Assembly: GCF_003664645.1 (NCBI RefSeq)
Contig: NZ_RCHC01000006.1
Location: forward strand, 124,001-188,000
Direction: 5' to 3'
DNA from: Acinetobacter chengduensis
GTDB lineage: Bacteria > Pseudomonadota > Gammaproteobacteria > Pseudomonadales > Moraxellaceae
DNA: 64,000 bases
Below are positions 1 through 64,000 of this stretch, piece after piece. The translations under genes were made by a program, and so were the position numbers. The notes beneath the pieces were generated by a model. The model saw nothing but the letters and a program-made list of their open reading frames with translations. It was not told where the DNA came from and ran no database searches. Numbering within the stretch: the stretch's first letter is position 1; each line of letters begins with the position of its first letter.

Positions 1-331
1 CAACGTAGCCACCAAAGCCCGCAACAGCATCAACCTTCAGTTGCTTCATGTATTTCATCGCACTCAAGGTGGCTTTTAAAATTTTAAATGGTGCTAAAAC
101 TTTACGCACGAGGCCATTACCACGTACACCTTGAATGTCAATTTGATAAATTGGGATATCGTGATTTTTTAACAGACGATTTTCCATGCCTGTTGGCGTC
201 GCTAACCATGACACTTGTATGCCTTTTTGTTGTAATTCTTTGGCTACGGCTAAGGCTGGAAATACGTGACCACCTGTGCCTGCGGCCATCATCATGACAT
301 GTTTAAGCTGTTTTTGCGGTGCGTCGGTCAC
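1..331 (-). CDS. murG: MurG N-terminal part (lipid II synthase), cut by window edge
   Basis: Only the first 110 or so codons are present; the gene runs off the left edge. Reading the minus strand from a GTG at 331 gives a start followed by a run with MMMAAGTGGHVFPALA, the glycine-rich N-terminal loop (GTGGHxxPA) of MurG, and further in GVRGNGL and GFGGYV, both typical of the family. MurG is the membrane-associated glycosyltransferase that adds GlcNAc from UDP-GlcNAc to lipid I, giving lipid II for peptidoglycan. The GTG start lies right before the conserved loop; an internal ATG run (MMM) is an alternative but would trim the usual leader. In related genomes murG heads a mur/fts cluster, which would lie to the left of this window. 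Identity is firm; the exact start is less so. Confidence 0.9.
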   Translation of the reverse strand, partial: MTDAPQKQLKHVMMMAAGTGGHVFPALAVAKELQQKGIQVSWLATPTGMENRLLKNHDIPIYQIDIQGVRGNGLVRKVLAPFKILKATLSAMKYMKQLKVDAVAGFGGYV

Positions 332-638
332 GTTAATTCTTCAATTTAAATACTAGAGATTAAAAGGTGTTTATAAGCTGACAATTGTAATCACAAACGC
401 ATTGCGGTGAAAGGTGATTTAGTTTTTTTCACGGCTGGCTCTCATTGTTTTTTTCTACAGAAATTCGAGTTTAAACTAGTTTTATTATTAATCATGCGTT
501 TTTGGTAAACTTTTACATTTTTTATGCAAATAGAAGCTCATATTTACAAAACCTGCCCCCTCCCCTGCTGAAACGATTTAAATAAATTCGGCGCACTCAT
601 TTTAACGCTTATTCTATTTTATAGCGCGCTAGCATATA
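332..638. other. Intergenic region between murG start and gshB terminator
   Basis: About 300 bases with no credible gene. It must hold the promoter for the leftward murG cluster. I see a C-rich stretch (cccctcccct) near 555-567 and AT-rich sequence around 480-540, but no promoter that I would mark with confidence. Confidence 0.4.
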
Positions 639-667
639 AAAAAGCGCTGTCATTACAGCGCCTTTTT
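639..667 (-). terminator. Intrinsic terminator of gshB
   Basis: GCGCTGT (644-650) pairs with ACAGCGC (655-661) around a CATT loop, with an A-run at 637-643 that becomes the T-run when read leftwards. It sits 11 bases after the gshB stop. Confidence 0.85.
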
Positions 668-677
668 AAATGATACT

Positions 678-1628
678 TTAAGCTTTTTGCTTTAAGCCCG
701 CTTCAAGCACATCAAATAAATCATCCGCAATGGATGTTCCAAACTGAGCATCAATTTCACGTACACAAGTTGGGCTCGTCACGTTAATTTCTGTCACGTA
801 TTCACCAATCACATCGAGCCCCACAAAGACCAAACCTTTTTCACGTAAGAACGGCCCTACTTTCGCTGCAATGGCTTTGTCATGTTCGGTTAATGGACGT
901 GCTTCACCACGACCACCAGCTGCCAAATTACCACGAGTTTCACCATTTTGCGGAATACGTGCTAAGCAGTATGGTACAGGCTCACCATTAACCATCAAAA
1001 TACGTTTATCGCCATCCACAATTTCTGGAATATAGCGCTGCGCCATAATCGGTTGTTGGCCCATTTGCGTAAGCATTTCTAGGGTTGAACCAATATTTGC
1101 ACCATCAGCAGTTAACCGAAAAATCCCCATTCCACCCATACCATCCAGTGGTTTTACAATCACATCTTGATGCTGTGTAATAAATTCACGAATCAAGCTG
1201 TGTTGTGAGGTCACTAAAGTGGGTACTTGTAACTCTGGGAATTGTGTTGCAAATAACTTTTCATTGCAGTCACGTAAGCTTTGAGGTTTGTTAATAATCC
1301 ACGCACCTTCACGTTCTGCTTGTTCCAAAATATATGTGGTATACACAAAGTTCATGTCAAATGGCGGATCTTTACGCATTAAAACAACATCATAAGCTGC
1401 AATAGATTCTTTTTGTTTTTCGCCTAATTCGTAATAATGCTCATAATCTTCAAATACTTTTAATGGGGCAATCAGACCAAATGCTTTGCCTCGATCAATA
1501 TATAAATCTTGCTGTAAAGCATAACCAAGTTCATGTCCACGACGCGCTGCCGCCCAAAGCATCGCCATAGACGTATCTTTTTTTAGGTTTACACTTTCGA
1601 TGGGATCCATCACCACAAGTACGCGCAT
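678..1628 (-). CDS. gshB: Glutathione synthetase
   Basis: GshB ligates glycine to gamma-glutamylcysteine using ATP, the second step of glutathione synthesis in the cytoplasm. From the ATG at 1628 the protein is 316 residues, the family's usual length, and starts MRVLVVMDPIESVNLKKD as GshB proteins do. ATP-grasp features are visible: VMRKDPPFDMNFVYTTYILE, IVKPLDGMGGMGIFR (glycine-rich loop), QRYIPEIVDGDKRILMVNG and INVTSPTCVREID near the C-terminus. The open frame continues upstream for 29 codons to 1715, but that part has no family likeness, so I prefer 1628. It ends in its own terminator, so it is probably monocistronic. The partner enzyme GshA is encoded at 27027-28613, not adjacent. Confidence 0.95.
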   Translation of the reverse strand: MRVLVVMDPIESVNLKKDTSMAMLWAAARRGHELGYALQQDLYIDRGKAFGLIAPLKVFEDYEHYYELGEKQKESIAAYDVVLMRKDPPFDMNFVYTTYILEQAEREGAWIINKPQSLRDCNEKLFATQFPELQVPTLVTSQHSLIREFITQHQDVIVKPLDGMGGMGIFRLTADGANIGSTLEMLTQMGQQPIMAQRYIPEIVDGDKRILMVNGEPVPYCLARIPQNGETRGNLAAGGRGEARPLTEHDKAIAAKVGPFLREKGLVFVGLDVIGEYVTEINVTSPTCVREIDAQFGTSIADDLFDVLEAGLKQKA

Positions 1629-2260
1629 GCTGTCTGCTCTTTTAAAAATAATCTGACAAAGAGTATAGCGGAGAATAATCGTTTCTTTAGTTTCAATTTC
1701 ACTAAATCCTAACACCGCGCTTTTTTCTTCAACTTTGCATGTTCATCCTATTTTCATGGTGTATTAGCAGTACATGAAATACCTAAACACGATGATTAAG
1801 ACTTAAAAATCTCACCACAGGCTTTCTATTTAAACTATTGCTCACCCCCAAAGATCGGAATTTACATTTTTAATTCTGTTTAATTGGTAAATTTCAGCTA
1901 TTTTTTAAACTAATCGAATAAATTTATGCCAAATTAGTCAACTCAGGCAAACTCTGTCACAGAATTAGTGTAGGATGTTGGTAACGAGAAAAAAGTGTTG
2001 CTTAGGTAAACATCTTTAAAGTGCCGCCAGTTTAATTGATAAACTTTCGATTTTTCAGATTTTTATTTCCAATCCTTTTATGACCGCCTTTGATTTGAAC
2101 TGGTTTTTTAACTTGTATGCTGTTGGCCTAATACCAATTATATGCAAGACACAAAGAATATCGGGTATAATATGATGTAAAGGCGTGATTATTCAAGTTA
2201 CCCCTTTTCAAGCCATGCTTCATGGCTAACATTATTAAAAATTTTGTAATAGGTTTTCTT
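1629..2260. other. Long intergenic region with cold-shock gene promoter and leader
   Basis: About 630 AT-rich bases between the divergent gshB and cold-shock genes. No credible gene; open frames here lack start signals. A perfect -10 box TATAAT lies at 2166-2171, with only a weak -35 (TGCAAG, 2143-2148). A start near 2178 would give the cold-shock mRNA a leader of about 80 bases. Nothing else stands out. Confidence 0.45.
2166..2171 (+). promoter_or_regulatory. Probable -10 box of the cold-shock gene
   Basis: The hexamer TATAAT follows GGG and sits about 90 bases ahead of the ATG. The -35 region is poor. A leader of this length is plausible for a cold-shock gene, whose leader often folds to control translation; I have not shown any such fold here. 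Confidence 0.5.
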
Positions 2261-2470
2261 ATGTCTAATGCAGTGACTGGCACAGTAAAATGGTTCAATG
2301 AAACTAAAGGTTTTGGTTTTATTCAACAAGACGGTGGCCCTGACGTGTTTGCTCACTTCCGTGAAATCACAGGTTCTGGCTTCAAAACTTTGACTGAAGG
2401 TCAAAAAGTTTCTTTTGTTGTTGTTGAAGGCCAAAAAGGCTTAAACGCTACAAACATCGTTGTTCTTTAA
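2261..2470 (+). CDS. Cold-shock domain protein (CspA family)
   Basis: A 69-residue single-domain RNA/DNA-binding protein. It has both nucleic-acid binding motifs of the cold-shock domain: RNP1 as KGFGFIQ (around residues 16-22) and RNP2 as DVFAHF (around 29-34), preceded by [10 protein letters not shown]. Such proteins melt RNA secondary structure and can act as transcription antiterminators. I start at the ATG at 2261 ([13 protein letters not shown]), which has an AGG eight bases upstream; the in-frame ATG at 2222 would add 13 residues with no family likeness. A strong terminator follows directly, so this is a single-gene unit. Which paralogue it matches (CspA, C, E) cannot be settled by eye. 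Confidence 0.95.
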
Positions 2471-2483
2471 TTTAGAACTGCGT

Positions 2484-2512
2484 TAAAAAAAGCACCTATC
2501 GGTGCTTTTTTT
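2484..2512 (+). terminator. Intrinsic terminator of the cold-shock gene
   Basis: AGCACC (2491-2496), TATC loop, GGTGCT (2501-2506), then a run of seven T. Confidence 0.9.
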
Positions 2513-2576
2513 ATGCCTGTCATTTTTAAAACTACGTCATACACAAAAAAAATCGTTTTCAAAATATATAGACCGC

Positions 2577-2607
2577 GCGTAAATATCATCTCAAATGATA
2601 TTTACGC
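2577..2607. repeat. Perfect 13-bp-arm inverted repeat
   Basis: GCGTAAATATCAT (2577-2589) is followed after five bases (CTCAA) by its exact reverse complement ATGATATTTACGC (2595-2607). It lies in the intergenic space between the cold-shock terminator and the pyrE terminator, and has no T-run on either side, so it is not a normal terminator. It could be an operator, a binding site for a chromosomal protein or an RNA hairpin. It does not resemble the 28-bp dif layout. Confidence 0.8.
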
Positions 2608-2746
2608 CAAATTTGAATTTAGGTAATACTCAAGTGTAAAACTTTCGAGCTAGATTTGTTACTTTCTCAAGTCAAAGAACAAATAGATGGGGAATCCTTC
2701 GGTTTACTCGCCAAATCTACGCTACGTTTTGATACATCACCCAGAT

Positions 2747-2774
2747 AAAAAAGGAAGCCGAAGCTTCCTTTTTA
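2747..2774 (-). terminator. Intrinsic terminator of pyrE
   Basis: GGAAGC (2753-2758), CGAA loop, GCTTCC (2763-2768), with A-run on the left and T-run on the right; placed 20 bases after the pyrE stop. Confidence 0.85.
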
Positions 2775-2793
2775 TTGTGCGAATTGATTCAGA

Positions 2794-3444
2794 TTAGATA
2801 CCGTATTTCACACGGTAATCTTCCATTTTCGCTAAAGCGTCAGTTTCACCTTTTGCTTCTAAATAATTCATTAAGTCTTTCATCGTGATTAGAGCATGTA
2901 CTGGAATTTCTAATTCTTTTTGTACTTCTTGAATTGCAGAAAGTTCACCTTGGCCTTTTTCTTGACGGTCTAATGCCACCAATACACCTGCAATTTGAGC
3001 ACCTGCATTTTTAAGAATGGTCACCACTTCACGAATCGCAGTTCCAGCAGTGATCACGTCATCAATGATCCACACTTTTTTACCCGCAACCGAAGCACCT
3101 ACCAACACACCGCCTTCGCCGTGATCTTTTGCTTCTTTACGGTTAAAACCCCAAGGTACGCTCACCGCATGGTTTTGTGACAATGCCACAGCAGTTGCCG
3201 CAACAAAAGGAATCCCTTTATATGCTGGGCCAAAAATCACCTCAACATTTTCGCATTCAGTTAATTTGGCCGCATAGCCAGAAGCAAGACCTGTTAACGC
3301 TTCGCCATCATTAAGTAACCCTGCATTAAAAAAATAAGGACTCACACGACCCGATTTTAAAGTAAACTCACCAAATTTAAGCACACCACGTGATAATGCG
3401 AGTTCGATAAAAGCTTGTGGATTAAATGCCGCTTGCGCTGTCAT
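2794..3444 (-). CDS. pyrE: Orotate phosphoribosyltransferase
   Basis: PyrE joins orotate to PRPP, giving orotidine monophosphate in pyrimidine synthesis. The PRPP-binding motif is clear as [16 protein letters not shown] (around residue 125), and [14 protein letters not shown] carries the usual catalytic-loop lysine and neighbours. [16 protein letters not shown] near the N-terminus is also typical. From the ATG at 3444 the protein is 216 residues and has a GGAG ribosome site eight bases upstream. Two further in-frame starts (ATG at 3456, and one at 3486) lie upstream, but no better ribosome site is seen for them. The gene is divergent from the exonuclease III gene, whose ATG at 3485 is only 40 bases away, so the promoters must overlap. 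Confidence 0.95.
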
Positions 3445-3484
3445 AGGGTGCTCCATTTTTTTAAGTTTGAGGTTAAACCTGAGC

Positions 3485-4303
3485 ATGATACCAAAGAGTA
3501 GCTATCCAAGTGATCAAAAAATTCTGCGTGTCGTTTCAATTAACGTAAACGGCTTACGTTCGGCAGAGAAAAAAGGGATTTTTGATTGGATGGCAACATC
3601 CGATGCGGATGTGATTTGTATGCAAGAATCTCGAATTACCCATGAGCAATGGACAGATAAATTTAAACCCGAAGGTTGGTTTACTCATTTATTCCCTGCT
3701 GAACGCCCAGGCTATGCAGGTACGGCTATTTATAGTCGCTATCCGTTTGTCTCTGTGACCAATGGACTTGGCTTTGAACTCGCAGATTCACAAGGTCGCT
3801 TTATTTCTGCTGAATTTGATTTGGGCTTAGCACAGTCTGCACACATTTGTTCTTTGTACCTACCTTCAGGTTCTTCTGGCGATGAAGCCCAAGCACGTAA
3901 AGATTTATTCTTAAATGAATATAAACAAATATTAAAACAATGGCGTGATGAAAATAAATCGGTGATTGTGTGCGGTGACTACAATATCGTACATAAACGC
4001 ATTGATATTAAAAATTGGTCAGGCAACCAGAAAGCGTCAGGATGCTTGCCACATGAGCGCGCTTGGCTCGATCATATCTATGATGACTTAGGTTATGTGG
4101 ACACTTTCCGTGAAGTCCGCAAAGAAGCAGAGCTTTATTCATGGTGGTCTAACCGTGGGCAAGCTCGTGCTAAGAACGTCGGCTGGCGTATTGATTATCA
4201 AGCCTGCTCGCCAGACTGGAAAGATCGTACAGTGAATGCTTGGGTGTATAAAGAAACATGGTTCAGTGACCATGCCCCAGTCATTATTGACTACCAACTT
4301 TAA
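3485..4303 (+). CDS. xthA: Exodeoxyribonuclease III / AP endonuclease
   Basis: A 272-residue DNA-repair enzyme of the exonuclease-endonuclease-phosphatase fold, which cuts at abasic sites and trims 3-prime ends. Signature residues are visible in order: INVNGLR (Asn), CMQES (metal-binding Glu), SLYLPSGS (Tyr), [15 protein letters not shown] (catalytic Asp and Asn) and WFSDHAPV (Asp-His). The length matches the E. coli protein (268). I start at the ATG at 3485 because GAGG lies at 3469-3472; the frame also opens at a TTG at 3467, inside the pyrE leader. It is divergent from pyrE, an arrangement I know from related Acinetobacter genomes. Confidence 0.93.
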
Positions 4304-4320
4304 GCTAAAATTAACAAACT

Positions 4321-4344
4321 TTGAGTAAACAACTGTTCACTCAA
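4321..4344 (+). promoter_or_regulatory. Near-perfect 24-bp palindrome upstream of the GGA-rich RNA (possible GacA-type activating site)
   Basis: The arms TTGAGTAAACA and TGTTCACTCAA around a two-base centre differ at one pair only (TTGAGT at the left, ACTCAA at the right). GacA-dependent rsm/csr RNA genes in Pseudomonas and enterics carry an upstream palindrome (consensus TGTAAG-N6-CTTACA) roughly 60-70 bases before the transcript. This palindrome lies about that far from the proposed RNA start and has a similar 18-24 bp layout, but a different sequence from the consensus. The link to GacA is therefore inference. Confidence 0.55.
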
Positions 4345-4395
4345 TTAGTGTTAATTTCTCACAATGCATGTCGTATTTTCAGATTTATCTCCATG

Positions 4396-4573
4396 TCGAA
4401 TCAGCGCATTATTACCGCACGGCACAGGGACATGTCAGGATGACACAAAGGGATAGGACGCCGTAGGAAGAAAATAAAATAAGTGATTTATTTTACTTAT
4501 TTTCAAGGATGTGACATTGGACGTTGTAATGAGACCCGCATGATCAGGATGATTAAATGCGGGTTTTCTCTTT
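4396..4573 (+). ncRNA. CsrB/RsmZ-like small RNA that would sequester CsrA/RsmA
   Basis: No protein gene fits this stretch, but it carries eight GGA motifs in about 120 bases (4428, 4438, 4451, 4456, 4466, 4507, 4519 and 4547, first base each). Several are displayed in hairpin loops as CsrA sites should be: TGTCA-GGA-TGACA at 4433-4445, and ATCA-GGA-TGAT at 4543-4553, the latter nested in the terminator loop. A 9-bp hairpin AAAATAAGT/ACTTATTTT (4476-4484 with 4495-4503) sits in the middle. The RNA ends in CCCGCAT/ATGCGGG (4535-4563) plus T-rich sequence. RsmX/Y/Z and CsrB/C RNAs titrate the translational repressor CsrA in this way. The 5-prime end is a guess; the 3-prime end is firm. It stands between the exonuclease gene and the ArsC-like gene. 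Confidence 0.75.
4535..4573 (+). terminator. Intrinsic terminator of the GGA-rich small RNA
   Basis: CCCGCAT (4535-4541) pairs with ATGCGGG (4557-4563), followed by TTTTCTCTTTTTT. The 15-base loop holds an inner ATCA-GGA-TGAT hairpin, so the terminator also displays a CsrA-type site. Confidence 0.85.
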
Positions 4574-4815
4574 TTTAAGCGGTTCTCTTTTTTCTTGTTG
4601 TTTTCCCATATATTAATATTCTGCACATCAGTCACTTATTTTCAATTTTTCTTCTGCTTTTAGTTTCTTCTACTTTTATAAGAATATTAATTCGCTGAGA
4701 TTTCAGCAAAGTGACGGTTCTAAGTCAGTTTCATGACAGAATAGAACGATACGATCGAATTGATTCAGCGAGCGCCATCCCCTATTATTTTCAAACTGAT
4801 TAAGGATCTTTGTCT

Positions 4816-5163
4816 ATGCTTAAAATTTACGGCATTAAAAACTGTAGCACCATGAAAAAAGCGTTTGATCTACTGAATGAATTGGGCCTTGCCTATGAAT
4901 TTCATGATTATAAAAAACAAGGAATTGATGCCACACATGTGAGTGCATGGTTAGATGCCAAAGGCAGTGACATTATTTTAAATAAAAAAGGCACCACATG
5001 GAAAAAACTCAGTGAAGCAGAGCAACAGCAAGCATTGTCGAGTCAAGATCAGCTGATTGCTACTCTCACCACACACAGCAGTATGATTAAACGCCCAGTA
5101 CTTGAAACGGAACAAGGCTTGATTGTAGGTTTTGATGAAGCGACTTATCGAGCTTTAAAATAA
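4816..5163 (+). CDS. ArsC/Spx-family protein (YffB-like)
   Basis: A 115-residue thioredoxin-fold protein. It opens MLKIYGIKNCSTMKKAFDLL, with a single cysteine in a CST context at residue 10, and carries GTTWKKLSE and MIKRPVLE, all matching the YffB branch of the arsenate reductase/Spx family. YffB proteins have unclear function; some use glutathione, and most are not true arsenate reductases. The ATG at 4816 has AAGGA upstream at 4802-4806; the frame could also begin at TTG 4810. It is a single gene, convergent with the DUF2147 gene and sharing a bidirectional terminator. Confidence 0.88.
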   Translation: MLKIYGIKNCSTMKKAFDLLNELGLAYEFHDYKKQGIDATHVSAWLDAKGSDIILNKKGTTWKKLSEAEQQQALSSQDQLIATLTTHSSMIKRPVLETEQGLIVGFDEATYRALK

Positions 5164-5188
5164 ACCCTGCGTCCCCCCATCGTGCTAT

Positions 5189-5218
5189 AAAAAAAGCCTG
5201 ACAATTGTCAGGCTTTTT
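5189..5218. terminator. Bidirectional terminator between ArsC-like and DUF2147 genes
   Basis: AAGCCTGACAATTGTCAGGCTT is a near-continuous palindrome (5194-5215), flanked by A-run left and T-run right, serving convergent genes. Confidence 0.9.
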
Positions 5219-5240
5219 AGCTTGAAACACGCTATCACAC

Positions 5241-5678
5241 TTAGTTAGCACGTATCCAAGTTTGGTTACGACCTAATGCCGCCACACCAATAAAACCACG
5301 AAGCTCTAGCTTTTTACCACCATCTGCTAACTGGCCTTTTAATTTATACGTTTTACCTGATTGTGGATCTAAAATCGAACCACTTTCATAGGCATTACTA
5401 CCTGTATTTTTCAACCCACTCACAATGCGCAAGCCTTTGAGTGACTTGTTGTGATATGGACCTTCACATTTGGTACATGCGTTTTCTTCACCTGGTGTCA
5501 AAATCGCTTGGATACTGGCAGTTAATGTTCCATTTTTTTGCTCTGTAAACTTCACCAACGCCTTTGGTTGATTGGTTTTGTCATCAATGGTTTTCCAAGT
5601 TGTACCATTTAAAGGGTCTGCCGCATTAGCCAAAGCGGTTAAACCTAGCAATCCTAATGCAAGTGCAATTTTTTTCAT
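5241..5678 (-). CDS. Secreted DUF2147 protein
   Basis: A 145-residue protein with a clear Sec signal peptide (MKKIALALGLLGLTALANA, cleavage after the AxA at about residue 19). The mature part has the DUF2147 pattern: TTWKTIDDKT near the start, a CTKCEGPYHNKSLKG segment with two cysteines, GLKNTGSNAYESGSILDPQSGKTYK and a closing GRNQTWIR. The fold is lipocalin-like; function is not established. In several bacteria such proteins are tied to envelope or osmotic stress, but nothing here shows that. I start at the ATG at 5678 with GGGAAA upstream; the frame extends 13 codons further without likeness. Single gene. Confidence 0.85.
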   Translation of the reverse strand: MKKIALALGLLGLTALANAADPLNGTTWKTIDDKTNQPKALVKFTEQKNGTLTASIQAILTPGEENACTKCEGPYHNKSLKGLRIVSGLKNTGSNAYESGSILDPQSGKTYKLKGQLADGGKKLELRGFIGVAALGRNQTWIRAN

Positions 5679-5834
5679 TTTTTTGTTTCCCTGATTTGAT
5701 TTTAAACGCTCATACATAGTATTTTGCGCCGCAACAAATATTCAACTATTGATTGCTGCTATTTAGTGTAACCTTGTAAATAAAAGAGGTAAATAACCTC
5801 ACCAGTACGAAAATGATAAGAATACAGGAAGAAT

Positions 5835-6746
5835 ATGACAATCTCACCCATGACCAAACAGCTCCTCACTGAGCGCTTTCTTAAAACAGTGTTGCGTGCA
5901 CCGAGTCGCTTCAACTTACCTCCATCAAGCCTGCGTTTTTCTTTGGAACAATTAACCAAACTCATCCCGCAAAATAAAACTGTAAAAGTTCGTCCTATTC
6001 GTTTAGCAGGTTTACGTGCAGAAGAGCTCAAACCCCAAGCACATGCCACACAATTGATTTTTCATATTCACGGTGGCGCATTTTTTTTAGGTTCAATGAA
6101 TACCCATCGCGCCTTTTTAACGCAAGTGGCGGCGCGCACTCAAATGCAAGTTCTACACATGGACTATCCTTTGGCACCAGAACATCCGCACCCCGAAGCA
6201 CTTGAGGCTGTATTTGATGTTTACTGCCAATTATTGGATCAAGGGGTTTTGGCTAAAGACATTATTTTGTCGGGTGACTCGTGCGGTGCCAATTTAGCCT
6301 TAGCCTTAGCACTTAAAATCCATCAAGAGCAACTGCCACAAGCCAGCGGTCTGATCTTAATGTCGCCCTTTTTAGACCTCACTCTGAGCAGTGAATCTTT
6401 ACGCTACAACCGCAAACATGATGCACTACTTTCCATTGAGGCCTTAGAAGCTGGCATTGAATATTACGTTCCAACAGGTATGGACCGTTCTGATCCCAGT
6501 ATTTCCCCTTTCTTTGCTGACCTAAAAGGCTTGCCTCCTGTACATATACAAGTAGGTTCTAAAGAAATTTTGCTAGATGATGCACAGCGCTTCAAAGAAA
6601 AAGCCGAGCAAGCCAAAGTAGATGTCGAATTTAAAATTTACACGGGGATGTGGCATAACTTTCAAATGTTTGGCGCATGGTTTGACGAAGCACGTCGTGC
6701 GATCAATGATTTGTCTGATTTTGCACACCGTTTAGATCATGACTAA
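5835..6746 (+). CDS. Alpha/beta hydrolase, hormone-sensitive lipase family esterase
   Basis: A 303-residue cytoplasmic esterase. It carries the HSL-family oxyanion motif HGGAF (in FHIHGGAFFLGS, around residue 79), the nucleophile elbow GDSCGAN (Ser around residue 156), a DPSISP segment with the likely catalytic Asp (around 226) and the His in GMWHNFQMF (around 284). There is no signal peptide. Family members hydrolyse short-chain acyl esters; the true substrate is unknown. The ATG at 5835 has CAGGAAGA upstream. It converges on azoR from the left; the hairpin at 6775-6803 lies between them and reads better as the azoR terminator. Confidence 0.88.
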   Translation: MTISPMTKQLLTERFLKTVLRAPSRFNLPPSSLRFSLEQLTKLIPQNKTVKVRPIRLAGLRAEELKPQAHATQLIFHIHGGAFFLGSMNTHRAFLTQVAARTQMQVLHMDYPLAPEHPHPEALEAVFDVYCQLLDQGVLAKDIILSGDSCGANLALALALKIHQEQLPQASGLILMSPFLDLTLSSESLRYNRKHDALLSIEALEAGIEYYVPTGMDRSDPSISPFFADLKGLPPVHIQVGSKEILLDDAQRFKEKAEQAKVDVEFKIYTGMWHNFQMFGAWFDEARRAINDLSDFAHRLDHD

Positions 6747-6774
6747 AACACTTAACTAAATAACATACTAAAAA

Positions 6775-6803
6775 TAAAAAAAAGGTCAGCACATGCTGAC
6801 CTT
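6775..6803 (-). terminator. Terminator between the esterase gene and azoR
   Basis: AAGGTCAGC (6782-6790), ACAT loop, GCTGACCTT (6795-6803). The A-run at 6775-6783 makes it a good terminator for leftward transcription from azoR. Confidence 0.8.
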
Positions 6804-6871
6804 AAATGTAAAGACTGAACAGAATATAGAGGGGGAGAAATCTGTCCAGCACTTACAGCCTTAATACGGAC

Positions 6872-7438
6872 TTAAATATTTTTAATCGCTTCAAAAGCAC
6901 TAGTCATGGCAGTTTCTTTAGACTCTGCACCCATATTGACACCTTCTGCACGAATCACTTCGATATTAGAAACACCTGTGAAAGTGAAGACGGTTTTCAG
7001 TATACCTTCTTGAAAATCCACTGGACTATTTTCACCATATACACCGCCACGGCTACTCACGATATACACTTTTTTGTCACCTGCTAAACCAACAGGGCCA
7101 TTTTCTGTATATTTAAATGTACGACCTGCAACACTGATACGATCAATCCAAGCTTTTAAGGTAGACGATACGCCAAAGTTATACATCGCAGCACCAACAA
7201 CAACGACATCAGCGTCTAAATATTGTTGTACCAATTGTTCACTGAGTGCACTTTGCACTTCGTCATGGCCCATTAAAATTTCAGCACTTAAATGCGGAAT
7301 TGGAGTAGCAGCCAAATCTAAATGCTGTACCTGAATAGCAGGATCTTTCTGTTTTAACTGCGCCACAATCGCTTGGCTTAACTGACGAGAAACAGAAGCA
7401 TCACCCATAATACTTGAATCGATATGTAAAACTTTCAC
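6872..7438 (-). CDS. azoR: FMN-dependent NADH-azoreductase
   Basis: A 188-residue flavodoxin-fold quinone/azo reductase, slightly shorter than E. coli AzoR (201). It shows the N-terminal FMN phosphate site (HIDSSIMGDASVSRQLS), the MYNFGVSSTLKAWIDRI segment that holds the flavin and SSRGGVYG, all typical of the family. Such enzymes use NADH to reduce quinones and azo compounds by two electrons and protect against quinone stress. The start is a GTG at 7438; no ATG fits. A long palindrome lies about 80 bases upstream (7513-7533) and is a candidate operator, since these genes are often under thiol or quinone-sensing repressors. Single gene with its own terminator. Confidence 0.93.
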   Translation of the reverse strand: MKVLHIDSSIMGDASVSRQLSQAIVAQLKQKDPAIQVQHLDLAATPIPHLSAEILMGHDEVQSALSEQLVQQYLDADVVVVGAAMYNFGVSSTLKAWIDRISVAGRTFKYTENGPVGLAGDKKVYIVSSRGGVYGENSPVDFQEGILKTVFTFTGVSNIEVIRAEGVNMGAESKETAMTSAFEAIKNI

Positions 7439-7512
7439 ACGGCTACCTATGATGATTATGTTCTAAACTGGAGCAAGTTTAATACACTATCATTCCTAGA
7501 ATAATCCATTAA

Positions 7513-7533
7513 TTTAAGACACTATGTCTTAAA
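7513..7533 (-). promoter_or_regulatory. 21-bp palindrome, candidate operator of azoR
   Basis: TTTAAGACA (7513-7521), CTA, TGTCTTAAA (7525-7533) is a perfect inverted repeat with 9-bp arms. It is centred about 85 bases upstream of the azoR GTG start, where a repressor or activator site for that gene would lie. The gap also leads to the GGDEF gene on the other strand, so it could serve either. Confidence 0.5.
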
Positions 7534-7699
7534 AATAGAACAAACAGAGCATACCAATTGGATACTCAGTTTCGACTAAAGGTTAAAAATTGGTTATTAG
7601 ATGTTCGACCAGTTATATGTTATGTTAATAATATGTATATCTATCTACATAAACTCAAAGAAAAATTTTAATAGACCGAATACAGGCCTGTTGTAAATA

Positions 7700-8902
7700 A
7701 TGAATAAAAATTCTCCTCCGCGAGACATACTAGAAAAGCATAAAATCACCAAGTTTTTGATCGAAAACGAAGCGATCATGAATTGGAATATATTACAAAA
7801 ATGTATTTTAATGCTGATATTAGGTGCTGCTGTTCATGTGACTTGGATTATTTGGAAAGTCTCAGTCTTACTCATGCCTAATCTTTGGCAATGGGTTGAC
7901 TTGCCTTTATTAAAATTGCAGTTAGGGATAAATATTGTCTTTTTAGTCCTGATGCTATTACTCATTTATCCATGTTATGCATTGAAAAATCGTCCGTGGG
8001 CCCAAGTACTCTTACCCTATGTCTCTGTCGGCCTATTTGTAGTTTCACTATGCCGTGATGGTTATATTATAGGTGTACTGAGCCCCGCAACCATGACAGC
8101 TTATGTGAGTCTGGTCACTGTTGGCTTAGTGTTGTTTCCACGCGCGATTGTTTATAGTGCTTTTATCCCTGCCACGATTTTTTTAACTGGATGTATGTTC
8201 TTAAGCCAATTGGGCTACATCCCCTATTCACCCGTTTTTCATATCCATAGTTATTATTTTAATAATGCCTTTTGGCTCATTTCGATGGCCTTTTTCATTG
8301 CTCCCATTCTTGTCACTTGCCTAGTGCTATTTGAAATTTTATTGAGTCAGTGGCGCTACCGTGAACGACTAATTAAAAAGCTCAGCCAAATAGACCCGCT
8401 GACAAATTTGTTTAATCGTCGTCAAATCAATCAGTGCCTCGATCAAATCGTGCAAGAGCATGAAGAAAACTATGCTTTGGTACTTTTAGATCTCGATCAT
8501 TTTAAGTTTATTAATGATGATTATGGTCATGACAAAGGTGATGAAACTTTAGTTCGTGTGGCTGAAGTGCTCAATATGCACTTACGCGATAGTGATGTGG
8601 TCGGTCGCTTTGGCGGGGAAGAATTTATTTTAATTTTACATAAATCTAATCTCGAACAAGCTACACAAGCTGCTGAGCGTTGCCGTACTGCAATTCAAGC
8701 ACTTGAAATTTACAGTGATGATGGCGAAAGAATTCATGTCACTGCCAGTTTTGGTATTGCCATTTCACAGGCAGAACTGCGCCCACAACAATTACTCAGT
8801 CAAGCAGATAAAGCACTGTATGAAGCGAAAGCCAGTGGCCGTAATCAAGTAAAAACATTTACGTTAAAAACACAACCTGACACAGCCACTGCATCACTTT
8901 AA
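7700..8902 (+). CDS. Membrane diguanylate cyclase (GGDEF)
   Basis: A 400-residue protein with about six membrane helices in residues 30-215 and a C-terminal GGDEF domain (about 228-390). The active-site motif is GGEEF at 305-309, with RDSD at 296-299, the inhibitory RxxD site five residues before it, so product feedback is expected. LDLDHFKFINDDYGHDKGD is the substrate-binding segment. It should make cyclic di-GMP from two GTP. I do not recognise the membrane sensor part as a named domain. The ATG at 7700 begins a leader of 30 hydrophilic residues; the ATG at about 7778 (MNWNILQ) is an alternative. The stop overlaps the GST stop by four bases on the other strand. Confidence 0.9.
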   Translation: MNKNSPPRDILEKHKITKFLIENEAIMNWNILQKCILMLILGAAVHVTWIIWKVSVLLMPNLWQWVDLPLLKLQLGINIVFLVLMLLLIYPCYALKNRPWAQVLLPYVSVGLFVVSLCRDGYIIGVLSPATMTAYVSLVTVGLVLFPRAIVYSAFIPATIFLTGCMFLSQLGYIPYSPVFHIHSYYFNNAFWLISMAFFIAPILVTCLVLFEILLSQWRYRERLIKKLSQIDPLTNLFNRRQINQCLDQIVQEHEENYALVLLDLDHFKFINDDYGHDKGDETLVRVAEVLNMHLRDSDVVGRFGGEEFILILHKSNLEQATQAAERCRTAIQALEIYSDDGERIHVTASFGIAISQAELRPQQLLSQADKALYEAKASGRNQVKTFTLKTQPDTATASL

Positions 8903-9543
8903 GTTGTAGTTTCTGCCATGGCACCTTGTATCCATAATTGCACCGCTGGATGTGCCAGTACAGTATTCATATATTGCACGGAGGAAGAATTCACTGGTAA
9001 TTGGTAGCTTTTTAAACGGCAAACCACCGGTGCATAAAAAGCATCAGCAATTGAAAAATTACCACATAAAAAGCCTTCTAGTTGCGGGCGTTCTGCCCAA
9101 ATCTGCTCAATGCGCTGAACATCTTGACGTAGCTCAGCACTAGATGACCACAAAGCTTGGCCTTCGTGAGCCAAATCTGCGGTGATATTCATCGGACATT
9201 TACTTCGTAAGGATACAAAACTGCTGTGCATTTCTGCGCTCATAGAGCGTGCTCGTGCTCTCAGTCCTCGATCCTCAGGCCACAGGGCTTGGTCTGGAAA
9301 CAGCTCCGCCAGATACTCACAAATTGCCAGTGAATCCCATATCACCCTATCGTCATGAACCAATGCCGGCACCTTGCCATTACCATTCAGTTTCTGCATG
9401 GTTTGAGTAAATGTATTTTCAGCAAGGTCTAGCCCCGAAAACCGCACCAATACTTCTTCGAAAGGCAAATCAAACGCAGTACAAACGAGCCATGCCCGCA
9501 TCGACCAACTCGATAGGTTTTTATTACCAATATATAAGCGCAT
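8899..9543 (-). CDS. Glutathione S-transferase
   Basis: A 214-residue GST. The N-terminal thioredoxin-like half begins MRLYIGNKNLSSWSMRAWL, with the likely catalytic Ser in the SSWS segment, and holds GKVPALVHDDRVIWDSLAICEYLAE, the glutathione-binding VPxL...DSLAI stretch. The C-terminal helical half has SIADAFYAPV (the N-capping box region). The SSWSMRAWL pattern is common in bacterial GSTs close to the zeta/YfcF-like group; substrate is unknown. It starts 12 bases after the dsbD stop, so the two are probably cotranscribed, giving a thiol-redox pair. Confidence 0.92.
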   Translation of the reverse strand: MRLYIGNKNLSSWSMRAWLVCTAFDLPFEEVLVRFSGLDLAENTFTQTMQKLNGNGKVPALVHDDRVIWDSLAICEYLAELFPDQALWPEDRGLRARARSMSAEMHSSFVSLRSKCPMNITADLAHEGQALWSSSAELRQDVQRIEQIWAERPQLEGFLCGNFSIADAFYAPVVCRLKSYQLPVNSSSVQYMNTVLAHPAVQLWIQGAMAETTT

Positions 9544-9554
9544 GCCTACTCTCC

Positions 9555-11372
9555 CTAAGGGGTCTCTAAGGCCTCAAAATCTTGTAGTTGGCCTAAGAGT
9601 TCGGCCTCAGTAAATGCACCCGTCAAACGCAGACCACGTACTTCTTGATGTGTATGATCTAAGAATAAATAAGTCGGTGGGCCCAAAATATCCCATTGAT
9701 TGAGCAGTGCTTGATGCTCTGCATCATAATGGCTCAAATCTAGTTTGATTAGATAATACGGTGCCAGTGCTTGTTGCACATTCGCTGATTTTAAAATTCT
9801 GTGTTCAATTGGCTGACAAGCCACACACCAATCTGCATAGACATCAATCACCGCTTTTTGCCCTGCAGGAATCTGCTTTAACAGTTGCTCAAATTCAGCA
9901 CGGGTTTGGGCACGATGCCATTGTATATCTTGCTTGGAGGTTGCCACTAAAAAGCGCTGACTTTGTTGATATTGGCTATAAATTAAGTACGGAACTGCAA
10001 GGCACAAAGCCACGATATACAGCCATTTTAATTGGCTATTGCGCTTAAAAATATGCCACAGCACATAGGCCACAAAGCTTAGCCCTAGTGCCAAAGAAAA
10101 CCATTGCATCCATGCATCACCCATTAATGGACGAACAAAATACAAAGCCAACCCTAGCATGAGAAAAGCAAACAGTACTTTTACTTGGTTCATCCACAAC
10201 CCTGCCTGAGGCAAAATACGTGAACCCAGTACACTTGCAAGCAGTAATGGTGTTCCCATACCAAAGCCCAGTGCAAATAGGAGTAAAGCACCCTGCCACT
10301 GACTTTGGGTTTGAGAGATAAATAGCAATGCACCTGCCAATGGTGCGGTCATACATGGGCCAACCAATAGCGCGGAGATCATTCCCATGACGCCAGCACC
10401 CAATAAACTGCCACCACGTTGCATAGACTGCACGCGATCCAAACGGTTCATTAGGCCTTGTGGGAGTTTTAATTCAAATAAACCAAAAAGGTTAAACGCA
10501 AACACCACAAACAATAAACTGAATGCAATTAAGGTCGATGGTTGTTGTAGCCAGCGCTGAAAACTTAATCCTGCGGATGACGCAATCAAACCTAAGCCCG
10601 CATACACCAATGCCATACTACAGACAAACGTCAGTGCAATCATCCAAGCTTTTAAGCCCTTGCTATCACGGACAATTAATGAGGTCAGAATGGGAAGCAT
10701 GGGCAATGAACAAGGTGTAAATGCCAGTAAGCAACCTAGGCCAAAAAATAGCAGCAAGCCGAAGCCCCACGAACTTTCTGCCAAGATATCAGACCACTGT
10801 TGGTCTTGAGCACGGTTTTCAAGTTGCGTAGCTGAGGTTGTAGATGATACATCCGGCGTCGCTTCTGTAGAGGCTGTGGTCAGATTCTGCCCTGCACCAG
10901 AGGCATTGCTGGACGCTAAATCTAAAATCCGCTTGGGCGCTATACTTTGATTTTGTACGCTGACCAAACCCGATTCATCAGTCCGAAAGTTAATACTTTG
11001 TGGCGGGTAACACACTCGATCTTGCGCACAGCCTTGCCAAATCACTTGATATTCAGTCGTGGCTTGTGTGGGTACATGCAATGCTAATTGCTGAAAATAG
11101 ACTTGAACCTTGCCATAGTTATCATCATGCAATTGCATTGCAGGAGGTAAGGTCAAAGGTACAGAATGCTGTCCGTGTTTTACTTCTATTTTGTGCTGAT
11201 AAAGATAGTAGTGCTCTGGAATAGTCCAACGAATTTCCGCTTCGTTGTCTTGAGTCGAACTAATTTGTATCGGAAAGGCTTGTTCAGCAGACAGCAACGC
11301 GGGCGCTGCTGATCCTGTCACTGAAGTTAAACTTAATGCGATGGCTACGCATCCATAAGCCAAAATTTTCAT
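9555..11372 (-). CDS. dsbD: Thiol:disulfide interchange protein DsbD
   Basis: A 605-residue inner-membrane reductant carrier that passes electrons from cytoplasmic thioredoxin to periplasmic proteins. The three functional parts are present in order: a signal peptide and periplasmic alpha domain with its Cys pair (GCAQDRVCYPP, about residues 114-121), a membrane beta domain with the two key cysteines (FTPCSLPMLPI and VGPCMTAPLAG), and a C-terminal thioredoxin-like gamma domain with DWCVACQPIE. All six redox cysteines are kept. It is a little longer than E. coli DsbD (565), the extra length being a Ser/Thr/Ala-rich linker after the alpha domain (about 145-190). It leads into the GST gene. Confidence 0.95.
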   Translation of the reverse strand: MKILAYGCVAIALSLTSVTGSAAPALLSAEQAFPIQISSTQDNEAEIRWTIPEHYYLYQHKIEVKHGQHSVPLTLPPAMQLHDDNYGKVQVYFQQLALHVPTQATTEYQVIWQGCAQDRVCYPPQSINFRTDESGLVSVQNQSIAPKRILDLASSNASGAGQNLTTASTEATPDVSSTTSATQLENRAQDQQWSDILAESSWGFGLLLFFGLGCLLAFTPCSLPMLPILTSLIVRDSKGLKAWMIALTFVCSMALVYAGLGLIASSAGLSFQRWLQQPSTLIAFSLLFVVFAFNLFGLFELKLPQGLMNRLDRVQSMQRGGSLLGAGVMGMISALLVGPCMTAPLAGALLFISQTQSQWQGALLLFALGFGMGTPLLLASVLGSRILPQAGLWMNQVKVLFAFLMLGLALYFVRPLMGDAWMQWFSLALGLSFVAYVLWHIFKRNSQLKWLYIVALCLAVPYLIYSQYQQSQRFLVATSKQDIQWHRAQTRAEFEQLLKQIPAGQKAVIDVYADWCVACQPIEHRILKSANVQQALAPYYLIKLDLSHYDAEHQALLNQWDILGPPTYLFLDHTHQEVRGLRLTGAFTEAELLGQLQDFEALETP

Positions 11373-11420
11373 GCAACTGGACTCTGCTGATTATAAGATT
11401 TTGATGTCAGGCTAAGGCTA

Positions 11421-12191
11421 TTAAAATAAGTATGAAACGCCTAAACCAGATTGGTAACCTTTATACGTGCCATTCAAATCTACACCAACACTGGCATCGA
11501 ATTGAAGACGATCATTGACCGTATAAATTAAACCCGTACCCAAAGCATATTCTTTCTGTTCACTCTCTGCTTTACGGAAAACAAATTCAGAAAAGCCTGA
11601 TAAATTGCCCGCAATTTTATACTCAATAGTTGGCACCGCAGAAACTGCCCAATCGCTATTTTGAACCTCATAGCGCATGGTTAAAGAGGTACTAATGAGG
11701 TCGTTATAATCATAAGCCACAGCGGAGCTCAGGCTATAAATATCATCACCATTAGAAAACTCATCATTCCCTGTTGCCAAAATCGCTTCAGCTAAAATTG
11801 CCATGCTGAGTTTGTCATCATTCAGATCAATGGCTTTTTTCAAGCCAATGCTTACATCACCTAAACCATGTTCTTCAACACTACGACCAGCGACTTTGGT
11901 TTTCGCCCAAGCTGGCCCCTGCCAACCCAACTGTAACTCTAAGTCTTTAGCTAAGCCTGTACGAAACAACATATCGGCATTCAATGTTGTGGTTTTTGCT
12001 TTTTGGCCATTTACGCGTGATTCACTATAGCTGACAGAAGGTAAACCTTGCTCCCAAGCCAATTGTCCAACAGGTGTAATTCCAGTACCAAAGCCTTCCC
12101 CAGGGCGGTCAAAGGAAAAATCTGCAGCCATTGCATGGCTAGCACCACCCACAGCTACGGCCAAAAAAGATAATGTTTTGATTATTTTCAT
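11421..12191 (-). CDS. Outer-membrane beta-barrel protein (phenol MetA-like family)
   Basis: A 256-residue exported protein with a Sec signal peptide (ends SHAMAAD, about residue 23) and a C-terminal phenylalanine (GLGVSYLF) as needed for outer-membrane insertion. Alternating polar/hydrophobic strands fill the mature part. The opening DFSFDRPGEGFGTGITPVGQLAWEQGLP resembles the putative MetA-pathway/transporter family of outer-membrane proteins (PF13557-like). Function unknown; a channel is possible. It starts 24 bases after the stop of the ankyrin-like gene and ends 48 bases before dsbD, so it could be part of a longer unit; I see no terminator in those gaps. Confidence 0.75.
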   Translation of the reverse strand: MKIIKTLSFLAVAVGGASHAMAADFSFDRPGEGFGTGITPVGQLAWEQGLPSVSYSESRVNGQKAKTTTLNADMLFRTGLAKDLELQLGWQGPAWAKTKVAGRSVEEHGLGDVSIGLKKAIDLNDDKLSMAILAEAILATGNDEFSNGDDIYSLSSAVAYDYNDLISTSLTMRYEVQNSDWAVSAVPTIEYKIAGNLSGFSEFVFRKAESEQKEYALGTGLIYTVNDRLQFDASVGVDLNGTYKGYQSGLGVSYLF

Positions 12192-12215
12192 ATATAGTCT
12201 CTCAATAGCTAAAAA

Positions 12216-12758
12216 TTAAGCTAATTCTTTGGTCATTTTTGCGCCATGCTTACGCAGTAATTCTAAAGTTTGCTTTTCTTCTAGCAATGCTTCATCCCAG
12301 TTGATTTCATCGAAATCACAATCAAAAAATAATTCACTAATTGAAGATAAAATTGTTAAATCATCACTGTCTTTTGTATTTGGATCTACTTTTTCATCCA
12401 ATAAACGTTGCACCGCAGGTGTGCAGGCCGCGCTTGCAGCATCCCATAACGGGCCATAAATTTCTTCGGCATCCCAAAGGTGTACATTCGCCTTCGCTTG
12501 AATCAGTGCTTCCAAAATATCCAGATGAACTGCCAACAACTGCTGTTTTTCTTCTTCTGCTAAAGGCTGATCCGCTTCATAAGCTTCACATACAGTTTCC
12601 CACCATTTAAATAAGCCATCTGACCATACAGAAATCGCTGGGCCTTTTTCAAGGTCAATAAAGTTTGGATTGAGACCTTCCGCCAAAAGTCGCTTTACTT
12701 GCTCAAGATCTAGTTCCTCTAAAGCTTGTACAAAGACTTGCTGTTGGGCATTTAACAT
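12216..12758 (-). CDS. Ankyrin-like repeat protein, acidic
   Basis: A 180-residue cytoplasmic, strongly acidic protein. It shows degenerate ankyrin-type units: QALEELDLEQVKRLLAEGLNPNFID near the start, HLDILEALIQAKANVHLWD in the middle, TPAVQRLLDEKVDPNTKD, and KQTLELLRKHGAKM at the end. Ankyrin units mediate protein contacts; the partner is unknown. There is no signal peptide, unlike the other ankyrin protein at 38196-38726. It begins 160 bases from the HPF-type gene, which ends in a terminator, so it likely has its own promoter and may lead into the outer-membrane protein gene. Confidence 0.75.
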   Translation of the reverse strand: MLNAQQQVFVQALEELDLEQVKRLLAEGLNPNFIDLEKGPAISVWSDGLFKWWETVCEAYEADQPLAEEEKQQLLAVHLDILEALIQAKANVHLWDAEEIYGPLWDAASAACTPAVQRLLDEKVDPNTKDSDDLTILSSISELFFDCDFDEINWDEALLEEKQTLELLRKHGAKMTKELA

Positions 12759-12877
12759 TTAGAAAGCTCACTTCAATTCATTTTGTATATTATGCCGAAT
12801 AAACGGTCTCTTGTTTGAGCTAAATGTAAAACAAATTTAAATAATTCACTGTAACAAATATGCTCAATCTTCCGCGC

Positions 12878-12903
12878 ATAAAAAAAGCCCCGAAGGGCTT
12901 TTT
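12878..12903 (-). terminator. Terminator of the HPF/RaiA-type gene
   Basis: AAGCCC (12885-12890), CGAA loop, GGGCTT (12895-12900), A-run on the left. It follows the stop of the minus-strand gene at 12919. Confidence 0.85.
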
Positions 12904-12918
12904 AGCAGTAAATGCATT

Positions 12919-13290
12919 TTAATCAAATGCTTCTTCACCCGCTTCATCTGCATCCGCCAATTCTGGCTGTGTACTACGCGGATTTTCTTTTTTCTCAAAC
13001 AGATGTTCTAAACTACGTTTTAGTCGATCAATGGCACCATGGACTGCAGTATCGACATTATGCGCACGGTGATGCACCACTACCGCCTTCAAACCTGCTG
13101 GACGCGCTTCGATCATACATTTGATGTCGTCGTCGCCACCTTTGTCCCCATTTTCATCACTTAAATGCACCGAAAAATGCGTAATTCGTTCACTATGACG
13201 TTGAAATTCTTGATTGAGCTCTGCACGTATATATGTAATTAAACGATCACTATTTTGAATGTTTTTATCAGTACGGATTTCAATATTCAT
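12919..13290 (-). CDS. HPF/RaiA-family ribosome-associated protein
   Basis: A 123-residue protein of the ribosome hibernation family. The beta-alpha-beta-beta-beta-alpha pattern is visible: MNIEIRTDKNIQNSDRLITYIRAEL, then ITHFSVHLSDENGDKGGDDDIKCMIEARPAGLKAVVVHHRAHNVDTAVHGAIDRLKRSLE. A tail of about 25 acidic residues (QPELADADEAGEEAFD) follows. Such factors bind the 30S subunit in stress or stationary phase and block translation. It is not beside rpoN/ptsN, where the classical hpf lies, so it is a second copy or a divergent relative; I leave the symbol open. Single gene with terminator. Confidence 0.85.
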   Translation of the reverse strand: MNIEIRTDKNIQNSDRLITYIRAELNQEFQRHSERITHFSVHLSDENGDKGGDDDIKCMIEARPAGLKAVVVHHRAHNVDTAVHGAIDRLKRSLEHLFEKKENPRSTQPELADADEAGEEAFD

Positions 13291-13760
13291 AATATCATCC
13301 TCGACTTTTTCGGTCTTTCAATATTCTAAAAATTGTGCAAAACTTATTTATTTCGGCACGCTTTAACATGCTGTTTTAAAACAGCAAATTCATTTTTCAA
13401 CTTCGTTTGGAACGTATTCCTCCACATTGAATAATGAACACTTTGAATGTCTGCAGAACTGTGCTCTTATACTTCGAATATCGTGCCTAAATTGATTTTT
13501 TGCAAGTGCTATTTTTAAATTTTTTAAAATTCCTTACACAATGTAAGACTTTTTACTACAAATTGCTTCATTGCGTTGGGTTTTGCACTGAAATAAGCAC
13601 ACAAATGCTCCGCTCAAACTTTATATAACGGCTTTTATTGATCTAAAATTTAATTTTTTTATTATTTGATAAATATAAATATTGTTTGAAATAACAGCAC
13701 AAATAAAATTTAAATTCGTTCGCCTAATCATTTTTGGCTTTATTTTTGCTTAAGAATCTG
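13291..13760. other. AT-rich intergenic region upstream of the Tsx-like gene
   Basis: About 470 very AT-rich bases between two divergent genes. No gene candidates. It should hold promoters for both. Nothing else noticed apart from A/T tracts around 13630-13720. Confidence 0.4.
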
Positions 13761-13766
13761 TATGCT
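13761..13766 (+). promoter_or_regulatory. Probable -10 box of the Tsx-like gene
   Basis: TATGCT lies 29 bases ahead of the ATG. The -35 is unclear (TTTATT about 16 bases upstream). The ribosome site is strong: GGGGGAG at 13780-13786. Confidence 0.4.
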
Positions 13767-13794
13767 TTCATTGCTTCTTGGGGGAGACATTTAA

Positions 13795-14541
13795 ATGAAA
13801 CTTACACAAATCGTTACCGCATGTACTTTGGCTTCAGCGGCTGCGTTCGCACAAGCTGCGCCAATCTGGCAAGACTTCAGCATTACAGGTTTATATGGTG
13901 AAGACTATGCATTTCCAGGTGCTGGTGACAACAATAAGCAATCAACTGCTACTTTTGAATACACTGCAAAGTTAAAGTATGGTGATTTTTTTGCTTTTGC
14001 TGACCGTACACACAATGATTCAGGCAATGCGACTTATTTTGAAGCATCGCCACGTTTAAGTCTTGGTGCTGTAACAGATAAAAAATTGGAACTTGGTCCA
14101 ATTAAAGATGTATTACTTGCAGGTACTTGGGAAGGTAATAGTGCAAACTATCCTGGTAGCGACTTCAACAACTATCTATATGGTGTGGGTGTTGATTTAG
14201 CGATTCCTTATTTCCAATATGCTCAAGTAAACTTGTATCGTGCAAATAACGATGGCAACACACCTGATGACTATCAGTTAACGCTGGTATACGGCGTACC
14301 GTTCAAGTTAGGTTCTGAAGACTTTCTTGTAGATGGCTTCCTTGATTGGTCAACTGCTGAAGAAAATGGCCATGCAAGCGAATTAAACTGGACAACTCAG
14401 TGGAAATGGAACGCAGGTAAACATATTTCTCCAGACACACGTTTATACTTTGGTATTGAACACTCTATGTGGAATAACAAATACGCTGTGAAAGCCAATA
14501 ACGAAAATAATGTCAGTGCTTTAGTGAAATACCACTTCTAA
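13795..14541 (+). CDS. Tsx-like nucleoside channel outer-membrane protein
   Basis: A 248-residue outer-membrane barrel. Sec signal peptide with cleavage near AQAAP (residue 22); C-terminal phenylalanine in ALVKYHF. Features such as WQDFSITGLYGEDY, ATFEYTAKLKYGDFFAFADRT and the GVGVDLAIPYFQYAQVNLYRANND run match the Channel_Tsx/OmpK family. Tsx proteins let nucleosides through the outer membrane; substrate here is inferred from family only. It has a strong ribosome site, its own promoter and its own terminator. Confidence 0.8.
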   Translation: MKLTQIVTACTLASAAAFAQAAPIWQDFSITGLYGEDYAFPGAGDNNKQSTATFEYTAKLKYGDFFAFADRTHNDSGNATYFEASPRLSLGAVTDKKLELGPIKDVLLAGTWEGNSANYPGSDFNNYLYGVGVDLAIPYFQYAQVNLYRANNDGNTPDDYQLTLVYGVPFKLGSEDFLVDGFLDWSTAEENGHASELNWTTQWKWNAGKHISPDTRLYFGIEHSMWNNKYAVKANNENNVSALVKYHF

Positions 14542-14561
14542 TTGAGTTTAGATGCACAATT

Positions 14562-14591
14562 AAAAAGCAAGGCAAATGCCTTGCTTTTTTT
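14562..14591 (+). terminator. Intrinsic terminator of the Tsx-like gene
   Basis: AAAGCAAGGC (14564-14573), AAAT loop, GCCTTGCTTT (14578-14587), T-run. Confidence 0.9.
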
Positions 14592-14637
14592 ATGCCGAAG
14601 GCATTCAATATCGCTATTTTGATCATCTGTATAGACT

Positions 14638-15138
14638 ATGGATTTTGTTATACGTGCGACCCAAGAGACTGACTTAGCTGAAATTGTGGCGATTTATAAT
14701 CATGAGGTGACCACGGGCTGTGCTACCTGGAATGATCAAATCTATAGCCTTGAAGACTTCAAAGAAAAGCTGGCAAATTTTCAAGCAAAGCAAGACCCTT
14801 TTTTTGTGATTGAGCATAGCGAAACTCAACAGGTTGCAGGCTATGCTGATTATGCCATGTTCCGTAATTTTTCAGGTTATCGACACACCGTAGAACACTC
14901 GGTCTATATTCATCCACAATATGCCCGCCAAGGCTTGGGTAAACGCCTAATGGAACATTTAATTGCGCATGCAAAAGCGCATCAGGTCCATGTCATGGTT
15001 GCAGGCATTGACCATGCCAATTTGGCATCGATTGCATTACACCAACAACTGGGCTTTATACAAACAGGCTATATGCCTCAAGTTGGGCAAAAATTTGGTC
15101 AATGGCGTGATCTAGTGTTAATGCAACTTAACTTTTAA
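14638..15138 (+). CDS. GNAT acetyltransferase, phosphinothricin/methionine sulfoximine type
   Basis: A 166-residue GNAT enzyme. It starts with FVIRATQETDLAEIVAIYNHEV, has VYIHPQYARQGLGKRLM, where RQGLGK is the acetyl-CoA pyrophosphate loop, then MVAGIDHANLASIALHQQLGFIQTGYM and a closing GQWRDLVLMQ. These are the hallmarks of the phosphinothricin N-acetyltransferase subgroup, whose housekeeping members acetylate methionine sulfoximine/sulfone or similar amino acids. The substrate here is not proven. A terminator precedes it; the short gap (14592-14637) must hold its promoter, though none stands out. Confidence 0.85.
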   Translation: MDFVIRATQETDLAEIVAIYNHEVTTGCATWNDQIYSLEDFKEKLANFQAKQDPFFVIEHSETQQVAGYADYAMFRNFSGYRHTVEHSVYIHPQYARQGLGKRLMEHLIAHAKAHQVHVMVAGIDHANLASIALHQQLGFIQTGYMPQVGQKFGQWRDLVLMQLNF

Positions 15139-15188
15139 ACGACCAGCCACTCACTCAATTGAATAAAAACTCGCTTACTCAAATGCAT

Positions 15189-15674
15189 TTAAATGAGTTT
15201 TTGCGGATGAATCGCATCGACAATCACACTTAGCACCGCAAGATTTTGTCGTGTTGCATCACGGTATAAATCTTGAAGTTGTAAATAAATCAATTTTAAT
15301 TCAGCTAAATTCAGTTCTTGCTCGACCGCTTGTTGCGTGGTTTGCGTCACCAGATATTGGTAATGTGTTTTTACAGCATCAACTGTGATCGTTTGCAATG
15401 CTTGGTGAATCTCTGCAACGCGTACCACCGTGTTGTAGTGTACCGCTCGACCAATATTACGATCAGATAAAGGATGCTCGGCTTGGATTACATACTGCAA
15501 TGATTGTTTAGGTGCATTTTCAGTATTCAGTGTTTTATTCAAAGTATCCCATGCGCTCCCCAACCACACGTGTTCTATGATATCTGCAGAATCTAAAACG
15601 TCTTGAGGACTGGTCACTTGTAGAATTAATTTTTCTAAATCATTCGGATGTACCAAAAGTAAAATTGCTTCCAT
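15189..15674 (-). CDS. DUF1877-like (YfbM-like) protein
   Basis: A 161-residue cytoplasmic protein. The stretch DIIEHVWLGSAWDTLNKTLN, followed by PLSDRNIGRAVHYNTVVRVAEIHQALQTI and VKTHYQYL, resembles the DUF1877/YfbM layout (a KxWDxLH-like segment, then an L-S-x segment, then an alpha-helical C-terminus). Function is unknown. It converges on the GNAT gene with 50 bases between the stops and no terminator that I can mark. The C-terminus reads NLAVLSVIVDAIHP. Family assignment is by eye only and could be wrong. Confidence 0.6.
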   Translation of the reverse strand: MEAILLLVHPNDLEKLILQVTSPQDVLDSADIIEHVWLGSAWDTLNKTLNTENAPKQSLQYVIQAEHPLSDRNIGRAVHYNTVVRVAEIHQALQTITVDAVKTHYQYLVTQTTQQAVEQELNLAELKLIYLQLQDLYRDATRQNLAVLSVIVDAIHPQKLI

Positions 15675-16277
15675 CTCGTTATCGTCTTGTACTAATCATT
15701 TCAATAAATATAAGGTTTAATGCATAAAAAATATGCAATTAATTGTATCTACATCATCAAATTCATTAGGTTTATTGGTATAAAAAGCCCATGATGAATT
15801 TAAAAAGCATGAAAGATATTTCAATTTAATTCGCTTTATAGCGCGGTTATTTTTCATCTGAGCAGATATTCATTTGAGTCCAATACATCACCATAAAATA
15901 TATATTCTCATTCAAAAGAAAGATGCTCATCGGAGCTTGAAATATATTTATAGACACTTTCAATAGATGATGTTCAGAATAAATGCATCAGGATTTACTT
16001 CTCATTAGATAAGCACGGAGCCTATAGCTCATAAATAAAATACACGAGAAAAAACTCAATGTTTCATTCAATTCATTCCCTACTCAATGAGTTACTAAAT
16101 TGATAAAAAACACCTAAATGCTTTAAATAATTCCTTATTCAAAATGATTGAAGATTAAAATATGATCAATGCTGAATTGCAGAAGTCGTTCAAATCCTAA
16201 ATGGTGAATTTAAAACAGGCCATTATGATTGGTTTTTGTAGTGGCTAACTTATATACCTAAAAGCATTTTGCAATCA
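15675..16277. other. AT-rich non-coding gap
   Basis: About 600 bases without a credible gene on either strand. It is rich in A/T tracts and short broken frames. I looked for a worn-out transposase or other pseudogene and found no frame that reads as protein for more than about 20 residues. It could be old remnant sequence, but I cannot show it. Confidence 0.4.
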
Positions 16278-16320
16278 TAAAAAATCATCCCCTTCCATAT
16301 AAGAGAGGATGATCATTTTT
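16278..16320 (-). terminator. Terminator of the urt operon
   Basis: ATCATCC (16284-16290) pairs with GGATGAT (16307-16313), A-run on the left side; 22 bases after the urtE stop. The loop is 16 bases. Confidence 0.75.
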
Positions 16321-16342
16321 ATTTAATTTCAGTTTGATCGTC

Positions 16343-17041
16343 TTATATTGCGACTAACTCTCGAATTCCTTTTTCGGACATTTCGTACCCTAAACCTTGG
16401 GCCACCACCTGCCCACGTGCCATGACTGTATAGCCATCCGCGAGTTCTTCGGCAAAATCATAAAATTGCTCAACTAAAATGATAGACATCTCGCCACCAT
16501 CAGCCAGTGTGCGAATCACGCGCCCAATATCTTTAATAATCGAGGGCTGAATACCTTCGGTGGGCTCATCTAAAATCAGCACTCGCGGTTCAGATGCCAA
16601 GGCACGCGCAATGGCCAATTGTTGTTGCTGCCCACCCGATAAATCACCACCTCGACGATGTTTCATTTCTTCTAGAACTGGAAATATTTCATACAAATGC
16701 TCTGGGACTTTACGGGTTTTTGCACCTTTAAACTTGGCCATGCCAATTAAGATATTTTCTTCAACTGTTAAGGTTGAAAAAATATCGCGCCCTTGTGGCA
16801 CATAGGCTAAACCTGCCCTTACACGTTGTTCTGGGCTGAGTTTAGAAATGTCTTTACCATCCAATAAGATCTGACCCGATTTAATCGGAAGAATCCCCAT
16901 TAAGCATTTTAAGAGTGTGGTTTTGCCCACGCCATTGCGCCCAAGTACCACAGAGCATTCCCCTATGGGTGCTGTAAATGACACATCGCGCAAAATATGA
17001 CTGCCACCATAAAATTGATTGACGTCTTTGACTTCTAGCAT
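16343..17041 (-). CDS. urtE: Urea ABC transporter ATPase UrtE
   Basis: A 232-residue ABC ATPase of the branched-chain amino-acid (LivF-like) type. Walker A GRNGVGKTT (around residue 35), signature LSGGQQQQLAIARAL (around 135), Walker B RVLILDEPTEGIQPSI and a switch His region (ILVEQ) are all present. It begins MLEVKDVNQFYGGSHILRDVSF, characteristic of UrtE. It forms the ATPase pair with UrtD that powers urea uptake. It starts 10 bases after the urtD stop and is the last gene of the operon. Confidence 0.93.
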   Translation of the reverse strand: MLEVKDVNQFYGGSHILRDVSFTAPIGECSVVLGRNGVGKTTLLKCLMGILPIKSGQILLDGKDISKLSPEQRVRAGLAYVPQGRDIFSTLTVEENILIGMAKFKGAKTRKVPEHLYEIFPVLEEMKHRRGGDLSGGQQQQLAIARALASEPRVLILDEPTEGIQPSIIKDIGRVIRTLADGGEMSIILVEQFYDFAEELADGYTVMARGQVVAQGLGYEMSEKGIRELVAI

Positions 17042-17051
17042 TTCGGTCTCC

Positions 17052-17870
17052 TTAACGTCCTAAATATTTCTCAATCACATCTTCATTCGCCTGTACCTCG
17101 GCCAATGTGCCTTCTGCCAAAATAGCACCTTGCGCCAACACGGTGACTTTCTCACTGATCGTGTCAATAAAGCTCATATCATGCTCAACTACGATCAGCG
17201 TATGATTCTTTTTTAACTCTAAACACAGTTCCGCCGTGCGTTCTGTTTCTGCATCGGTCATCCCTGCGACAGGTTCATCTAATAAAATCAGTTTTGGTCG
17301 TTGCATGAGCAACATGCCAATTTCCAGCCATTGCTTTTGACCATGCGACAGCAAGCCTGCGGGTTTATTCACAAATTCTTGTAAGCGAATTTGCGCCAAA
17401 GATTCCTCCAAAGCCAGCTGTGCATCTGGATCGAGTCGACTGAAAAAGCTTTTTTTCACACGCTTGTCTTTGGGTGCCGCCAAGAGCAAGTTTTCCATGA
17501 CGGTGAAATTTTCAAACACTGTTGGCTTTTGAAACTTACGCCCGATTCCTGCTTCTGCGATTTCTTCTGTGCCCATTTTGGCTAAATCATAGTTTTGGCC
17601 AAAGTGCGCTGTGCCTTCTGTAGGGCGAGTTTTACCAGTGATCACATCCATCAAGGTTGTTTTACCCGCACCATTTGGCCCGATAATGCAACGTAGCTCG
17701 CCTTCTTTAATATACAAAGACAGATCGTTCAGCGCTCGAAATGCATCAAACCAAACACTGACTTTTTCTAAATACAGCGCAATACCATGACTGAAATCTG
17801 GACCTTCCGATTTTGGTCGTCCATAGCCCTCTGAAGCGTGACCGCCATGAGGTTGAATTAACTCATTCAT
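17052..17870 (-). CDS. urtD: Urea ABC transporter ATPase UrtD
   Basis: A 272-residue LivG-like ABC ATPase with a 30-residue extension before the ATPase core. Walker A is GPNGAGKTT, the signature LLSHGQKQWLEIGMLL (SHGQ instead of SGGQ, as in other UrtD proteins), Walker B KLILLDEPVAGMTDAETE. It overlaps the urtC stop by four bases (ATGA), showing translational coupling. Role: ATPase subunit of the urea importer. Confidence 0.93.
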   Translation of the reverse strand: MNELIQPHGGHASEGYGRPKSEGPDFSHGIALYLEKVSVWFDAFRALNDLSLYIKEGELRCIIGPNGAGKTTLMDVITGKTRPTEGTAHFGQNYDLAKMGTEEIAEAGIGRKFQKPTVFENFTVMENLLLAAPKDKRVKKSFFSRLDPDAQLALEESLAQIRLQEFVNKPAGLLSHGQKQWLEIGMLLMQRPKLILLDEPVAGMTDAETERTAELCLELKKNHTLIVVEHDMSFIDTISEKVTVLAQGAILAEGTLAEVQANEDVIEKYLGR

Positions 17871-18940
17871 TCACTGCGCTCCTTTTTGAAACGGTCGAAT
17901 AGACCAATTACCCCTTTGGGGAGGAATATCGTGACCACAATAAATAAAGCGCCTAGCACCAATAACCATGCTTCTGGATACGCCACAGTAAAATAAGTTT
18001 TCACGCCATTGATGAGACCCGCACCTAAAATTGGGCCAATCAGCGTACCGCGACCACCTGCTGCCACCCAGACTGCCATTTCAATCGAGTTCACAGGATT
18101 CATTTCACTCGGGTTAATAATGCCTGCTTGCGGTACATACAAGGCACCTGCAACACCTGCAATTACGGCTGAAAGCACCCATGCCGAAAGTTTGTACCAA
18201 AGCGTGCGATAACCTAAGTATTGCAAGCGATTTTCGCTGTCTCTAATTGCACCAAGCACGCGCCCATAAGGTTTATTCATGAGCTGGCGTAGGCCAATAA
18301 AACACAGTAACAACACCAAGGCTGTAATGAAGCACAGACTTGCGCGCATAGATGCCGAGGTAATATCCATGCCTAAAAGTGTTTTAAAACCCGTAAAGCC
18401 GTTGTTGCCCCCAAAGCCTGTTTCATTACGGAAAAACAATAATGTGGCGGCAAAGGTCATGGCTTGAGTGATAATTGAAAAGTACACCCCTTTAATTTTT
18501 GAGCGGAAGGCAAAGAAACCAAAAATAAATGCCACCAGCCCTGGAACCAGTACCACCAAGAGTAGAGCCCACCATAAATGTTGCGTACCCACCCAATACC
18601 AAGGCAATTCGGTCCAACTTAAAAAGCGCATGAAGTCGGGTAACCCATCTCCCGCAGATTCACGCATGAGATACATGCCAAAGGCATATCCGCCCAAAGC
18701 AAAGTACAGACCATGGCCTAGGCTTAAAATTCCTGCATAACCCCACACTAAATCTAAAGCTAAAGCCACCAAGGCCAAGCACATAATTTTGCCCAGCAAG
18801 GTCACCCAATAAGAAGACAAATGAAGTGCTGAATCTGCAGGGAGTAAATGTAACCACGGTAATATCAATAAAATTGCAAAGCACAGACTGATTGCCATTG
18901 CATTGATAGGTTTATCTGAAACTAAAGAAGTGATTTTCAT
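17867..18940 (-). CDS. urtC: Urea ABC transporter permease UrtC
   Basis: A 357-residue LivM-like membrane permease with about nine hydrophobic segments. It contains LDLVWGYAGILSLGHGLYFALGGYAFGMYLMRES and NGFTGFKTLLGM, typical UrtC stretches, and VAAGGRGTLIGPILGAG, the EAA-like loop that contacts the ATPase. I start at the ATG at 18940 because GGAG lies nine bases upstream; an upstream TTG at 18973 would overlap urtB by 29 bases. It pairs with UrtB in the inner membrane. Confidence 0.92.
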   Translation of the reverse strand: MKITSLVSDKPINAMAISLCFAILLILPWLHLLPADSALHLSSYWVTLLGKIMCLALVALALDLVWGYAGILSLGHGLYFALGGYAFGMYLMRESAGDGLPDFMRFLSWTELPWYWVGTQHLWWALLLVVLVPGLVAFIFGFFAFRSKIKGVYFSIITQAMTFAATLLFFRNETGFGGNNGFTGFKTLLGMDITSASMRASLCFITALVLLLCFIGLRQLMNKPYGRVLGAIRDSENRLQYLGYRTLWYKLSAWVLSAVIAGVAGALYVPQAGIINPSEMNPVNSIEMAVWVAAGGRGTLIGPILGAGLINGVKTYFTVAYPEAWLLVLGALFIVVTIFLPKGVIGLFDRFKKERSE

Positions 18941-18944
18941 TGGC

Positions 18945-20579
18945 TTACTCCACAAATCGTCCTTTGATGGCAAACAAACCTTGTGGACGTTTTTGAATAA
19001 ACAAAATCACAAGCACCAACAGTATAATTTTTGCGAGCACAGCCCCCATGCCAATTTCGAGCACAGTACCACTCACCCCTAAACCAAGCGCTGCCAATAC
19101 GGCTCCCCAAACTTGACCTACACCACCAACCACCACCACTAAAAAAGCATCAATAATGTAGTTTTGACCTAAGTCAGGCCCCACATTGCCCACCTGTGCC
19201 AAGGCACAGCCTGCAAGCCCAGCAAGGCCTGAACCCAAACCAAAGGCCAACATATCTACACGACTAGAACGGATACCTACAGCGCGTGCCATTTGACGGT
19301 TTTGTGTGACGGCACGAACAAAAAGTCCGAAGCGGGTCTTATTCAGTAAATAAACCAGCACTAATAGAATGACGATGGTGAAGCCAATAATGGCAATACG
19401 GTTATAGGGCAGGATGAGGCTTGGCGTCATCGCAATGCCTCCCGATAGCCATGAAATATTTGAAACTTCGACGTTTTGTGCGCCAAATGTCATACGCACC
19501 AGTTGCATTAAAATTAGGCTCACCCCAAAAGTGGCCAACAAGGTTTCGAGTTGGCGACCATACAGCGGGCGAATCACGGTGCGCTCAATTAACATGCCAA
19601 TGAATGCACTCACCATAAAAGCTGCTGGTATGGCAGCAATCAGATACCAATCTAACCAACCACCGAGATACGTTTTAAATAGACTTTGCACCACGTAGGT
19701 GGTGTAAGCGCCAATCATAATGAGCTCACCATGTGCCATATTGATCACACCCAATAGGCCATAGGTAATGGCTAAACCGAGTGCTGCTAATAATAAAATG
19801 CTGGCTGTACTCAAGCCTGAAAACACATGCCCCGTCCATTCACTGGCCTGAATACGCGTTTTAATCTGACTTTTGGCGTCTGTGAGCGTGAGTTTTAATT
19901 CTGGGTGTAAATTCGGTTGTTGCAGTTCAGTTTCTACCATGGCCAGTACGTCTGGTCGGTTTGAATCTTGTAAGACTTTTACGGCTTGTATTTGAATCAA
20001 TACATCGGGATTTTGATAATCTAAACGTGCTTTGAGCTGTGCAAGCCGTGCTTTGACACTATTATTTTGTTCTGCCAAATACAGCTGATTAATCTGCTTT
20101 ACGTCTAATTCATCGAGGTTATTTTCTAAAATATCAATGGCTTCTAAACGTTGTGAAGCATCGGTAGAACTTAATTTTTTTTGTGCTTGCGCAAAGCTTA
20201 ATGCTTTTCTTAAGGTATTCACCAAGGTCACTTGTGTGATATCCGCAGGCCATGTGCTCATCAAAGTTTGATCTGCATAACGACGCAGTTGATCTTGCCC
20301 TTCTAAAATATAAGTTTGTCCTGTGCTATCAGTATACAGCTGGTCTTTTTCAACATAAGTCGCCAATTGATCCAACAATTCAATACTCGCAGGCCAACGA
20401 TTTAACAGCGCACGTCGCGCGCTAAAGTCTCCACTCACAAATTGTTGAATAGCATCTGTCTGATGTATTGCCTGCTCAGAGACGACGGGTGATATAGAAG
20501 TTTCGGCATGGGCCAGATTGAGCCACAGACATTGGCTCAATACTAAAAATAAAGCCACAATATTAAGTCGAGTGAACAT
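18945..20579 (-). CDS. urtB: Urea ABC transporter permease UrtB
   Basis: A 544-residue LivH-like permease. After a signal-peptide-like segment (ends NLAHAETS) comes a helical region of about 230 residues outside the membrane (repeated units such as QRLEAIDILENNLDELDVK and NPDVLIQIQAVKVLQDSNRPDVLAMVE), then a membrane part with about eight helices, including TYGLLGVINMAHGELIMIGAYTTY and FGLGSGLAGLAGCALAQ. The long N-terminal part is usual for UrtB and sets it apart from LivH. Ribosome site GGGGGAC lies eight bases upstream of the ATG at 20579. Confidence 0.93.
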   Translation of the reverse strand: MFTRLNIVALFLVLSQCLWLNLAHAETSISPVVSEQAIHQTDAIQQFVSGDFSARRALLNRWPASIELLDQLATYVEKDQLYTDSTGQTYILEGQDQLRRYADQTLMSTWPADITQVTLVNTLRKALSFAQAQKKLSSTDASQRLEAIDILENNLDELDVKQINQLYLAEQNNSVKARLAQLKARLDYQNPDVLIQIQAVKVLQDSNRPDVLAMVETELQQPNLHPELKLTLTDAKSQIKTRIQASEWTGHVFSGLSTASILLLAALGLAITYGLLGVINMAHGELIMIGAYTTYVVQSLFKTYLGGWLDWYLIAAIPAAFMVSAFIGMLIERTVIRPLYGRQLETLLATFGVSLILMQLVRMTFGAQNVEVSNISWLSGGIAMTPSLILPYNRIAIIGFTIVILLVLVYLLNKTRFGLFVRAVTQNRQMARAVGIRSSRVDMLAFGLGSGLAGLAGCALAQVGNVGPDLGQNYIIDAFLVVVVGGVGQVWGAVLAALGLGVSGTVLEIGMGAVLAKIILLVLVILFIQKRPQGLFAIKGRFVE

Positions 20580-20687
20580 TAACGTCCCCCCTTTGTTTTT
20601 AAATAGATCACATGCAAATCAAGCGCACGATTTAGACTTTATAATTTGACAAAAGCCTGCCACTTATTTGGCAGGCAAGCGTGGCTT

Positions 20688-21974
20688 TTATTTTGGAATG
20701 TACGGGCTCCATGGCTCCGCAGGAATGGTTTTTGCTGTTTTGTAGACCACATCAAATTGTCCATCGGCACGAATTTGGCCAATCATGACTGGCTTATGTA
20801 AGTGGTGATTTTTGGCATCCATTTCGAGCTTATAGCCTGATGGTGCATTAAAGCTTTGACCCGCCATTGCCTCACGAACTTTATCAACTTCTGTAGTACC
20901 AGCTTTTTCTACAGCTTGTTTCCACATATTGATGCCAACATAAGTCGCTTCCATTGGGTCATTGGTCACCATTTTTTCGGCATTTGGCAGTTTGTACTCC
21001 ACCGCGTACTGCTTCATTTTATTGGTAAATTCAGTATTGACTGGATTTTTTACCGACATGAAATAGTTCCAAGAGGCTAAATGCCCAACCAATGGCTTGG
21101 TATCAATACCGCGTAACTCTTCCTCACCCACCGAAAAAGCCATAACTGGAATGTCGGAAGCCTTAATACCTTGGTTACCCAGCTCGCGGTAAAATGGTAC
21201 GTTTGAGTCACCATTAATGGTCGAAATCACTGCGGTTTTTTTGCCTGCCGCGAACTTCTTCACATTCCCTACAATAGTTTGATAATTGCTGTGCCCAAAT
21301 GGCGTGTACTCTTCCATAATATCCGCATCGGCTACACCTTTAGACTTTAAAAAAGCACGTAGAATTTTATTGGTGGTACGCGGATAAACGTAGTCAGTAC
21401 CGAGTAAAACAAAACGCTCTGCCTTTCCTCCCTCTTCACTCATCAAGTATTCCACGGCAGGAATCGCTTGTTGATTCGGTGCTGCGCCTGTATAGAAAAT
21501 ATTTTTTGACTGCTCTTGGCCTTCGTACTGCACTGGATAGAACAGTAAGCCATTCAATTCTTCCACCACAGGCAATACAGATTTACGTGACACTGAAGTC
21601 CAACAGCCAAATATCACGGCCACTTTATCTTGTGTAATTAATTGGCGGGCTTTTTCTGCAAATAAAGGCCAGTTCGATGCAGGATCGACCACCACAGGCT
21701 CAAGCTTTTTGCCCATCACGCCACCATTGGCATTAATTTCATTAATGGCCATCAGCGCGGTGTCTTTTAACGAAGTTTCTGAAATGGCCATGGTGCCAGA
21801 GAGTGAATGTAAAATCCCGACCTTAATCGTATCGTCACTGCTTGCGGTCGCTTTCGGTTCTGAACTGGCAGCTTGTGTTTTTTCTTCTGCTGGTTTTGAG
21901 CAACCCATTAAACTTAATGTGCCCAACATGGCAAGTGCCAATAATGATTTTGAAAATAATTTTTGTTCCAACAT
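20688..21974 (-). CDS. urtA: Urea ABC transporter substrate-binding lipoprotein UrtA
   Basis: A 428-residue periplasmic-binding protein, here with a lipoprotein signal (LSLMGC, Cys at about 25). The mature domain has IKVGILHSLSGTMAISETSLKDTALMAINEINANGG, VVDPASNWPLFAEKARQLITQDKVAVIFGCWTSVSRKSVLPVVEE and YVGINMWKQAVEKAG, the characteristic UrtA/AmiC-like pattern. It captures urea at low concentration for the UrtBCDE machine. It heads the operon; the 109-base gap to urtB has no terminator that I can see. Such operons are usually NtrC-controlled; I could not find a convincing sigma-54 promoter upstream. Confidence 0.94.
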   Translation of the reverse strand: MLEQKLFSKSLLALAMLGTLSLMGCSKPAEEKTQAASSEPKATASSDDTIKVGILHSLSGTMAISETSLKDTALMAINEINANGGVMGKKLEPVVVDPASNWPLFAEKARQLITQDKVAVIFGCWTSVSRKSVLPVVEELNGLLFYPVQYEGQEQSKNIFYTGAAPNQQAIPAVEYLMSEEGGKAERFVLLGTDYVYPRTTNKILRAFLKSKGVADADIMEEYTPFGHSNYQTIVGNVKKFAAGKKTAVISTINGDSNVPFYRELGNQGIKASDIPVMAFSVGEEELRGIDTKPLVGHLASWNYFMSVKNPVNTEFTNKMKQYAVEYKLPNAEKMVTNDPMEATYVGINMWKQAVEKAGTTEVDKVREAMAGQSFNAPSGYKLEMDAKNHHLHKPVMIGQIRADGQFDVVYKTAKTIPAEPWSPYIPK

Positions 21975-22283
21975 CTACGCACTCTCCAAATAATTTTCGC
22001 GCTTTGCGCATGTGTTATTGCTAAGTGCTGTTATTCAAGTTCTATGCCAACCATCAAAACCATGCCAAAAACCTCCAATGCCTTATTTAATTTGTTATTG
22101 TTTTTCAATTTATTAGTTCTTATTCCATTGGTCTTTTTATATTTTAATAAGCTATATTTTTTCAATTCTTTGCATACAAACTTGTATCCAACATTGGCGC
22201 TTAAAAATTCTAATATGACCCAAAGTGCACAGTTAGGTTTTTAAATCTGCACAACTACAGCGCATTTTATGTACTGTTTAGAC
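21975..22283. other. Upstream region of the urt operon
   Basis: About 310 bases between the parE terminator and urtA. It must hold the urt promoter. I checked for a GG-N10-GC sigma-54 pattern on the minus strand and found none that is convincing. A hydrophobic open frame on the plus strand (21963-22244) lacks a start and ribosome site. Confidence 0.4.
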
Positions 22284-22313
22284 ATAAAAAAGCCCGCAGA
22301 TGCGGGCTTTTTT
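22284..22313 (-). terminator. Terminator of yqiA-parE
   Basis: GCCCGC (22292-22297), AGAT loop, GCGGGC (22302-22307), A-run left, T-run right. Confidence 0.88.
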
Positions 22314-22368
22314 ACATACTTGGCTCAAGTCGCACTAAGCCAGTACTTAAGCAAAATATAAAATTAGA

Positions 22369-24249
22369 TTATACGGTCAACTCAGCTAAGTTGCCTTTTT
22401 GCTCTAACCAATCTTTACGGTCAGAAGCACGTTTTTTCGCAAGAAGTTTATCCAGCAATCCTGCTGTGAATTGGCTATCATCTAAATCTAATTGCACCAA
22501 ACGACGCGTGTTCGGATCCAGTGTCGTTTCACGCAATTGACTCGCGTTCATCTCACCCAAACCTTTGAATCGCGTAATTTGCGGGTTCTTGGTTTTACAT
22601 TTTTTCAAAATGCCATCTAATTCTGCATCATCCAAGGCATAGTGCACATCTTTGTTATCATCTATACGATACAACGGAGGCATGGCAACAAACAAATGCC
22701 CTTCTTCCACCAAGGTTGGAAAATGCTTCACGAATAAAGCACATAGCAGTGTCGCAATATGTAAGCCGTCCGAGTCAGCATCGGCCAAAATACAAATTTT
22801 GCCATAGCGGAGTTCAGACAAATCATCTGAGCCTGGGTCGACACCGATGGCAATGGCAATATTATGGACTTCTTGAGAAGCCAACACTTCATCGGAAGAG
22901 ACTTCCCACGTATTTAAAATTTTCCCACGAATCGGCATGATCGCTTGGAAGTTTTTATCCCGCGCTTGCTTCGCAGAACCACCCGCAGAGTCACCTTCCA
23001 CAATAAACAGTTCAGATTCTTCGAGCGCATGTCCCACGCAGTCCGACAATTTACCCGGCAAAGTTGGGCCAGCCACAATTTTCTTACGTTCAACTTTTTT
23101 GGCTGCTTTTAAACGACGACCTGCTTTCGAAATGGCCATTTCAGCCAATTGCATTGCAATCTCTGAATTTTGATTCAACCACAATGCAAAGGCATCTTTG
23201 GCAATATTCTGCACAATACCAGATGCTTCACGGCTCGACAGACGTTCTTTGGTTTGCCCAGAAAATTGAGGTTCTTGGAATTTCAGCGACAAAATATAGT
23301 TCACGCCATCCCAAACATCTTCTGCTGACAATTTAAGATTACGAGGCAATAAATTTCGCAGTTCACAGAACTCACGCATTGCATCTGCTACGCCTGAACG
23401 TAAACCGTTCACATGCGTACCGCCCTGTGCAGTAGGAATCAAGTTTACATAAGATTCTTGAATCGACTCGCCACCTTCAACATTCCAACAAATGGCAAAT
23501 TCAGCACTGGCGCGCTCTGCATCACCAAGTGCCACAAATGCAGGTGCTGGAATAATCTCACGGTCTTGCAGTTCATCCATCAAATAATCAACAAGACCAT
23601 TTTCAAACTGCCATGTGATTTTTTCATCGTTAATTTGGTCAACATAATTAATTTCTAAGCCCGCAGCTAATACCGCTTTGGCTTTTAAATTATGTTTAAG
23701 CGCCTTTAAGGCAAATTTTGGTGAATCAAAATATTTGGTTTCTGGCCAGAAATGTACTCGTGTGCCTGTCGCACGTTTGGCACATTTGCCCTCTAATACT
23801 TCTAAAGGTGCAACCGCTTCGCCTTGCTCAAAGGCCATTTTATAAAGATTGCCTTGGCGCTGTACTTCCACTTCCACTCGGGTTGAAAGCGCATTGACCA
23901 CCGAAATACCCACACCATGTAAACCACCAGAAAATTGATAGTTATCTGTGCTGAATTTACCGCCCGCATGCAGTTTGGTCAGAATGATCTCAATACCCGA
24001 TTGGCCATATTCTGGATGAATATCGACTGGCATACCGCGTCCATTGTCCTCTACAGACAGCGAACCATCTTTATAAACAATCACGGTAATTTTGTTGGCA
24101 TGACCAGCAAGTGCTTCATCGACAGCATTATCAATCACTTCTTGCGCCAAATGGTTTGGACGACTGGTGTCGGTATACATGCCCGGGCGACGACGCACCG
24201 GATCTAAACCAGATAAAACTTCAAGAGATTGGGCCGTATATTGAGACAC
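22369..24249 (-). CDS. parE: DNA topoisomerase IV subunit B
   Basis: A 626-residue GHKL ATPase and TOPRIM protein that works with ParC to separate daughter chromosomes. Seen in order: VIDNAVDEALAGHA and VEDNGRGMPV (ATP-binding N box and G1 box), GGLHGVGISVVNALS, then the TOPRIM part with EGDSAGGSAKQARDKNFQAI, PIRGKILN and DADSDGLHI. Length equals E. coli ParE (630). The start is GTG at 24249, with AAGGAAA about ten bases upstream. It follows yqiA by 14 bases, the same pairing as in E. coli, so the two form an operon. Confidence 0.95.
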   Translation of the reverse strand: MSQYTAQSLEVLSGLDPVRRRPGMYTDTSRPNHLAQEVIDNAVDEALAGHANKITVIVYKDGSLSVEDNGRGMPVDIHPEYGQSGIEIILTKLHAGGKFSTDNYQFSGGLHGVGISVVNALSTRVEVEVQRQGNLYKMAFEQGEAVAPLEVLEGKCAKRATGTRVHFWPETKYFDSPKFALKALKHNLKAKAVLAAGLEINYVDQINDEKITWQFENGLVDYLMDELQDREIIPAPAFVALGDAERASAEFAICWNVEGGESIQESYVNLIPTAQGGTHVNGLRSGVADAMREFCELRNLLPRNLKLSAEDVWDGVNYILSLKFQEPQFSGQTKERLSSREASGIVQNIAKDAFALWLNQNSEIAMQLAEMAISKAGRRLKAAKKVERKKIVAGPTLPGKLSDCVGHALEESELFIVEGDSAGGSAKQARDKNFQAIMPIRGKILNTWEVSSDEVLASQEVHNIAIAIGVDPGSDDLSELRYGKICILADADSDGLHIATLLCALFVKHFPTLVEEGHLFVAMPPLYRIDDNKDVHYALDDAELDGILKKCKTKNPQITRFKGLGEMNASQLRETTLDPNTRRLVQLDLDDSQFTAGLLDKLLAKKRASDRKDWLEQKGNLAELTV

Positions 24250-24263
24250 GTTGTAAGGTTTCC

Positions 24264-24851
24264 TTATTTTATGCTGTCCGATAAAAACTGTAGCACTGCC
24301 GGTATTTTGTCTGCGAAATCGTGCATAGCATGACTGCCATGACTCTCGATCATCAGCATTGCACCTTGCGAGGCTTCACTATAATAACGCTGTGCTTCAC
24401 GATAATCCAAAACTTCATCGCCTTGCTGCAATAGCACCAAAATTTTGTTCGCATCTTGCACAAATGGTACAGAAATGTGTTCTAAATGATCAAGCTGTGC
24501 TTCATCCAATGACCAATCTGCCGTAACTACATAAGGCAATGCAGTCGTTGCAAATAAAGTTCTGAACAGATGCCATGGTCGCATTGCAGGATTAATCAGT
24601 ACAGCAGGGATACCATGCTTCGCGACCAATTGCGTCGCATAAAAGCCTCCCATACTACTTCCCACTAACACCACATCCGACAAACGTTCAATGTCCCTAG
24701 ATACTAAATCCAAAGCCTGTTGGGGATGCATATTTAAATCAGGTAAATGCACCACATCATTCGGTCGATGCTGTGCACAGTACTGCTTTAATTGTTGACC
24801 TTTAATTGAATTCGAATTGCTTTGAAAGCCGTGTAAATAAATGATGTTCAT
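24264..24851 (-). CDS. yqiA: YqiA-like esterase
   Basis: A 195-residue small alpha/beta hydrolase of the YqiA/YcfP family. It opens MNIIYLHGFQSNSNSIKGQQL, has the nucleophile elbow VGSSMGGFYA (Ser around 78), a central VLINPAMRPW and ends with a DEVLDYREA segment and ESHGSHAMHDF, where the catalytic Asp and His lie. E. coli YqiA hydrolyses short acyl esters in vitro; its cell role is unknown. It sits directly before parE as in enterics, which supports the assignment. Confidence 0.9.
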   Translation of the reverse strand: MNIIYLHGFQSNSNSIKGQQLKQYCAQHRPNDVVHLPDLNMHPQQALDLVSRDIERLSDVVLVGSSMGGFYATQLVAKHGIPAVLINPAMRPWHLFRTLFATTALPYVVTADWSLDEAQLDHLEHISVPFVQDANKILVLLQQGDEVLDYREAQRYYSEASQGAMLMIESHGSHAMHDFADKIPAVLQFLSDSIK

Positions 24852-25100
24852 CGCTTGTTCACAAATTTATATACAAATTAATCAAAATAAAGTTTATAAG
24901 TGAGATGTAGGTCTCATTTTAAAAAATGAGTTTTCTGCATTTTGTTAGACAATAAATCCGTTGCCGAAACACGATCATCGGTATTTTAAATATTATGCAT
25001 AATAAGGCATCGGCCTTAAACAATAAGACTTATACCGTGAAGCTTAGATAAAAGAAAGCCCGAATATACGGCGCATAAAACGACACAGGATATGACGCAG

Positions 25101-26432
25101 ATGCCGAGTTTAACACCACTACACGAAACCTATTGTAAATGGGACCGTACACCACCTAGCCAAGCCGATGTACTTGAAGGCTTGGCACAGCTAGTGACGA
25201 TGCGTTTTAGTGATGTCGTGCATGACCTCATCCAAAATATTCAACGTGAGCTTTTGATCAGTATTTTTGGGATGAGCGAGCAAAAGTCGAAAAGCATCCA
25301 TAAAATTCCCTATGTGAAAAAGTTATATCAAATTACTTATGAAAGCTTTTTTAACTACGGTAATTATTTATTAGCGCCTATTTTACGTGGCGTAATTGAG
25401 CGCTTTCCAAAACTACATGACAAACCTTTAACACCGAGCCTACATATTTTAGTAGGTGCATTAAATGGGGTGCTTGGCGATTATTTACTGAAATATCAAA
25501 ACCCAATGGCGTTGCCTATGGCGGTGTATGACCATTATGGTAGCTTGCAAAAAGGTGAACTGAGTGGCCGTGTCACCTTATTTGTTCACGGGCTCTGTAT
25601 GCATCATCTGTCGTGGTCAAATCATAAATTTGGTGGCATTGGTGAAAAACTCTTGGCCCAACGTGATCACAACACCATGTTGTATCTAAATTATAATACT
25701 GGCCGTCGTATTTCTGCCAATGGGCGTAGTCTATCCAATACCCTAGAAGACTTGTTACAACGTAATCCCAATATCACCAGTATTGATCTGATTGGCCACA
25801 GTATGGGCGGACTGGTGTCTCGTAGTGCACTGTTTTATGGCAAACAAAATATGCACCACTGGATTCATCGTGTTGAAAACTTGGTGTGTTTGGGCTCTCC
25901 GCACCACGGTGCAGTCCTCGAGCGCTTTGGCTTTGCCATGCAAGATAAACTCGGACATTTACCACTGGGCAAAATTGTTGGCCATGTGGTGAATATTCGC
26001 AGTAATGGCATTTTAGATTTACGCTATGGAAGCGTCCGTGATGATGATTGGGAACACAATGATGTGCGTATTGGGATGATGGATGACAACCGCAAACCTG
26101 CACCAATCCCTTCCCATATTAATACCTATTTGGTCGCTGGAACCATTGAATTTGAACACCGTAAAAATCGAACCTTAAAGGTCATTGGCGATTATTTGGT
26201 GAGTGTAAAAAGTGCTTTGGGTGAACATCCCAATAGTCGCTATCAGCTCAAAGTACCCGATGCACATAAAGCCATTTTCTATGGTTTAAATCACTTTGAA
26301 ATTCAATATCACTCTCATGTTGCAGAACAAGTGGCGCGCTGGTTCTACCCTAGTGTAGAAGATCAAGCCTATGACCAAATTCATGAATATATGCTGGACT
26401 TGGCCAGTATGGAAGGCATTGCACTCACCTAA
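25101..26432 (+). CDS. Lipase-like alpha/beta hydrolase (PGAP1-type)
   Basis: A 443-residue cytoplasmic alpha/beta hydrolase. The middle holds TLFVHGLCMHHLSW (oxyanion region), then IDLIGHSMGGLVSRSAL (GHSMG elbow, Ser around residue 236) and LGSPHHGAVLERFG, a layout seen in PGAP1-like and class-1 lipases. The His near YGLNHFEIQYHSHV may complete the triad. The first 140 residues form a helical region with no family I know. I start at the ATG at 25101, ten bases after AGGA; the ATG at 25092 sits only one base from that site, so it is unlikely. No signal peptide. Confidence 0.75.
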   Translation: MPSLTPLHETYCKWDRTPPSQADVLEGLAQLVTMRFSDVVHDLIQNIQRELLISIFGMSEQKSKSIHKIPYVKKLYQITYESFFNYGNYLLAPILRGVIERFPKLHDKPLTPSLHILVGALNGVLGDYLLKYQNPMALPMAVYDHYGSLQKGELSGRVTLFVHGLCMHHLSWSNHKFGGIGEKLLAQRDHNTMLYLNYNTGRRISANGRSLSNTLEDLLQRNPNITSIDLIGHSMGGLVSRSALFYGKQNMHHWIHRVENLVCLGSPHHGAVLERFGFAMQDKLGHLPLGKIVGHVVNIRSNGILDLRYGSVRDDDWEHNDVRIGMMDDNRKPAPIPSHINTYLVAGTIEFEHRKNRTLKVIGDYLVSVKSALGEHPNSRYQLKVPDAHKAIFYGLNHFEIQYHSHVAEQVARWFYPSVEDQAYDQIHEYMLDLASMEGIALT

Positions 26433-26453
26433 GTTGATCGCGATTTTTTGCCA

Positions 26454-26483
26454 CAAAAAAGCCAGCTTCATGCTGGCTTTTTA
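26454..26483. terminator. Bidirectional terminator between the lipase-like gene and dsbB
   Basis: GCCAGC (26461-26466), TTCAT loop, GCTGGC (26472-26477), flanked by A-run and T-run; serves convergent genes. Confidence 0.88.
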
Positions 26484-26518
26484 ATATTAGGCGATGCTTT
26501 TCAAGCTAAGATTCCATG

Positions 26519-27016
26519 TTAAGCAGAATACTTACGGCATAATTGCCAAAGGCTCACCAGCGCCAATACCGCAAAAAACACGCCCGACCAAACGGGTAAA
26601 GACTGCCCTAAGAAGGTCCAGTCCACTTTGGCACATTCACCAGAACCAGTTAAAACCTGTTGAAATACAGATTTTAAAGGTAGTGTTTCAACCCAATAAT
26701 CCAAACCTGGACCACAACTCGGCACCTGATCTGGCGGTAAATTTTGTAGCCAAACATGTCGTGCGGCCACGCCTACAGACCATAAAATGGATAGACTGCC
26801 CAAAAAGGCATATACACGTTTTACGACATTTGAAGCAGGATTATGCAAACAAGCCAATAACGAAATCAGACCAAGGCCAATCAGACCAATTCGCTGAAAT
26901 ACACACAATGGACAGGGTTCAAGCCCTTGTACATGCTCCAGATACAGCGCAAAACTCATGCCAATCACACTGGCTACAAATAATAAGCCACTGATTAAGC
27001 GATAACTCCACTGCAT
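26519..27016 (-). CDS. dsbB: Disulfide bond formation protein DsbB
   Basis: A 165-residue four-helix membrane protein that reoxidises DsbA and passes electrons to quinone. The periplasmic redox pairs are visible: CPLC at about residues 35-38 (EPCPLCVFQRIG) and the second pair in VPSCGPGLDYW and GSGECAKVDW. Conserved Arg (FQRIG) for quinone is present. Its ATG is 10 bases after the gshA stop, so gshA-dsbB form an operon, linking cytoplasmic glutathione synthesis with periplasmic disulfide formation. Confidence 0.94.
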   Translation of the reverse strand: MQWSYRLISGLLFVASVIGMSFALYLEHVQGLEPCPLCVFQRIGLIGLGLISLLACLHNPASNVVKRVYAFLGSLSILWSVGVAARHVWLQNLPPDQVPSCGPGLDYWVETLPLKSVFQQVLTGSGECAKVDWTFLGQSLPVWSGVFFAVLALVSLWQLCRKYSA

Positions 27017-27026
27017 GGGGTTCCCT

Positions 27027-28613
27027 CTATTTTATTGATCTAAAATTCGCAAGATACTGTTCAAAATTAGGTGCTGTTTCTTGCTCTAATGTCGCAAGCG
27101 TTTGTAAAGATTGTTCAGCTACTTCTGCAAAATAAGCCCGACGCTCCGAACTCAATTCATGTTGCTCGTACATGCTCGCATGTTGTTGTGCCATGAAGCT
27201 ACCAAAACCCCATGTACCACCTTGCTCAATGGTATCTTCAATCATTTTTGCAGACAAAGTTTCATCGACTTCGTCCACCCGTGACCGCATCACACTCAAA
27301 GCTTGGCTATAGAGTGTTGTACTGTAACTTTGGTCCATAAATTCAGCGATGGATTGCATTTCATCTAAGTAACGACGACACCAATCTTCAATTGGATAAG
27401 CTTGACCTTGCTCCATAATAGTTGCATTCGGTGCACGGCCTCGGTTCACCACTTCAGTTTGGTTTTGTTCAATGACTTCTTGCTCATCATCTAACAAATC
27501 TGGGCTGCCACTAAGTAGACAATGCAATGCCAAGACTTCTAAGAAGCCTGCGGTATCTTCATCAATACCAATTGGGCTATACGGATTAACATCAACTGCA
27601 CGTAATTCCACATAACCTACACCACGGTTAAGTAGTGCTTCAGACGGCGTTTCACCCGCTTGTGGTACTTGTTTTGGACGCACTAAACTGTAGTATTCAT
27701 TTTCAATTTGTAGTACGTGGTCATTAATTTGAATAGGCGTACCCGTTGCATCATCTAAGCCCAAACGGGTAAATGGTGCATAAGGTGTTTTGACTGCTTT
27801 TTGTAAACCATCTAAATAACCAGTCAAATTGTTATAGTGAATGCCCAATTGTTTTTGCGCTGAGTTCTGATAGCCAAAACGTCCCATACGCAAAGCCGTA
27901 GCATACGGTAAAAATAGCGTGCCTTTTAACAGTGGCAACAAGTGATGCTCACGCCCAGTCATAAAACATTGGCAAACCGACGGACTCGCACCTACCAAAA
28001 ACATCACCAATGGCGTCAAACGAATAAAGTTACGAATCAACCCAAAATAACGATGGCTTCGATAATCTTGTAAGCTCAAAGCTTTTAGGGCGTCATCTGT
28101 TTCGTTGGCTTGTAAAGCTTCAAAAAAATGATCCGGGAAGGATAAATTATAATGTACCCCTGAAATGGTCTGCATACGGCGACCATAACGCACCCCTAAA
28201 CCATGACGGTACAAGGTTTTAAAACGGCCAATATTCGATGTGCCATATTGCGCTAAGCGGATACTTTCTTCTTCATCATCCAACATACATGGCATTGATA
28301 AAGGCCACAGTTTTTCATCATGTTCTAATTGTTGATGCACAACAGCATGAATATCTTTTAAATACGCAAGTGTTTCACCAATACTCGTTTGTGGTGGAGT
28401 AATAAACTCCATCAAAGCTTCAGAGTAATCAGTTGTAATATGCGGATGTGTTAATGCCGAACCCAATGCTTTGGGATGATCTGCTTGAGACAAAAAACCA
28501 TTGCCCTGCATACGTAAGCTTTCACGTTCAATACCACGTAACATGCCCTGTATATGCGTAGAATCCACCCAATTTGGTAAAATATTTTGAGAGGTCGATT
28601 CGGGCTGACTCAT
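27027..28613 (-). CDS. gshA: Glutamate-cysteine ligase
   Basis: A 528-residue type I GshA, which makes gamma-glutamylcysteine from glutamate, cysteine and ATP, the rate-limiting step of glutathione synthesis. Typical runs: MLRGIERESLRMQGNGFLSQADHPKALGSALTHPHITTDYSEALMEFITPP, HYNLSFPD, MFLVGASPSVCQCF and NRGVGYVELRAVDVNPYSPIGID. Length is close to E. coli GshA (518). It has no close upstream neighbour on its strand and is followed by dsbB. The 207-base gap to the divergent DUF924 gene must hold both promoters. Confidence 0.95.
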   Translation of the reverse strand: MSQPESTSQNILPNWVDSTHIQGMLRGIERESLRMQGNGFLSQADHPKALGSALTHPHITTDYSEALMEFITPPQTSIGETLAYLKDIHAVVHQQLEHDEKLWPLSMPCMLDDEEESIRLAQYGTSNIGRFKTLYRHGLGVRYGRRMQTISGVHYNLSFPDHFFEALQANETDDALKALSLQDYRSHRYFGLIRNFIRLTPLVMFLVGASPSVCQCFMTGREHHLLPLLKGTLFLPYATALRMGRFGYQNSAQKQLGIHYNNLTGYLDGLQKAVKTPYAPFTRLGLDDATGTPIQINDHVLQIENEYYSLVRPKQVPQAGETPSEALLNRGVGYVELRAVDVNPYSPIGIDEDTAGFLEVLALHCLLSGSPDLLDDEQEVIEQNQTEVVNRGRAPNATIMEQGQAYPIEDWCRRYLDEMQSIAEFMDQSYSTTLYSQALSVMRSRVDEVDETLSAKMIEDTIEQGGTWGFGSFMAQQHASMYEQHELSSERRAYFAEVAEQSLQTLATLEQETAPNFEQYLANFRSIK

Positions 28614-28820
28614 TGCAATCTCGCTTAAAGGGAAGAACGACTAAAAGAAAATCATTTATTTAGCGCAGTATAACTTGATTTTTAGCTGGCAAGTTATAGT
28701 CTGCTGATTTTCAACTTCAGCTAGACTAGATTTTTGATTGTTTTTTTATCACAAAGTTGCACTATAAGACATTTGAGATTTGTGATTTTATTAACAAATA
28801 AATACGAAAGCTGATTAAAA

Positions 28821-29363
28821 ATGATGAATTATCAAGATATTTTAGATTTTTGGTTTAATGAAAAGACTCAACCGCATTGGTTTGCAAAAAGCGATGAGTT
28901 TGATGCGATCATTGAAAAAAACTTTAAAACTGTTCATCTTCAAGCCACGCAGTGCGAACTTTGGACATGGCGTCAGAATGCCTCTGGCCGTTTGGCTGAA
29001 ATTATTGTCTTAGATCAATTTTCGCGTAATTTGTATCGTCACTCTGCGCAGGCTTTTGCACATGATGCTATGGCATTGAGCCTCGCTCAAGAGGCAGTGC
29101 AACAAAGTCTAGACCAGCAGTTGCCAGCTAAACAACGTGCCTTTTTATATTTACCTTATATGCACAGCGAATCTAAACAGATTCAAGTACAGTCACTCGC
29201 ATTATTTGAGCAGTTGGCCAATCCCATCAATTTAGACTTTGCCCAACAACATAAAATGATTATTGATCGTTTTGGGCGTTATCCACATCGCAATAGTGTA
29301 TTGGATCGCCATTCAACGGCAGATGAAATTGATTTTTTAAGCCAACCTAATTCAAGTTTTTAA
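28821..29363 (+). CDS. DUF924 family protein
   Basis: A 180-residue cytoplasmic protein. It starts MMNYQDILDFWFNEKTQPHWFAKSDEFDAIIEKNF, has the conserved core GRLAEIIVLDQFSRNLYR and FLYLPYMHSE and RFGRYPHRNSVLDR, which define DUF924. The fold is TPR-like and helical; no function is established. Two ATG codons are adjacent; the first is used here. The gap of 53 bases to the next lipoprotein gene has no terminator, so they may be cotranscribed. Confidence 0.88.
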   Translation: MMNYQDILDFWFNEKTQPHWFAKSDEFDAIIEKNFKTVHLQATQCELWTWRQNASGRLAEIIVLDQFSRNLYRHSAQAFAHDAMALSLAQEAVQQSLDQQLPAKQRAFLYLPYMHSESKQIQVQSLALFEQLANPINLDFAQQHKMIIDRFGRYPHRNSVLDRHSTADEIDFLSQPNSSF

Positions 29364-29416
29364 GCCTTGCTGCATAAGGCTATTTTCTCTTTTTCTATTT
29401 TAGTAGGCTCTCCAAT

Positions 29417-29980
29417 ATGAAAAAATTATATCTATCTCTTGCACTGGCCACAGCCTTTAGCCTTTCAGGCTGTGCAACCACGCCCTCAAAGCCCTTAAGC
29501 TTTGCAGAATTGGGGCAATTTAGTGCAACGCCACTAAATGCAAAAACTTACCGTATTAGTTTCCAAGCTACCCCAAATATGAGCTATGGCACAGCTGAAG
29601 AAATCACTTTGGTTAAAGCCGCACAAGCCACTCTACAAAATGGCTTTCAACTATTTAAAGTCACTGATGACCCAAGTAACCGTAGCCAACAACCGCCTCG
29701 AAAAGCGGTGGTGTACTCAAGCCCAATGTACCCTCCATCGGGTTTTTACCGCCGACATCCTGCTTTTTGGCCCGACCCATTTTATGATATGCCTCAAGTC
29801 GTAACTTTAGATCCAGTACAAGTGAGCTACACCATCGAATGCTTTAAAAATAATAAAGTGGCGCCACACGATGCCTTTGATGCCAGCTTAATCTTACAAT
29901 CGTTGGGTGCAAAATATGGTTTAACTGCCACAGGTGAGCCTTTAGTACCCCCTACAGCCACACAGCCCCAGCCAAAATAA
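29417..29980 (+). CDS. Lipoprotein, CC0125/CC1285-like
   Basis: A 187-residue lipoprotein: signal peptide MKKLYLSLALATAFSLSGC with the lipobox LSGC (Cys 19). The mature part has YRISFQATPNMSYGTAEEITLVKAAQATLQNGFQLFKVTDD, which looks like the CC0125 family (small lipoproteins with alpha/beta fold). A proline- and aromatic-rich middle stretch (MYPPSGFYRRHPAFWPDPFYD) is odd and could be a binding loop. Function unknown. Ends 22 bases before the DUF445 gene. Confidence 0.75.
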   Translation: MKKLYLSLALATAFSLSGCATTPSKPLSFAELGQFSATPLNAKTYRISFQATPNMSYGTAEEITLVKAAQATLQNGFQLFKVTDDPSNRSQQPPRKAVVYSSPMYPPSGFYRRHPAFWPDPFYDMPQVVTLDPVQVSYTIECFKNNKVAPHDAFDASLILQSLGAKYGLTATGEPLVPPTATQPQPK

Positions 29981-30001
29981 TCACGGAGCCTAGACCGCCC
30001 T

Positions 30002-31306
30002 ATGTCTGAAGCGACTCATGCCTCACCCAATTTGCAACGCAGTAAACGATTTGCAGGTATTGCCTTAGTTGTGGCTGTGCTGATTTGGCTGGCTTTAATG
30101 ATTAGCGCCAAATTACTGCCCGAATATGTGTGGCTCATTCATATTTTAATGCTTTCGGCAGAAGCAGGTGTCGTGGGCGGTCTGGCAGATTGGTATGCCA
30201 TTACGGTGTTATTTCGTAACCCTTTTGGCAAAATGCCAATCCCTAAATTTTTACGTGACCACACTGAAATTATTCCGCGCAATAAAGCCCGTATTGCAGA
30301 ATCTATGGGGCGCTTTGTGCAAGAGAACTTTCTCTCGCCACACATTGTGCAACGTAGTCTTGCCAATACCGACTTATCCTTAGCAATTGGCAAATGGTTG
30401 GCCAATCCTCAAAATAATCAAAAAGTCACTGAACTCATTCAACAAACCGTGCCTAAATTTTTTGATTTTGTGGGTCAAGATCAAATCGGCCGTTTTATTC
30501 AAAACAACAGTGTGCAATGGGTCAAAAACACCCAAATTAACCACTTAGCCAGTGAAATGTTACGTGCCGTATTAGACAACGACTTTCACCAAGATGTATT
30601 ACAACGTGGCCTAGATTTAGCCCATGAATGGATGCTACAACATCCCGAACAAGCACGTGATTTAAGCCGTCAGTTATTTAAAGAATTGGGCGTTTGGAAA
30701 CTGGCCAAAGGTGCAAGTTGGATTGGTATTGATGTGCAACAACGCACTATGGATTCCTTATTGGAAAAAGTCGAATCGATGCTGGCAGATCCAGAGCATC
30801 CATGGCGACAAAAAATTGAAGACAGCGCACAAAGTCTTATGCTGGCCTTGGCCAATAATCAGAGCAATGCCAGCCTACGCCTTAACCAAACCAAGGATGC
30901 ACTTTTAGATAGTCCACAAGTGCTGAACTTCTTGAGCGGTGCGGTGGTCATTTTATGCGATGCGATTAAAGCCGATTTGCAAAAACCAGACTCCGGTATT
31001 GCACAAAATTTACGTGTGGCAATTCAGCAAGTCGGTGAAAATATGATGTCCAATATTGCCGTGCGCCAATTGTTAAACGATAAGATCAGTGAAATTGCCG
31101 TCGACCTTTCCGACCAATACAGCGAAAAAGTGATTCTATTTATTAGTGCCCGTATTCATGAATGGGATTCACGCGAAATGATCGACAAAATTGAAAATGA
31201 AGTCGGTGGTGACCTGCACATGATTCGCGTCAATGGTGTGGTCGTTGGTGCTTTTATTGGTTTAATTCTTGGCATCATTCGCGCGATTGTGGAATATGCA
31301 ATTTAG
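30002..31306 (+). CDS. DUF445 membrane protein
   Basis: A 434-residue protein with two N-terminal membrane helices (about residues 18-60) and one at the C-terminus (about 412-432), with a long helical middle. GGLADWYAITVLFRNPFGKMPIPKFLRDHTEIIPRNKARIAESMGRFVQENFL is the DUF445 signature. Two repeated halves are likely. The role is unknown; orthologues are widespread in Proteobacteria. GGAG lies about 16 bases before the ATG at 30002. The gene follows the lipoprotein by 21 bases, so it shares its transcript. Confidence 0.88.
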   Translation: MSEATHASPNLQRSKRFAGIALVVAVLIWLALMISAKLLPEYVWLIHILMLSAEAGVVGGLADWYAITVLFRNPFGKMPIPKFLRDHTEIIPRNKARIAESMGRFVQENFLSPHIVQRSLANTDLSLAIGKWLANPQNNQKVTELIQQTVPKFFDFVGQDQIGRFIQNNSVQWVKNTQINHLASEMLRAVLDNDFHQDVLQRGLDLAHEWMLQHPEQARDLSRQLFKELGVWKLAKGASWIGIDVQQRTMDSLLEKVESMLADPEHPWRQKIEDSAQSLMLALANNQSNASLRLNQTKDALLDSPQVLNFLSGAVVILCDAIKADLQKPDSGIAQNLRVAIQQVGENMMSNIAVRQLLNDKISEIAVDLSDQYSEKVILFISARIHEWDSREMIDKIENEVGGDLHMIRVNGVVVGAFIGLILGIIRAIVEYAI

Positions 31307-31314
31307 CGCCTCAC

Positions 31315-31351
31315 TTTAGCCATCATAGTTAGACCGCACATGATGGCTAAA
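31315..31351. repeat. 12-bp-arm inverted repeat after the DUF445 gene
   Basis: TTTAGCCATCAT (31315-31326) and ATGATGGCTAAA (31340-31351), loop of 13 bases. No T-run follows, so it is not a standard terminator, but it may stabilise the 3-prime end of the transcript. Confidence 0.75.
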
Positions 31352-31472
31352 TACATAACTCACAATCATCCCCTATAACGCGGATCACAGCAACGCTCCA
31401 CATAGATTGACAAAGTGTTTGAGCACGCTAAGCTAAGCGGATAAATTTTAAACCACTATAAAACTATTAAAA

Positions 31473-32066
31473 ATGATAAAAACAACGCGATATATTGGCC
31501 TAATATGTGGCTTAAGTCTTGTGGCCCTTTCGGGTTGCCAAATGATTTCCAAAACCAGTCACAAAGTCACAGGCAGTGTGATGGGCATGTTGGGGCAAGA
31601 AAAAGCCCCTGAGCTCGATGCGCAAAGCGTTTTAGACTTGGCCAAAGCCTCCCAAGAAAAACTCGAACAGCTTTTGGCAAACATGCCTAAAAATGAATGG
31701 GTGTATTTAGAAAATCCGCAATTGGGCACGGCAGAACTGCAAAATAAATCCACGGATAACTCCGTGCTATCGCTGGTCTTCAACTGTAAAATTGAGACTC
31801 AACGCCCAAGCTTTAGCCTGCAGAATGCCAATGGCCAAGTCATTTTAAAAGCTTATGATGACAGTGCTGGGCAAATTCAATTTTTGCTCGACAATAAAAA
31901 CTTTGGCAACCCATTCCAAACGTATCAAAGCAAGCAACTTGAAGGATTTAAAACCGCACTCAAGCAAGCCAAAGTCATTAAAATTTTTAATGCCTCCAAG
32001 CTGTATAGCTTCCAAAATAAATACCCTGAGCGCCTTGAGAATCCAGTGAATTGCAAAACCTCTTAA
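31473..32066 (+). CDS. Uncharacterised lipoprotein
   Basis: A 197-residue protein with a lipoprotein signal (SLVALSGC, Cys 22). The mature part begins with QMISKTSHKVTGSVMGMLGQEK, then has a helical section (LDLAKASQEKLEQLLANMPKNEWVYLENPQ), a beta-rich middle with a lone Cys (LVFNCKIETQ) and an end with VNCKTS, so the two cysteines may form a disulfide. I do not recognise the family. It stands alone between the DUF445 gene and argS, with a 166-base gap upstream. Confidence 0.7.
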   Translation: MIKTTRYIGLICGLSLVALSGCQMISKTSHKVTGSVMGMLGQEKAPELDAQSVLDLAKASQEKLEQLLANMPKNEWVYLENPQLGTAELQNKSTDNSVLSLVFNCKIETQRPSFSLQNANGQVILKAYDDSAGQIQFLLDNKNFGNPFQTYQSKQLEGFKTALKQAKVIKIFNASKLYSFQNKYPERLENPVNCKTS

Positions 32067-32289
32067 CGTAATATATCGGGCTATAAAGCCCCCCGCTTTT
32101 AGCCTTCTTAAACGCGATGTGCTGTAGCGTAGCGCGCATATTATTGATGCCATCGCGGGCGGTAATATTGCATGCCAGATCGGTTATATTTCATCGAATA
32201 TTATTTATTCAGTACAAATGGATTCACCTAAAGACAGTGAAATTTGCTATATTTATTGTTTTTCTGCGACATTTAATTTTCGACTGAAT

Positions 32290-34080
32290 ATGAATACGGC
32301 AATCCAAGCAGCTCTCGAACATGCAGTGCAAGCCCTTCAAGCTGAAGGCGTACTCCCAACTGACTTTAATAACAATGGCAACCTCACGCGTACCAAAGAC
32401 CGAAGCCATGGTGACTTCGCTTCGAACATCGCAATGATTGCCTCTAAAGCTGCTGGTATGAAGCCACGTGATTTAGCCGAAAAAATTCTTGTTGCCCTGC
32501 CTGAAGTTGCAGACATCAGTAAAGCAGAAATTGCTGGCCCAGGTTTTATCAACTTTTTCTTAAATGCAGATCAGCGTTTTACAGTACTTGATCAAATTCA
32601 AGCGCAAGCAAATGACTTCGGTCGCACAACAGCAAATGCAGCAAAAAAAATCCAAGTAGAATTTGTTTCTGCAAACCCAACATCAAGCCTACATGTAGGT
32701 CATGGTCGTGGTGCTGCGTATGGTATGACGGTTGCAAACTTGTTAGAAGCAACTGGCGCAACTGTTGATCGTGAATACTATGTTAACGATGCTGGCCGTC
32801 AAATGGACATCTTGGCAACATCCACTTACCTACGTTATTTAGAAATCACAGGTCAAGAGTTGGTATTCCCTAAAAATGCTTACCAAGGTGATTACGTTAA
32901 AGAAATCGCGCAAAGCATTATCGATAAAGACGGCAACGCCTACGTACGCCCAGTGGCTGATGTATATAAAGACGTGCCTGAAGATGTTCAGTTCGCTGCC
33001 GAACTTGATGCTGAAGGTAACAAAGTTGTGCTTTCAGGCGACAAAGAAAAACACATCGATGGCTTAATTTTAAATTCGCAAACCTTGCTTGGCGAAGGCT
33101 ACCGTGTGTTCTTACAAGCTGCTTTAAAAGCGATTCTTGATGATATTAAAGATGACCTTGGCGAGTTTGGTGTAACGTTCAACCAATGGTTTAGCGAAGA
33201 AACACTGACAGATAAAATTACAGAAGCACTTCAAGTGCTTGACCAACGTGGCTTCCTTTACGAAAAAGACGGTAATATTTGGTTCAAATCAACTGCCTTT
33301 GGCGATGAAAAAGACCGTGTAGTTAAACGCCGTAATGGTCAAACCACGTATTTTGCTTCTGACATTGCTTATCACCTCAACAAATTACAACGTGGCTATA
33401 CAGATATCATTGATATTTGGGGTTCAGACCACCATGGCTATATTGCACGTGTAAAAGCAGCCATTGATGCAATGGGTTATGACTCTAAAAAGTTAACTGT
33501 ACTTTTGGTTCAGTTCGTAAGCTTATGGCGTGGCGGTGAGATGGTACAAATGTCATCTCGTTCTGGTCAATTCGTGACTTTACGTGACCTTCGTAAAGAA
33601 GTTGGTAACGATGCTGCACGTTTCTACTACGTCATGCGTAAGTCTGAACAACACATTGACTTCGACTTAGACTTAGCTGTTTCGCAAAGCAAAGACAATG
33701 CGGTGTACTACATTCAATATGCGCACGCACGTATCTGCCGTATGTTAGAAAAAGCAGCATCGATGAATGTGAACTTTGACGCAACAGTTGCACGTGGTTT
33801 AGCAAACAAACTTGATTTAGATGCTGAAACTGAAATTTTAGCCAAACTTGCGGCTTATCCAGAGATTTTAGTTCGTGCTGCCAACGCATACGAACCACAT
33901 CAAATTGGTAATTACTTAAAAGAATTGGCTGCGTTGTTCCACGGTTGGTACAACGAAAACAAAGTGTTAGGTGATGATGCTGAATTGACTCAAGCACGTT
34001 TATTACTGTCTGTGAATGTACGCCAAGTTCTTCACAATGGTCTTAAATTGCTTGGTGTATCTGCACCAGAAAGCATGTAA
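32290..34080 (+). CDS. argS: Arginyl-tRNA synthetase
   Basis: A 596-residue class I synthetase that charges tRNA-Arg. It has the HIGH-type motif as HVGHGRG (in ANPTSSLHVGHGRGAAYG, around residue 136), DYVKEIAQ, the GSDHHGYIARVKAA stretch, and the MSSRSGQFVTLRDL region that stands in for KMSK in ArgRS. The N-terminal additional domain and C-terminal DALR anticodon domain (YYIQYAHARICRML) are both there. I use the ATG at 32290 (MNTAIQAALEHAV), the usual ArgS opening; the frame extends 24 codons upstream with no likeness. Length 577 in E. coli. It ends in a terminator. Confidence 0.96.
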   Translation: MNTAIQAALEHAVQALQAEGVLPTDFNNNGNLTRTKDRSHGDFASNIAMIASKAAGMKPRDLAEKILVALPEVADISKAEIAGPGFINFFLNADQRFTVLDQIQAQANDFGRTTANAAKKIQVEFVSANPTSSLHVGHGRGAAYGMTVANLLEATGATVDREYYVNDAGRQMDILATSTYLRYLEITGQELVFPKNAYQGDYVKEIAQSIIDKDGNAYVRPVADVYKDVPEDVQFAAELDAEGNKVVLSGDKEKHIDGLILNSQTLLGEGYRVFLQAALKAILDDIKDDLGEFGVTFNQWFSEETLTDKITEALQVLDQRGFLYEKDGNIWFKSTAFGDEKDRVVKRRNGQTTYFASDIAYHLNKLQRGYTDIIDIWGSDHHGYIARVKAAIDAMGYDSKKLTVLLVQFVSLWRGGEMVQMSSRSGQFVTLRDLRKEVGNDAARFYYVMRKSEQHIDFDLDLAVSQSKDNAVYYIQYAHARICRMLEKAASMNVNFDATVARGLANKLDLDAETEILAKLAAYPEILVRAANAYEPHQIGNYLKELAALFHGWYNENKVLGDDAELTQARLLLSVNVRQVLHNGLKLLGVSAPESM

Positions 34081-34146
34081 AACACTGAATCAGATCACGG
34101 TCTTAGATCTATAAATCTATACCAATCGAGCTCTGACAAACAGTTT

Positions 34147-34180
34147 AAAAGCCAGATGGATGATCCGTCTGGCTTTTTTG
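34147..34180 (+). terminator. Intrinsic terminator of argS
   Basis: GCCAGATGGA (34151-34160) and TCCGTCTGGC (34164-34173) with one G-T style mismatch, TGA loop, then seven T. Confidence 0.88.
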
Positions 34181-34334
34181 TTTTGAGCCTTTTACTTTTA
34201 AATGTGCTATTTGCTTAATTTATGAAAATTAAACAAAATATAGATAACAGTCATGTAATATATAATAATCAAGAACAATATTTTAGGACTTTCCTAAAGT
34301 CGTTCGTCACAATTAAAAAGAATGAGGTTTCCTC

Positions 34335-34934
34335 GTGTTTGGAAAAACGCAACGTGGTGTATCGGAGCGACCGAATAAACCTAAAAAGCCACTCATCCCT
34401 GCTTGGTTAGGCACCTTAGTGGTCATTTTAATCGTGTTAAGCTTTGTGGTTGCACTCATGCTTTGGAAGCCGTGGCAACCCGTTAAACCGCGTGCACAAG
34501 CCACAGTAGAACAAACACAAGAAGAAACCAACAAAGACTACCGTTTCTATGACCTATTGCCACAGCAACAAGTCACCCCTATTCCAGAGCAAGCTATCCC
34601 TGAAAGTAAAAACCAAGGGACAGTAGTCATTGTGGAAGCACCAGAGCAAAAAGCTGAAACCGCAAAGCCAGAACCAGGCCTTGTTGAAAGCACTGCACCT
34701 GTAGCACCCAACTACATTTTACAAGTGCGTAGTTATGATGACCCTGACCAAGCCGATGCGCGTCGTGCTGAAATTATTCTGAATGGTTTATCTGCCGATG
34801 TAGTTCAAACCACCGAAAATGGGAAAGTTTGGTATCGTGTGGTGTCTGGTCCTTATGACTCGCAAGATGCCGCAATCATTGCACAGCAAACCTTACAACA
34901 TAGCGGGATCGACTCCATCGTTGTAAAACGCTAA
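34335..34934 (+). CDS. SPOR domain membrane protein
   Basis: A 199-residue protein. A short basic cytoplasmic leader is followed by one membrane helix (AWLGTLVVILIVLSFVVALML, about 23-45), a proline/glutamine-rich linker and a C-terminal SPOR domain (YILQVRSYDDPDQADARRAEIILNGLSADVVQTTENGKVWYRVVSGPYDSQDAAI). SPOR domains bind denuded glycan strands at the division site, so a role in septation is likely. The start is GTG at 34335 with TGAGG upstream at 34323-34327. It follows argS, as DedD/FtsN-like SPOR genes often do in this group. Confidence 0.88.
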   Translation: MFGKTQRGVSERPNKPKKPLIPAWLGTLVVILIVLSFVVALMLWKPWQPVKPRAQATVEQTQEETNKDYRFYDLLPQQQVTPIPEQAIPESKNQGTVVIVEAPEQKAETAKPEPGLVESTAPVAPNYILQVRSYDDPDQADARRAEIILNGLSADVVQTTENGKVWYRVVSGPYDSQDAAIIAQQTLQHSGIDSIVVKR

Positions 34935-34946
34935 TTCAGCACAAAT

Positions 34947-34974
34947 AAAAAAAGCACCATCAGGTGCTTTTTTT
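34947..34974. terminator. Bidirectional terminator between SPOR gene and psd
   Basis: AGCACC (34953-34958), ATCA loop, GGTGCT (34963-34968), A-run and T-run on the two sides. Confidence 0.85.
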
Positions 34975-35030
34975 ATTTCTATCGTTAAGCTTGCTTCTTT
35001 AAGAGGGAGCTTAACGTAGGCAATCTAAAT

Positions 35031-35882
35031 TTAGAGGGTATGGCCTAAAGCTTCACCCATCACTACGGTTGAATTGGCACCAAAGGCAACATCCCATGCC
35101 ATTTTGTCTTGTTCAAATAAAACCACCGCAGTCGAACCTAAGTAGAAACGCCCCAGCTCTGCTCCTTTTTCAAGTTTTAGATCATGCTGGTTTAATTCAA
35201 TACGGCCCGTTGGTTTTACTTTACCTGTTGCAACGGTTTCAATGCCTGCCACAATCATCGCGCCTACCAATACGACAGCCATACGGCCTAATTCTGTATC
35301 AAACAAACACACCATACGTTCATTGCGCGCAAACAACCCCGGAATGTTTTCTGCTGTGGTTTGATTCACAGAAAATAATTCACCCGGCACATATAGAGTT
35401 TCCGTTAATGTACCTGCAAATGGCATGTGTACACGGTGATAATCTTTAGGTGACAAGTACACAGTAGCAAACTGACCATTTTTAAATGGCTCTGCCAATT
35501 GCGGATCGGCAATCAGGTTTTCAACTGTAAATTTCTGTCCTTTGGCTTGAAAAATGTCGCCATTTTCAATTTTACCCAATTGTGAAATAGCGCCATCTGC
35601 AGGTGAAACAATGCTGCTTGCATCTAAATCAATTTCACGTACGCCATCTTTTAACGAACGGGTAAAAAATTCATTGAATGATTTGAATTTCAAAGCATTA
35701 CTTTGCTCTGCAATCGACATATCAATGCCATATTGTGCTTTGAACGCTGTAATCACCGCATTTTTAATGATTGGGTTTTCGCTGGCAGCAACTTTACCCA
35801 CCACCCGTGACAAACGATGTTGTGGCACCACTCGCTGAGCTTGAATAAAAATTTGTTGTTTTAAACGCGATGTAATGCTCAA
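35031..35882 (-). CDS. psd: Phosphatidylserine decarboxylase
   Basis: A 283-residue proenzyme that decarboxylates phosphatidylserine to phosphatidylethanolamine at the inner membrane. The self-cleavage site is LGST (in [15 protein letters not shown], around residue 250), where Ser becomes the pyruvoyl group. [21 protein letters not shown] and SPADGAI carry the family's conserved His and Asp. The start is TTG at 35882; its TGA-overlap with the rhodanese stop (shared TTGA) and GGGGAG nine bases upstream point to translational coupling. It is a little shorter than E. coli Psd (322). Confidence 0.94.
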
Positions 35883-36721
35883 GATGGCAACTCCCCTGTA
35901 GCGATTGGACTATCGAGGCGGTTGCCCCACTCACTCCACGCCCCATCATACGCTCGAATATTCCAACCCAATAACCGCCCCAAAATATAGGCTAGTCCTG
36001 AACGATGATGTGACTGGCAATACACCACCACCGGTTCATTTAATTGAAAACCAAGTTGTTCTAAACGCTGCTGGGTGCGCGATAAAGGATGCAATTTTAA
36101 ATGATTTTCACGGTTAAGGGCAGTACTCCACTCAAAATGGCGTGCGCTTGGAATATGTCCCCCACGTCTAGCCGCTAAACGAAGTCCCGTATATTCATCT
36201 TCTGTACGGCAATCCCAAACTTGAATGGATTGATTTTTAATACTTTGTTCTAATTCTTCATAATCAATTTGCACTGCTTTTTTAGCATCTGACTGAATCG
36301 TCACCAATTGCTCAACTGCATCAAATTGTGGAATGTCGGTACTCGTGGGTAGACCCGCACCCAACCATGCATGAATTCCGCCATTCAATAGACTGGTATT
36401 TGTAAAGCCTATGCAATGTAAGTTCCAAATAAGGCGACCTGCCCATGCGCCACCTTCATCATCGTAGACAACCACATGATGCTCTGGCGAAATATTTAAG
36501 AATTCAATCAGCGCTTGTAAACCGTCTTCTTCGGGCAATAAGCCCATAGCTTGTTCTTCTTGGCGCACGAGAAGTTTTGGTTTTAGATGAAGAGCATGAG
36601 GGATATGTAACTGTTCATACACCGAAGCTCGGCTTAAATCTACAATTCTGAGTTTATCATTGCCTAAATGTGGGACCAAATCTTCTGCTTCTATCAGCAG
36701 ACCAAAATCCAGAGTGCTCAT
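35879..36721 (-). CDS. Sulfurtransferase with two rhodanese domains
   Basis: A 280-residue tandem rhodanese (thiosulfate or mercaptopyruvate sulfurtransferase). The first domain ([22 protein letters not shown] ... [14 protein letters not shown]) lacks a catalytic Cys, having Asp instead; the second has [11 protein letters not shown] with the active Cys (around residue 236). Such a split is normal for the family. I start at ATG 36721 (MSTLDFG), though an in-frame ATG at 36751 is possible and neither has a strong ribosome site. It overlaps psd and forms an operon with it. Confidence 0.87.
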
Positions 36722-36845
36722 CTTTTCGTAGCTATTATGGGTCAAATTCATCTGATCTTAGCACAGCTTATTTTCAAAAATGTGCAGTTTTTAAAAGAGG
36801 CTTAGCAAAATTTAAGATAAGTCTTTGGCAAAAATTCACATCCCA

Positions 36846-36878
36846 TAAAAAACCGCCTTGAGTTAAAAGGCGGTTTTA
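36846..36878 (-). terminator. Intrinsic terminator of pncB
   Basis: AACCGCCTT (36851-36859), seven-base loop, AAGGCGGTT (36867-36875), A-run on the left. Confidence 0.88.
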
Positions 36879-36886
36879 AATTTAAA

Positions 36887-38092
36887 TTAAGCACTTTCTG
36901 GAATTTCAAACACCTGACGTAAATATGCCAAGAAGGTGTCATTATCGGTCATGGTTTTACCCGGACTATCTGAAATTTTTGCAACAGATTGGCCATTACA
37001 TTCCACCAGTTTTAACACAATATTTAACGGCGTCTGCCCCATATCATTGGTTAAATTAGTGCCAATACCAAAGCTGACTTGGAAGCGGTCTTTAAAGTAC
37101 TGATGCAGACTCCACGCTTTTTGTAAATCTAAGCCGTCACTAAAGGTAAGCATTTTAGTTTTACTATCAATTTTTAGCTTTTTATAGTGTGCATAGGCTT
37201 TATCGCCCCATTCATAGGGGTCACCACTGTCATGACGTAAACCATCAAATAATTTCGCAAAGTACAAATCGAAATCACGAAGGAATGCATCCATGCCAAC
37301 TACATCCGTCAAGGCAATACCTAAGTCACCACGGTATTCCTGCACCCATGTTTCGAGTGCAGACTTTTGGAAGTTACGCAGACGCACGTCCAAAGCTTGG
37401 AAGGCTTGTAAAAACTCATGTGCCATAGTGCCAATTGGGGTAATACCCAATTCTTTGGCAATTAAGACATTACTTGTACCGCGGAAAATTTCAGGAGTTG
37501 CTTGATTAAAGGTTTGAATGACATGCTTTTGCCATGCAAAACTATAACGGCGACGTGTACCAAAATCAGACACCAAGAAGGGTGGCTCATCTGAACCTTG
37601 TACTTCCTTATAATGCTTAAGTAGCTCGACTTTAGCATCTAAGCGGCGCTGTCCTTCTATTAAAACGTCATCCGAACTCATACGACGGAAATATAATTCA
37701 TTGACCAATGCGAGTACAAAAATCTCAAACATCATCGCTTGAACCATCGGGCCTTCGACCCAAATATCCAGACGCCCTTCTTCATCAATACCAGCCGTAA
37801 TAAAACGGCGTTTTAACTGAAATAATTCAAGGTAATCAACAAAGTCACTTTTCAAAAAGCGCAGGCTACGTAAATAGAGAAGCTCATCTTCTTTAAACTG
37901 AAGCTTACACAGATGATCTAACTGTTCATTGAGGTCATCTAAAATATCTACGAGCGGATAAACCGTGTCTTGCAAATTACGGCAACGGAAATGATAAACG
38001 CTGTGCGTCTGAGGAAATTTATGTAACACCACTTGTAACATGGTGAATTTATATAAATCTGTATCAAGCAAGGATTGTATGATTGGAGCCAT
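36887..38092 (-). CDS. pncB: Nicotinate phosphoribosyltransferase
   Basis: A 401-residue NAD-salvage enzyme joining nicotinate with PRPP. It begins [27 protein letters not shown], shows [42 protein letters not shown] (containing the phosphorylated His region), [19 protein letters not shown] and [11 protein letters not shown]. Length equals E. coli PncB (400). It acts together with PncA (45218-45859), which supplies nicotinate from nicotinamide. Single gene with terminator. Confidence 0.95.
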
Positions 38093-38195
38093 ATCGGATT
38101 TAAATTCGCTGTACTTCTTGCATTAAAACACACTTTCAAATGCGATATTGCTAGTTTTATGCACAGCCAATGAAATAGCTAGATGATAAGCCTGC

Positions 38196-38726
38196 TTATT
38201 TCTGAGCAGGCAGTCCTGATTTTTCTTGTGCTTGAATGATTTTTTGCAACTGCTTTTCTTGCCCAATAATCTTGGCAAATTCGGCTGTGGTTTTTTGACC
38301 TGTCTGCTTAACGTTGGCATCACAATCAACTTGACGCAATTGTTTTGCAATAGAAAATTCCATTTTAAACAATGCACCCATTAACGCCGTGTTGCCTTTA
38401 TTGTCACGCGCACAGCGGTCAGCACCATATTTTAGTAATGTTGTTACAGTCTCTTGATGACCATAATACGTCGCCATCATTAAAGCGGTAAAACCCGAAG
38501 CATTGCGGACATCCACTGGAAAACCGTGCTTGAGGAATTCATTAATGACCTCTTGATTTCCCGTTTTGGCAGCAGCCATAAACAATTGGATCAATTCCTG
38601 TTGTGAGGTCATCTGAGCATCCGCAGTGATTTTAGCGGGGGAGATTTCTTCGGCGATTGCCACGTTTGCGAATGCGGAACCAAACGCGAGAAGACTGGCT
38701 AAAAATGTACGTTGCATAATGCTCAT
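38196..38726 (-). CDS. ankB: Periplasmic ankyrin-repeat protein, catalase partner
   Basis: A 176-residue exported protein. Signal peptide MSIMQRTFLASLLAFGSAFANVAIAEE (cleavage near IAEE), followed by three ankyrin units: QELIQLFMAAAKTGNQEVINEFLKHGFPVDVRNASG, FTALMMATYYGHQETVTTLLKYGADRCARDNKG and NTALMGALFKMEFSIAKQLRQVDCDANVK. In Pseudomonas aeruginosa the ankyrin protein AnkB is encoded right after katB and is needed for full KatB activity in the periplasm; the same order and export are seen here. I start at the ATG at 38726, which has GGAG eight bases upstream; the frame opens further at 38795. Confidence 0.85.
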   Translation of the reverse strand: MSIMQRTFLASLLAFGSAFANVAIAEEISPAKITADAQMTSQQELIQLFMAAAKTGNQEVINEFLKHGFPVDVRNASGFTALMMATYYGHQETVTTLLKYGADRCARDNKGNTALMGALFKMEFSIAKQLRQVDCDANVKQTGQKTTAEFAKIIGQEKQLQKIIQAQEKSGLPAQK

Positions 38727-38804
38727 GATGAACTCCAACAGTAATCGAATATATTTACGTTCCAATAGAACGTTCAAAAATGAAATGTGAAGCAAAGAAG
38801 AATG

Positions 38805-38852
38805 CCTGTAAAACTCCCCTAGGGTTGCAGGAAAGGGTTTGAGTTTTACAGG
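38805..38852. repeat. 12-bp-arm hairpin between katB and ankB
   Basis: CCTGTAAAACTC (38805-38816) and GAGTTTTACAGG (38841-38852), loop of 24 bases that itself has CCC and GGG ends. In the leftward transcript from katB it lies between the two genes. It has no T-run, so it may be an mRNA processing or stabilising element that lowers ankB relative to katB, or a weak terminator. Confidence 0.75.
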
Positions 38853-38937
38853 ACTTTTCGGTGGTGACTTTCGTCTTTACCCTAGTCACCGATCTGATTG
38901 ACGTATCGAAATGCGTCTTTCATCTTTAAGCGATTGC

Positions 38938-40464
38938 TTAGTCTTTTAACTGCGCTGCTTTTGCTTTAACAGTTGCTAAGTTACCGTTTACAGCTTTCGT
39001 CATACGCATACCGTAGTCAGCATCAGCTTTGTAGAAGTAAGACAACATGATGTGCTTAGTTTCTGAATCTTTAACGTTGCCAAGGTCAGCGGCTAAGTTC
39101 ATGATTAAGTTGTCTTTGTCTTTTGCAGAATATGAACGGTAAAGCTCACCCGCTTGCTTGAAGTTCTGCTCTTTTACAGCCACTTGCTGAACAGTACCAG
39201 ACAATGGTGTTTGTACTGCACGTGCTTTTGCTGTTGCTGGTTTTGGCTCTTTACGGCTAGGCTCGTAGTTCACGTCAGACGTTGTTGCACCAATGTTCAT
39301 GTAGCCATCTTGGTTATTATTGTTTACATCAACCAATGGACGGTTTACAGGAATCTGCTGGTGGTTCGCGCCCAAACGGTACATTTGTGTATCTGAGTAA
39401 GAGAAGATACGACCTTGTAATAGACGGTCTTCAGATGGCTCGATACCTGGTACGAGGTTACCTGGAGCCAATGCCACTTGTTCCGTTTCTTGGAAGAAGT
39501 TCTTCGGCATACGGTTCAGCGTTAAAGTACCTGCTTTAGTTTCAGGAACTAGATCTGTAGGCCAGATTTTTGTCGGGTCAAGCGGATCGAAATCAAACTT
39601 GCCTAAGTCTTTAGGATCCAATACTTGGATATAAAGATCCCATTTCGGGAAGTTACCCGCGTTGATGTTATTGTAAAGATCGTTAGTTAAGTGGTTGAAG
39701 TCTTTACCTTGTTGTTCCATCGCTTCTTTAACATTCAGACCCTTCACGCCTTGTTTAGAGCGGAAGTTAAATTTTACGTATTTGTATTCGCCTTTATCGT
39801 TATAAAGTTTGAATGCATGTACGCCAAAACCGTCTTGTTCGCGGTAGCTGGTCGGAACACCTTGGTTACCATACACGTAAGTCAACATGTTGGTTGCCCA
39901 CGGTTGGCTCGACAAGAAGTCAAATACGCGGTTTGCATCTTGAACGTTGTTAATTGGGCTTGGCTTCATTGCATGAATGAAATCAGGGAATTTGATTGCA
40001 TCACGGATGAAGAATACTGGAGTTTGGTTACCCACTAAGTCCCAGTTACCTTCTTGCGTATAAAACTTGATTGCAAAGCCGTGCGGGTCACGTAAAGTTT
40101 CTGGAGAACCTTTACCGTGAATTACAGTCGAGAAGCGTAAGAATACTGGCGTTTTAGTCCCAGCTTTAAACAACGAAGCAATGGTCAAATCTGATAAATC
40201 TTTAGTTGCAACAAACTCACCATAAGCACCTGTACCACGTGCATGCACTACACGCTCAGGAATACGCTCACGACCAAAACGTTGTAGTTTTTGAACCAAT
40301 TGTACGTCTTGAAGTAGAACTGAACCATTTGGACCCGCAGTAATCGAGTTTTGATTATCGCCTACTGGTGCACCATTGTCTTTTGTTAATGGCGCTGCTT
40401 GAGTCGCCGCTGTTGTAGTTGCTAACATAGCAACTAGTAAAGAACGCTTAAACATCGTCTTCAT
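38938..40464 (-). CDS. katB: Periplasmic catalase
   Basis: A 508-residue haem catalase with a Sec signal peptide (MKTMFKRSLLVAMLATTTAATQAAP; cleavage after about 24). Active-site residues are visible: distal His 74 in RVVHARGTG, the Ser in RFSTV, Asn in LVGNQTPVFF, and the proximal Tyr region RIFSYSDTQMYRLG. Small-subunit type, as P. aeruginosa KatB (513). It splits hydrogen peroxide, here in the periplasm. An inverted repeat TTAGAT-N12-ATCTAA (40558-40581) lies about 100 bases upstream and may be a regulatory site; I could not match it to OxyR with confidence. AnkB follows after a 211-base gap with a strong hairpin. An ATG three codons in is a second possible start. Confidence 0.92.
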   Translation of the reverse strand: MKTMFKRSLLVAMLATTTAATQAAPLTKDNGAPVGDNQNSITAGPNGSVLLQDVQLVQKLQRFGRERIPERVVHARGTGAYGEFVATKDLSDLTIASLFKAGTKTPVFLRFSTVIHGKGSPETLRDPHGFAIKFYTQEGNWDLVGNQTPVFFIRDAIKFPDFIHAMKPSPINNVQDANRVFDFLSSQPWATNMLTYVYGNQGVPTSYREQDGFGVHAFKLYNDKGEYKYVKFNFRSKQGVKGLNVKEAMEQQGKDFNHLTNDLYNNINAGNFPKWDLYIQVLDPKDLGKFDFDPLDPTKIWPTDLVPETKAGTLTLNRMPKNFFQETEQVALAPGNLVPGIEPSEDRLLQGRIFSYSDTQMYRLGANHQQIPVNRPLVDVNNNNQDGYMNIGATTSDVNYEPSRKEPKPATAKARAVQTPLSGTVQQVAVKEQNFKQAGELYRSYSAKDKDNLIMNLAADLGNVKDSETKHIMLSYFYKADADYGMRMTKAVNGNLATVKAKAAQLKD

Positions 40465-40684
40465 CTCACTAAAATTAATACCTTTCCTGCACGAGAGAAG
40501 ATACCCATTTTCTTAAAATAGTTAAAACAGATTATTTTTATGATTTCAATCGTTTTGTTAGATTGTTTATTTTTTATCTAATATTTTTCAACAACTTATT
40601 GCTTTAATTTTAATCAAAAACTCCATTTTAAATGCATTTTTGCTACAATTTGTCCTGATTTGATTTGATGGATAACAGTCCTAA

Positions 40685-41125
40685 ATGCGCGCCTTATTAC
40701 AACGTGTTCTAGAAGCTAAAGTGGTCGTGGATGGTGAAACTACGGGTGAAATTCAGCACGGTATTTTAGTTTTTTTAGGCATTGGCAAAGAGGATGATTT
40801 GGTCAAAGGCAAAAAACTAATTGATAAGATCTTGAAATATCGTTTTTTTGATGATGAACAAGGCAAAATGGGTTGGAACATTAACCAAGCCAATGGTGGC
40901 TTATTACTGGTTTCGCAGTTCACTCTAATGGCACAAACACAAAAAGGCTTACGTCCAGATTTTGGCCCTGCCATGCCACCAAACGATGCAAAAGCCCTGT
41001 ATGAAGAGCTTGTAAGCTATGCCAAATCACAGTTTGATAATGTACAAACAGGCATTTTTGGGGCCGACATGAAGGTGCATCTGGTGAATGATGGCCCAGT
41101 GACCTTTAATTTAGAAATTGAATAA
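40685..41125 (+). CDS. dtd: D-aminoacyl-tRNA deacylase
   Basis: A 146-residue enzyme that removes D-amino acids from mischarged tRNA. It opens MRALLQRVLEAKVVVDGETTGEI, has the active-site SQFTLMA segment (around residue 78), GLRPDFGPAMPP and closes with the NDGPVTFNLEI motif (the Gly-cisPro loop in family terms). Length 145 in E. coli. It is divergent from katB across 220 bases. A terminator follows. Confidence 0.95.
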   Translation: MRALLQRVLEAKVVVDGETTGEIQHGILVFLGIGKEDDLVKGKKLIDKILKYRFFDDEQGKMGWNINQANGGLLLVSQFTLMAQTQKGLRPDFGPAMPPNDAKALYEELVSYAKSQFDNVQTGIFGADMKVHLVNDGPVTFNLEIE

Positions 41126-41142
41126 AGCCTTCAATACATCGA

Positions 41143-41173
41143 TAAAAAAAGCCCTCTAGATGAGGGCTTTTTT
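41143..41173. terminator. Bidirectional terminator between dtd and the SCP2-like gene
   Basis: GCCCTC (41151-41156), TAGAT loop, GAGGGC (41162-41167), with A-run and T-run. Confidence 0.85.
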
Positions 41174-41226
41174 AAATCCTCCCCTAGCCCATCCTTTAAA
41201 AAAGGAGAGGAAACAAGGAGTAAATC

Positions 41227-41706
41227 TTACTTACCTGTTTTTTCTTTAATGAAAGCACGGGCAATTTTAATTTTTTCTTTTACAGGTTTTGGTAATTTTG
41301 GTGGAATCAACTTCGCTACTTGGTTAAACCAAACCAACAGACCAAAATCACCTTCCATTTTAATACTGCCGTTTTGCATACCTGTCATAAATGCAGTTGG
41401 ATCGCCCTTCATGAGAGTTTTCACGCCTTGTTCGCTATCTGCAAATTGCAAAATAAAATCTGCTTTTTCTGCATCACCAGCAACGGTGTCAATGTGGCCA
41501 TTATTAACAATAATTTGACGTGCAAGGCCTAAGTCTGTGCCAATTTGAATACGAAATTGACGCTCATGAACCAACTCAATAAATTTAGGGCTGGTACGCG
41601 CAAGTTGTTTCATACGCAATGCTAAACCAGCAACCAGTAAATCCAGCGGATCCGTGCTGACATCAACCAGTGGTAATTTTACGACAGGAATTGATGATAA
41701 TTTCAT
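41227..41706 (-). CDS. SCP2 sterol-binding-like protein
   Basis: A 159-residue cytoplasmic protein with an SCP2-type domain: FQIQIGTDLGLARQIIVNNGHIDTVAG-like beta strands, then DAEKADFILQFADSEQGVKTLMKGDPTAFMTGMQNGSIKMEGDFGLLVWF. Such domains bind lipids or fatty acyl chains. A long basic tail (KLIPPKLPKPVKEKIKIARAFIKEKTGK) follows. The role is not known; the family is common near ubiquinone or lipid genes, but that is not so here. Single gene. Confidence 0.82.
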   Translation of the reverse strand: MKLSSIPVVKLPLVDVSTDPLDLLVAGLALRMKQLARTSPKFIELVHERQFRIQIGTDLGLARQIIVNNGHIDTVAGDAEKADFILQFADSEQGVKTLMKGDPTAFMTGMQNGSIKMEGDFGLLVWFNQVAKLIPPKLPKPVKEKIKIARAFIKEKTGK

Positions 41707-41808
41707 GACTTTAAGCCTATTGTAATTGTTGGGAAATTGATTGCCTCATCCTACCATAACTTCATTTTTTTAATGCATGCCTTTAGCGTTTAAATTTGTG
41801 CTCAACAT

Positions 41809-41840
41809 AAAAAAGGCATGTATGAAACATGCCTTTTTTC
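41809..41840 (-). terminator. Terminator of the small membrane protein gene
   Basis: GGCATGT (41816-41822), ATGAA loop, ACATGCC (41828-41834), flanked by A-run and T-run; 18 bases after the stop at 41858. Confidence 0.85.
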
Positions 41841-41857
41841 ACCTTCGAATGTTTCTA

Positions 41858-42190
41858 TCAGCGACTTGAATATTGCTGATCATCCTCATAGACAGGTGTG
41901 TGTTCAATATATTGACGTTTTGCTGAGGCACGCTCTGCACGACGGTCTTCAAGCAATAGCATAAGAATAAATACTGTCATCGTCGTCATTAATGCCACTA
42001 AGTAGCTGGAAATCATGCTGAGCTCAAATACAGTTTGTGTGCCAAAACGAATGACTTCAACCATGCCCCATACCAGCATCCCAGCCAGCATATAGTTTAA
42101 CCAGCGACGATACGGCGAGAAGAAAACAGCAATGACAGCAGCCGCGACTAAGCTCATGCCTAGAATGGTGGCAAAATTCGCTGTTACCAT
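41858..42190 (-). CDS. Small membrane protein, unknown
   Basis: A 110-residue protein with three predicted membrane helices (about residues 7-26, 33-52, 58-82) and a basic/acidic, hydrophilic tail (LEDRRAERASAKRQYIEHTPVYEDDQQYSSR). I do not recognise the family. The ATG at 42190 has a perfect GGAGG ribosome site seven bases upstream, which marks it as real and well translated; a frame extension to 42205 lacks one. It sits alone between the SCP2-like gene and serB, with its own terminator. Confidence 0.75.
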   Translation of the reverse strand: MVTANFATILGMSLVAAAVIAVFFSPYRRWLNYMLAGMLVWGMVEVIRFGTQTVFELSMISSYLVALMTTMTVFILMLLLEDRRAERASAKRQYIEHTPVYEDDQQYSSR

Positions 42191-42547
42191 ATAAACCTCC
42201 GTCATTTAATGAAACCGTTGCTATGGCTAGGTTTCATCTAAAATTACCGTGTAATCAATCAATGGAATGTATGAACTTCAAACTCTATGCATGCATTATG
42301 CGCAGTTTTTTTGATAAAAAAAGTCTTGTCTTCGGCCTAAGCGACACACATTGTCGCAATATTATTTTGTCATTACATTTTTTTATTTTGAAGTTTTCTT
42401 AGAACAAAGACCATGCCTCGCTTGGCGTGTCATTACAAAAAAAAACCTGCTTTTTTGCAGTGAAAAATTTATTTTTCAGATCATGTTAATCGTTGTTTTT
42501 ATCAACAATTTTACATTTACCGTTGGTCGCCTATGAGTTGAAATCCA
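42191..42547. other. Intergenic region between small membrane protein gene and serB terminator
   Basis: About 350 bases without a credible gene. It carries a small palindrome GCGACA-CACAT-TGTCGC (42341-42357) and the promoter for the minus-strand small membrane protein gene. An open frame at 42351-42536 has no proper start. Confidence 0.4.
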
Positions 42548-42578
42548 TAAAAAAACGCAGTCATTTGACTGCGTTTTT
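42548..42578 (-). terminator. Intrinsic terminator of serB
   Basis: ACGCAGTC (42555-42562), ATTT loop, GACTGCGT (42567-42574), A-run on the left, T-run on the right. Confidence 0.9.
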
Positions 42579-42595
42579 CATACAACTGTCACACT

Positions 42596-43816
42596 TTAGG
42601 CACGATTTAAATCTTTATCGTGTACACCTAAAAGATATAACACGCCATCTAGCCCTACGCTTGAAATCGCTTGATTGGCATTTTGACGTACCAATGGTTT
42701 AGCACGGAATGCCACACCTAAACCTGCAATCGAAAGCATGGGTAAGTCATTTGCGCCATCCCCCACTGCAATTGCTTGTTCTAAAGAAATACCCATCTCT
42801 TCAGCAATTTTAGTGAGCAACAACGCTTTACGTGCGCCATCGACAATGTGGCCTTTCACTTCGCCGGTGACCACGCCATCTTGAATATCCAAAATATTAG
42901 CATGTACCTCATCAATACCGAGTTTCGCTTGTAAATACTCTGCAAAATACTGAAAGCCACCTGACAAAATTGCTGTGCGGTAACCCAAAGATTTCAATGT
43001 TGAAATTAGGCGCTCAGCACCTTCTGTTACTGTTAAGCGCTCTGCAATACTCGCCAGCACAGAAGCATCCATACCTTTGAGCAAAGCAACACGTGCACGG
43101 AAACTGCTTTGGAAATCAAGCTCACCCTGCATCGCACGTTCTGTAATCTCAGCCACCTGCTCGCCTACGCCCGCTTCTTTTGCTAACTCATCAATCACTT
43201 CTTGCTCAATCAGCGTCGAATCCATATCAAAGCACACAAGGCGACGGTTACGGCGGTAAGCATTGTCTTCTTGTACCGCAACATCGACATTCAGTTCACT
43301 TGAGAGTTTCAAGCAAGCTGCACGCATGGCTGCTGCGTCCAGCATTTGGCCTTTTAAACCAAACTCAACACAGGCACGCTTTGGCTCTACAGACTCGCCA
43401 TTTAATGCTGGACGGCCAGATAAACGGGTCACAGTTTCAATATTGAAGCCCTGTCCTGAGACAATTTTTGTTACCGCCTGTAAATGTGATGGCGTCAATT
43501 CTGGCGCCAAAGCTGTCACGATATAGCGTGTACGGCCACCTTCATTTACCCATTGATCATAATCTGCAGCAGAGATTGGTTTAAAACGAACAGTTAAGCC
43601 AATTTCATGTGCTAAAATCAGAATTTCCTTCATGGCTAATGCTGTAGCAGTTTGGTCATCTGACGAAACAACAATACCTAAAGTCAGTTGGTTATGTATG
43701 ACGGCTTGACCTACATCTAAGATTTGTAAGGAATGAACGGACAGTGCCTGCATTAATCGTGTAAATTGATTAGGCTGGTCTGGTCCCAGAAATGAAATAA
43801 GGATGATTTCTCGCAT
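42596..43816 (-). CDS. serB: Phosphoserine phosphatase
   Basis: A 406-residue enzyme of the long form, with two N-terminal ACT-like parts (about 1-180) and a C-terminal HAD phosphatase. The catalytic motif is FDMDSTLIEQEVIDELA (DMDST at 197-201); KGHIVDG and VGDGANDLPML supply the other HAD motifs. It makes serine from phosphoserine. Longer than E. coli SerB (322), as in Pseudomonas and mycobacteria. It is divergent from an SMP-like membrane protein, a layout also seen in E. coli (serB and ytjB). Confidence 0.95.
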   Translation of the reverse strand: MREIILISFLGPDQPNQFTRLMQALSVHSLQILDVGQAVIHNQLTLGIVVSSDDQTATALAMKEILILAHEIGLTVRFKPISAADYDQWVNEGGRTRYIVTALAPELTPSHLQAVTKIVSGQGFNIETVTRLSGRPALNGESVEPKRACVEFGLKGQMLDAAAMRAACLKLSSELNVDVAVQEDNAYRRNRRLVCFDMDSTLIEQEVIDELAKEAGVGEQVAEITERAMQGELDFQSSFRARVALLKGMDASVLASIAERLTVTEGAERLISTLKSLGYRTAILSGGFQYFAEYLQAKLGIDEVHANILDIQDGVVTGEVKGHIVDGARKALLLTKIAEEMGISLEQAIAVGDGANDLPMLSIAGLGVAFRAKPLVRQNANQAISSVGLDGVLYLLGVHDKDLNRA

Positions 43817-43893
43817 GAATTGACTCGGGTCTGAGCTACAACTATTGTTAGAATCATAATCGAAAATAAACAGTTTTGCCTTGGAAGTTTACG

Positions 43894-45144
43894 TTGAATG
43901 CGCCTAGACAAGGGCTATTTGCTAGCCTACTAATAGTAAGTTTCGCTTTTCATACCTTTTTGCTGGTATTGGCGACCACACATCAGCTGAACGAAAACCG
44001 TGCCAGCCAAGGTCAACTGATGACCAGCCAATTGGTCACCGACAGCATTTCAGAAATGGAACCTGCCAATACCGTGTCATTGGCATTGCTTGCGGATCGC
44101 TATGCAACCAATCCGAGCGTGGCCTCTATTCGAATTTTAAATTCGGCCAAGCAAGTTCTCGCAACGGGTGGTCAAACCAAAACCCGTGAAGGAGAAGTCT
44201 TCGTACGCGATGCACTGCTCAATGAGAAAAAAGTCGGTACGGTTGAAATCACTTTAATTCAACCAAGCATTGGTGAAATTTTACGTACCCAGTGGCTGGC
44301 TATTTTGGTTTCATTCATTATTCATGGTTTATTGTGGTTAGCCTACCGCGGTATTGCTCGTCCAAGTCGTACTGAATACTTGGCACGCATTAACAATGAA
44401 TCACGTTTGAAACATGAAATTCAAAGCTTGACGCAAGCGCTAGAGCAAGAAAAACACAACGCTGCTGTCGCAATTGCACAAGCACAGCAAAATGCGCAAA
44501 ACAAACCGAAAAAAGAACACAAACCCGTCGTGATTGACAGCAGTAGTTTAGCGCTCAACATTCAATACTATGACCCGAAACAGTTGCTCGATACCGTCAA
44601 TAAAACAGTTTCTGGTCCGTACTTTAATTTATGTCAGCTGTTTTTAAATAAAGCCACTGAACTGTGCATACAACACTATAAATTAAACAGCTCAGACATT
44701 TGTACTGTGCATAAATTTGATGATCATGGTGCAATGATTAGCATCTCAGCAGATACACCGAATGGTTTACAGTGTTTGACCATGATTAGCGCAGTATTCC
44801 AACTGCTTTCAGATGTGCTCTATAAACGCTACCGTGAAGAGCGTCGCTTTGTTTTACAAACCCGTAGTGCAATTTCAAGTGCTGTTGAAGCGATGCAATT
44901 GAGCTCAGTACAAGCGGCTGAACGTCTCGTACAGCAATTATCTGCCAAAGAAAGTGCCGTGCAAGTACCGAATCATTTACTGAAAGAGATTTCGGATCAT
45001 TTCCAATTGGTAAGTTTGCCCAATCCAACCAATGTACTGACCCGTCATGCCTTTATGATTAACGGAATGGATGCAGATGCTGCAGAATTGGCACAATCTT
45101 TCCGCACTGAAATTTTAAAATCTAAGCAGTCTAAGGCATCTTAA
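43894..45144 (+). CDS. SMP-like membrane protein divergent from serB
   Basis: A 416-residue protein from a TTG start at 43894, chosen because TGGAAG lies six bases upstream; another TTG at 43876 has no ribosome site. It has one membrane helix near the N-terminus (about 9-28), a periplasmic part of about 110 residues, a second helix (about 144-163), and a long cytoplasmic part with a coiled coil (IQSLTQALEQEKHNAAVAIAQAQQNAQNK) and a globular C-terminus. E. coli YtjB/SMP has the same two-helix layout and the same place next to serB but no such C-terminal part. Function unknown. The terminator after it is shared with pncA. Confidence 0.75.
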   Translation: MNAPRQGLFASLLIVSFAFHTFLLVLATTHQLNENRASQGQLMTSQLVTDSISEMEPANTVSLALLADRYATNPSVASIRILNSAKQVLATGGQTKTREGEVFVRDALLNEKKVGTVEITLIQPSIGEILRTQWLAILVSFIIHGLLWLAYRGIARPSRTEYLARINNESRLKHEIQSLTQALEQEKHNAAVAIAQAQQNAQNKPKKEHKPVVIDSSSLALNIQYYDPKQLLDTVNKTVSGPYFNLCQLFLNKATELCIQHYKLNSSDICTVHKFDDHGAMISISADTPNGLQCLTMISAVFQLLSDVLYKRYREERRFVLQTRSAISSAVEAMQLSSVQAAERLVQQLSAKESAVQVPNHLLKEISDHFQLVSLPNPTNVLTRHAFMINGMDADAAELAQSFRTEILKSKQSKAS

Positions 45145-45163
45145 ACACTGCCCTATACGACAC

Positions 45164-45193
45164 AAAAAAGCCTGAAACGATTCAGGCTTTTTT
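45164..45193. terminator. Bidirectional terminator between the SMP-like gene and pncA
   Basis: GCCTGAA (45170-45176), ACGA loop, TTCAGGC (45181-45187), with A-run left and T-run right. Confidence 0.88.
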
Positions 45194-45217
45194 ATTGATA
45201 CCCCAACAACATCGGCT

Positions 45218-45859
45218 TTAGCCCATCGGCTGTGCTTCACTCACAATATCTTTCATATAAATACGCTTTACACCACTTGAAAGCATATCTTGCCATGCCT
45301 GCTGTAATGAACCCTGTAAATCAATGCCCTTACATGCATCTGCCACTACGAAAGTACGAAAGCCTAAATGACTTGCATCCATCGCAGTCCATGCCACACA
45401 AAAGTCTGTCGCAATACCCACAATAAAGACACTATCTATACCACGCTCTTTTAAATAACCAGCAAGCCCTGTCGAAGTTTTATGATCTGCTTCCATAAAA
45501 GCAGAATAGCTATCAATGTTGCTATGCATACCTTTACGAATCACCAATTGAGCATGTGGAATCGATAAATCTGGATGTAAAGCAGCATCGTGTGTACCTT
45601 GTACACAATGTGTGGGCCAAAGCACTTGGGGGCCATAGGCCAATTTAATGCTGTCATAAGGCTGTGCACCCGCATGATTGGCAGCAAATGAAATATGATT
45701 CGCTGGATGCCAGTCTTGGGTTAGCACTACATTTTCAAAATATTGTGCCAATTGATTAATCGCAGGAATAATCTGATCTGCATTTGCCACAGCAAGGTTG
45801 CCACCAGGCGTAAATCCATTCTGAACATCGACCACAATTAAGGCACAATTCTTTTGCAT
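45218..45859 (-). CDS. pncA: Nicotinamidase
   Basis: A 213-residue hydrolase that converts nicotinamide to nicotinate for NAD salvage. The catalytic triad is visible: Asp in VVDVQNGFTPGG, Lys in VIRKGMHSN and Cys in GIATDFCVAWTAMDA. Metal ligands DWHPANHISF are present. I start at ATG 45859; the frame extends eight codons to a TTG. It supplies PncB (36887-38092). The gap of 51 bases to the upstream minus-strand gene (45911-46321) has no terminator, so cotranscription is possible. Confidence 0.94.
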   Translation of the reverse strand: MQKNCALIVVDVQNGFTPGGNLAVANADQIIPAINQLAQYFENVVLTQDWHPANHISFAANHAGAQPYDSIKLAYGPQVLWPTHCVQGTHDAALHPDLSIPHAQLVIRKGMHSNIDSYSAFMEADHKTSTGLAGYLKERGIDSVFIVGIATDFCVAWTAMDASHLGFRTFVVADACKGIDLQGSLQQAWQDMLSSGVKRIYMKDIVSEAQPMG

Positions 45860-45910
45860 AACACTCAATCCATTTTCATTCAATTAAATCTGCGCTTTGG
45901 CGCATTCGGT

Positions 45911-46321
45911 TCACGGTTGTAGTATTTCTTCTTGACGATAAAAATAAAATGACCCGCCTAAAGAATTCAAGTTATATCTTGGCAAATGTTGTTGTAAAGA
46001 GCATGCAAAACGTGGATAAATTTTGGCTTTACGTTCAGTCGAGGCGTGAAAACAAAAATATAAGGGTTGGTATTTATGCACAAAATTCACAATATGCTCA
46101 CGCGTCAAACGCATGACTTCAAACGCATTAATTCCCATGTTCACGTCATCTTGTACGGGCTCATCGGCAAAAGCTAGCCAAGCATTCATGCCTTTAGTTC
46201 GAGTGAAATTCATTTTTTTGACATCACGTTTGAGCGTTAAATTAAACTCATTTTGCTTAAACGACAGTGTAAAAAGCTGACCATCGACCTTAAATTGTGC
46301 CATCCAATGATTCTGACTCAT
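45911..46321 (-). CDS. Uncharacterised protein
   Basis: A 136-residue, basic, soluble-looking protein starting MSQNHWMAQFKVDGQLFTLSFKQNEFNLTLKRD, with a middle GINAFEVMRLTREHIVNFVHKYQPLYFCFHASTERKAKIYPRFACSLQQHLP and an end GGSFYFYRQEEI. I do not recognise a family. The strings FHASTERKAKIYPRFA suggest a nucleotide or phosphate-binding loop, but that is a guess. Neighbours are pncA downstream and the MhpT-like transporter gene further upstream, which ends in a terminator (46430-46461); so the gene has its own promoter in the 46322-46429 gap. Confidence 0.65.
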   Translation of the reverse strand: MSQNHWMAQFKVDGQLFTLSFKQNEFNLTLKRDVKKMNFTRTKGMNAWLAFADEPVQDDVNMGINAFEVMRLTREHIVNFVHKYQPLYFCFHASTERKAKIYPRFACSLQQHLPRYNLNSLGGSFYFYRQEEILQP

Positions 46322-46429
46322 TCGCCCCTCATATTCTTTATTATTAAATTGATTATCACATACAAATCAAATATCTAAATTAAAATATCATTAAAAAATG
46401 AGAACTTATTATTTTTAAGAATACCCCAT

Positions 46430-46461
46430 AAAAAAAGCCCGTAATCTACGGGCTTTTTTTA
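46430..46461 (-). terminator. Terminator of the MhpT-like transporter gene
   Basis: GCCCGTA (46437-46443), ATC loop, TACGGGC (46447-46453), A-run left, T-run right. Confidence 0.9.
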
Positions 46462-46473
46462 TGTTTTAGGCGT

Positions 46474-47679
46474 TTAAGCCATACGACGTGTCAATAACAA
46501 CATCACGATCGCAGAAATAATAATACATGGAATAGCAGCTGAAATTACACCTGCAGCACCAAAACCAGCAGTTAGCAACGCACCCGCAATTGCAGGCCCA
46601 AGCATTGCGCCTACACGGCCCACTGCTGAGGCAACACCAATACCTGTACCACGCACAGTTGTTGGGTACACAATGCCACCAAAAGCATAGAGTACGCCTT
46701 GGCAACCAATAACAAAGGCACCAACCAAAGCTGAAGCCAAGTACATTTGCGTTAATGAACCTGCTGCATTTAATGCCAATAGACCTGCTAAAATACCGCC
46801 GTACATTAATAGAATAACAAAGGTTTTTTTCCAGCGATCAGTTAATACACCTAGAATCACCGTACCTACAGTTGCGCTCACCATGAAATAGAACTGTGCA
46901 GTCGCACCTTCTTTACGTGTAAAGCCTAACTCTTGGAACAACGACGGTAACCAACTTAACATGATGTAAACCACCATCAATGTGAAGAAGTAACTTGTCC
47001 AAAGGAAAACCGTACGCAATAAGTTTTCAGAATTAAATAGGTCTTTGAATGAGCCTTGTTGTGTTGCTTCAGTATTTGCAATCGCAGTTTGCTCTTTTGC
47101 CTTTAAGTATTCTTTAGACTCAGGAAGCAATAGCATCATGATTGGAACCACGATGATCGGCAACAAACCACCTAAATAGAAAATATTTTTCCAGTTCGAG
47201 CCAAACTCAGTACTTGCAACCAATGATAAAATTGCTGCACCCACAGGCATACCACAGTACATTAAGCCAACAGCACGACCGCGGTTTGCTGGTGTTACAG
47301 CTTCAGAGGCAAGTGTAATTAAGATTGGCATTGCGGCACCTAGTCCAGCACCTGCCAAGAAACGCACCGTAAGTAACGAGTTAAAGCTGTTTACCCATAC
47401 GGTACATAATGTAAATACTGCAAAAATCGCTACTGACCAAATTAATACTGTTTTACGACCAATACGGTCCGCAATTCGACCACCAACCAGTGCACCAGGC
47501 AATAAGCCCAGAATCCCTGCACTAAAAAACACCCCCAGTTGCGAACTGTCGAGACCAAAATGTTCACGAATACCCGCAGCTGCAATACCTGCTGCCTGAA
47601 TGTCTAAGCCCTCGATTACGGCAATTAGAAAACAGATCGCTACCGTGACAATAGCATGCTTATTATCTGACTTTTCCAT
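46474..47679 (-). CDS. MFS transporter, MhpT-like aromatic acid type
   Basis: A 401-residue, twelve-helix major-facilitator protein. It resembles E. coli MhpT (403 residues) over its length: IEGLDIQAAGIAAAGIREHF, FSAGILGLLPGALVGGRIADRIGRK (motif A), FLAGAGLGAAMPILITLASEA, GLMYCGMPVGAAIL and LPESKEYL. MhpT imports 3-(3-hydroxyphenyl)propionate; the AAHS family as a whole carries aromatic acids with protons. No aromatic degradation genes are in the window, so the substrate is open. The upstream gap is 726 bases, the largest here. Confidence 0.85.
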   Translation of the reverse strand: MEKSDNKHAIVTVAICFLIAVIEGLDIQAAGIAAAGIREHFGLDSSQLGVFFSAGILGLLPGALVGGRIADRIGRKTVLIWSVAIFAVFTLCTVWVNSFNSLLTVRFLAGAGLGAAMPILITLASEAVTPANRGRAVGLMYCGMPVGAAILSLVASTEFGSNWKNIFYLGGLLPIIVVPIMMLLLPESKEYLKAKEQTAIANTEATQQGSFKDLFNSENLLRTVFLWTSYFFTLMVVYIMLSWLPSLFQELGFTRKEGATAQFYFMVSATVGTVILGVLTDRWKKTFVILLMYGGILAGLLALNAAGSLTQMYLASALVGAFVIGCQGVLYAFGGIVYPTTVRGTGIGVASAVGRVGAMLGPAIAGALLTAGFGAAGVISAAIPCIIISAIVMLLLTRRMA

Positions 47680-48405
47680 TGGAGAATCCTTATGTCAATC
47701 AGTGTTCAAAAAATGCATCATCTATGAGCAACTCAAATGAACATACTGACAATAAGTGTTAGTCCAAAGGCGTATACCGCTTATATTTGTTGATTTTTCT
47801 TTTAGTTAAACACGTGTATATAAAGTCTTAAAAGCGATAAATATATTTCTACTTGATCAAACAAATGTAATATTTCAACAGACAGATCAATTACTATTAT
47901 TTACAATTTGGTATGTAATGAATTTTTTTATTATATTTAAAATAGATTACTAACATAACTTTTAAAGATCGATAATCATAAATACATAGTTATTTTCTAT
48001 AACTTTGAAGTCTATGTTTATCCATTTTTCATCTTAAATTCTGATTAAAATAGGCGGAATTGGGTTCTATACAGCGTTTTAAGTACCTTTCATCTCACTT
48101 GATCGATAGATTTTGCACTTTTCTAGTCTGTATTTTATCGCCTATATACATAGTTCAACAAAACAAACCCAAGCGAATATCATTCGTTAAAAACAAGTGC
48201 TTGATTGTTTTAATTAAGCTTTGTATAAAGTTTTTTAATGCTTTGACTAAAGCATATTGTTCTTAGGCGCATGATCAGTCATAATTTGCATAAGCATTAC
48301 CCAATTCCATGCAAACGGATTGATTTGCTGTCTATCAAAATACGAACCTGTCCAAATTCATACTCAATTTAGTCGTTTGGATAGAAAAATAGGATTGTTT
48401 TAAAA
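47680..48405. other. Large AT-rich intergenic region before dapA
   Basis: About 725 bases with only A/T-rich sequence and no credible gene. It must hold the promoters of the leftward transporter gene and of dapA. A plus-strand frame of 68 codons (48060-48266) opens with a TTG without ribosome site; I reject it. I looked for a lysine riboswitch before dapA and saw no such structure. An 8-bp palindrome ACACGTGT lies near 47810. Confidence 0.4.
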
Positions 48406-49305
48406 ATGACTCAGCAAGCACAGCCGATCCAAGGCTCAATTGTCGCAATCGTCACCCCAATGTTCGAAGATGGCAGCGTAGATTGGAAGGGACTCGAAAA
48501 GCTCGTTGAGTGGCATATCCAAGAAGGCACAAACAGTATTGTTGCTGTCGGGACGACAGGCGAAGCATCGACTTTAAGCATGGCTGAACACACACAAGTG
48601 ATCAAAGAAATCATTCGTGTTGCCAACAAACGAATTCCAATTATTGCCGGTACGGGTGCAAACTCAACCCACGAAGCGATTGAGCTAACCAAAGAAGCAA
48701 AAGAACTTGGTGCAGATGCTGCGCTACTGGTAACGCCTTATTATAATAAGCCGACCCAAGAAGGTCTGTTCCAACATTATAAAGCAATTGCTGAAGCCTC
48801 TGATTTACCACTAATTTTGTATAACGTACCCGGTCGTACTGGTGTCGATATGCTCAATGAAACGGTTATTCGTTTAGCGGATATTCCACAAATTGTAGGT
48901 ATTAAAGATGCAACAGGCGATGTGCCACGTGGTATTGAGTTAATCAAAGGCCTTGAAGGCAAAACCATGACTGTTTATTCAGGCGATGATGCTACGGCAT
49001 ATCAATTGATGGAACATGGCGCAAAAGGCAATATCTCTGTAACAGCTAATGTTGCACCAAAAGCAATGAGCAACGTTTGTGCAGCTGCCCTTGCAGGTGA
49101 TCATGCGAAAGCTGCTGAATTTAATGCAACAGTTGCAAATCTACACAATATTTTATTTTGTGAATCTAACCCAATTCCTGTGAAATGGGCACTTCATGAT
49201 ATGGGCTTAATCAGCACAGGTATCCGCCTGCCGTTGACACCGCTTGCAGAACAATACCGCGCACCGCTAAACGAAGCACTTAATCAAGCGGGCGTAATCA
49301 AATAA
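48406..49305 (+). CDS. dapA: 4-hydroxy-tetrahydrodipicolinate synthase
   Basis: A 299-residue TIM-barrel enzyme that condenses pyruvate with aspartate semialdehyde in lysine and diaminopimelate synthesis. It shows GTTGEASTL (substrate binding), PYYNKPTQEGL with the catalytic Tyr, YNVPGRTG and VGIKDATGD with the Schiff-base Lys. Length 292 in E. coli. TAGGA lies about 13 bases before the ATG. It is followed at 15 bases by bamC and then purC, the same order as in E. coli (dapA-bamC-purC). Confidence 0.95.
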   Translation: MTQQAQPIQGSIVAIVTPMFEDGSVDWKGLEKLVEWHIQEGTNSIVAVGTTGEASTLSMAEHTQVIKEIIRVANKRIPIIAGTGANSTHEAIELTKEAKELGADAALLVTPYYNKPTQEGLFQHYKAIAEASDLPLILYNVPGRTGVDMLNETVIRLADIPQIVGIKDATGDVPRGIELIKGLEGKTMTVYSGDDATAYQLMEHGAKGNISVTANVAPKAMSNVCAAALAGDHAKAAEFNATVANLHNILFCESNPIPVKWALHDMGLISTGIRLPLTPLAEQYRAPLNEALNQAGVIK

Positions 49306-49320
49306 AGAGCAGTAAAAATT

Positions 49321-49926
49321 ATGCAATTACGTTTAGGTCTCACCCTTGCACTTTCAGTATTCAGTTTAGCAGGTTGTAGTTCTTTGGCCTTTAAAAATGG
49401 CACCTTAGATTATAAAGAAACCACGACTTTAGAACCGCTGAAATATCCTGAAGGCTCAATGGTGCGACCAGTAGCGCCATTGTATCCTGCTCCAACGGTT
49501 GATGCGCTTGCAATTGAGCATGCACCAAAACTTGAAAACAAACGTGGCAACCGTTTTGCTTTACCACGCCCAGATGCAGCTCAGGAACAATCCGCTGCAG
49601 ATGACACGAATACTACAGCTATGCCAGGACGCCCACAGCTTTTAAGTGATGGAAATCAAAATCCTTTACTCAAAATAGATGGAAATTCTGCTACAATTTG
49701 GCAATACACACTTGCCACCCTCAGTAGTCTCAATCACACCATTATTGGTCAAAGTAAAAACCGTTATGAAGTAACTGTGAAAGTCGACCAAAAAATGTAT
49801 GTGTTAAGACTGTCTTCTGTGGGTTCTAGCAATAATCTAGCTGTATTCAATGCCGATAACACTTTTGCAGACAAAGAAGTCGCTGCAGAATTGTTAGCTC
49901 AGATTTACCAAAATTGGCCAGCCTAG
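49321..49926 (+). CDS. bamC: Outer-membrane assembly lipoprotein BamC (short form)
   Basis: A 201-residue lipoprotein with lipobox SLAGC (Cys 19). The segment SSLAFKNGTLDYKETTTLEPLKYPEGSMVRPVAPLYPAP is the conserved unstructured N-terminal stretch of BamC that contacts BamD. A single helix-grip domain follows (NSATIWQYTLATLSSLNHTIIGQSKNRYEVTVKVD...). E. coli BamC has two such domains and is 344 residues, so this is a short form, as is usual in this genus. Synteny with dapA and purC supports the call. The stop codon TAG lies inside the stem of a terminator (49921-49947). Confidence 0.85.
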   Translation: MQLRLGLTLALSVFSLAGCSSLAFKNGTLDYKETTTLEPLKYPEGSMVRPVAPLYPAPTVDALAIEHAPKLENKRGNRFALPRPDAAQEQSAADDTNTTAMPGRPQLLSDGNQNPLLKIDGNSATIWQYTLATLSSLNHTIIGQSKNRYEVTVKVDQKMYVLRLSSVGSSNNLAVFNADNTFADKEVAAELLAQIYQNWPA

Positions 49927-49947
49927 ACATTTCTAGGCATTTTTTTT
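49921..49947 (+). terminator. Hairpin plus T-run across the bamC stop, just ahead of purC
   Basis: GCCTAGA (49921-49927), CATT loop, TCTAGGC (49932-49938), A, then eight T (49940-49947). The bamC stop codon TAG is the fourth to sixth base of the stem, and purC starts 16 bases after the T-run. It could end part of the dapA-bamC transcript and so cut purC expression, or act as an attenuator. Confidence 0.75.
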
Positions 49948-49963
49948 GAAAAAGGTTCCCTCC

Positions 49964-50683
49964 ATGTTAAAACAAACCTTGCTCTATACTGGTAAAGCGA
50001 AATCTGTTTATGAAACAGACAGTGCAGATCACCTCATCCTAGTCTTCCGTGACGATGCCTCTGCATTCAATGGCGAGAAAATCGAACAACTAGATCGTAA
50101 AGGTAAGGTGAACAACCGTTTTAACGCCTTTATCATGGAAAAATTGGCAGCTGCTGGCATTGAAACTCACTTTGAGAAACTTCTTTCTCCAACTGAAGTT
50201 TTAGTGAAAAAATTACACATGATTCCTGTGGAATGTGTAGTACGTAACTATGCTGCTGGTTCATTATGCCGTCGTTTAGGTGTTGAAGAAGGTAAAGAGT
50301 TGGTCCCACCAACATTTGAACTTTTCTTTAAAGACGACGCACTTGGCGATCCAATGGTAAACGAATCTCAAGCGATTTCTTTGGGTTGGGCGACTGCTGA
50401 GCAATTGGCTCAAATGAAAGACTTAACTTACAAAGTTAATGACGTATTGAAAGAACTTTTTGCTGCTGGCAACATGCTTCTTGTTGATTTCAAGCTTGAA
50501 TTCGGTGTTTTCCACGACCGTATCGTACTGGGTGATGAATTCTCTCCAGATGGTTGCCGTCTATGGGACAAAGATACCAAGAAAAAACTCGACAAAGACC
50601 GTTTCCGTCAAGGCCTAGGCGGTGTTGTAGAAGCATACGAAGAAGTTGCTGCACGTATTGGCATCGACCTTTCAGACATCTAA
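49964..50683 (+). CDS. purC: SAICAR synthetase
   Basis: A 239-residue purine enzyme (phosphoribosylaminoimidazole-succinocarboxamide synthase). It opens [39 protein letters not shown], and has [23 protein letters not shown] and [14 protein letters not shown], all typical. Length 237 in E. coli. I use the ATG at 49964 with AAGG about nine bases upstream; the frame begins at 49946 in the T-run of the terminator, which is not a real start. It ends in a strong terminator. Confidence 0.95.
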
Positions 50684-50703
50684 TCGATTCTGAAACTTCA
50701 ATC

Positions 50704-50733
50704 AAAAAAAACCGAGCGATGCTCGGTTTTTTT
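50704..50733 (+). terminator. Intrinsic terminator of purC
   Basis: ACCGAGC (50711-50717), GAT loop, GCTCGGT (50721-50727), with A-run and seven T. Confidence 0.92.
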
Positions 50734-50901
50734 GATTTTATAGCCTCAATATTTGCTAAAGCTCAAAAAATTTGTTGGTAAAAAACCATCAAAATAAAAA
50801 TATTTTACCGGTCGTAAAATTAATTACTTTATTTTTAATAATAAATTCAATTACTTTTAAATTGATCTAAAAAACAAATCACATTGATAAAAATGCCCGT
50901 T

Positions 50902-50930
50902 TTTACAAACAGTACAAAGCACCCTATCAT
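50902..50930 (+). promoter_or_regulatory. Strong sigma-70 promoter of a small RNA candidate
   Basis: TTTACA (50902-50907), 17-base spacer, TATCAT (50925-50930), near-ideal for sigma-70. No protein gene begins after it; the next thing is a terminator at 51037-51071. Confidence 0.7.
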
Positions 50931-50936
50931 GAATAC

Positions 50937-51071
50937 AGATTAGACAGGCAGAGTGATCTCAAACCAATCATGTATGCGCTGTCGACCAAATTATTTTGTC
51001 TTGCATCTATGCCAGACCGATCAGCTTTCTTTTTCAGCCCAGTTCTCCCCCAAGAAACTGGGCTTTTTTTT
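50937..51071 (+). ncRNA. Small RNA candidate convergent with rarA
   Basis: A strong promoter and a strong terminator with eight T frame a transcript of about 135 bases, with no ribosome site or sensible frame inside. The region before the terminator is U-rich (CTTTCTTTTTC at 51026-51035), as in Hfq-binding small RNAs. It ends 48 bases from the stop of rarA on the other strand. The identity is unknown; comparison with the known Acinetobacter small RNA Aar and other mapped small RNAs would settle it. A short leader peptide cannot be ruled out. Confidence 0.6.
51037..51071 (+). terminator. Terminator of the small RNA candidate
   Basis: GCCCAGTT (51037-51044), loop of 11 bases, AACTGGGC (51056-51063), then eight T (51064-51071). 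Confidence 0.9.
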
Positions 51072-51119
51072 GTCCATGCCTTTTCGCTTAATACTGGGGT
51101 TGCACTCATGGACAAGGTT

Positions 51120-52406
51120 TTACTGTTGCTGTTGCTGTTGCTGTTGCTGCTCTTGCCAACGGCGTTGTTGTAAACGCTCGCCTTCAACCTCACGCTTATT
51201 ACGTGCCGACTCATAGAGTTTCGTGCCCTTCAATTCAGGAGGTAGGTATTCTTGACGCACAAAATGCTCTGGATAATGATGTGGATATAAGTAATCCACT
51301 CCATAACCTTGTTCTTTCATTAACTTGGTTGGTGCATTGCGTAAATGCAAAGGTACAGGCAAATTGGCGGTTTTCTCGGCCAAATCCATTGCTTTATTAA
51401 TGGCTAAATATGTACTGTTACTTTTAGCACTGGTCGCCAAGTACACTACACATTGACCCAATATAATTCGTGCTTCTGGCATACCAATCGCTTGTACAGA
51501 GCGGAAGCATTCGCCCGCCAGTAATAAGGCATTTGGATTTGAGTTACCAATATCTTCAGATGCAGCAATCAGCATACGGCGTGCTAAAAATACGGGATCT
51601 TCACCACCTTTGAGCATACGTGCCAGCCAATACAAAGCAGCATCAGGATCACTGCCACGAATCGACTTAATCATGGCAGAGACTAAGTCATAGTGCTGCT
51701 CACCAGATTTGTCATAGCGTGCAATATTTTGCTGAGCAACTTTTACGACTACCGCATTAGTAATGATATTTTCTACATCTGCTTCAAATGTACTTGCTAC
51801 TAAATCCAATAAATTAAGTGCCTTTCGTGCATCTCCAGCAGCAAATTGGATTAAAGCTTCATATTCTTCTATTTGAATATAACGGTCTTTTAAAAATTGA
51901 TCTTGCTCAATTGCATGTTTTAATAATTTTTGTATAGACGCTTCATCTAGAGCATTTAAGGTATACACCTGACAACGCGACAATAGTGCGCTATTCACTT
52001 CAAATGATGGATTTTCAGTGGTCGCACCAATTAATGTAATTTTGCCTTTTTCAACAGCATTTAATAATGCATCTTGCTGAGACTTATTAAAGCGGTGAAT
52101 TTCATCAATAAACACCACGGGCGTGAGTAGATCGCCACTGTCTGCGATGACTTCACGTAACTCTTTCACCCCTGTATTTAATGCAGACAAACTCACAAAA
52201 GGGCGATCTATGGCCTGCGCCAATAGCAATGCAATGGTGGTTTTACCGACGCCAGGCGGGCCCCAAAATATAATCGAAGGTAAATGCCCTTGATCAATCA
52301 TCTGACGCAATGGCGCTTCCTCTCCCAGCAGGTGATCCTGCCCAATAATCTCAGAAAGGTCGCGGGGTCTAATTCGTTCTGGAAGCGGAATATTGCTGTC
52401 TGACAT
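51120..52406 (-). CDS. rarA: Replication-associated recombination protein RarA
   Basis: A 428-residue AAA+ ATPase of the RarA/MgsA/WRNIP1 family, which acts at stalled forks with RecA and SSB. It opens MSDSNIPLPERIRPRDLSEIIGQDHLLGE, has Walker A GPPGVGKTT, Walker B VVFIDEIHRFNKSQQDALLNAVEKG, sensor TENPSFEVNSALLSRCQVY, and the C-terminal MLKGGEDPVFLARRMLIAASEDIG region. Length 447 in E. coli. The C-terminus ends with a run of nine glutamines coded by alternating CAG and CAA, from a hexanucleotide repeat (51123-51149). Confidence 0.95.
   Translation of the reverse strand: MSDSNIPLPERIRPRDLSEIIGQDHLLGEEAPLRQMIDQGHLPSIIFWGPPGVGKTTIALLLAQAIDRPFVSLSALNTGVKELREVIADSGDLLTPVVFIDEIHRFNKSQQDALLNAVEKGKITLIGATTENPSFEVNSALLSRCQVYTLNALDEASIQKLLKHAIEQDQFLKDRYIQIEEYEALIQFAAGDARKALNLLDLVASTFEADVENIITNAVVVKVAQQNIARYDKSGEQHYDLVSAMIKSIRGSDPDAALYWLARMLKGGEDPVFLARRMLIAASEDIGNSNPNALLLAGECFRSVQAIGMPEARIILGQCVVYLATSAKSNSTYLAINKAMDLAEKTANLPVPLHLRNAPTKLMKEQGYGVDYLYPHHYPEHFVRQEYLPPELKGTKLYESARNKREVEGERLQQRRWQEQQQQQQQQQ
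51123..51149 (-). repeat. Hexanucleotide repeat coding polyglutamine at the RarA C-terminus
   Basis: Four copies of CTGTTG plus CTG on the plus strand, reading CAG-CAA on the coding strand. Being a multiple of three, changes in copy number would alter the length of the glutamine tail, not the frame. Confidence 0.85.
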
Positions 52407-52679
52407 TGTCTAAATTCACGGCTGCTGAAAAATACATCGAGCTCTATTCTAACACTAGCTTTTTTGATTTCTGCAGCAATATTCTGTTGCAATCACAGAA
52501 GTTTTTGGGTGTTCATCGGCTAATTGTTGGATGGTCAGAATTTTGTGGAAAGTTTAAAATAAATATGATTAGTTATTTGTAAAACACTTCCTGAAAGTAT
52601 GGCTTCACGCTATGCTTGAGAAGATAACACGTACAGAAACAAGGATTGCTTCTGCTGCCATAGCCACATTGGTGACCCC

Positions 52680-54812
52680 ATGAAATCTTCATCGAAGAAC
52701 AAGCCAGCCGTGCCACACGCTCAGTATGATGCTGAGCTTAGAACGACTTTACATACCGCACAGCCCAATGTTGTCGATGACGTTATGCTTCAACAATTTG
52801 CCAATAATATGCCCTTGCCACTGTGGCTACAAACTGCTCAAGGCTCGACTTTTAGTAACAATAAGCTTTGTCAGTTTATCGATTTAGATCTGAACCAGCA
52901 TCTACCCGAAAAATGGCTCAACTATATTCATCCTGAAGACTTCGAACATTTTATTGTCCTTTGGCAAAAAGCACAGCAAACCAAACAAAATTTTAAAAAA
53001 GAATGTCGCCTTAAACATCATCAACTTGGCTATCGTATGTGTGCAGTTCACACCGAATTTCCACACAGCTCTGGTACATTATTTGAATGTTCCGTCAGTT
53101 TTATCGATATTCATGACAGTTATGAAAAACAACAAGCCTTAAGCCAACAAGTAACAGCACAAAATAAAATGCTGAATGCCAGTATCGACTGCATTAAAAT
53201 CTTAGCACCCGATGGCAACTTAACCCACATGAACCGTTCAGGTTGTCTGGCCTTAGGCGTTCCCATCGCCGAAAAAAAATTTGGCATGCCGTGGTTAAAT
53301 TTATTACCAGCAGACATTCGTGAAGCAGGCTCAGTAGCCTTAGCACAAGCCTGCCAAGGCAAAAATACCCGTTTTGCAGGCAAAAGCTTGAATGGTGAAC
53401 AAACCCCTCTGTTTTGGGACAATATTTTGACCCCTATCTTGGACGAAAATGGGGTAACAGAAAGTATTTTATGTGTATCACGTGACGTGACCCAACAAAA
53501 AATAGCTGAAAGCCGTCTACAACAAGTCATTGAACATGATGAGCTGACAGGCCTATTTAACCGTCGCGCCTTTACCCGAATTTTTAAAAAACACCTGCAA
53601 TATGCGCTCAATTATGATCATCAAATTGGCCTAATGCTGATTGACCTCGACTACTTTAAGCATGTCAACGATACGCTCGGTCATGTTGCTGGTGATCATT
53701 TATTACATACTCTCGGTCAACGTTTTAAAAGCTGTTTTTCTGAAGATATTATTGTGTCACGCTTGGGTGGCGATGAATTTGCAATCTTGGTGCCAGAGCT
53801 TATCGATGAGCAACAGCTGATGGATGTGGCCCACCAAGCTTGGCTACAACTGGATATGCCCATTAGCTACACAGGGCAATTCATTAATGGTGGTATGAGT
53901 ATCGGCTGTTCGATCTACCCGCGTGATGCACAAAGTTCTTCTAACTTAATGAAATGTGCCGATATCGCCCTGAATGATTTAAAGATTAGCGGACGTGGTG
54001 GCATACGCATGTTTAATTTAGACATGTTTAAAGCACTCGAAGCCACGACACGGCAACTTACTTTGGCACGCAGTATCATTAAAAATGATCAAATTGAACC
54101 GTTCTATCAACCAAAGGTTCAGCTACAAGATAGCCGTGTTATTGGCTTTGAAGCCTTACTACGCTGGAAAGATCAACATGGTGTATTGCAATTGCCTTCC
54201 CATATTTATGCAGCCTTCCAAGATTATGACTTGGCCTCACGTATTAGTGAAACCATGCAGAATAAAATCTTCCAAGACATGAATGAATGGCAAGACCAAG
54301 GCTTAGAATTACTACCTATTTCAATTAATGCAGCACCCGTCGAATTTTTACGAGACGACTATGCAGAAAAAATGCTTTTGCGCTTGAAAAAGTACAAAAT
54401 TCCACATGATAAAGTGGAAGTGGAAATTACCGAGCAAAGCTTGTCTGAACGAGGGTCTCATTATGTTATTCGTGCTTTACACCTCCTGAAAAAAGAAGGC
54501 TTGAGTATTTCGTTAGACGATTTTGGTACAGGGCATTCATCACTAACTCGTCTGAGTGACTATCCAATTGACTGTATTAAAATCGATCGTAATTTTGTTG
54601 AACGCATGACCAAAGATTCTTCTGCACTTGCGATTGTCAAAGCGATTACACAGCTCGGCTCTAGTATTTCCATGGATATTTTGGTTGAAGGAATTGAGAA
54701 TACGGAGCAGCTCAATGTACTCAAAGACTGCGAATGCCAAAAAGGCCAAGGGTTCTATTTTTATCGCCCTATGAGCTTTGAACATATCAGCGCGCTGTTA
54801 GAAGTCCGTTAG
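52680..54812 (+). CDS. PAS-GGDEF-EAL cyclic di-GMP protein
   Basis: A 710-residue soluble signalling protein. Two PAS-like domains (about residues 35-145 and 155-275) are followed by GGDEF (about 280-440; RLGGDEF with GGDEF at 363-367) and EAL (about 455-705; EALLRW with EAL at 491-493). No inhibitory RxxD precedes GGDEF. The EAL domain keeps its catalytic set: SINAAPVEF, EVEITEQS, DDFGTGHSSL, CIKIDRNFV, VEGIENTEQ and GQGFYFYRP. It may thus be a phosphodiesterase with a GGDEF that is active or serves as GTP sensor. No membrane segment and no signal peptide. It stands alone; no terminator is obvious. Confidence 0.9.
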   Translation: MKSSSKNKPAVPHAQYDAELRTTLHTAQPNVVDDVMLQQFANNMPLPLWLQTAQGSTFSNNKLCQFIDLDLNQHLPEKWLNYIHPEDFEHFIVLWQKAQQTKQNFKKECRLKHHQLGYRMCAVHTEFPHSSGTLFECSVSFIDIHDSYEKQQALSQQVTAQNKMLNASIDCIKILAPDGNLTHMNRSGCLALGVPIAEKKFGMPWLNLLPADIREAGSVALAQACQGKNTRFAGKSLNGEQTPLFWDNILTPILDENGVTESILCVSRDVTQQKIAESRLQQVIEHDELTGLFNRRAFTRIFKKHLQYALNYDHQIGLMLIDLDYFKHVNDTLGHVAGDHLLHTLGQRFKSCFSEDIIVSRLGGDEFAILVPELIDEQQLMDVAHQAWLQLDMPISYTGQFINGGMSIGCSIYPRDAQSSSNLMKCADIALNDLKISGRGGIRMFNLDMFKALEATTRQLTLARSIIKNDQIEPFYQPKVQLQDSRVIGFEALLRWKDQHGVLQLPSHIYAAFQDYDLASRISETMQNKIFQDMNEWQDQGLELLPISINAAPVEFLRDDYAEKMLLRLKKYKIPHDKVEVEITEQSLSERGSHYVIRALHLLKKEGLSISLDDFGTGHSSLTRLSDYPIDCIKIDRNFVERMTKDSSALAIVKAITQLGSSISMDILVEGIENTEQLNVLKDCECQKGQGFYFYRPMSFEHISALLEVR

Positions 54813-54968
54813 TACATGCATTCATGCTCTAGGATTACCATGCATAACCATCTACATATATGGCAACATAGACACGGCAACGCAATACAATGATATAGCC
54901 ACATGCAATCAATCAGGTGACGGCTCGCCAAAACCAACTATTCTATGTGCTAAAAAATCGCGCTCAAC

Positions 54969-55421
54969 TTAACGTACCCAGCGTATGATATATTCCTCAA
55001 TTTCGTCAGGATCAATATCCAACTCACTAATACAACGGCCCGCAGCTGTTTTCTTTGCCGTTATGACAGTTTGTCGATTACCCGAAATCAAATAATGCCA
55101 AGAAGGTAATTTTTTTCCCTCTTGAACCCGTTTGTATGCACAACTTGAAGGCAACCAACGAATGGTATCCACTTGTACTGGCGTTAGTTGAATACAGTCA
55201 GGTACTGAGTCTTTACGATGCGTATAATCCGAGCACTGGCCTGTTTTACAATCCAATAACTGGCAAGCAACATTGGTATACGCCACTTCCCCAGTTTCAT
55301 CATCTTCAAGTTTGATGAGACAACACAAACCACAGCCATCACATAGCGCTTCCCATTCAGTCGCATTTAACTCTGCAAGCGTGTAGTTGTTCCAAAATTG
55401 AGGGCGTAAAGTTTCCGTCAT
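54969..55421 (-). CDS. YcgN family cysteine-cluster protein
   Basis: A 150-residue cytoplasmic protein with the cysteine cluster of the YcgN/UPF0260 family: CDGCGLCCLIKLEDDETGEVAYTNVACQLLDCKTGQCSDYTHRKDSVPDCIQLTP. It probably binds a metal or iron-sulfur cluster (zinc/iron-chelating CxxC-type family); function unknown. Three ATG codons run together (55427, 55424, 55421); none has a clear ribosome site, so I use the last, which gives MTETLRPQFW. It is convergent with the GGDEF-EAL gene. Confidence 0.87.
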   Translation of the reverse strand: MTETLRPQFWNNYTLAELNATEWEALCDGCGLCCLIKLEDDETGEVAYTNVACQLLDCKTGQCSDYTHRKDSVPDCIQLTPVQVDTIRWLPSSCAYKRVQEGKKLPSWHYLISGNRQTVITAKKTAAGRCISELDIDPDEIEEYIIRWVR

Positions 55422-55612
55422 CATCATCGTATCAGTCTAAAAAAGCACAATCAGTATAGCAGTACATTTATGGCCTTTGCGGATTCCATCAGATCTTTAA
55501 GCATGCTGAAATAGATTAAAACTTAATCAACAGATTGCCAACGAAAGATCAACATTAGCTTGAACTTCATCACACTATACTGAATATGAAAAGAAAAACT
55601 TGGAGAATAACA

Positions 55613-55771
55613 ATGTTCCGTTGGGCGATTATATTTGCTGTGATTGCACTCATTGCCAGCTTATTAGGATTTGGTGGTGTTGCTGGTCTTTCTAAAGACT
55701 TTGCTGTGATTCTGTTGGTTATTGCAGTGATTCTAGCAATCGTAGGCTTTCTCTCACGAGGCAAAGTCTAA
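55613..55771 (+). CDS. Small membrane protein DUF1328 (YtjA-like)
   Basis: A 52-residue protein with two membrane helices ([52 protein letters not shown]). The pattern [12 protein letters not shown] between helices and the glycine motif is the DUF1328 signature. Function unknown; members are often induced by stress in other bacteria. The ATG at 55613 has TTGGAGA nine bases upstream; the longer frame starting at 55586 has none. Confidence 0.9.
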
Positions 55772-55811
55772 AAGCGACGTTAAATTCTGAAATGCCATAA
55801 TATCTATGACA

Positions 55812-55844
55812 CAAAAAAACAGCACCTCATATGCTGTTTTTTTT
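55812..55844. terminator. Terminator between DUF1328 gene and murJ
   Basis: AACAGCA (55818-55824), loop of seven bases, TGCTGTT (55832-55838), with A-run and eight T; serves the plus-strand gene and perhaps murJ. Confidence 0.85.
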
Positions 55845-55884
55845 GGACTCAATTCTAGGTGATATCGTCACCTAGACTACATCT

Positions 55885-57426
55885 TTAAGGTTTTAAATGA
55901 CGGGGTCTAAAACCCATCGCGATTAATGCAATCAAATATGCCACAACGCCAACCACACATAGACCAATCACTTCGATAACACGCATCCATTGAGATACAT
56001 CACCGTTGTACCATGTTAAGGCATACCATAAAGCCCCAATCATCACGATATTGGCCACTGCAAATTGCACAGCCAGCTTTTTCCAATGTGCGCCAAAACG
56101 GAAAATATTGCGTTTGTGCAGATAGAAATACAGCATACCCGCATTGACCAAAGCAGAACCAGAAGATGCCAAAGCCAAGGCCATGTGCTCTGCATGCCAA
56201 TCAATCAGTTTAAAGAAACCAATAAAGATAACGTTTAAAATGGCATTGGCTGCAACCGCCATCAAGCCAACACGTACTGGTGTTTTAGTGTCTTGCTGCG
56301 CATAAAATCCCGGTGCAAACACCTTAATTAACATAAATGAAATTACACCCGCACTCATACATTGCAGTGCCAAAGCGGTCATCTGTGTGTCTTCTAAGCT
56401 AAATGCGCCACGTTGGAATAAGGCTTGAATAATAGGTGTAGACAACATAAATAAAGCAATACTGGCTGGAATACCCACCAAAATAATTACTTTGGCTGCC
56501 CAATCAATCATGCCACGGAATTTGGCTTGATCTTGTTCAGCATGGCGGGCTGACAGTGACGGTAGAATAACCGTACCAATCGCAACCCCAATTAAGCCCA
56601 AAGGTAGCTCTGTCATACGTTCTGCACTGTATAACCATGACACAGAGCCATCTTGCATAAAGGACGCCCAAATGGTGTTAAGCAACAGGTTAATTTGCGT
56701 CACTGACACACCAAAGAGCGCAGGGAGCATCAATTTCATGATGCGATCCACACCTTCGTGTTTAAAATCGACTTTGGGTGGAATCAGTAGTTTTTTCTTC
56801 CAAAGCTCTGGAATTTGAATCACCAACTGCAAAATACCCGCAATAAATACGGCCCAACCCAGTGCCATAATCGGCTCTGCCATATACGGCGTAAGCCACC
56901 ATGCACCTGCAATCATGGCTAAGTTCAGCAATACGGGGGAAAATGCTGGCGATAAAAATGAGCCATAACTATTTAAAATACTACTGGCAAAAGCAGTCAA
57001 CGACATAAACAGTAAATACGGAATCGTTAAACGAAACATCTCTGTTGCCAAAGCAAATTTTTCTGGGTCATTATGAAAACCTGGCGCATAAATATATAAA
57101 ATTGCAGGTGCAGCAATCATGGCCAAGAAAGTCAACGCAGTCATAAAACTTGCGAGACAGCCAAATACGCGACTAATGAGAATTTGTACCTCGGCATGCG
57201 TACGACTGGTTTTATATTCCGTTAGTACAGGAATAAAAGCTTGTGAAAATGCCCCTTCGGCAAATAAGCGCCGAAAAAAGTTTGGAATACGAAACGCCAC
57301 CACAAAGGTGTCGAAGTCCTTCCCTGCACCAAATACGTTGAGCAAAACAATGTCTCGTACCAAACCCAATACGCGTGACAACATGGTCATTGCACTGACT
57401 ATAACGGTTGACCGCCAAAGTGCCAT
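55885..57426 (-). CDS. murJ: Lipid II flippase MurJ
   Basis: A 513-residue membrane protein with about 14 helices that moves lipid II across the inner membrane. It opens MALWRSTVIVSAMTMLSRVLGLVRDIVLLNVFGAGKDFDTFVVAFRIPNFFRRLFAEGAFSQAFIPVL; the RIPNFFRRLFAEGAFSQAF stretch holds the essential Arg residues. Length 511 in E. coli. The ATG at 57426 has AGGTGA upstream; a GTG at 57435 would be three codons longer. MurG at the left end of the window supplies its substrate. Confidence 0.95.
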   Translation of the reverse strand: MALWRSTVIVSAMTMLSRVLGLVRDIVLLNVFGAGKDFDTFVVAFRIPNFFRRLFAEGAFSQAFIPVLTEYKTSRTHAEVQILISRVFGCLASFMTALTFLAMIAAPAILYIYAPGFHNDPEKFALATEMFRLTIPYLLFMSLTAFASSILNSYGSFLSPAFSPVLLNLAMIAGAWWLTPYMAEPIMALGWAVFIAGILQLVIQIPELWKKKLLIPPKVDFKHEGVDRIMKLMLPALFGVSVTQINLLLNTIWASFMQDGSVSWLYSAERMTELPLGLIGVAIGTVILPSLSARHAEQDQAKFRGMIDWAAKVIILVGIPASIALFMLSTPIIQALFQRGAFSLEDTQMTALALQCMSAGVISFMLIKVFAPGFYAQQDTKTPVRVGLMAVAANAILNVIFIGFFKLIDWHAEHMALALASSGSALVNAGMLYFYLHKRNIFRFGAHWKKLAVQFAVANIVMIGALWYALTWYNGDVSQWMRVIEVIGLCVVGVVAYLIALIAMGFRPRHLKP

Positions 57427-57512
57427 CGTCTTCACCTAATTTTTAAATTGGCGCTATTGTAATGAAAGTTATGCCAACATTTCATTGGTTAAATTAGCGC
57501 TAGTTTGGTTAT

Positions 57513-58085
57513 TTATTTGTTTTTAAAATGATGTAATTGTTTCCGAAACAATGCCCAGTCAAAAAAAGGGCCTGGATCGGTTTTACGCCCTGGAGCAATA
57601 TCTGAATGTCCTGCCAAATGCTGTTGAAGCTGAGGATAAGCCACTTGCAAACATGCGGTGACTTCGGTCAACACATCATATTGGGCCTGTGTAAACGGTA
57701 AATCATCACTGCCTTCTAGCTCAATGCCTATGGAATAGTCATTGCATTCTTTTTTGCCTAAATAGCTAGATCGGCCTGCATGCCATGCACGGTCATTAAA
57801 ATTGACAAACTGTAGTACTTCCCCACTGCGTAAAATCAGCAGATGCGCTGAAACTTGCATACCTTCAATAGTCTGAAAATAGGGATGCTGTGACCAGTCC
57901 AATTGATTTTGAAAAAACTGCTCAATATAACCGCCACCAAATTGTGATGGAGGCAAACTAATATTATGCACCACGAGCAATTGAATCTCGGTCTGTTCAG
58001 GGCGCTGATTATAATTAGGCGATGGCACTTGGCGCGCCCCCAGCAATTGGCCCTCACAGACCTGAAAATTTGCCTCTCTTGGCAT
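57513..58085 (-). CDS. ampD: 1,6-anhydro-MurNAc-L-alanine amidase AmpD
   Basis: A 190-residue cytoplasmic zinc amidase that splits the stem peptide from anhydro-muropeptides in cell-wall recycling. Zinc and catalytic residues: His in LLVVHNISLPPSQFGG (His 40), the AWHAGRSSYLGKKECNDYSIGIELEG region, and GHSDIAPGRKTDPGPFF with the second His, Lys and Asp. Its loss gives AmpC overexpression in bacteria with AmpR; Acinetobacter ampC is normally not AmpR-controlled. It lies 87 bases from murJ and reads in the same direction, so the two may be cotranscribed. Confidence 0.94.
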   Translation of the reverse strand: MPREANFQVCEGQLLGARQVPSPNYNQRPEQTEIQLLVVHNISLPPSQFGGGYIEQFFQNQLDWSQHPYFQTIEGMQVSAHLLILRSGEVLQFVNFNDRAWHAGRSSYLGKKECNDYSIGIELEGSDDLPFTQAQYDVLTEVTACLQVAYPQLQQHLAGHSDIAPGRKTDPGPFFDWALFRKQLHHFKNK

Positions 58086-58270
58086 AAATCAATCCTAATT
58101 CATCTGATGTCATGCCGTATGTAATATACGACCTTCTGCCATGCTAAAACTTTCAATCTAAAATCTCAATTCGAGCTACCGATCCCCCGCGGAAATATCG
58201 CTCATTTTTTAATGAACAATGCTAATATAACGCGCAAATTTTCCTCGGGTAAAAAAGAGACGGAACTTCT

Positions 58271-59116
58271 ATGAGCATATCTCAAACCTTGCTTGAACAA
58301 ACTATTCAAATCAATATTCAACAGGCGCTACAAGAAGATATTGGTGAAGGTGACATCACTGCGCTACTTACCCCAGAGGAAGAACAAGCCACTGCAACTA
58401 TCATTAGCCGTGAAAGCATGATTCTTGCAGGTCAGCCATGGGTGAATGCACTCATTCAGGCCTACGATTCAAATGTACAAATCACATGGCTTAAAAATGA
58501 TGGTGATCGTGTAGAAGCCAATGAAGCATTTTTAAAATTAGCGGGTTCAGCACGTAGTTTATTAACGGTAGAACGCCCAGCCTTAAACTTTGTACAGACA
58601 TTGTCTGCTGTTGCTACAAAAACAGCTCACTATGTACAACAGCTTGAAGGCTTAGAAACCAAACTGCTTGATACACGTAAAACCTTGCCTGGCCTACGCA
58701 TTGCACAAAAATATGCTGTCGCCGTGGGTGGCGGTCAAAATCACCGCTTAGGTTTGTTTGATGCTTTTCTAATTAAAGAAAATCACATTATGGCAGCCGG
58801 TGGTATTGCTCAAGCGATTGCCAAAGCACATAGCATTGCACCGGGTAAACCCGTAGAAGTAGAAGTGGAAACTTGGGATGAGTTAAACCAAGCCCTCGAA
58901 GCGAAAGCAGACATTGTGATGCTGGATAACTTTAGTCAGCAACAAATGATTGATGCAGTGAAGCATGTCGCAGGTCGTTGCAAACTAGAGGCTTCAGGTA
59001 ATATTACCATCGCGAATTTACGTGAAGTTGCCACAACGGGTGTTGATTATATTTCTATGGGTGTTCTGACCAAAGATGTAATCGCTGTAGATCTGTCTAT
59101 GCGTTTTAATGCCTAA
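58271..59116 (+). CDS. nadC: Quinolinate phosphoribosyltransferase
   Basis: A 281-residue NAD-synthesis enzyme that turns quinolinate and PRPP into nicotinate mononucleotide. EDIGEGDITALLTPEEEQ, LTVERPALNFVQTLSAVAT, LLDTRKTLPGLRIAQKYAVAVGGGQNHRLGLFDAFLIKENHIMAAGG, and VDYISMGVLTKDV are family hallmarks. A little shorter than E. coli NadC (297). GGAA lies seven bases before the ATG. Divergent from ampD. Confidence 0.95.
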   Translation: MSISQTLLEQTIQINIQQALQEDIGEGDITALLTPEEEQATATIISRESMILAGQPWVNALIQAYDSNVQITWLKNDGDRVEANEAFLKLAGSARSLLTVERPALNFVQTLSAVATKTAHYVQQLEGLETKLLDTRKTLPGLRIAQKYAVAVGGGQNHRLGLFDAFLIKENHIMAAGGIAQAIAKAHSIAPGKPVEVEVETWDELNQALEAKADIVMLDNFSQQQMIDAVKHVAGRCKLEASGNITIANLREVATTGVDYISMGVLTKDVIAVDLSMRFNA

Positions 59117-59125
59117 TGCATCATT

Positions 59126-59159
59126 AAAAAAAGCGTAGCCAAAGCTACGCTTATTTTTA
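59126..59159. terminator. Terminator of nadC
   Basis: AAGCGTAGC (59131-59139), CAAA loop, GCTACGCTT (59144-59152), flanked by A-run and T-rich tail; could also serve plc on the other strand. Confidence 0.85.
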
Positions 59160-59174
59160 TGCAGTATTTTTTGC

Positions 59175-61388
59175 TTAAACAGCACCCATAAATGGATCTG
59201 AATAGCCATGCTCACCGGTTTCAATCCGTCCAGCAAAGCGACGTTCAAAACCTGATGATGCACCTAGACTCACGCTAAAGTCATACCAACCATGCACACT
59301 GCTCATGTCCAGCATCAATTCTGCTTCACTGCCTGAAGTGGTTTTTATAACCCATGTTTTGCCATCTAAATAAGCATTGGCTTTTACGGCAAGTTCTGCA
59401 CTTTGCGCTCCATCCTGACGGACTTTCAAAAAAATACGTGGTGCGCATTCTTCCATACATACACGAATTTCAGGCAAAACTTCTCGCTGGTTTTTGTCTT
59501 GAGCATCGCCTTTAAAGCTCCGATGAAAACCATTTGGTCCCAATACCCACAGATCATATTTTCCATCTTGAAGTATCCAGTCATCATCCAGTTGCTTACC
59601 CGCTTCAACCATATAACGACGGGGTACCGCATTTAAATCGAGCTGGTTATACACATGAAAAACGCCAGCTTGTGTGCCTGTATTGGAAAACAGTAATTTC
59701 ACGTGCTGGGTTGTCATATTGAGTTTGGCACTGCAATGCAATATATAAGGCAAAGCCCGCGATGGACGCACGCCTATTTCTTGCATAGGCTTGGTTTGCA
59801 AAGTTGGTACTTGAACTTGGCTGAGTTTTTCTTGGTTGCTACGAATCAGGTCTGCTTGTGCCTTAGTTCGACTGCCTTCTAAAGTAGGCAATACTTGGGT
59901 ATTTGGGGTCTTAAAATCAAAAGCTGAACGTAAATCGCCACATACCGCACGTCGATAAGGACTAATATTCGGCTCATGCACACCAAAGCGTTGCTCTAAG
60001 AATTGAATAATTGAGGTGTGGTCAAATACTTGTGAATTGACCCATCCACCACGACTCCAAGGGGAAATTACATACATGGGCACCCGAATACCTGGCCCAT
60101 ATACTCCATGCCAAAAATTACTGTTCTGTCCATTCACAAATTCAAGGCGAGGTTGGCTCACCGCCCCTGCTACAGCTGGATGATTAAAATATTCATAAGA
60201 AAGTGCTTGTTCCGATAAGGTCGTTTTGCCGTGCTGTTTTAGAATATCGCCTTGCGCATTAATCTCACGCGAAGGTGCTGAAGGTGAAGGCACATGATCA
60301 AAGAAGCCATCATTTTCATCAAAATTGACCAACAGCGCAGTTTGGCTCCACACCTCAGGATGATCCGTTAGTGCATTGAGTAACTCTTGAATATACCAAG
60401 CACCTTGAACAGGGCTCGATGGCCCAGGGTGCTCACTATAAGTTGCTGGCGCAACAATCCAACTCACTTGCGGTAATTTATTCTGTTGCAAATCTTGTTT
60501 AAATTGACCCAATAGACCACCGTCATTCGGCATGGTATTGGCAATGCCTTTATACAATGGCTCTTTTGCATCAATTACTTCATCATAAGCCGGACAAACA
60601 GCGACTGCATGGCTTACAGGCTGACCCGAACGCTCATTGGCAGCACGGTATTGCTTAAAGCCTGCCAATGGATTGTCGGTAAAATTATCGGGCATATTTT
60701 GATAAATTTTCCAGCTCACGCCTGCTTGCTGTAAACGCTCTGGGTAGGTCATCCAATCATAGCCTAGCGCTGAACTACCCATTTCATCAAACTCATTGAC
60801 AACACTCGCCACCCCGGCCCCAGTAGGCCCATTCGTTCCCGTCCAAATAAACTGACGGTTTGGGTTGGTTCCTGCATGCATGGCACAGTGGTAGGCATCG
60901 CACAAGGTAAATGCATCTGCCAGTGCATACTGAAATTCAACTTCTGCTTTTTTAAAATAGCCCATCGATTGGGGCTTCTTATGCTCTACCCAATTGCCCA
61001 TACGACCACAGTCCCAAGCCGCTTGACCATCTTTCCATGAATGTGGCGTACCACTGACCCGCTGTGCATTGCCTAATCGGCTGTCTAAATGATAAGGAAA
61101 ATATACCTTTTTATTTTGATCATACTGTGCCCAAACCTGTCGTCCGTCTACCAATGGAATCGCAAAGCGATCTCCAAAGCCACGTACACCTTTGAGCATG
61201 CCAAAATAGTTATCAAAGGAGCGATTTTCTTGAGTTAAAATAATCACATGCTTGATATCTTGAAGAGTACCTGTTTCTACTTTTGCATCAATGGCTAAAG
61301 CTTTTTGAATACTGAGCGGAAAACCCGCTAAAGCTGCCGTACCCAAAAGGGTTTTTGACGAATTCACTAAAAAATCACGACGGTTCAT
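59175..61388 (-). CDS. plc: Phosphocholine-specific phospholipase C
   Basis: A 737-residue exported enzyme. The signal is of the twin-arginine type: RRDFL at residues 3-7, hydrophobic stretch LLGTAALAGFPL, then a KALA end. The catalytic domain has IKHVIILTQENRSFDNYFGMLKG (the phosphoesterase motif E-N-R-S-F-D), VNFDENDGFFDHVPSP, and SPWSRGGWVNSQVFDHTS, all shared with Pseudomonas PlcH/N and Acinetobacter Plc. A C-terminal part repeats a beta-sandwich unit twice (about 530-735). It hydrolyses phosphatidylcholine or sphingomyelin. A 43-residue lipoprotein gene lies 21 bases upstream in the same direction. Confidence 0.92.
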   Translation of the reverse strand: MNRRDFLVNSSKTLLGTAALAGFPLSIQKALAIDAKVETGTLQDIKHVIILTQENRSFDNYFGMLKGVRGFGDRFAIPLVDGRQVWAQYDQNKKVYFPYHLDSRLGNAQRVSGTPHSWKDGQAAWDCGRMGNWVEHKKPQSMGYFKKAEVEFQYALADAFTLCDAYHCAMHAGTNPNRQFIWTGTNGPTGAGVASVVNEFDEMGSSALGYDWMTYPERLQQAGVSWKIYQNMPDNFTDNPLAGFKQYRAANERSGQPVSHAVAVCPAYDEVIDAKEPLYKGIANTMPNDGGLLGQFKQDLQQNKLPQVSWIVAPATYSEHPGPSSPVQGAWYIQELLNALTDHPEVWSQTALLVNFDENDGFFDHVPSPSAPSREINAQGDILKQHGKTTLSEQALSYEYFNHPAVAGAVSQPRLEFVNGQNSNFWHGVYGPGIRVPMYVISPWSRGGWVNSQVFDHTSIIQFLEQRFGVHEPNISPYRRAVCGDLRSAFDFKTPNTQVLPTLEGSRTKAQADLIRSNQEKLSQVQVPTLQTKPMQEIGVRPSRALPYILHCSAKLNMTTQHVKLLFSNTGTQAGVFHVYNQLDLNAVPRRYMVEAGKQLDDDWILQDGKYDLWVLGPNGFHRSFKGDAQDKNQREVLPEIRVCMEECAPRIFLKVRQDGAQSAELAVKANAYLDGKTWVIKTTSGSEAELMLDMSSVHGWYDFSVSLGASSGFERRFAGRIETGEHGYSDPFMGAV

Positions 61389-61409
61389 ATTAATATCCTG
61401 TTTTTATTC

Positions 61410-61541
61410 TTAGGGTGCACAGTGCATTTTGCAATTGGATTCAGCTGTTGGCGGTTGTACATTCCCTTCTGCCTGATCGTCTTTACATGCACTCAAAAGC
61501 AGGACTGAACTCATCATGAGTCCAACAAAAAAAATTCGCAT
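61410..61541 (-). CDS. Very small lipoprotein next to plc
   Basis: A 43-residue lipoprotein: MRIFFVGLMMSSVLLLSAC with lipobox LSAC (Cys 19), then a hydrophilic tail of 24 residues (KDDQAEGNVQPPTAESNCKMHCAP) with two further cysteines that may bind metal or form a disulfide. GAGGAAA is nine bases before the ATG. It ends 21 bases before plc, so they share a transcript. In other species small chaperone-like proteins (PlcR) accompany plc; this one is far smaller. A TTGACA hexamer lies upstream (61611-61616, reversed) with a poor -10. Confidence 0.75.
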   Translation of the reverse strand: MRIFFVGLMMSSVLLLSACKDDQAEGNVQPPTAESNCKMHCAP

Positions 61542-61623
61542 TTGTATTTCCTCTTTGTAAATACCCCCATAGAAATAGCGTACAGCGATGACCAAAACAT
61601 GATGCTTTCATGTCAAACAGATG

Positions 61624-61653
61624 AAAAAAACGCACCCGAAGGTGCGTTTTTTC
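61624..61653 (-). terminator. Terminator of rph
   Basis: CGCACC (61631-61636), CGAA loop, GGTGCG (61641-61646), flanked by A-run and T-run. Confidence 0.9.
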
Positions 61654-61667
61654 TGGTCACTGTGGTC

Positions 61668-62384
61668 TTACCAACCCAATGCCTCTTGTTGTTTCTTAAT
61701 CAATTCTTGAATGCCTTTTTCTGCCAATTCAAGCATTTCGTTGCACTGTGCACGAGTAAATGGTTTATCTTCTGCAGTCCCTTGAATTTCAATGAACTCG
61801 CCAGCTTGTGTCATCACCACGTTTAAATCTGTTTGGCAATTTGAGTCTTCTTCATAGCAAAGATCAAGTAACGCTTCGTCTTGATACATACCTACAGAAA
61901 TCGCCGCCACTAAACCTTTTAATGGATCATGCTTAATCTTTTTCTTTTCAAGCAACACATTCATTGCATCAATCAATGCAACAGCCGCACCTGTAATAGA
62001 TGCCGTACGTGTACCACCATCAGCTTGAATCACATCACAGTCAATCGTAATGGTATTCTCACCCAATTTTTTCAAATCCACCATGGCACGTAAGCTACGG
62101 CCAATTAAGCGTTGGATTTCTTGCGTACGACCACTTTGTTTACCACGGGCTGCTTCACGGTCAGAACGTGTATGCGTAGAACGTGGCAACATGCCATATT
62201 CTGCTGTAACCCAACCTTGACCTTGGCCTTTTAAAAAACGCGGTACTGAGTGATCGATACTGGCAGTACACAACACTTTTGTATGACCAAATTCAACCAA
62301 TACCGAACCTTCGGCATAACGTGTGTAGTTACGGGTAATTTTGACATCACGTAATTGATCTAATGCTCGCTGGTCGATACGCAT
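61668..62384 (-). CDS. rph: Ribonuclease PH
   Basis: A 238-residue phosphorolytic exonuclease that trims the 3-prime ends of tRNAs. It has [61 protein letters not shown] and [19 protein letters not shown], the family signature, with the phosphate-binding Arg residues. Same length as active Rph elsewhere, so not the truncated form found in some E. coli K-12 strains. Single gene with terminator. Confidence 0.96.
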
Positions 62385-62594
62385 AAAGGGTCCTTCATTT
62401 TACTAAATTACAATGCGCTTCAGTATAGCAGAAGCCTGCTTCGAGTTTGACCACCGTACTCTGCCTTTTACAAAACACTGCATGAATTCAAATCATGTTC
62501 GCATACGGTATCCCCCTATTTTCCATGCCAGATCATCTCTAGGTGGGACATCCAATTTTTGCTAGACTGCAAAAAAGGATTTTTGGAACATAAC

Positions 62595-63248
62595 ATGTCG
62601 ATACGCGATGAACGTAAACAACAAAGTCGACAAGCACTTTTAGATGCAGCCTTAACACTCAGTGGGCAAGGGCGTGCCTTTAGCAGTATGAGTCTGCGTG
62701 AAATTACCAAAGCCGCCAACTTAGTGCCCACAGCGTTTTATCGGCACTTTAATGATATGGATGAGCTGGGTTTAGAACTGGTCGATCAAACCGCCTTACA
62801 GCTCAAACAAATGCAATATCAAATGGGACAAGTGGTTCAACATCAGCCCGACACACGCATTCAAAACTGTATTCAGCTACTGTTTAAACATATTCAAATG
62901 CACCCAGAGCCTTGGATTTTTTTTATTGCAGAACGCTGGGGTGGCTCGGCATGTTTACGCTATGCCATACAACGTGAGATTCAATATTTAACCACCGATT
63001 TAAGTGCAGATCTGGGCCGTACCCAAACCCTAAATCACATTCATCTACAGCATGATTTACAGGTCTTGTCGCAAATATTAATGAGCTTGGCTTTCAATTG
63101 GGCCATGAGCTGGATGGACTTACAGCGCTCTGTTAGCCCTGAAGAACTTGGTGCGCAACAAGAACAACTCAAACTCGGCGCAATTACTCAAGTTCAACTG
63201 CTCTTCCGTGGGATTTTGCATTGGGATCGCAATCAGTCATCGGTATAA
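62595..63248 (+). CDS. FabR-like TetR-family regulator
   Basis: A 217-residue DNA-binding protein. The N-terminal helix-turn-helix reads SRQALLDAALTLSGQGRAFSSMSLREITKAANLVPTAFYRHFNDMDELGLELVDQ, very close in pattern to E. coli FabR, which controls unsaturated fatty acid genes fabA/fabB. The C-terminal half also matches (IREIQYL and ILHWDRNQ equivalents). The ligand would be acyl-CoA/ACP. I start at ATG 62595 with GGAA upstream; the frame opens at TTG 62559. In this genus the gene often sits beside a desaturase gene, but that is not in view here. Confidence 0.8.
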   Translation: MSIRDERKQQSRQALLDAALTLSGQGRAFSSMSLREITKAANLVPTAFYRHFNDMDELGLELVDQTALQLKQMQYQMGQVVQHQPDTRIQNCIQLLFKHIQMHPEPWIFFIAERWGGSACLRYAIQREIQYLTTDLSADLGRTQTLNHIHLQHDLQVLSQILMSLAFNWAMSWMDLQRSVSPEELGAQQEQLKLGAITQVQLLFRGILHWDRNQSSV

Positions 63249-63265
63249 GACGCAATCTCTAAGCA

Positions 63266-63295
63266 TAAAAAAAACCCGCAACTTGCGGGTTTTTA
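63266..63295. terminator. Bidirectional terminator between the FabR-like gene and dsbA
   Basis: ACCCGCA (63274-63280), ACT loop, TGCGGGT (63284-63290), A-run and T-run. Confidence 0.9.
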
Positions 63296-63307
63296 TTGAG
63301 TGTTGGC

Positions 63308-63925
63308 TTATTTGCCTGAACGCTCTTTTTCAATTAAGTAATTTAATACTTGAGTTACTTTGCCATCTTCACCTTGAATGACATATTTACCATTCACCGT
63401 TACTGCAGGCACACCTGTCAATTGATAACGTTTTGCAAGATCTTGAGCTTGCGCAATTTTAGATGCGATTGGGAAAGAATCGTATGTACTATTAAATTTA
63501 GCTTCTGGAATACCAAACTGGGTGAAGTATTTTGCAAAAGCAGCTTTTTCTAAAATAGGTTGTTGGCCTTCATGAATTGCATGGAATAACATCAAATGTG
63601 TTTTTGGGCGTATGCCTAATGCTTCAGACACATAATAAGCACGCGCACCTTGTTCCCATACTGAATTCATGGCCGCAGGTGTGCGCACAAAGCGTACATC
63701 TTTAGGCATTTTCTTTAACCACGTTTGCATGTGTGGTTCAAGTTTAAAACAGTGTGGACAGCCGTACCAAAAGAATTCACGAACTTCAATTTTCCCCGGA
63801 ACCTCAACTTGTACAGGGTTTGCGAGCACTGTATAGTCTTTTCCTGCAACAAAGTCAGCGGCCATCGCGCTACCAGAAATGGCAAAAACAGCAGTGACCA
63901 AACTGCCGAAAAGGAATTTTTTCAT
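63308..63925 (-). CDS. dsbA: Thiol:disulfide interchange protein DsbA
   Basis: A 205-residue periplasmic oxidase that puts disulfides into exported proteins. Signal peptide MKKFLFGSLVTAVFAISGSAMA, then the mature protein; the redox motif is CPHC in FFWYGCPHCFKLEPH (about residues 55-58), and LTGVPAVTVNGKYVIQG holds the cis-Pro. Length 208 in E. coli. It is reoxidised by DsbB (26519-27016). The remaining 75 bases to the window end are upstream sequence. Confidence 0.95.
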   Translation of the reverse strand: MKKFLFGSLVTAVFAISGSAMAADFVAGKDYTVLANPVQVEVPGKIEVREFFWYGCPHCFKLEPHMQTWLKKMPKDVRFVRTPAAMNSVWEQGARAYYVSEALGIRPKTHLMLFHAIHEGQQPILEKAAFAKYFTQFGIPEAKFNSTYDSFPIASKIAQAQDLAKRYQLTGVPAVTVNGKYVIQGEDGKVTQVLNYLIEKERSGK

Positions 63926-64000
63926 TGAGATTATAGTCCTCTAACTCATTATGATTAGCTTATGCGATCACTATAAATCATTTATACAAATTTCGTTTCC

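Follow-up and report, generated by a model that had tools for sequence, protein, structure and literature searches.

The window analysed here, a 64,000-nucleotide stretch of the Acinetobacter chengduensis genome, holds between an xth-like gene and an ArsC-family gene a non-coding segment that the first-pass annotation proposed as a GGA-rich small RNA of the CsrB/RsmZ type. Does this segment encode an RNA that titrates CsrA, and if so, what controls it? Read directly, the sequence carries GGA at 4428, 4438, 4451, 4456, 4466, 4507, 4519 and 4547. All eight fall within the 122 bases of 4428–4549, in agreement with the annotated density of eight motifs in about 120 non-coding bases. The two loops described in the annotation are likewise present: a TGTCA/TGACA stem (4433–4445) and an ATCA/TGAT stem (4543–4553) are perfect and each holds a GGA in its loop, and the second is nested, as had been noted, inside the loop of the terminator stem 4531–4541/4557–4567. 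Shuffles of 4396–4573 (178 nt) average 5.1 GGA (sd 1.4) when dinucleotides are preserved and 3.4 when only mononucleotides are, the latter reaching at least eight in 16 of 2000 cases. Because 92 of 2000 dinucleotide shuffles also reach eight, the count alone is mildly unusual and is weak evidence; the strong evidence is conservation. Eight GGA is also the maximum for any 178-nt stretch of the window, whichever the strand, and the 57 of 63822 plus-strand positions with eight are just the number covering the 4396–4573 site, with none on the minus strand.

The stretch 4320–4620 is matched in 93 of 99 genomes of the genus, and the alignment of this gap across Acinetobacter, called for in the annotation, shows the GGA motifs kept, the opposite of free drift beside conserved flanking genes. 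Seven motifs are invariant in all 93 aligned rows and the eighth in 92, while the linkers drift. Within 4406–4569, 23 of 24 GGA columns are invariant as against 53 of 140 other columns (Fisher 3.9e-8), and before the terminator the figures are 20 of 21 and 31 of 105 (1.4e-8). Individual rows carry eight (62 rows), nine (29 rows) or ten (2 rows) GGA. The exact pattern of the 3′ part of the RNA recovers 104 stretches in GTDB species genomes, A. baumannii and A. baylyi among them; 79 of the 80 listed matches carry the name Acinetobacter and the other Moraxellaceae. No annotated feature lies under the match in four matching A. baumannii records of a plasmid collection, three of which are chromosome-sized. 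The order xth-like gene, RNA, ArsC-family gene, all on the same strand, holds at every one of the 30 loci examined out of the 93 in the genus.

Four helices are kept in the alignment: an outer stem, an AGGAT hairpin, an AT-rich stem, and a terminator with a nested AGGAT hairpin (Table 1). Over 82 distinct rows, 93.2% of the cells are paired, compared with 89.5% in shuffles and 33–47% when the structure is slid along the alignment, percentages that lean towards the structure because the consensus was partly chosen from the same rows; covariation scores 0.118, as opposed to 0.065 for the shuffles. The closing pair of the hairpin at 4433–4445 is unpaired in 7 of the 82 rows, and six others have gaps there. 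For the AT-rich stem, where the rows are misaligned, each sequence was folded singly, which gave a mean fold z of −2.06 over 93 rows, with 47 of the 93 below −2. RNAalifold on the whole alignment returns the outer stem and terminator only, and the single-sequence fold of the window RNA is weak to mild (z −1.58), with GGA 4507 and 4519 partly paired in the prediction. A CsrA site inside a terminator loop had been called unusual in the annotation. The motif is there, but in Acinetobacter it is a regular feature rather than an oddity, since all 93 rows keep it and a second RNA family of the genus, described below, has it too.

Table 1. Features of the RNA locus and of its candidate regulators (positions are those of the window).
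Feature	Positions	Strand	Evidence or remark
Upstream gene, xth-like (Exo_endo_phos)	3467–4303	+	Pfam PF03372
Conserved inverted repeat, core AGTGAACAnnTGTTCACT in genus, candidate operator	4322–4343	.	Centred at 4332.5, about −86.5 from predicted start
Right half of ancestral GacA box, here CTCACA	4358–4363	+	Genus consensus CTTACA; full box at same place in relatives
Predicted −10 box CATTAT	4407–4412	+	Columns C93 A93 T85 T88 A93 T93 of 93
Predicted small RNA, eight GGA	4419–4569	+	23/24 GGA columns invariant; covariance model R1 187.7 bits; both ends predicted
Outer stem ACGGC (4419–4423)/GCCGT (4460–4464), enclosing four GGA	4419–4464	+	Pairing in 98.5% of cells; one pair compensated
Hairpin TGTCAGGATGACA, GGA in loop	4433–4445	+	Closing pair UA 47, GC 16, AU 4, CG 1, UG 1
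AT-rich stem without GGA; sequence drifts, fold kept	4476–4503	+	8/10 pairs changed on both sides; 78.5% of cells paired
Rho-independent terminator; nested hairpin with GGA 4547–4549 in loop	4531–4567	+	99.6% of cells paired; 10/15 pairs never vary
Downstream gene, ArsC-family	4810–5163	+	Pfam PF03960
FabR/DesT-like TetR-family repressor gene, candidate regulator of the repeat	62595–63248	+	51% identical to L239 repressor

Relatives of the RNA occur beyond the main alignment. In genus genomes missed by the DNA search, the covariance model R1 finds three copies in one (G032) and one in another (G077); there is no R1 match in G014, G030 and G031, from which the RNA is by this model absent, and the only match in G097 is weak and belongs to the second RNA family. 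At E ≤0.01 R1 matches 140 of 299 genomes of the family in 9 of 16 genera, a count that includes two loci of genus g9 (L301 and L303) with one GGA each, judged false. Most relatives in other genera carry 8–10 GGA per locus, and 13 loci examined in genera g8, g10 and g12 carry 9–10 each. The flanking genes in g10 are the same as at the window locus in 4 of 4 loci, and in g5 the RNA lies within a few hundred bases of csrA in both matching genomes (G117, G138). One genome of g8 (G105) has four copies, of which L285, L286 and L287, on three contigs, are near-identical in RNA and promoter and are a recent duplication of the sponge, the fourth (L288) being diverged; another genome (G109) has two. A search of 115 genomes of the order with strict filters returned our own genome only and nothing in the other 114.

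These relatives place the start of the transcript. The GacA box has the motif TGTAAG-N6-CTTACA and lies near −65 in RsmX, RsmY and RsmZ of Pseudomonas. Scored with this motif, 19 of 22 relatives have a box with 10–12 of 12 matches centred 64.5–65.5 bp before ACGGC, the remaining three being the second copies in L299, L300 and L304, and 15 of the 19 boxed relatives have a CATAAT-like hexamer (at least 4 of 6 matches) at the place of 4407–4412. Because of the positions of the box and hexamer, the start likely lies near A4419 rather than at 4396, giving a transcript of about 4419–4569. The annotated interval of 4396–4573 thus stands for the GGA part and not for the start, 4396–4417 being promoter by comparison with relatives. 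The terminator is kept in 93 rows, and the promoter is predicted from conservation only. We gave up an alternative promoter, with its −35 at 4358 and its −10 near 4382, once relatives showed a GacA box and a −10 at 4407–4412. Among the 93 rows from Acinetobacter, 4–6 of 6 matches remain in the right half-box and 0–2 of 6 in the left, which is chance level, so that a full GacA box, usual though not obligatory for Csr/Rsm sRNAs, is absent upstream of the RNA in these rows. The RNA is likely switched on by GacA in the relatives, and a GacA-like regulator is encoded in our genome (267.3 bits, cut-off 280). GacA control would then be ancestral, with Acinetobacter keeping half the box.

To which class does the RNA belong? 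The Rfam covariance search suggested by the annotation was run and no family fits: there were no matches in the window at the gathering threshold and chance-like matches only at E ≤10 around the RNA, while the same search found E. coli csrB, the positive control, at 380 bits. The library presumably includes the RsmX, RsmY and RsmZ models. Multiple conserved GGA sites, some of them in hairpin loops, are present as in the Csr/Rsm class; the annotated CsrB/RsmZ type holds for the design and fails for membership of a curated Rfam family. With CsrB/RsmB (RF00018) the RNA shares several GGA placed in single strands as well as in hairpin loops, a terminator, a CsrA in the genome and a presumed sponge action; it differs in having about 150 nt and 8 GGA as against the 369 nt of csrB, which R1 scores at only 19.9 bits. 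With RsmX, RsmY and RsmZ it shares size class and GGA hairpins, and its relatives share the GacA box near −65; it differs by the lack of an Rfam match, the loss of the left GacA half in Acinetobacter and the silence of R1 across the rest of the order. Our genome encodes CsrA (85 aa), whose presence alone proves nothing because all 34 of 34 genomes tested carry it, including those without an R1 match. The annotated design of an RNA that binds several CsrA/RsmA dimers is supported by the GGA invariance together with csrA in the genome, the GacA boxes of relatives and the RNA beside csrA in one genus. Taken together, 4419–4569 very probably encodes a Csr/Rsm-type small RNA that would bind several CsrA dimers, with a FabR/DesT-type repressor possibly sharing its control. 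By the design it shares with CsrB and RsmZ, the RNA would be made from about A4419, fold, and present several CsrA dimers with as many as eight GGA sites, of which two lie in clear hairpin loops; titration would lower free CsrA and release CsrA target mRNAs from control.

The same columns and relatives bear on two other readings. Were the RNA a base-pairing (Hfq-type) sRNA, or a ligand of another protein for which the GGA are kept, conserved non-GGA blocks would be at home in it, and the 53 invariant columns outside GGA include several; the invariance is however centred on the GGA sites with linkers drifting between them, and strong relatives have the same number of GGA or more, which makes this reading very unlikely. 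It is very unlikely that the segment serves as an attenuator or leader for the ArsC-like gene, or forms the 3′ end of xth mRNA, with no free RNA made. Its constant same-strand position between both genes fits such a role, and the terminator might act by attenuation; but relatives in other genera stand elsewhere (beside csrA in g5, at three separate places in G105) and the RNA is preceded by its own −10 and, in relatives, by its own GacA box.

Where the Acinetobacter RNA keeps only half a GacA box, an inverted repeat lies upstream of the half-site. The repeat is a dyad with compensating changes, columns 4323 and 4342 pairing in 78 of 93 rows against a shuffled mean of 32.9, and, when one mismatch at most is allowed, its core is present in 49 of the 60 genomes searched in the genus, compared with 1 of 60 for the reversed control pattern. 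We fetched 30 loci: 21 are the promoter of the RNA, 3 lie beside crb genes and 6 lie elsewhere. In 5 of these 6 (L225, L232, L239, L240 and L241) the repeat stands between two divergent genes, one for a TetR-family protein of FabR/DesT-like type and one reductase-like, and each of these five places has three operator-like boxes (at most 3 mismatches). The nearest solved structure to the L239 repressor is DesT (E 9.5e-28), and its best NCBIfam model is FabR (117.6 bits, under the cut-off of 151). Two other assignments were discarded: the repeat as the xth terminator, because it has no T run 3′ on the plus strand and its other copies lie in promoters, and paired repeat boxes at the crb locus, which on checking belong to the FabR/DesT-like genes.

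The window encodes a repressor of this type itself. Its best NCBIfam model is FabR at 130.2 bits (cut-off 151) and its best solved structure DesT (E 1.2e-24). The promoter of its gene contains no repeat box and no reductase gene adjoins it, and the sponge RNA may therefore be one of the few remaining targets of this repressor in its own genome. DesT and FabR are sensors of acyl-CoA, both unsaturated and saturated. Through the added operator-like repeat, a FabR/DesT-type fatty-acid repressor would share control of the RNA; seated on 4322–4343 it would adjoin the lost GacA half-site and could hinder activation. Such an operator on a CsrA sponge would, if true, couple the state of the membrane lipids to the global control of carbon, and we know of no other Csr RNA under the operator of a fatty-acid sensor. 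That the repeat is read instead by CrbR/ErdR or by GacA itself is unlikely, albeit with some points in its favour: in 3 of 30 loci the repeat is upstream of an ORF adjoining an ErdR/CrbR-like gene, and CrbR, a LuxR-type regulator, requires an imperfect inverted repeat according to the available text of PMC5715377. The repeat was however not found in the stretch of acs promoter examined, and three boxes in each of the five FabR/DesT-like divergent promoters are a better fit to a TetR-family operator. In our genome the crb-side ORF has 255 aa (L210:4549–5316, plus strand), stands with the repeat upstream between a crbS-like kinase and the ErdR/CrbR-like gene, and has no NCBIfam or Pfam match; ORF and regulator are likewise found in L218 and L226.

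A second family of GGA RNAs (model R2) is present in the genus. Our genome has three copies in L315 (G000:C56:207600-212200, at 845–977, 1546–1672 and 3386–3516) and one at L320:111–233, with GacA boxes of 11–12 of 12 matches centred 65.5–67.5 bp before the model start; near-complete boxes accompany 17 of 19 elements of the family. Of 32 genomes searched, R2 has matches in 27; all belong to the genus, which supplied 28 of the 32, and the 4 from other genera give none. Matches number 1–10 per genome with weak and antisense ones counted. The family shares with the first RNA its GGA hairpins and a GGA in the terminator loop, and R1 gives one copy 22.4 bits; it differs in length (about 130 nt), in having 4–5 GGA in the four best own copies, and in occurring several times per genome and also on plasmids. 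It has no Rfam match at gathering. Elements lie on the small contigs L335, L337 and L342 (of G084, G081 and G048), and the bare elements match 274, 271 and 153 plasmid-collection records, nearly all Acinetobacter, with no annotated feature under the matches listed. The first of these elements is on pMAC and has only 3 GGA. Plasmid-borne CsrA sponges would be notable. Setting the two families side by side, we tentatively propose, as a possibility that falls somewhat short of even, that the ancestral CsrA sponge of Acinetobacter left the GacA box and now answers to a FabR/DesT-type repressor, such that membrane-lipid state sets free CsrA, with GacA driving the newer multicopy and partly plasmid-borne family.

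Earlier predictions in the genus bear on what is new here. Table 1 of PMC7366521 gives A. baumannii with RsmX, RsmY and RsmZ in brackets, the brackets marking RNAs from genome inspection that are uncharacterised experimentally, and the available part of PMC5568370 gives RsmA-regulating RNAs predicted earlier in A. baylyi ADP1 and adds two of other gene order. These share with our RNA the genus and the proposed role; the gene orders in the two ADP1 rows, as given in that part of the paper, differ from the locus of this RNA in A. baylyi, whose type strain has it between the two genes that flank it in the window. The RNA is probably one of these earlier Acinetobacter predictions. What is new is how the RNA is built, how widely it occurs in the family, that Rfam lacks it and that its promoter has changed. 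The locus was not found in the main text of A. baumannii sRNA papers, and the literature searched, in the text available, yielded no experimental Csr sRNA of Acinetobacter. CsrA is reported essential for A. baumannii on rich media (PMC12802169, in the text available) and GacSA is reported to control 674 genes (PMC5295007, likewise); the RNAs expected to join the two are, going by Table 1 of PMC7366521, known from genome inspection only. Having a precise gene with its promoter and structure, which the harmless A. baylyi shares, makes the CsrA–GacSA link testable.

Two further places in our genome have GacA-box-like sites. L316 (G000:C1:299300-301300) has two (11 of 12 matches) 270 bp apart, followed by terminator-like stems with few GGA, and these are either decayed sponges or other GacA targets. 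In L317 (G000:C1:189200-190600), on the minus strand from 606, a box with 11 of 12 matches precedes 11 GGA in 280 nt; this candidate has a terminator with a GGA in its loop and scores 17.5 bits with R1.
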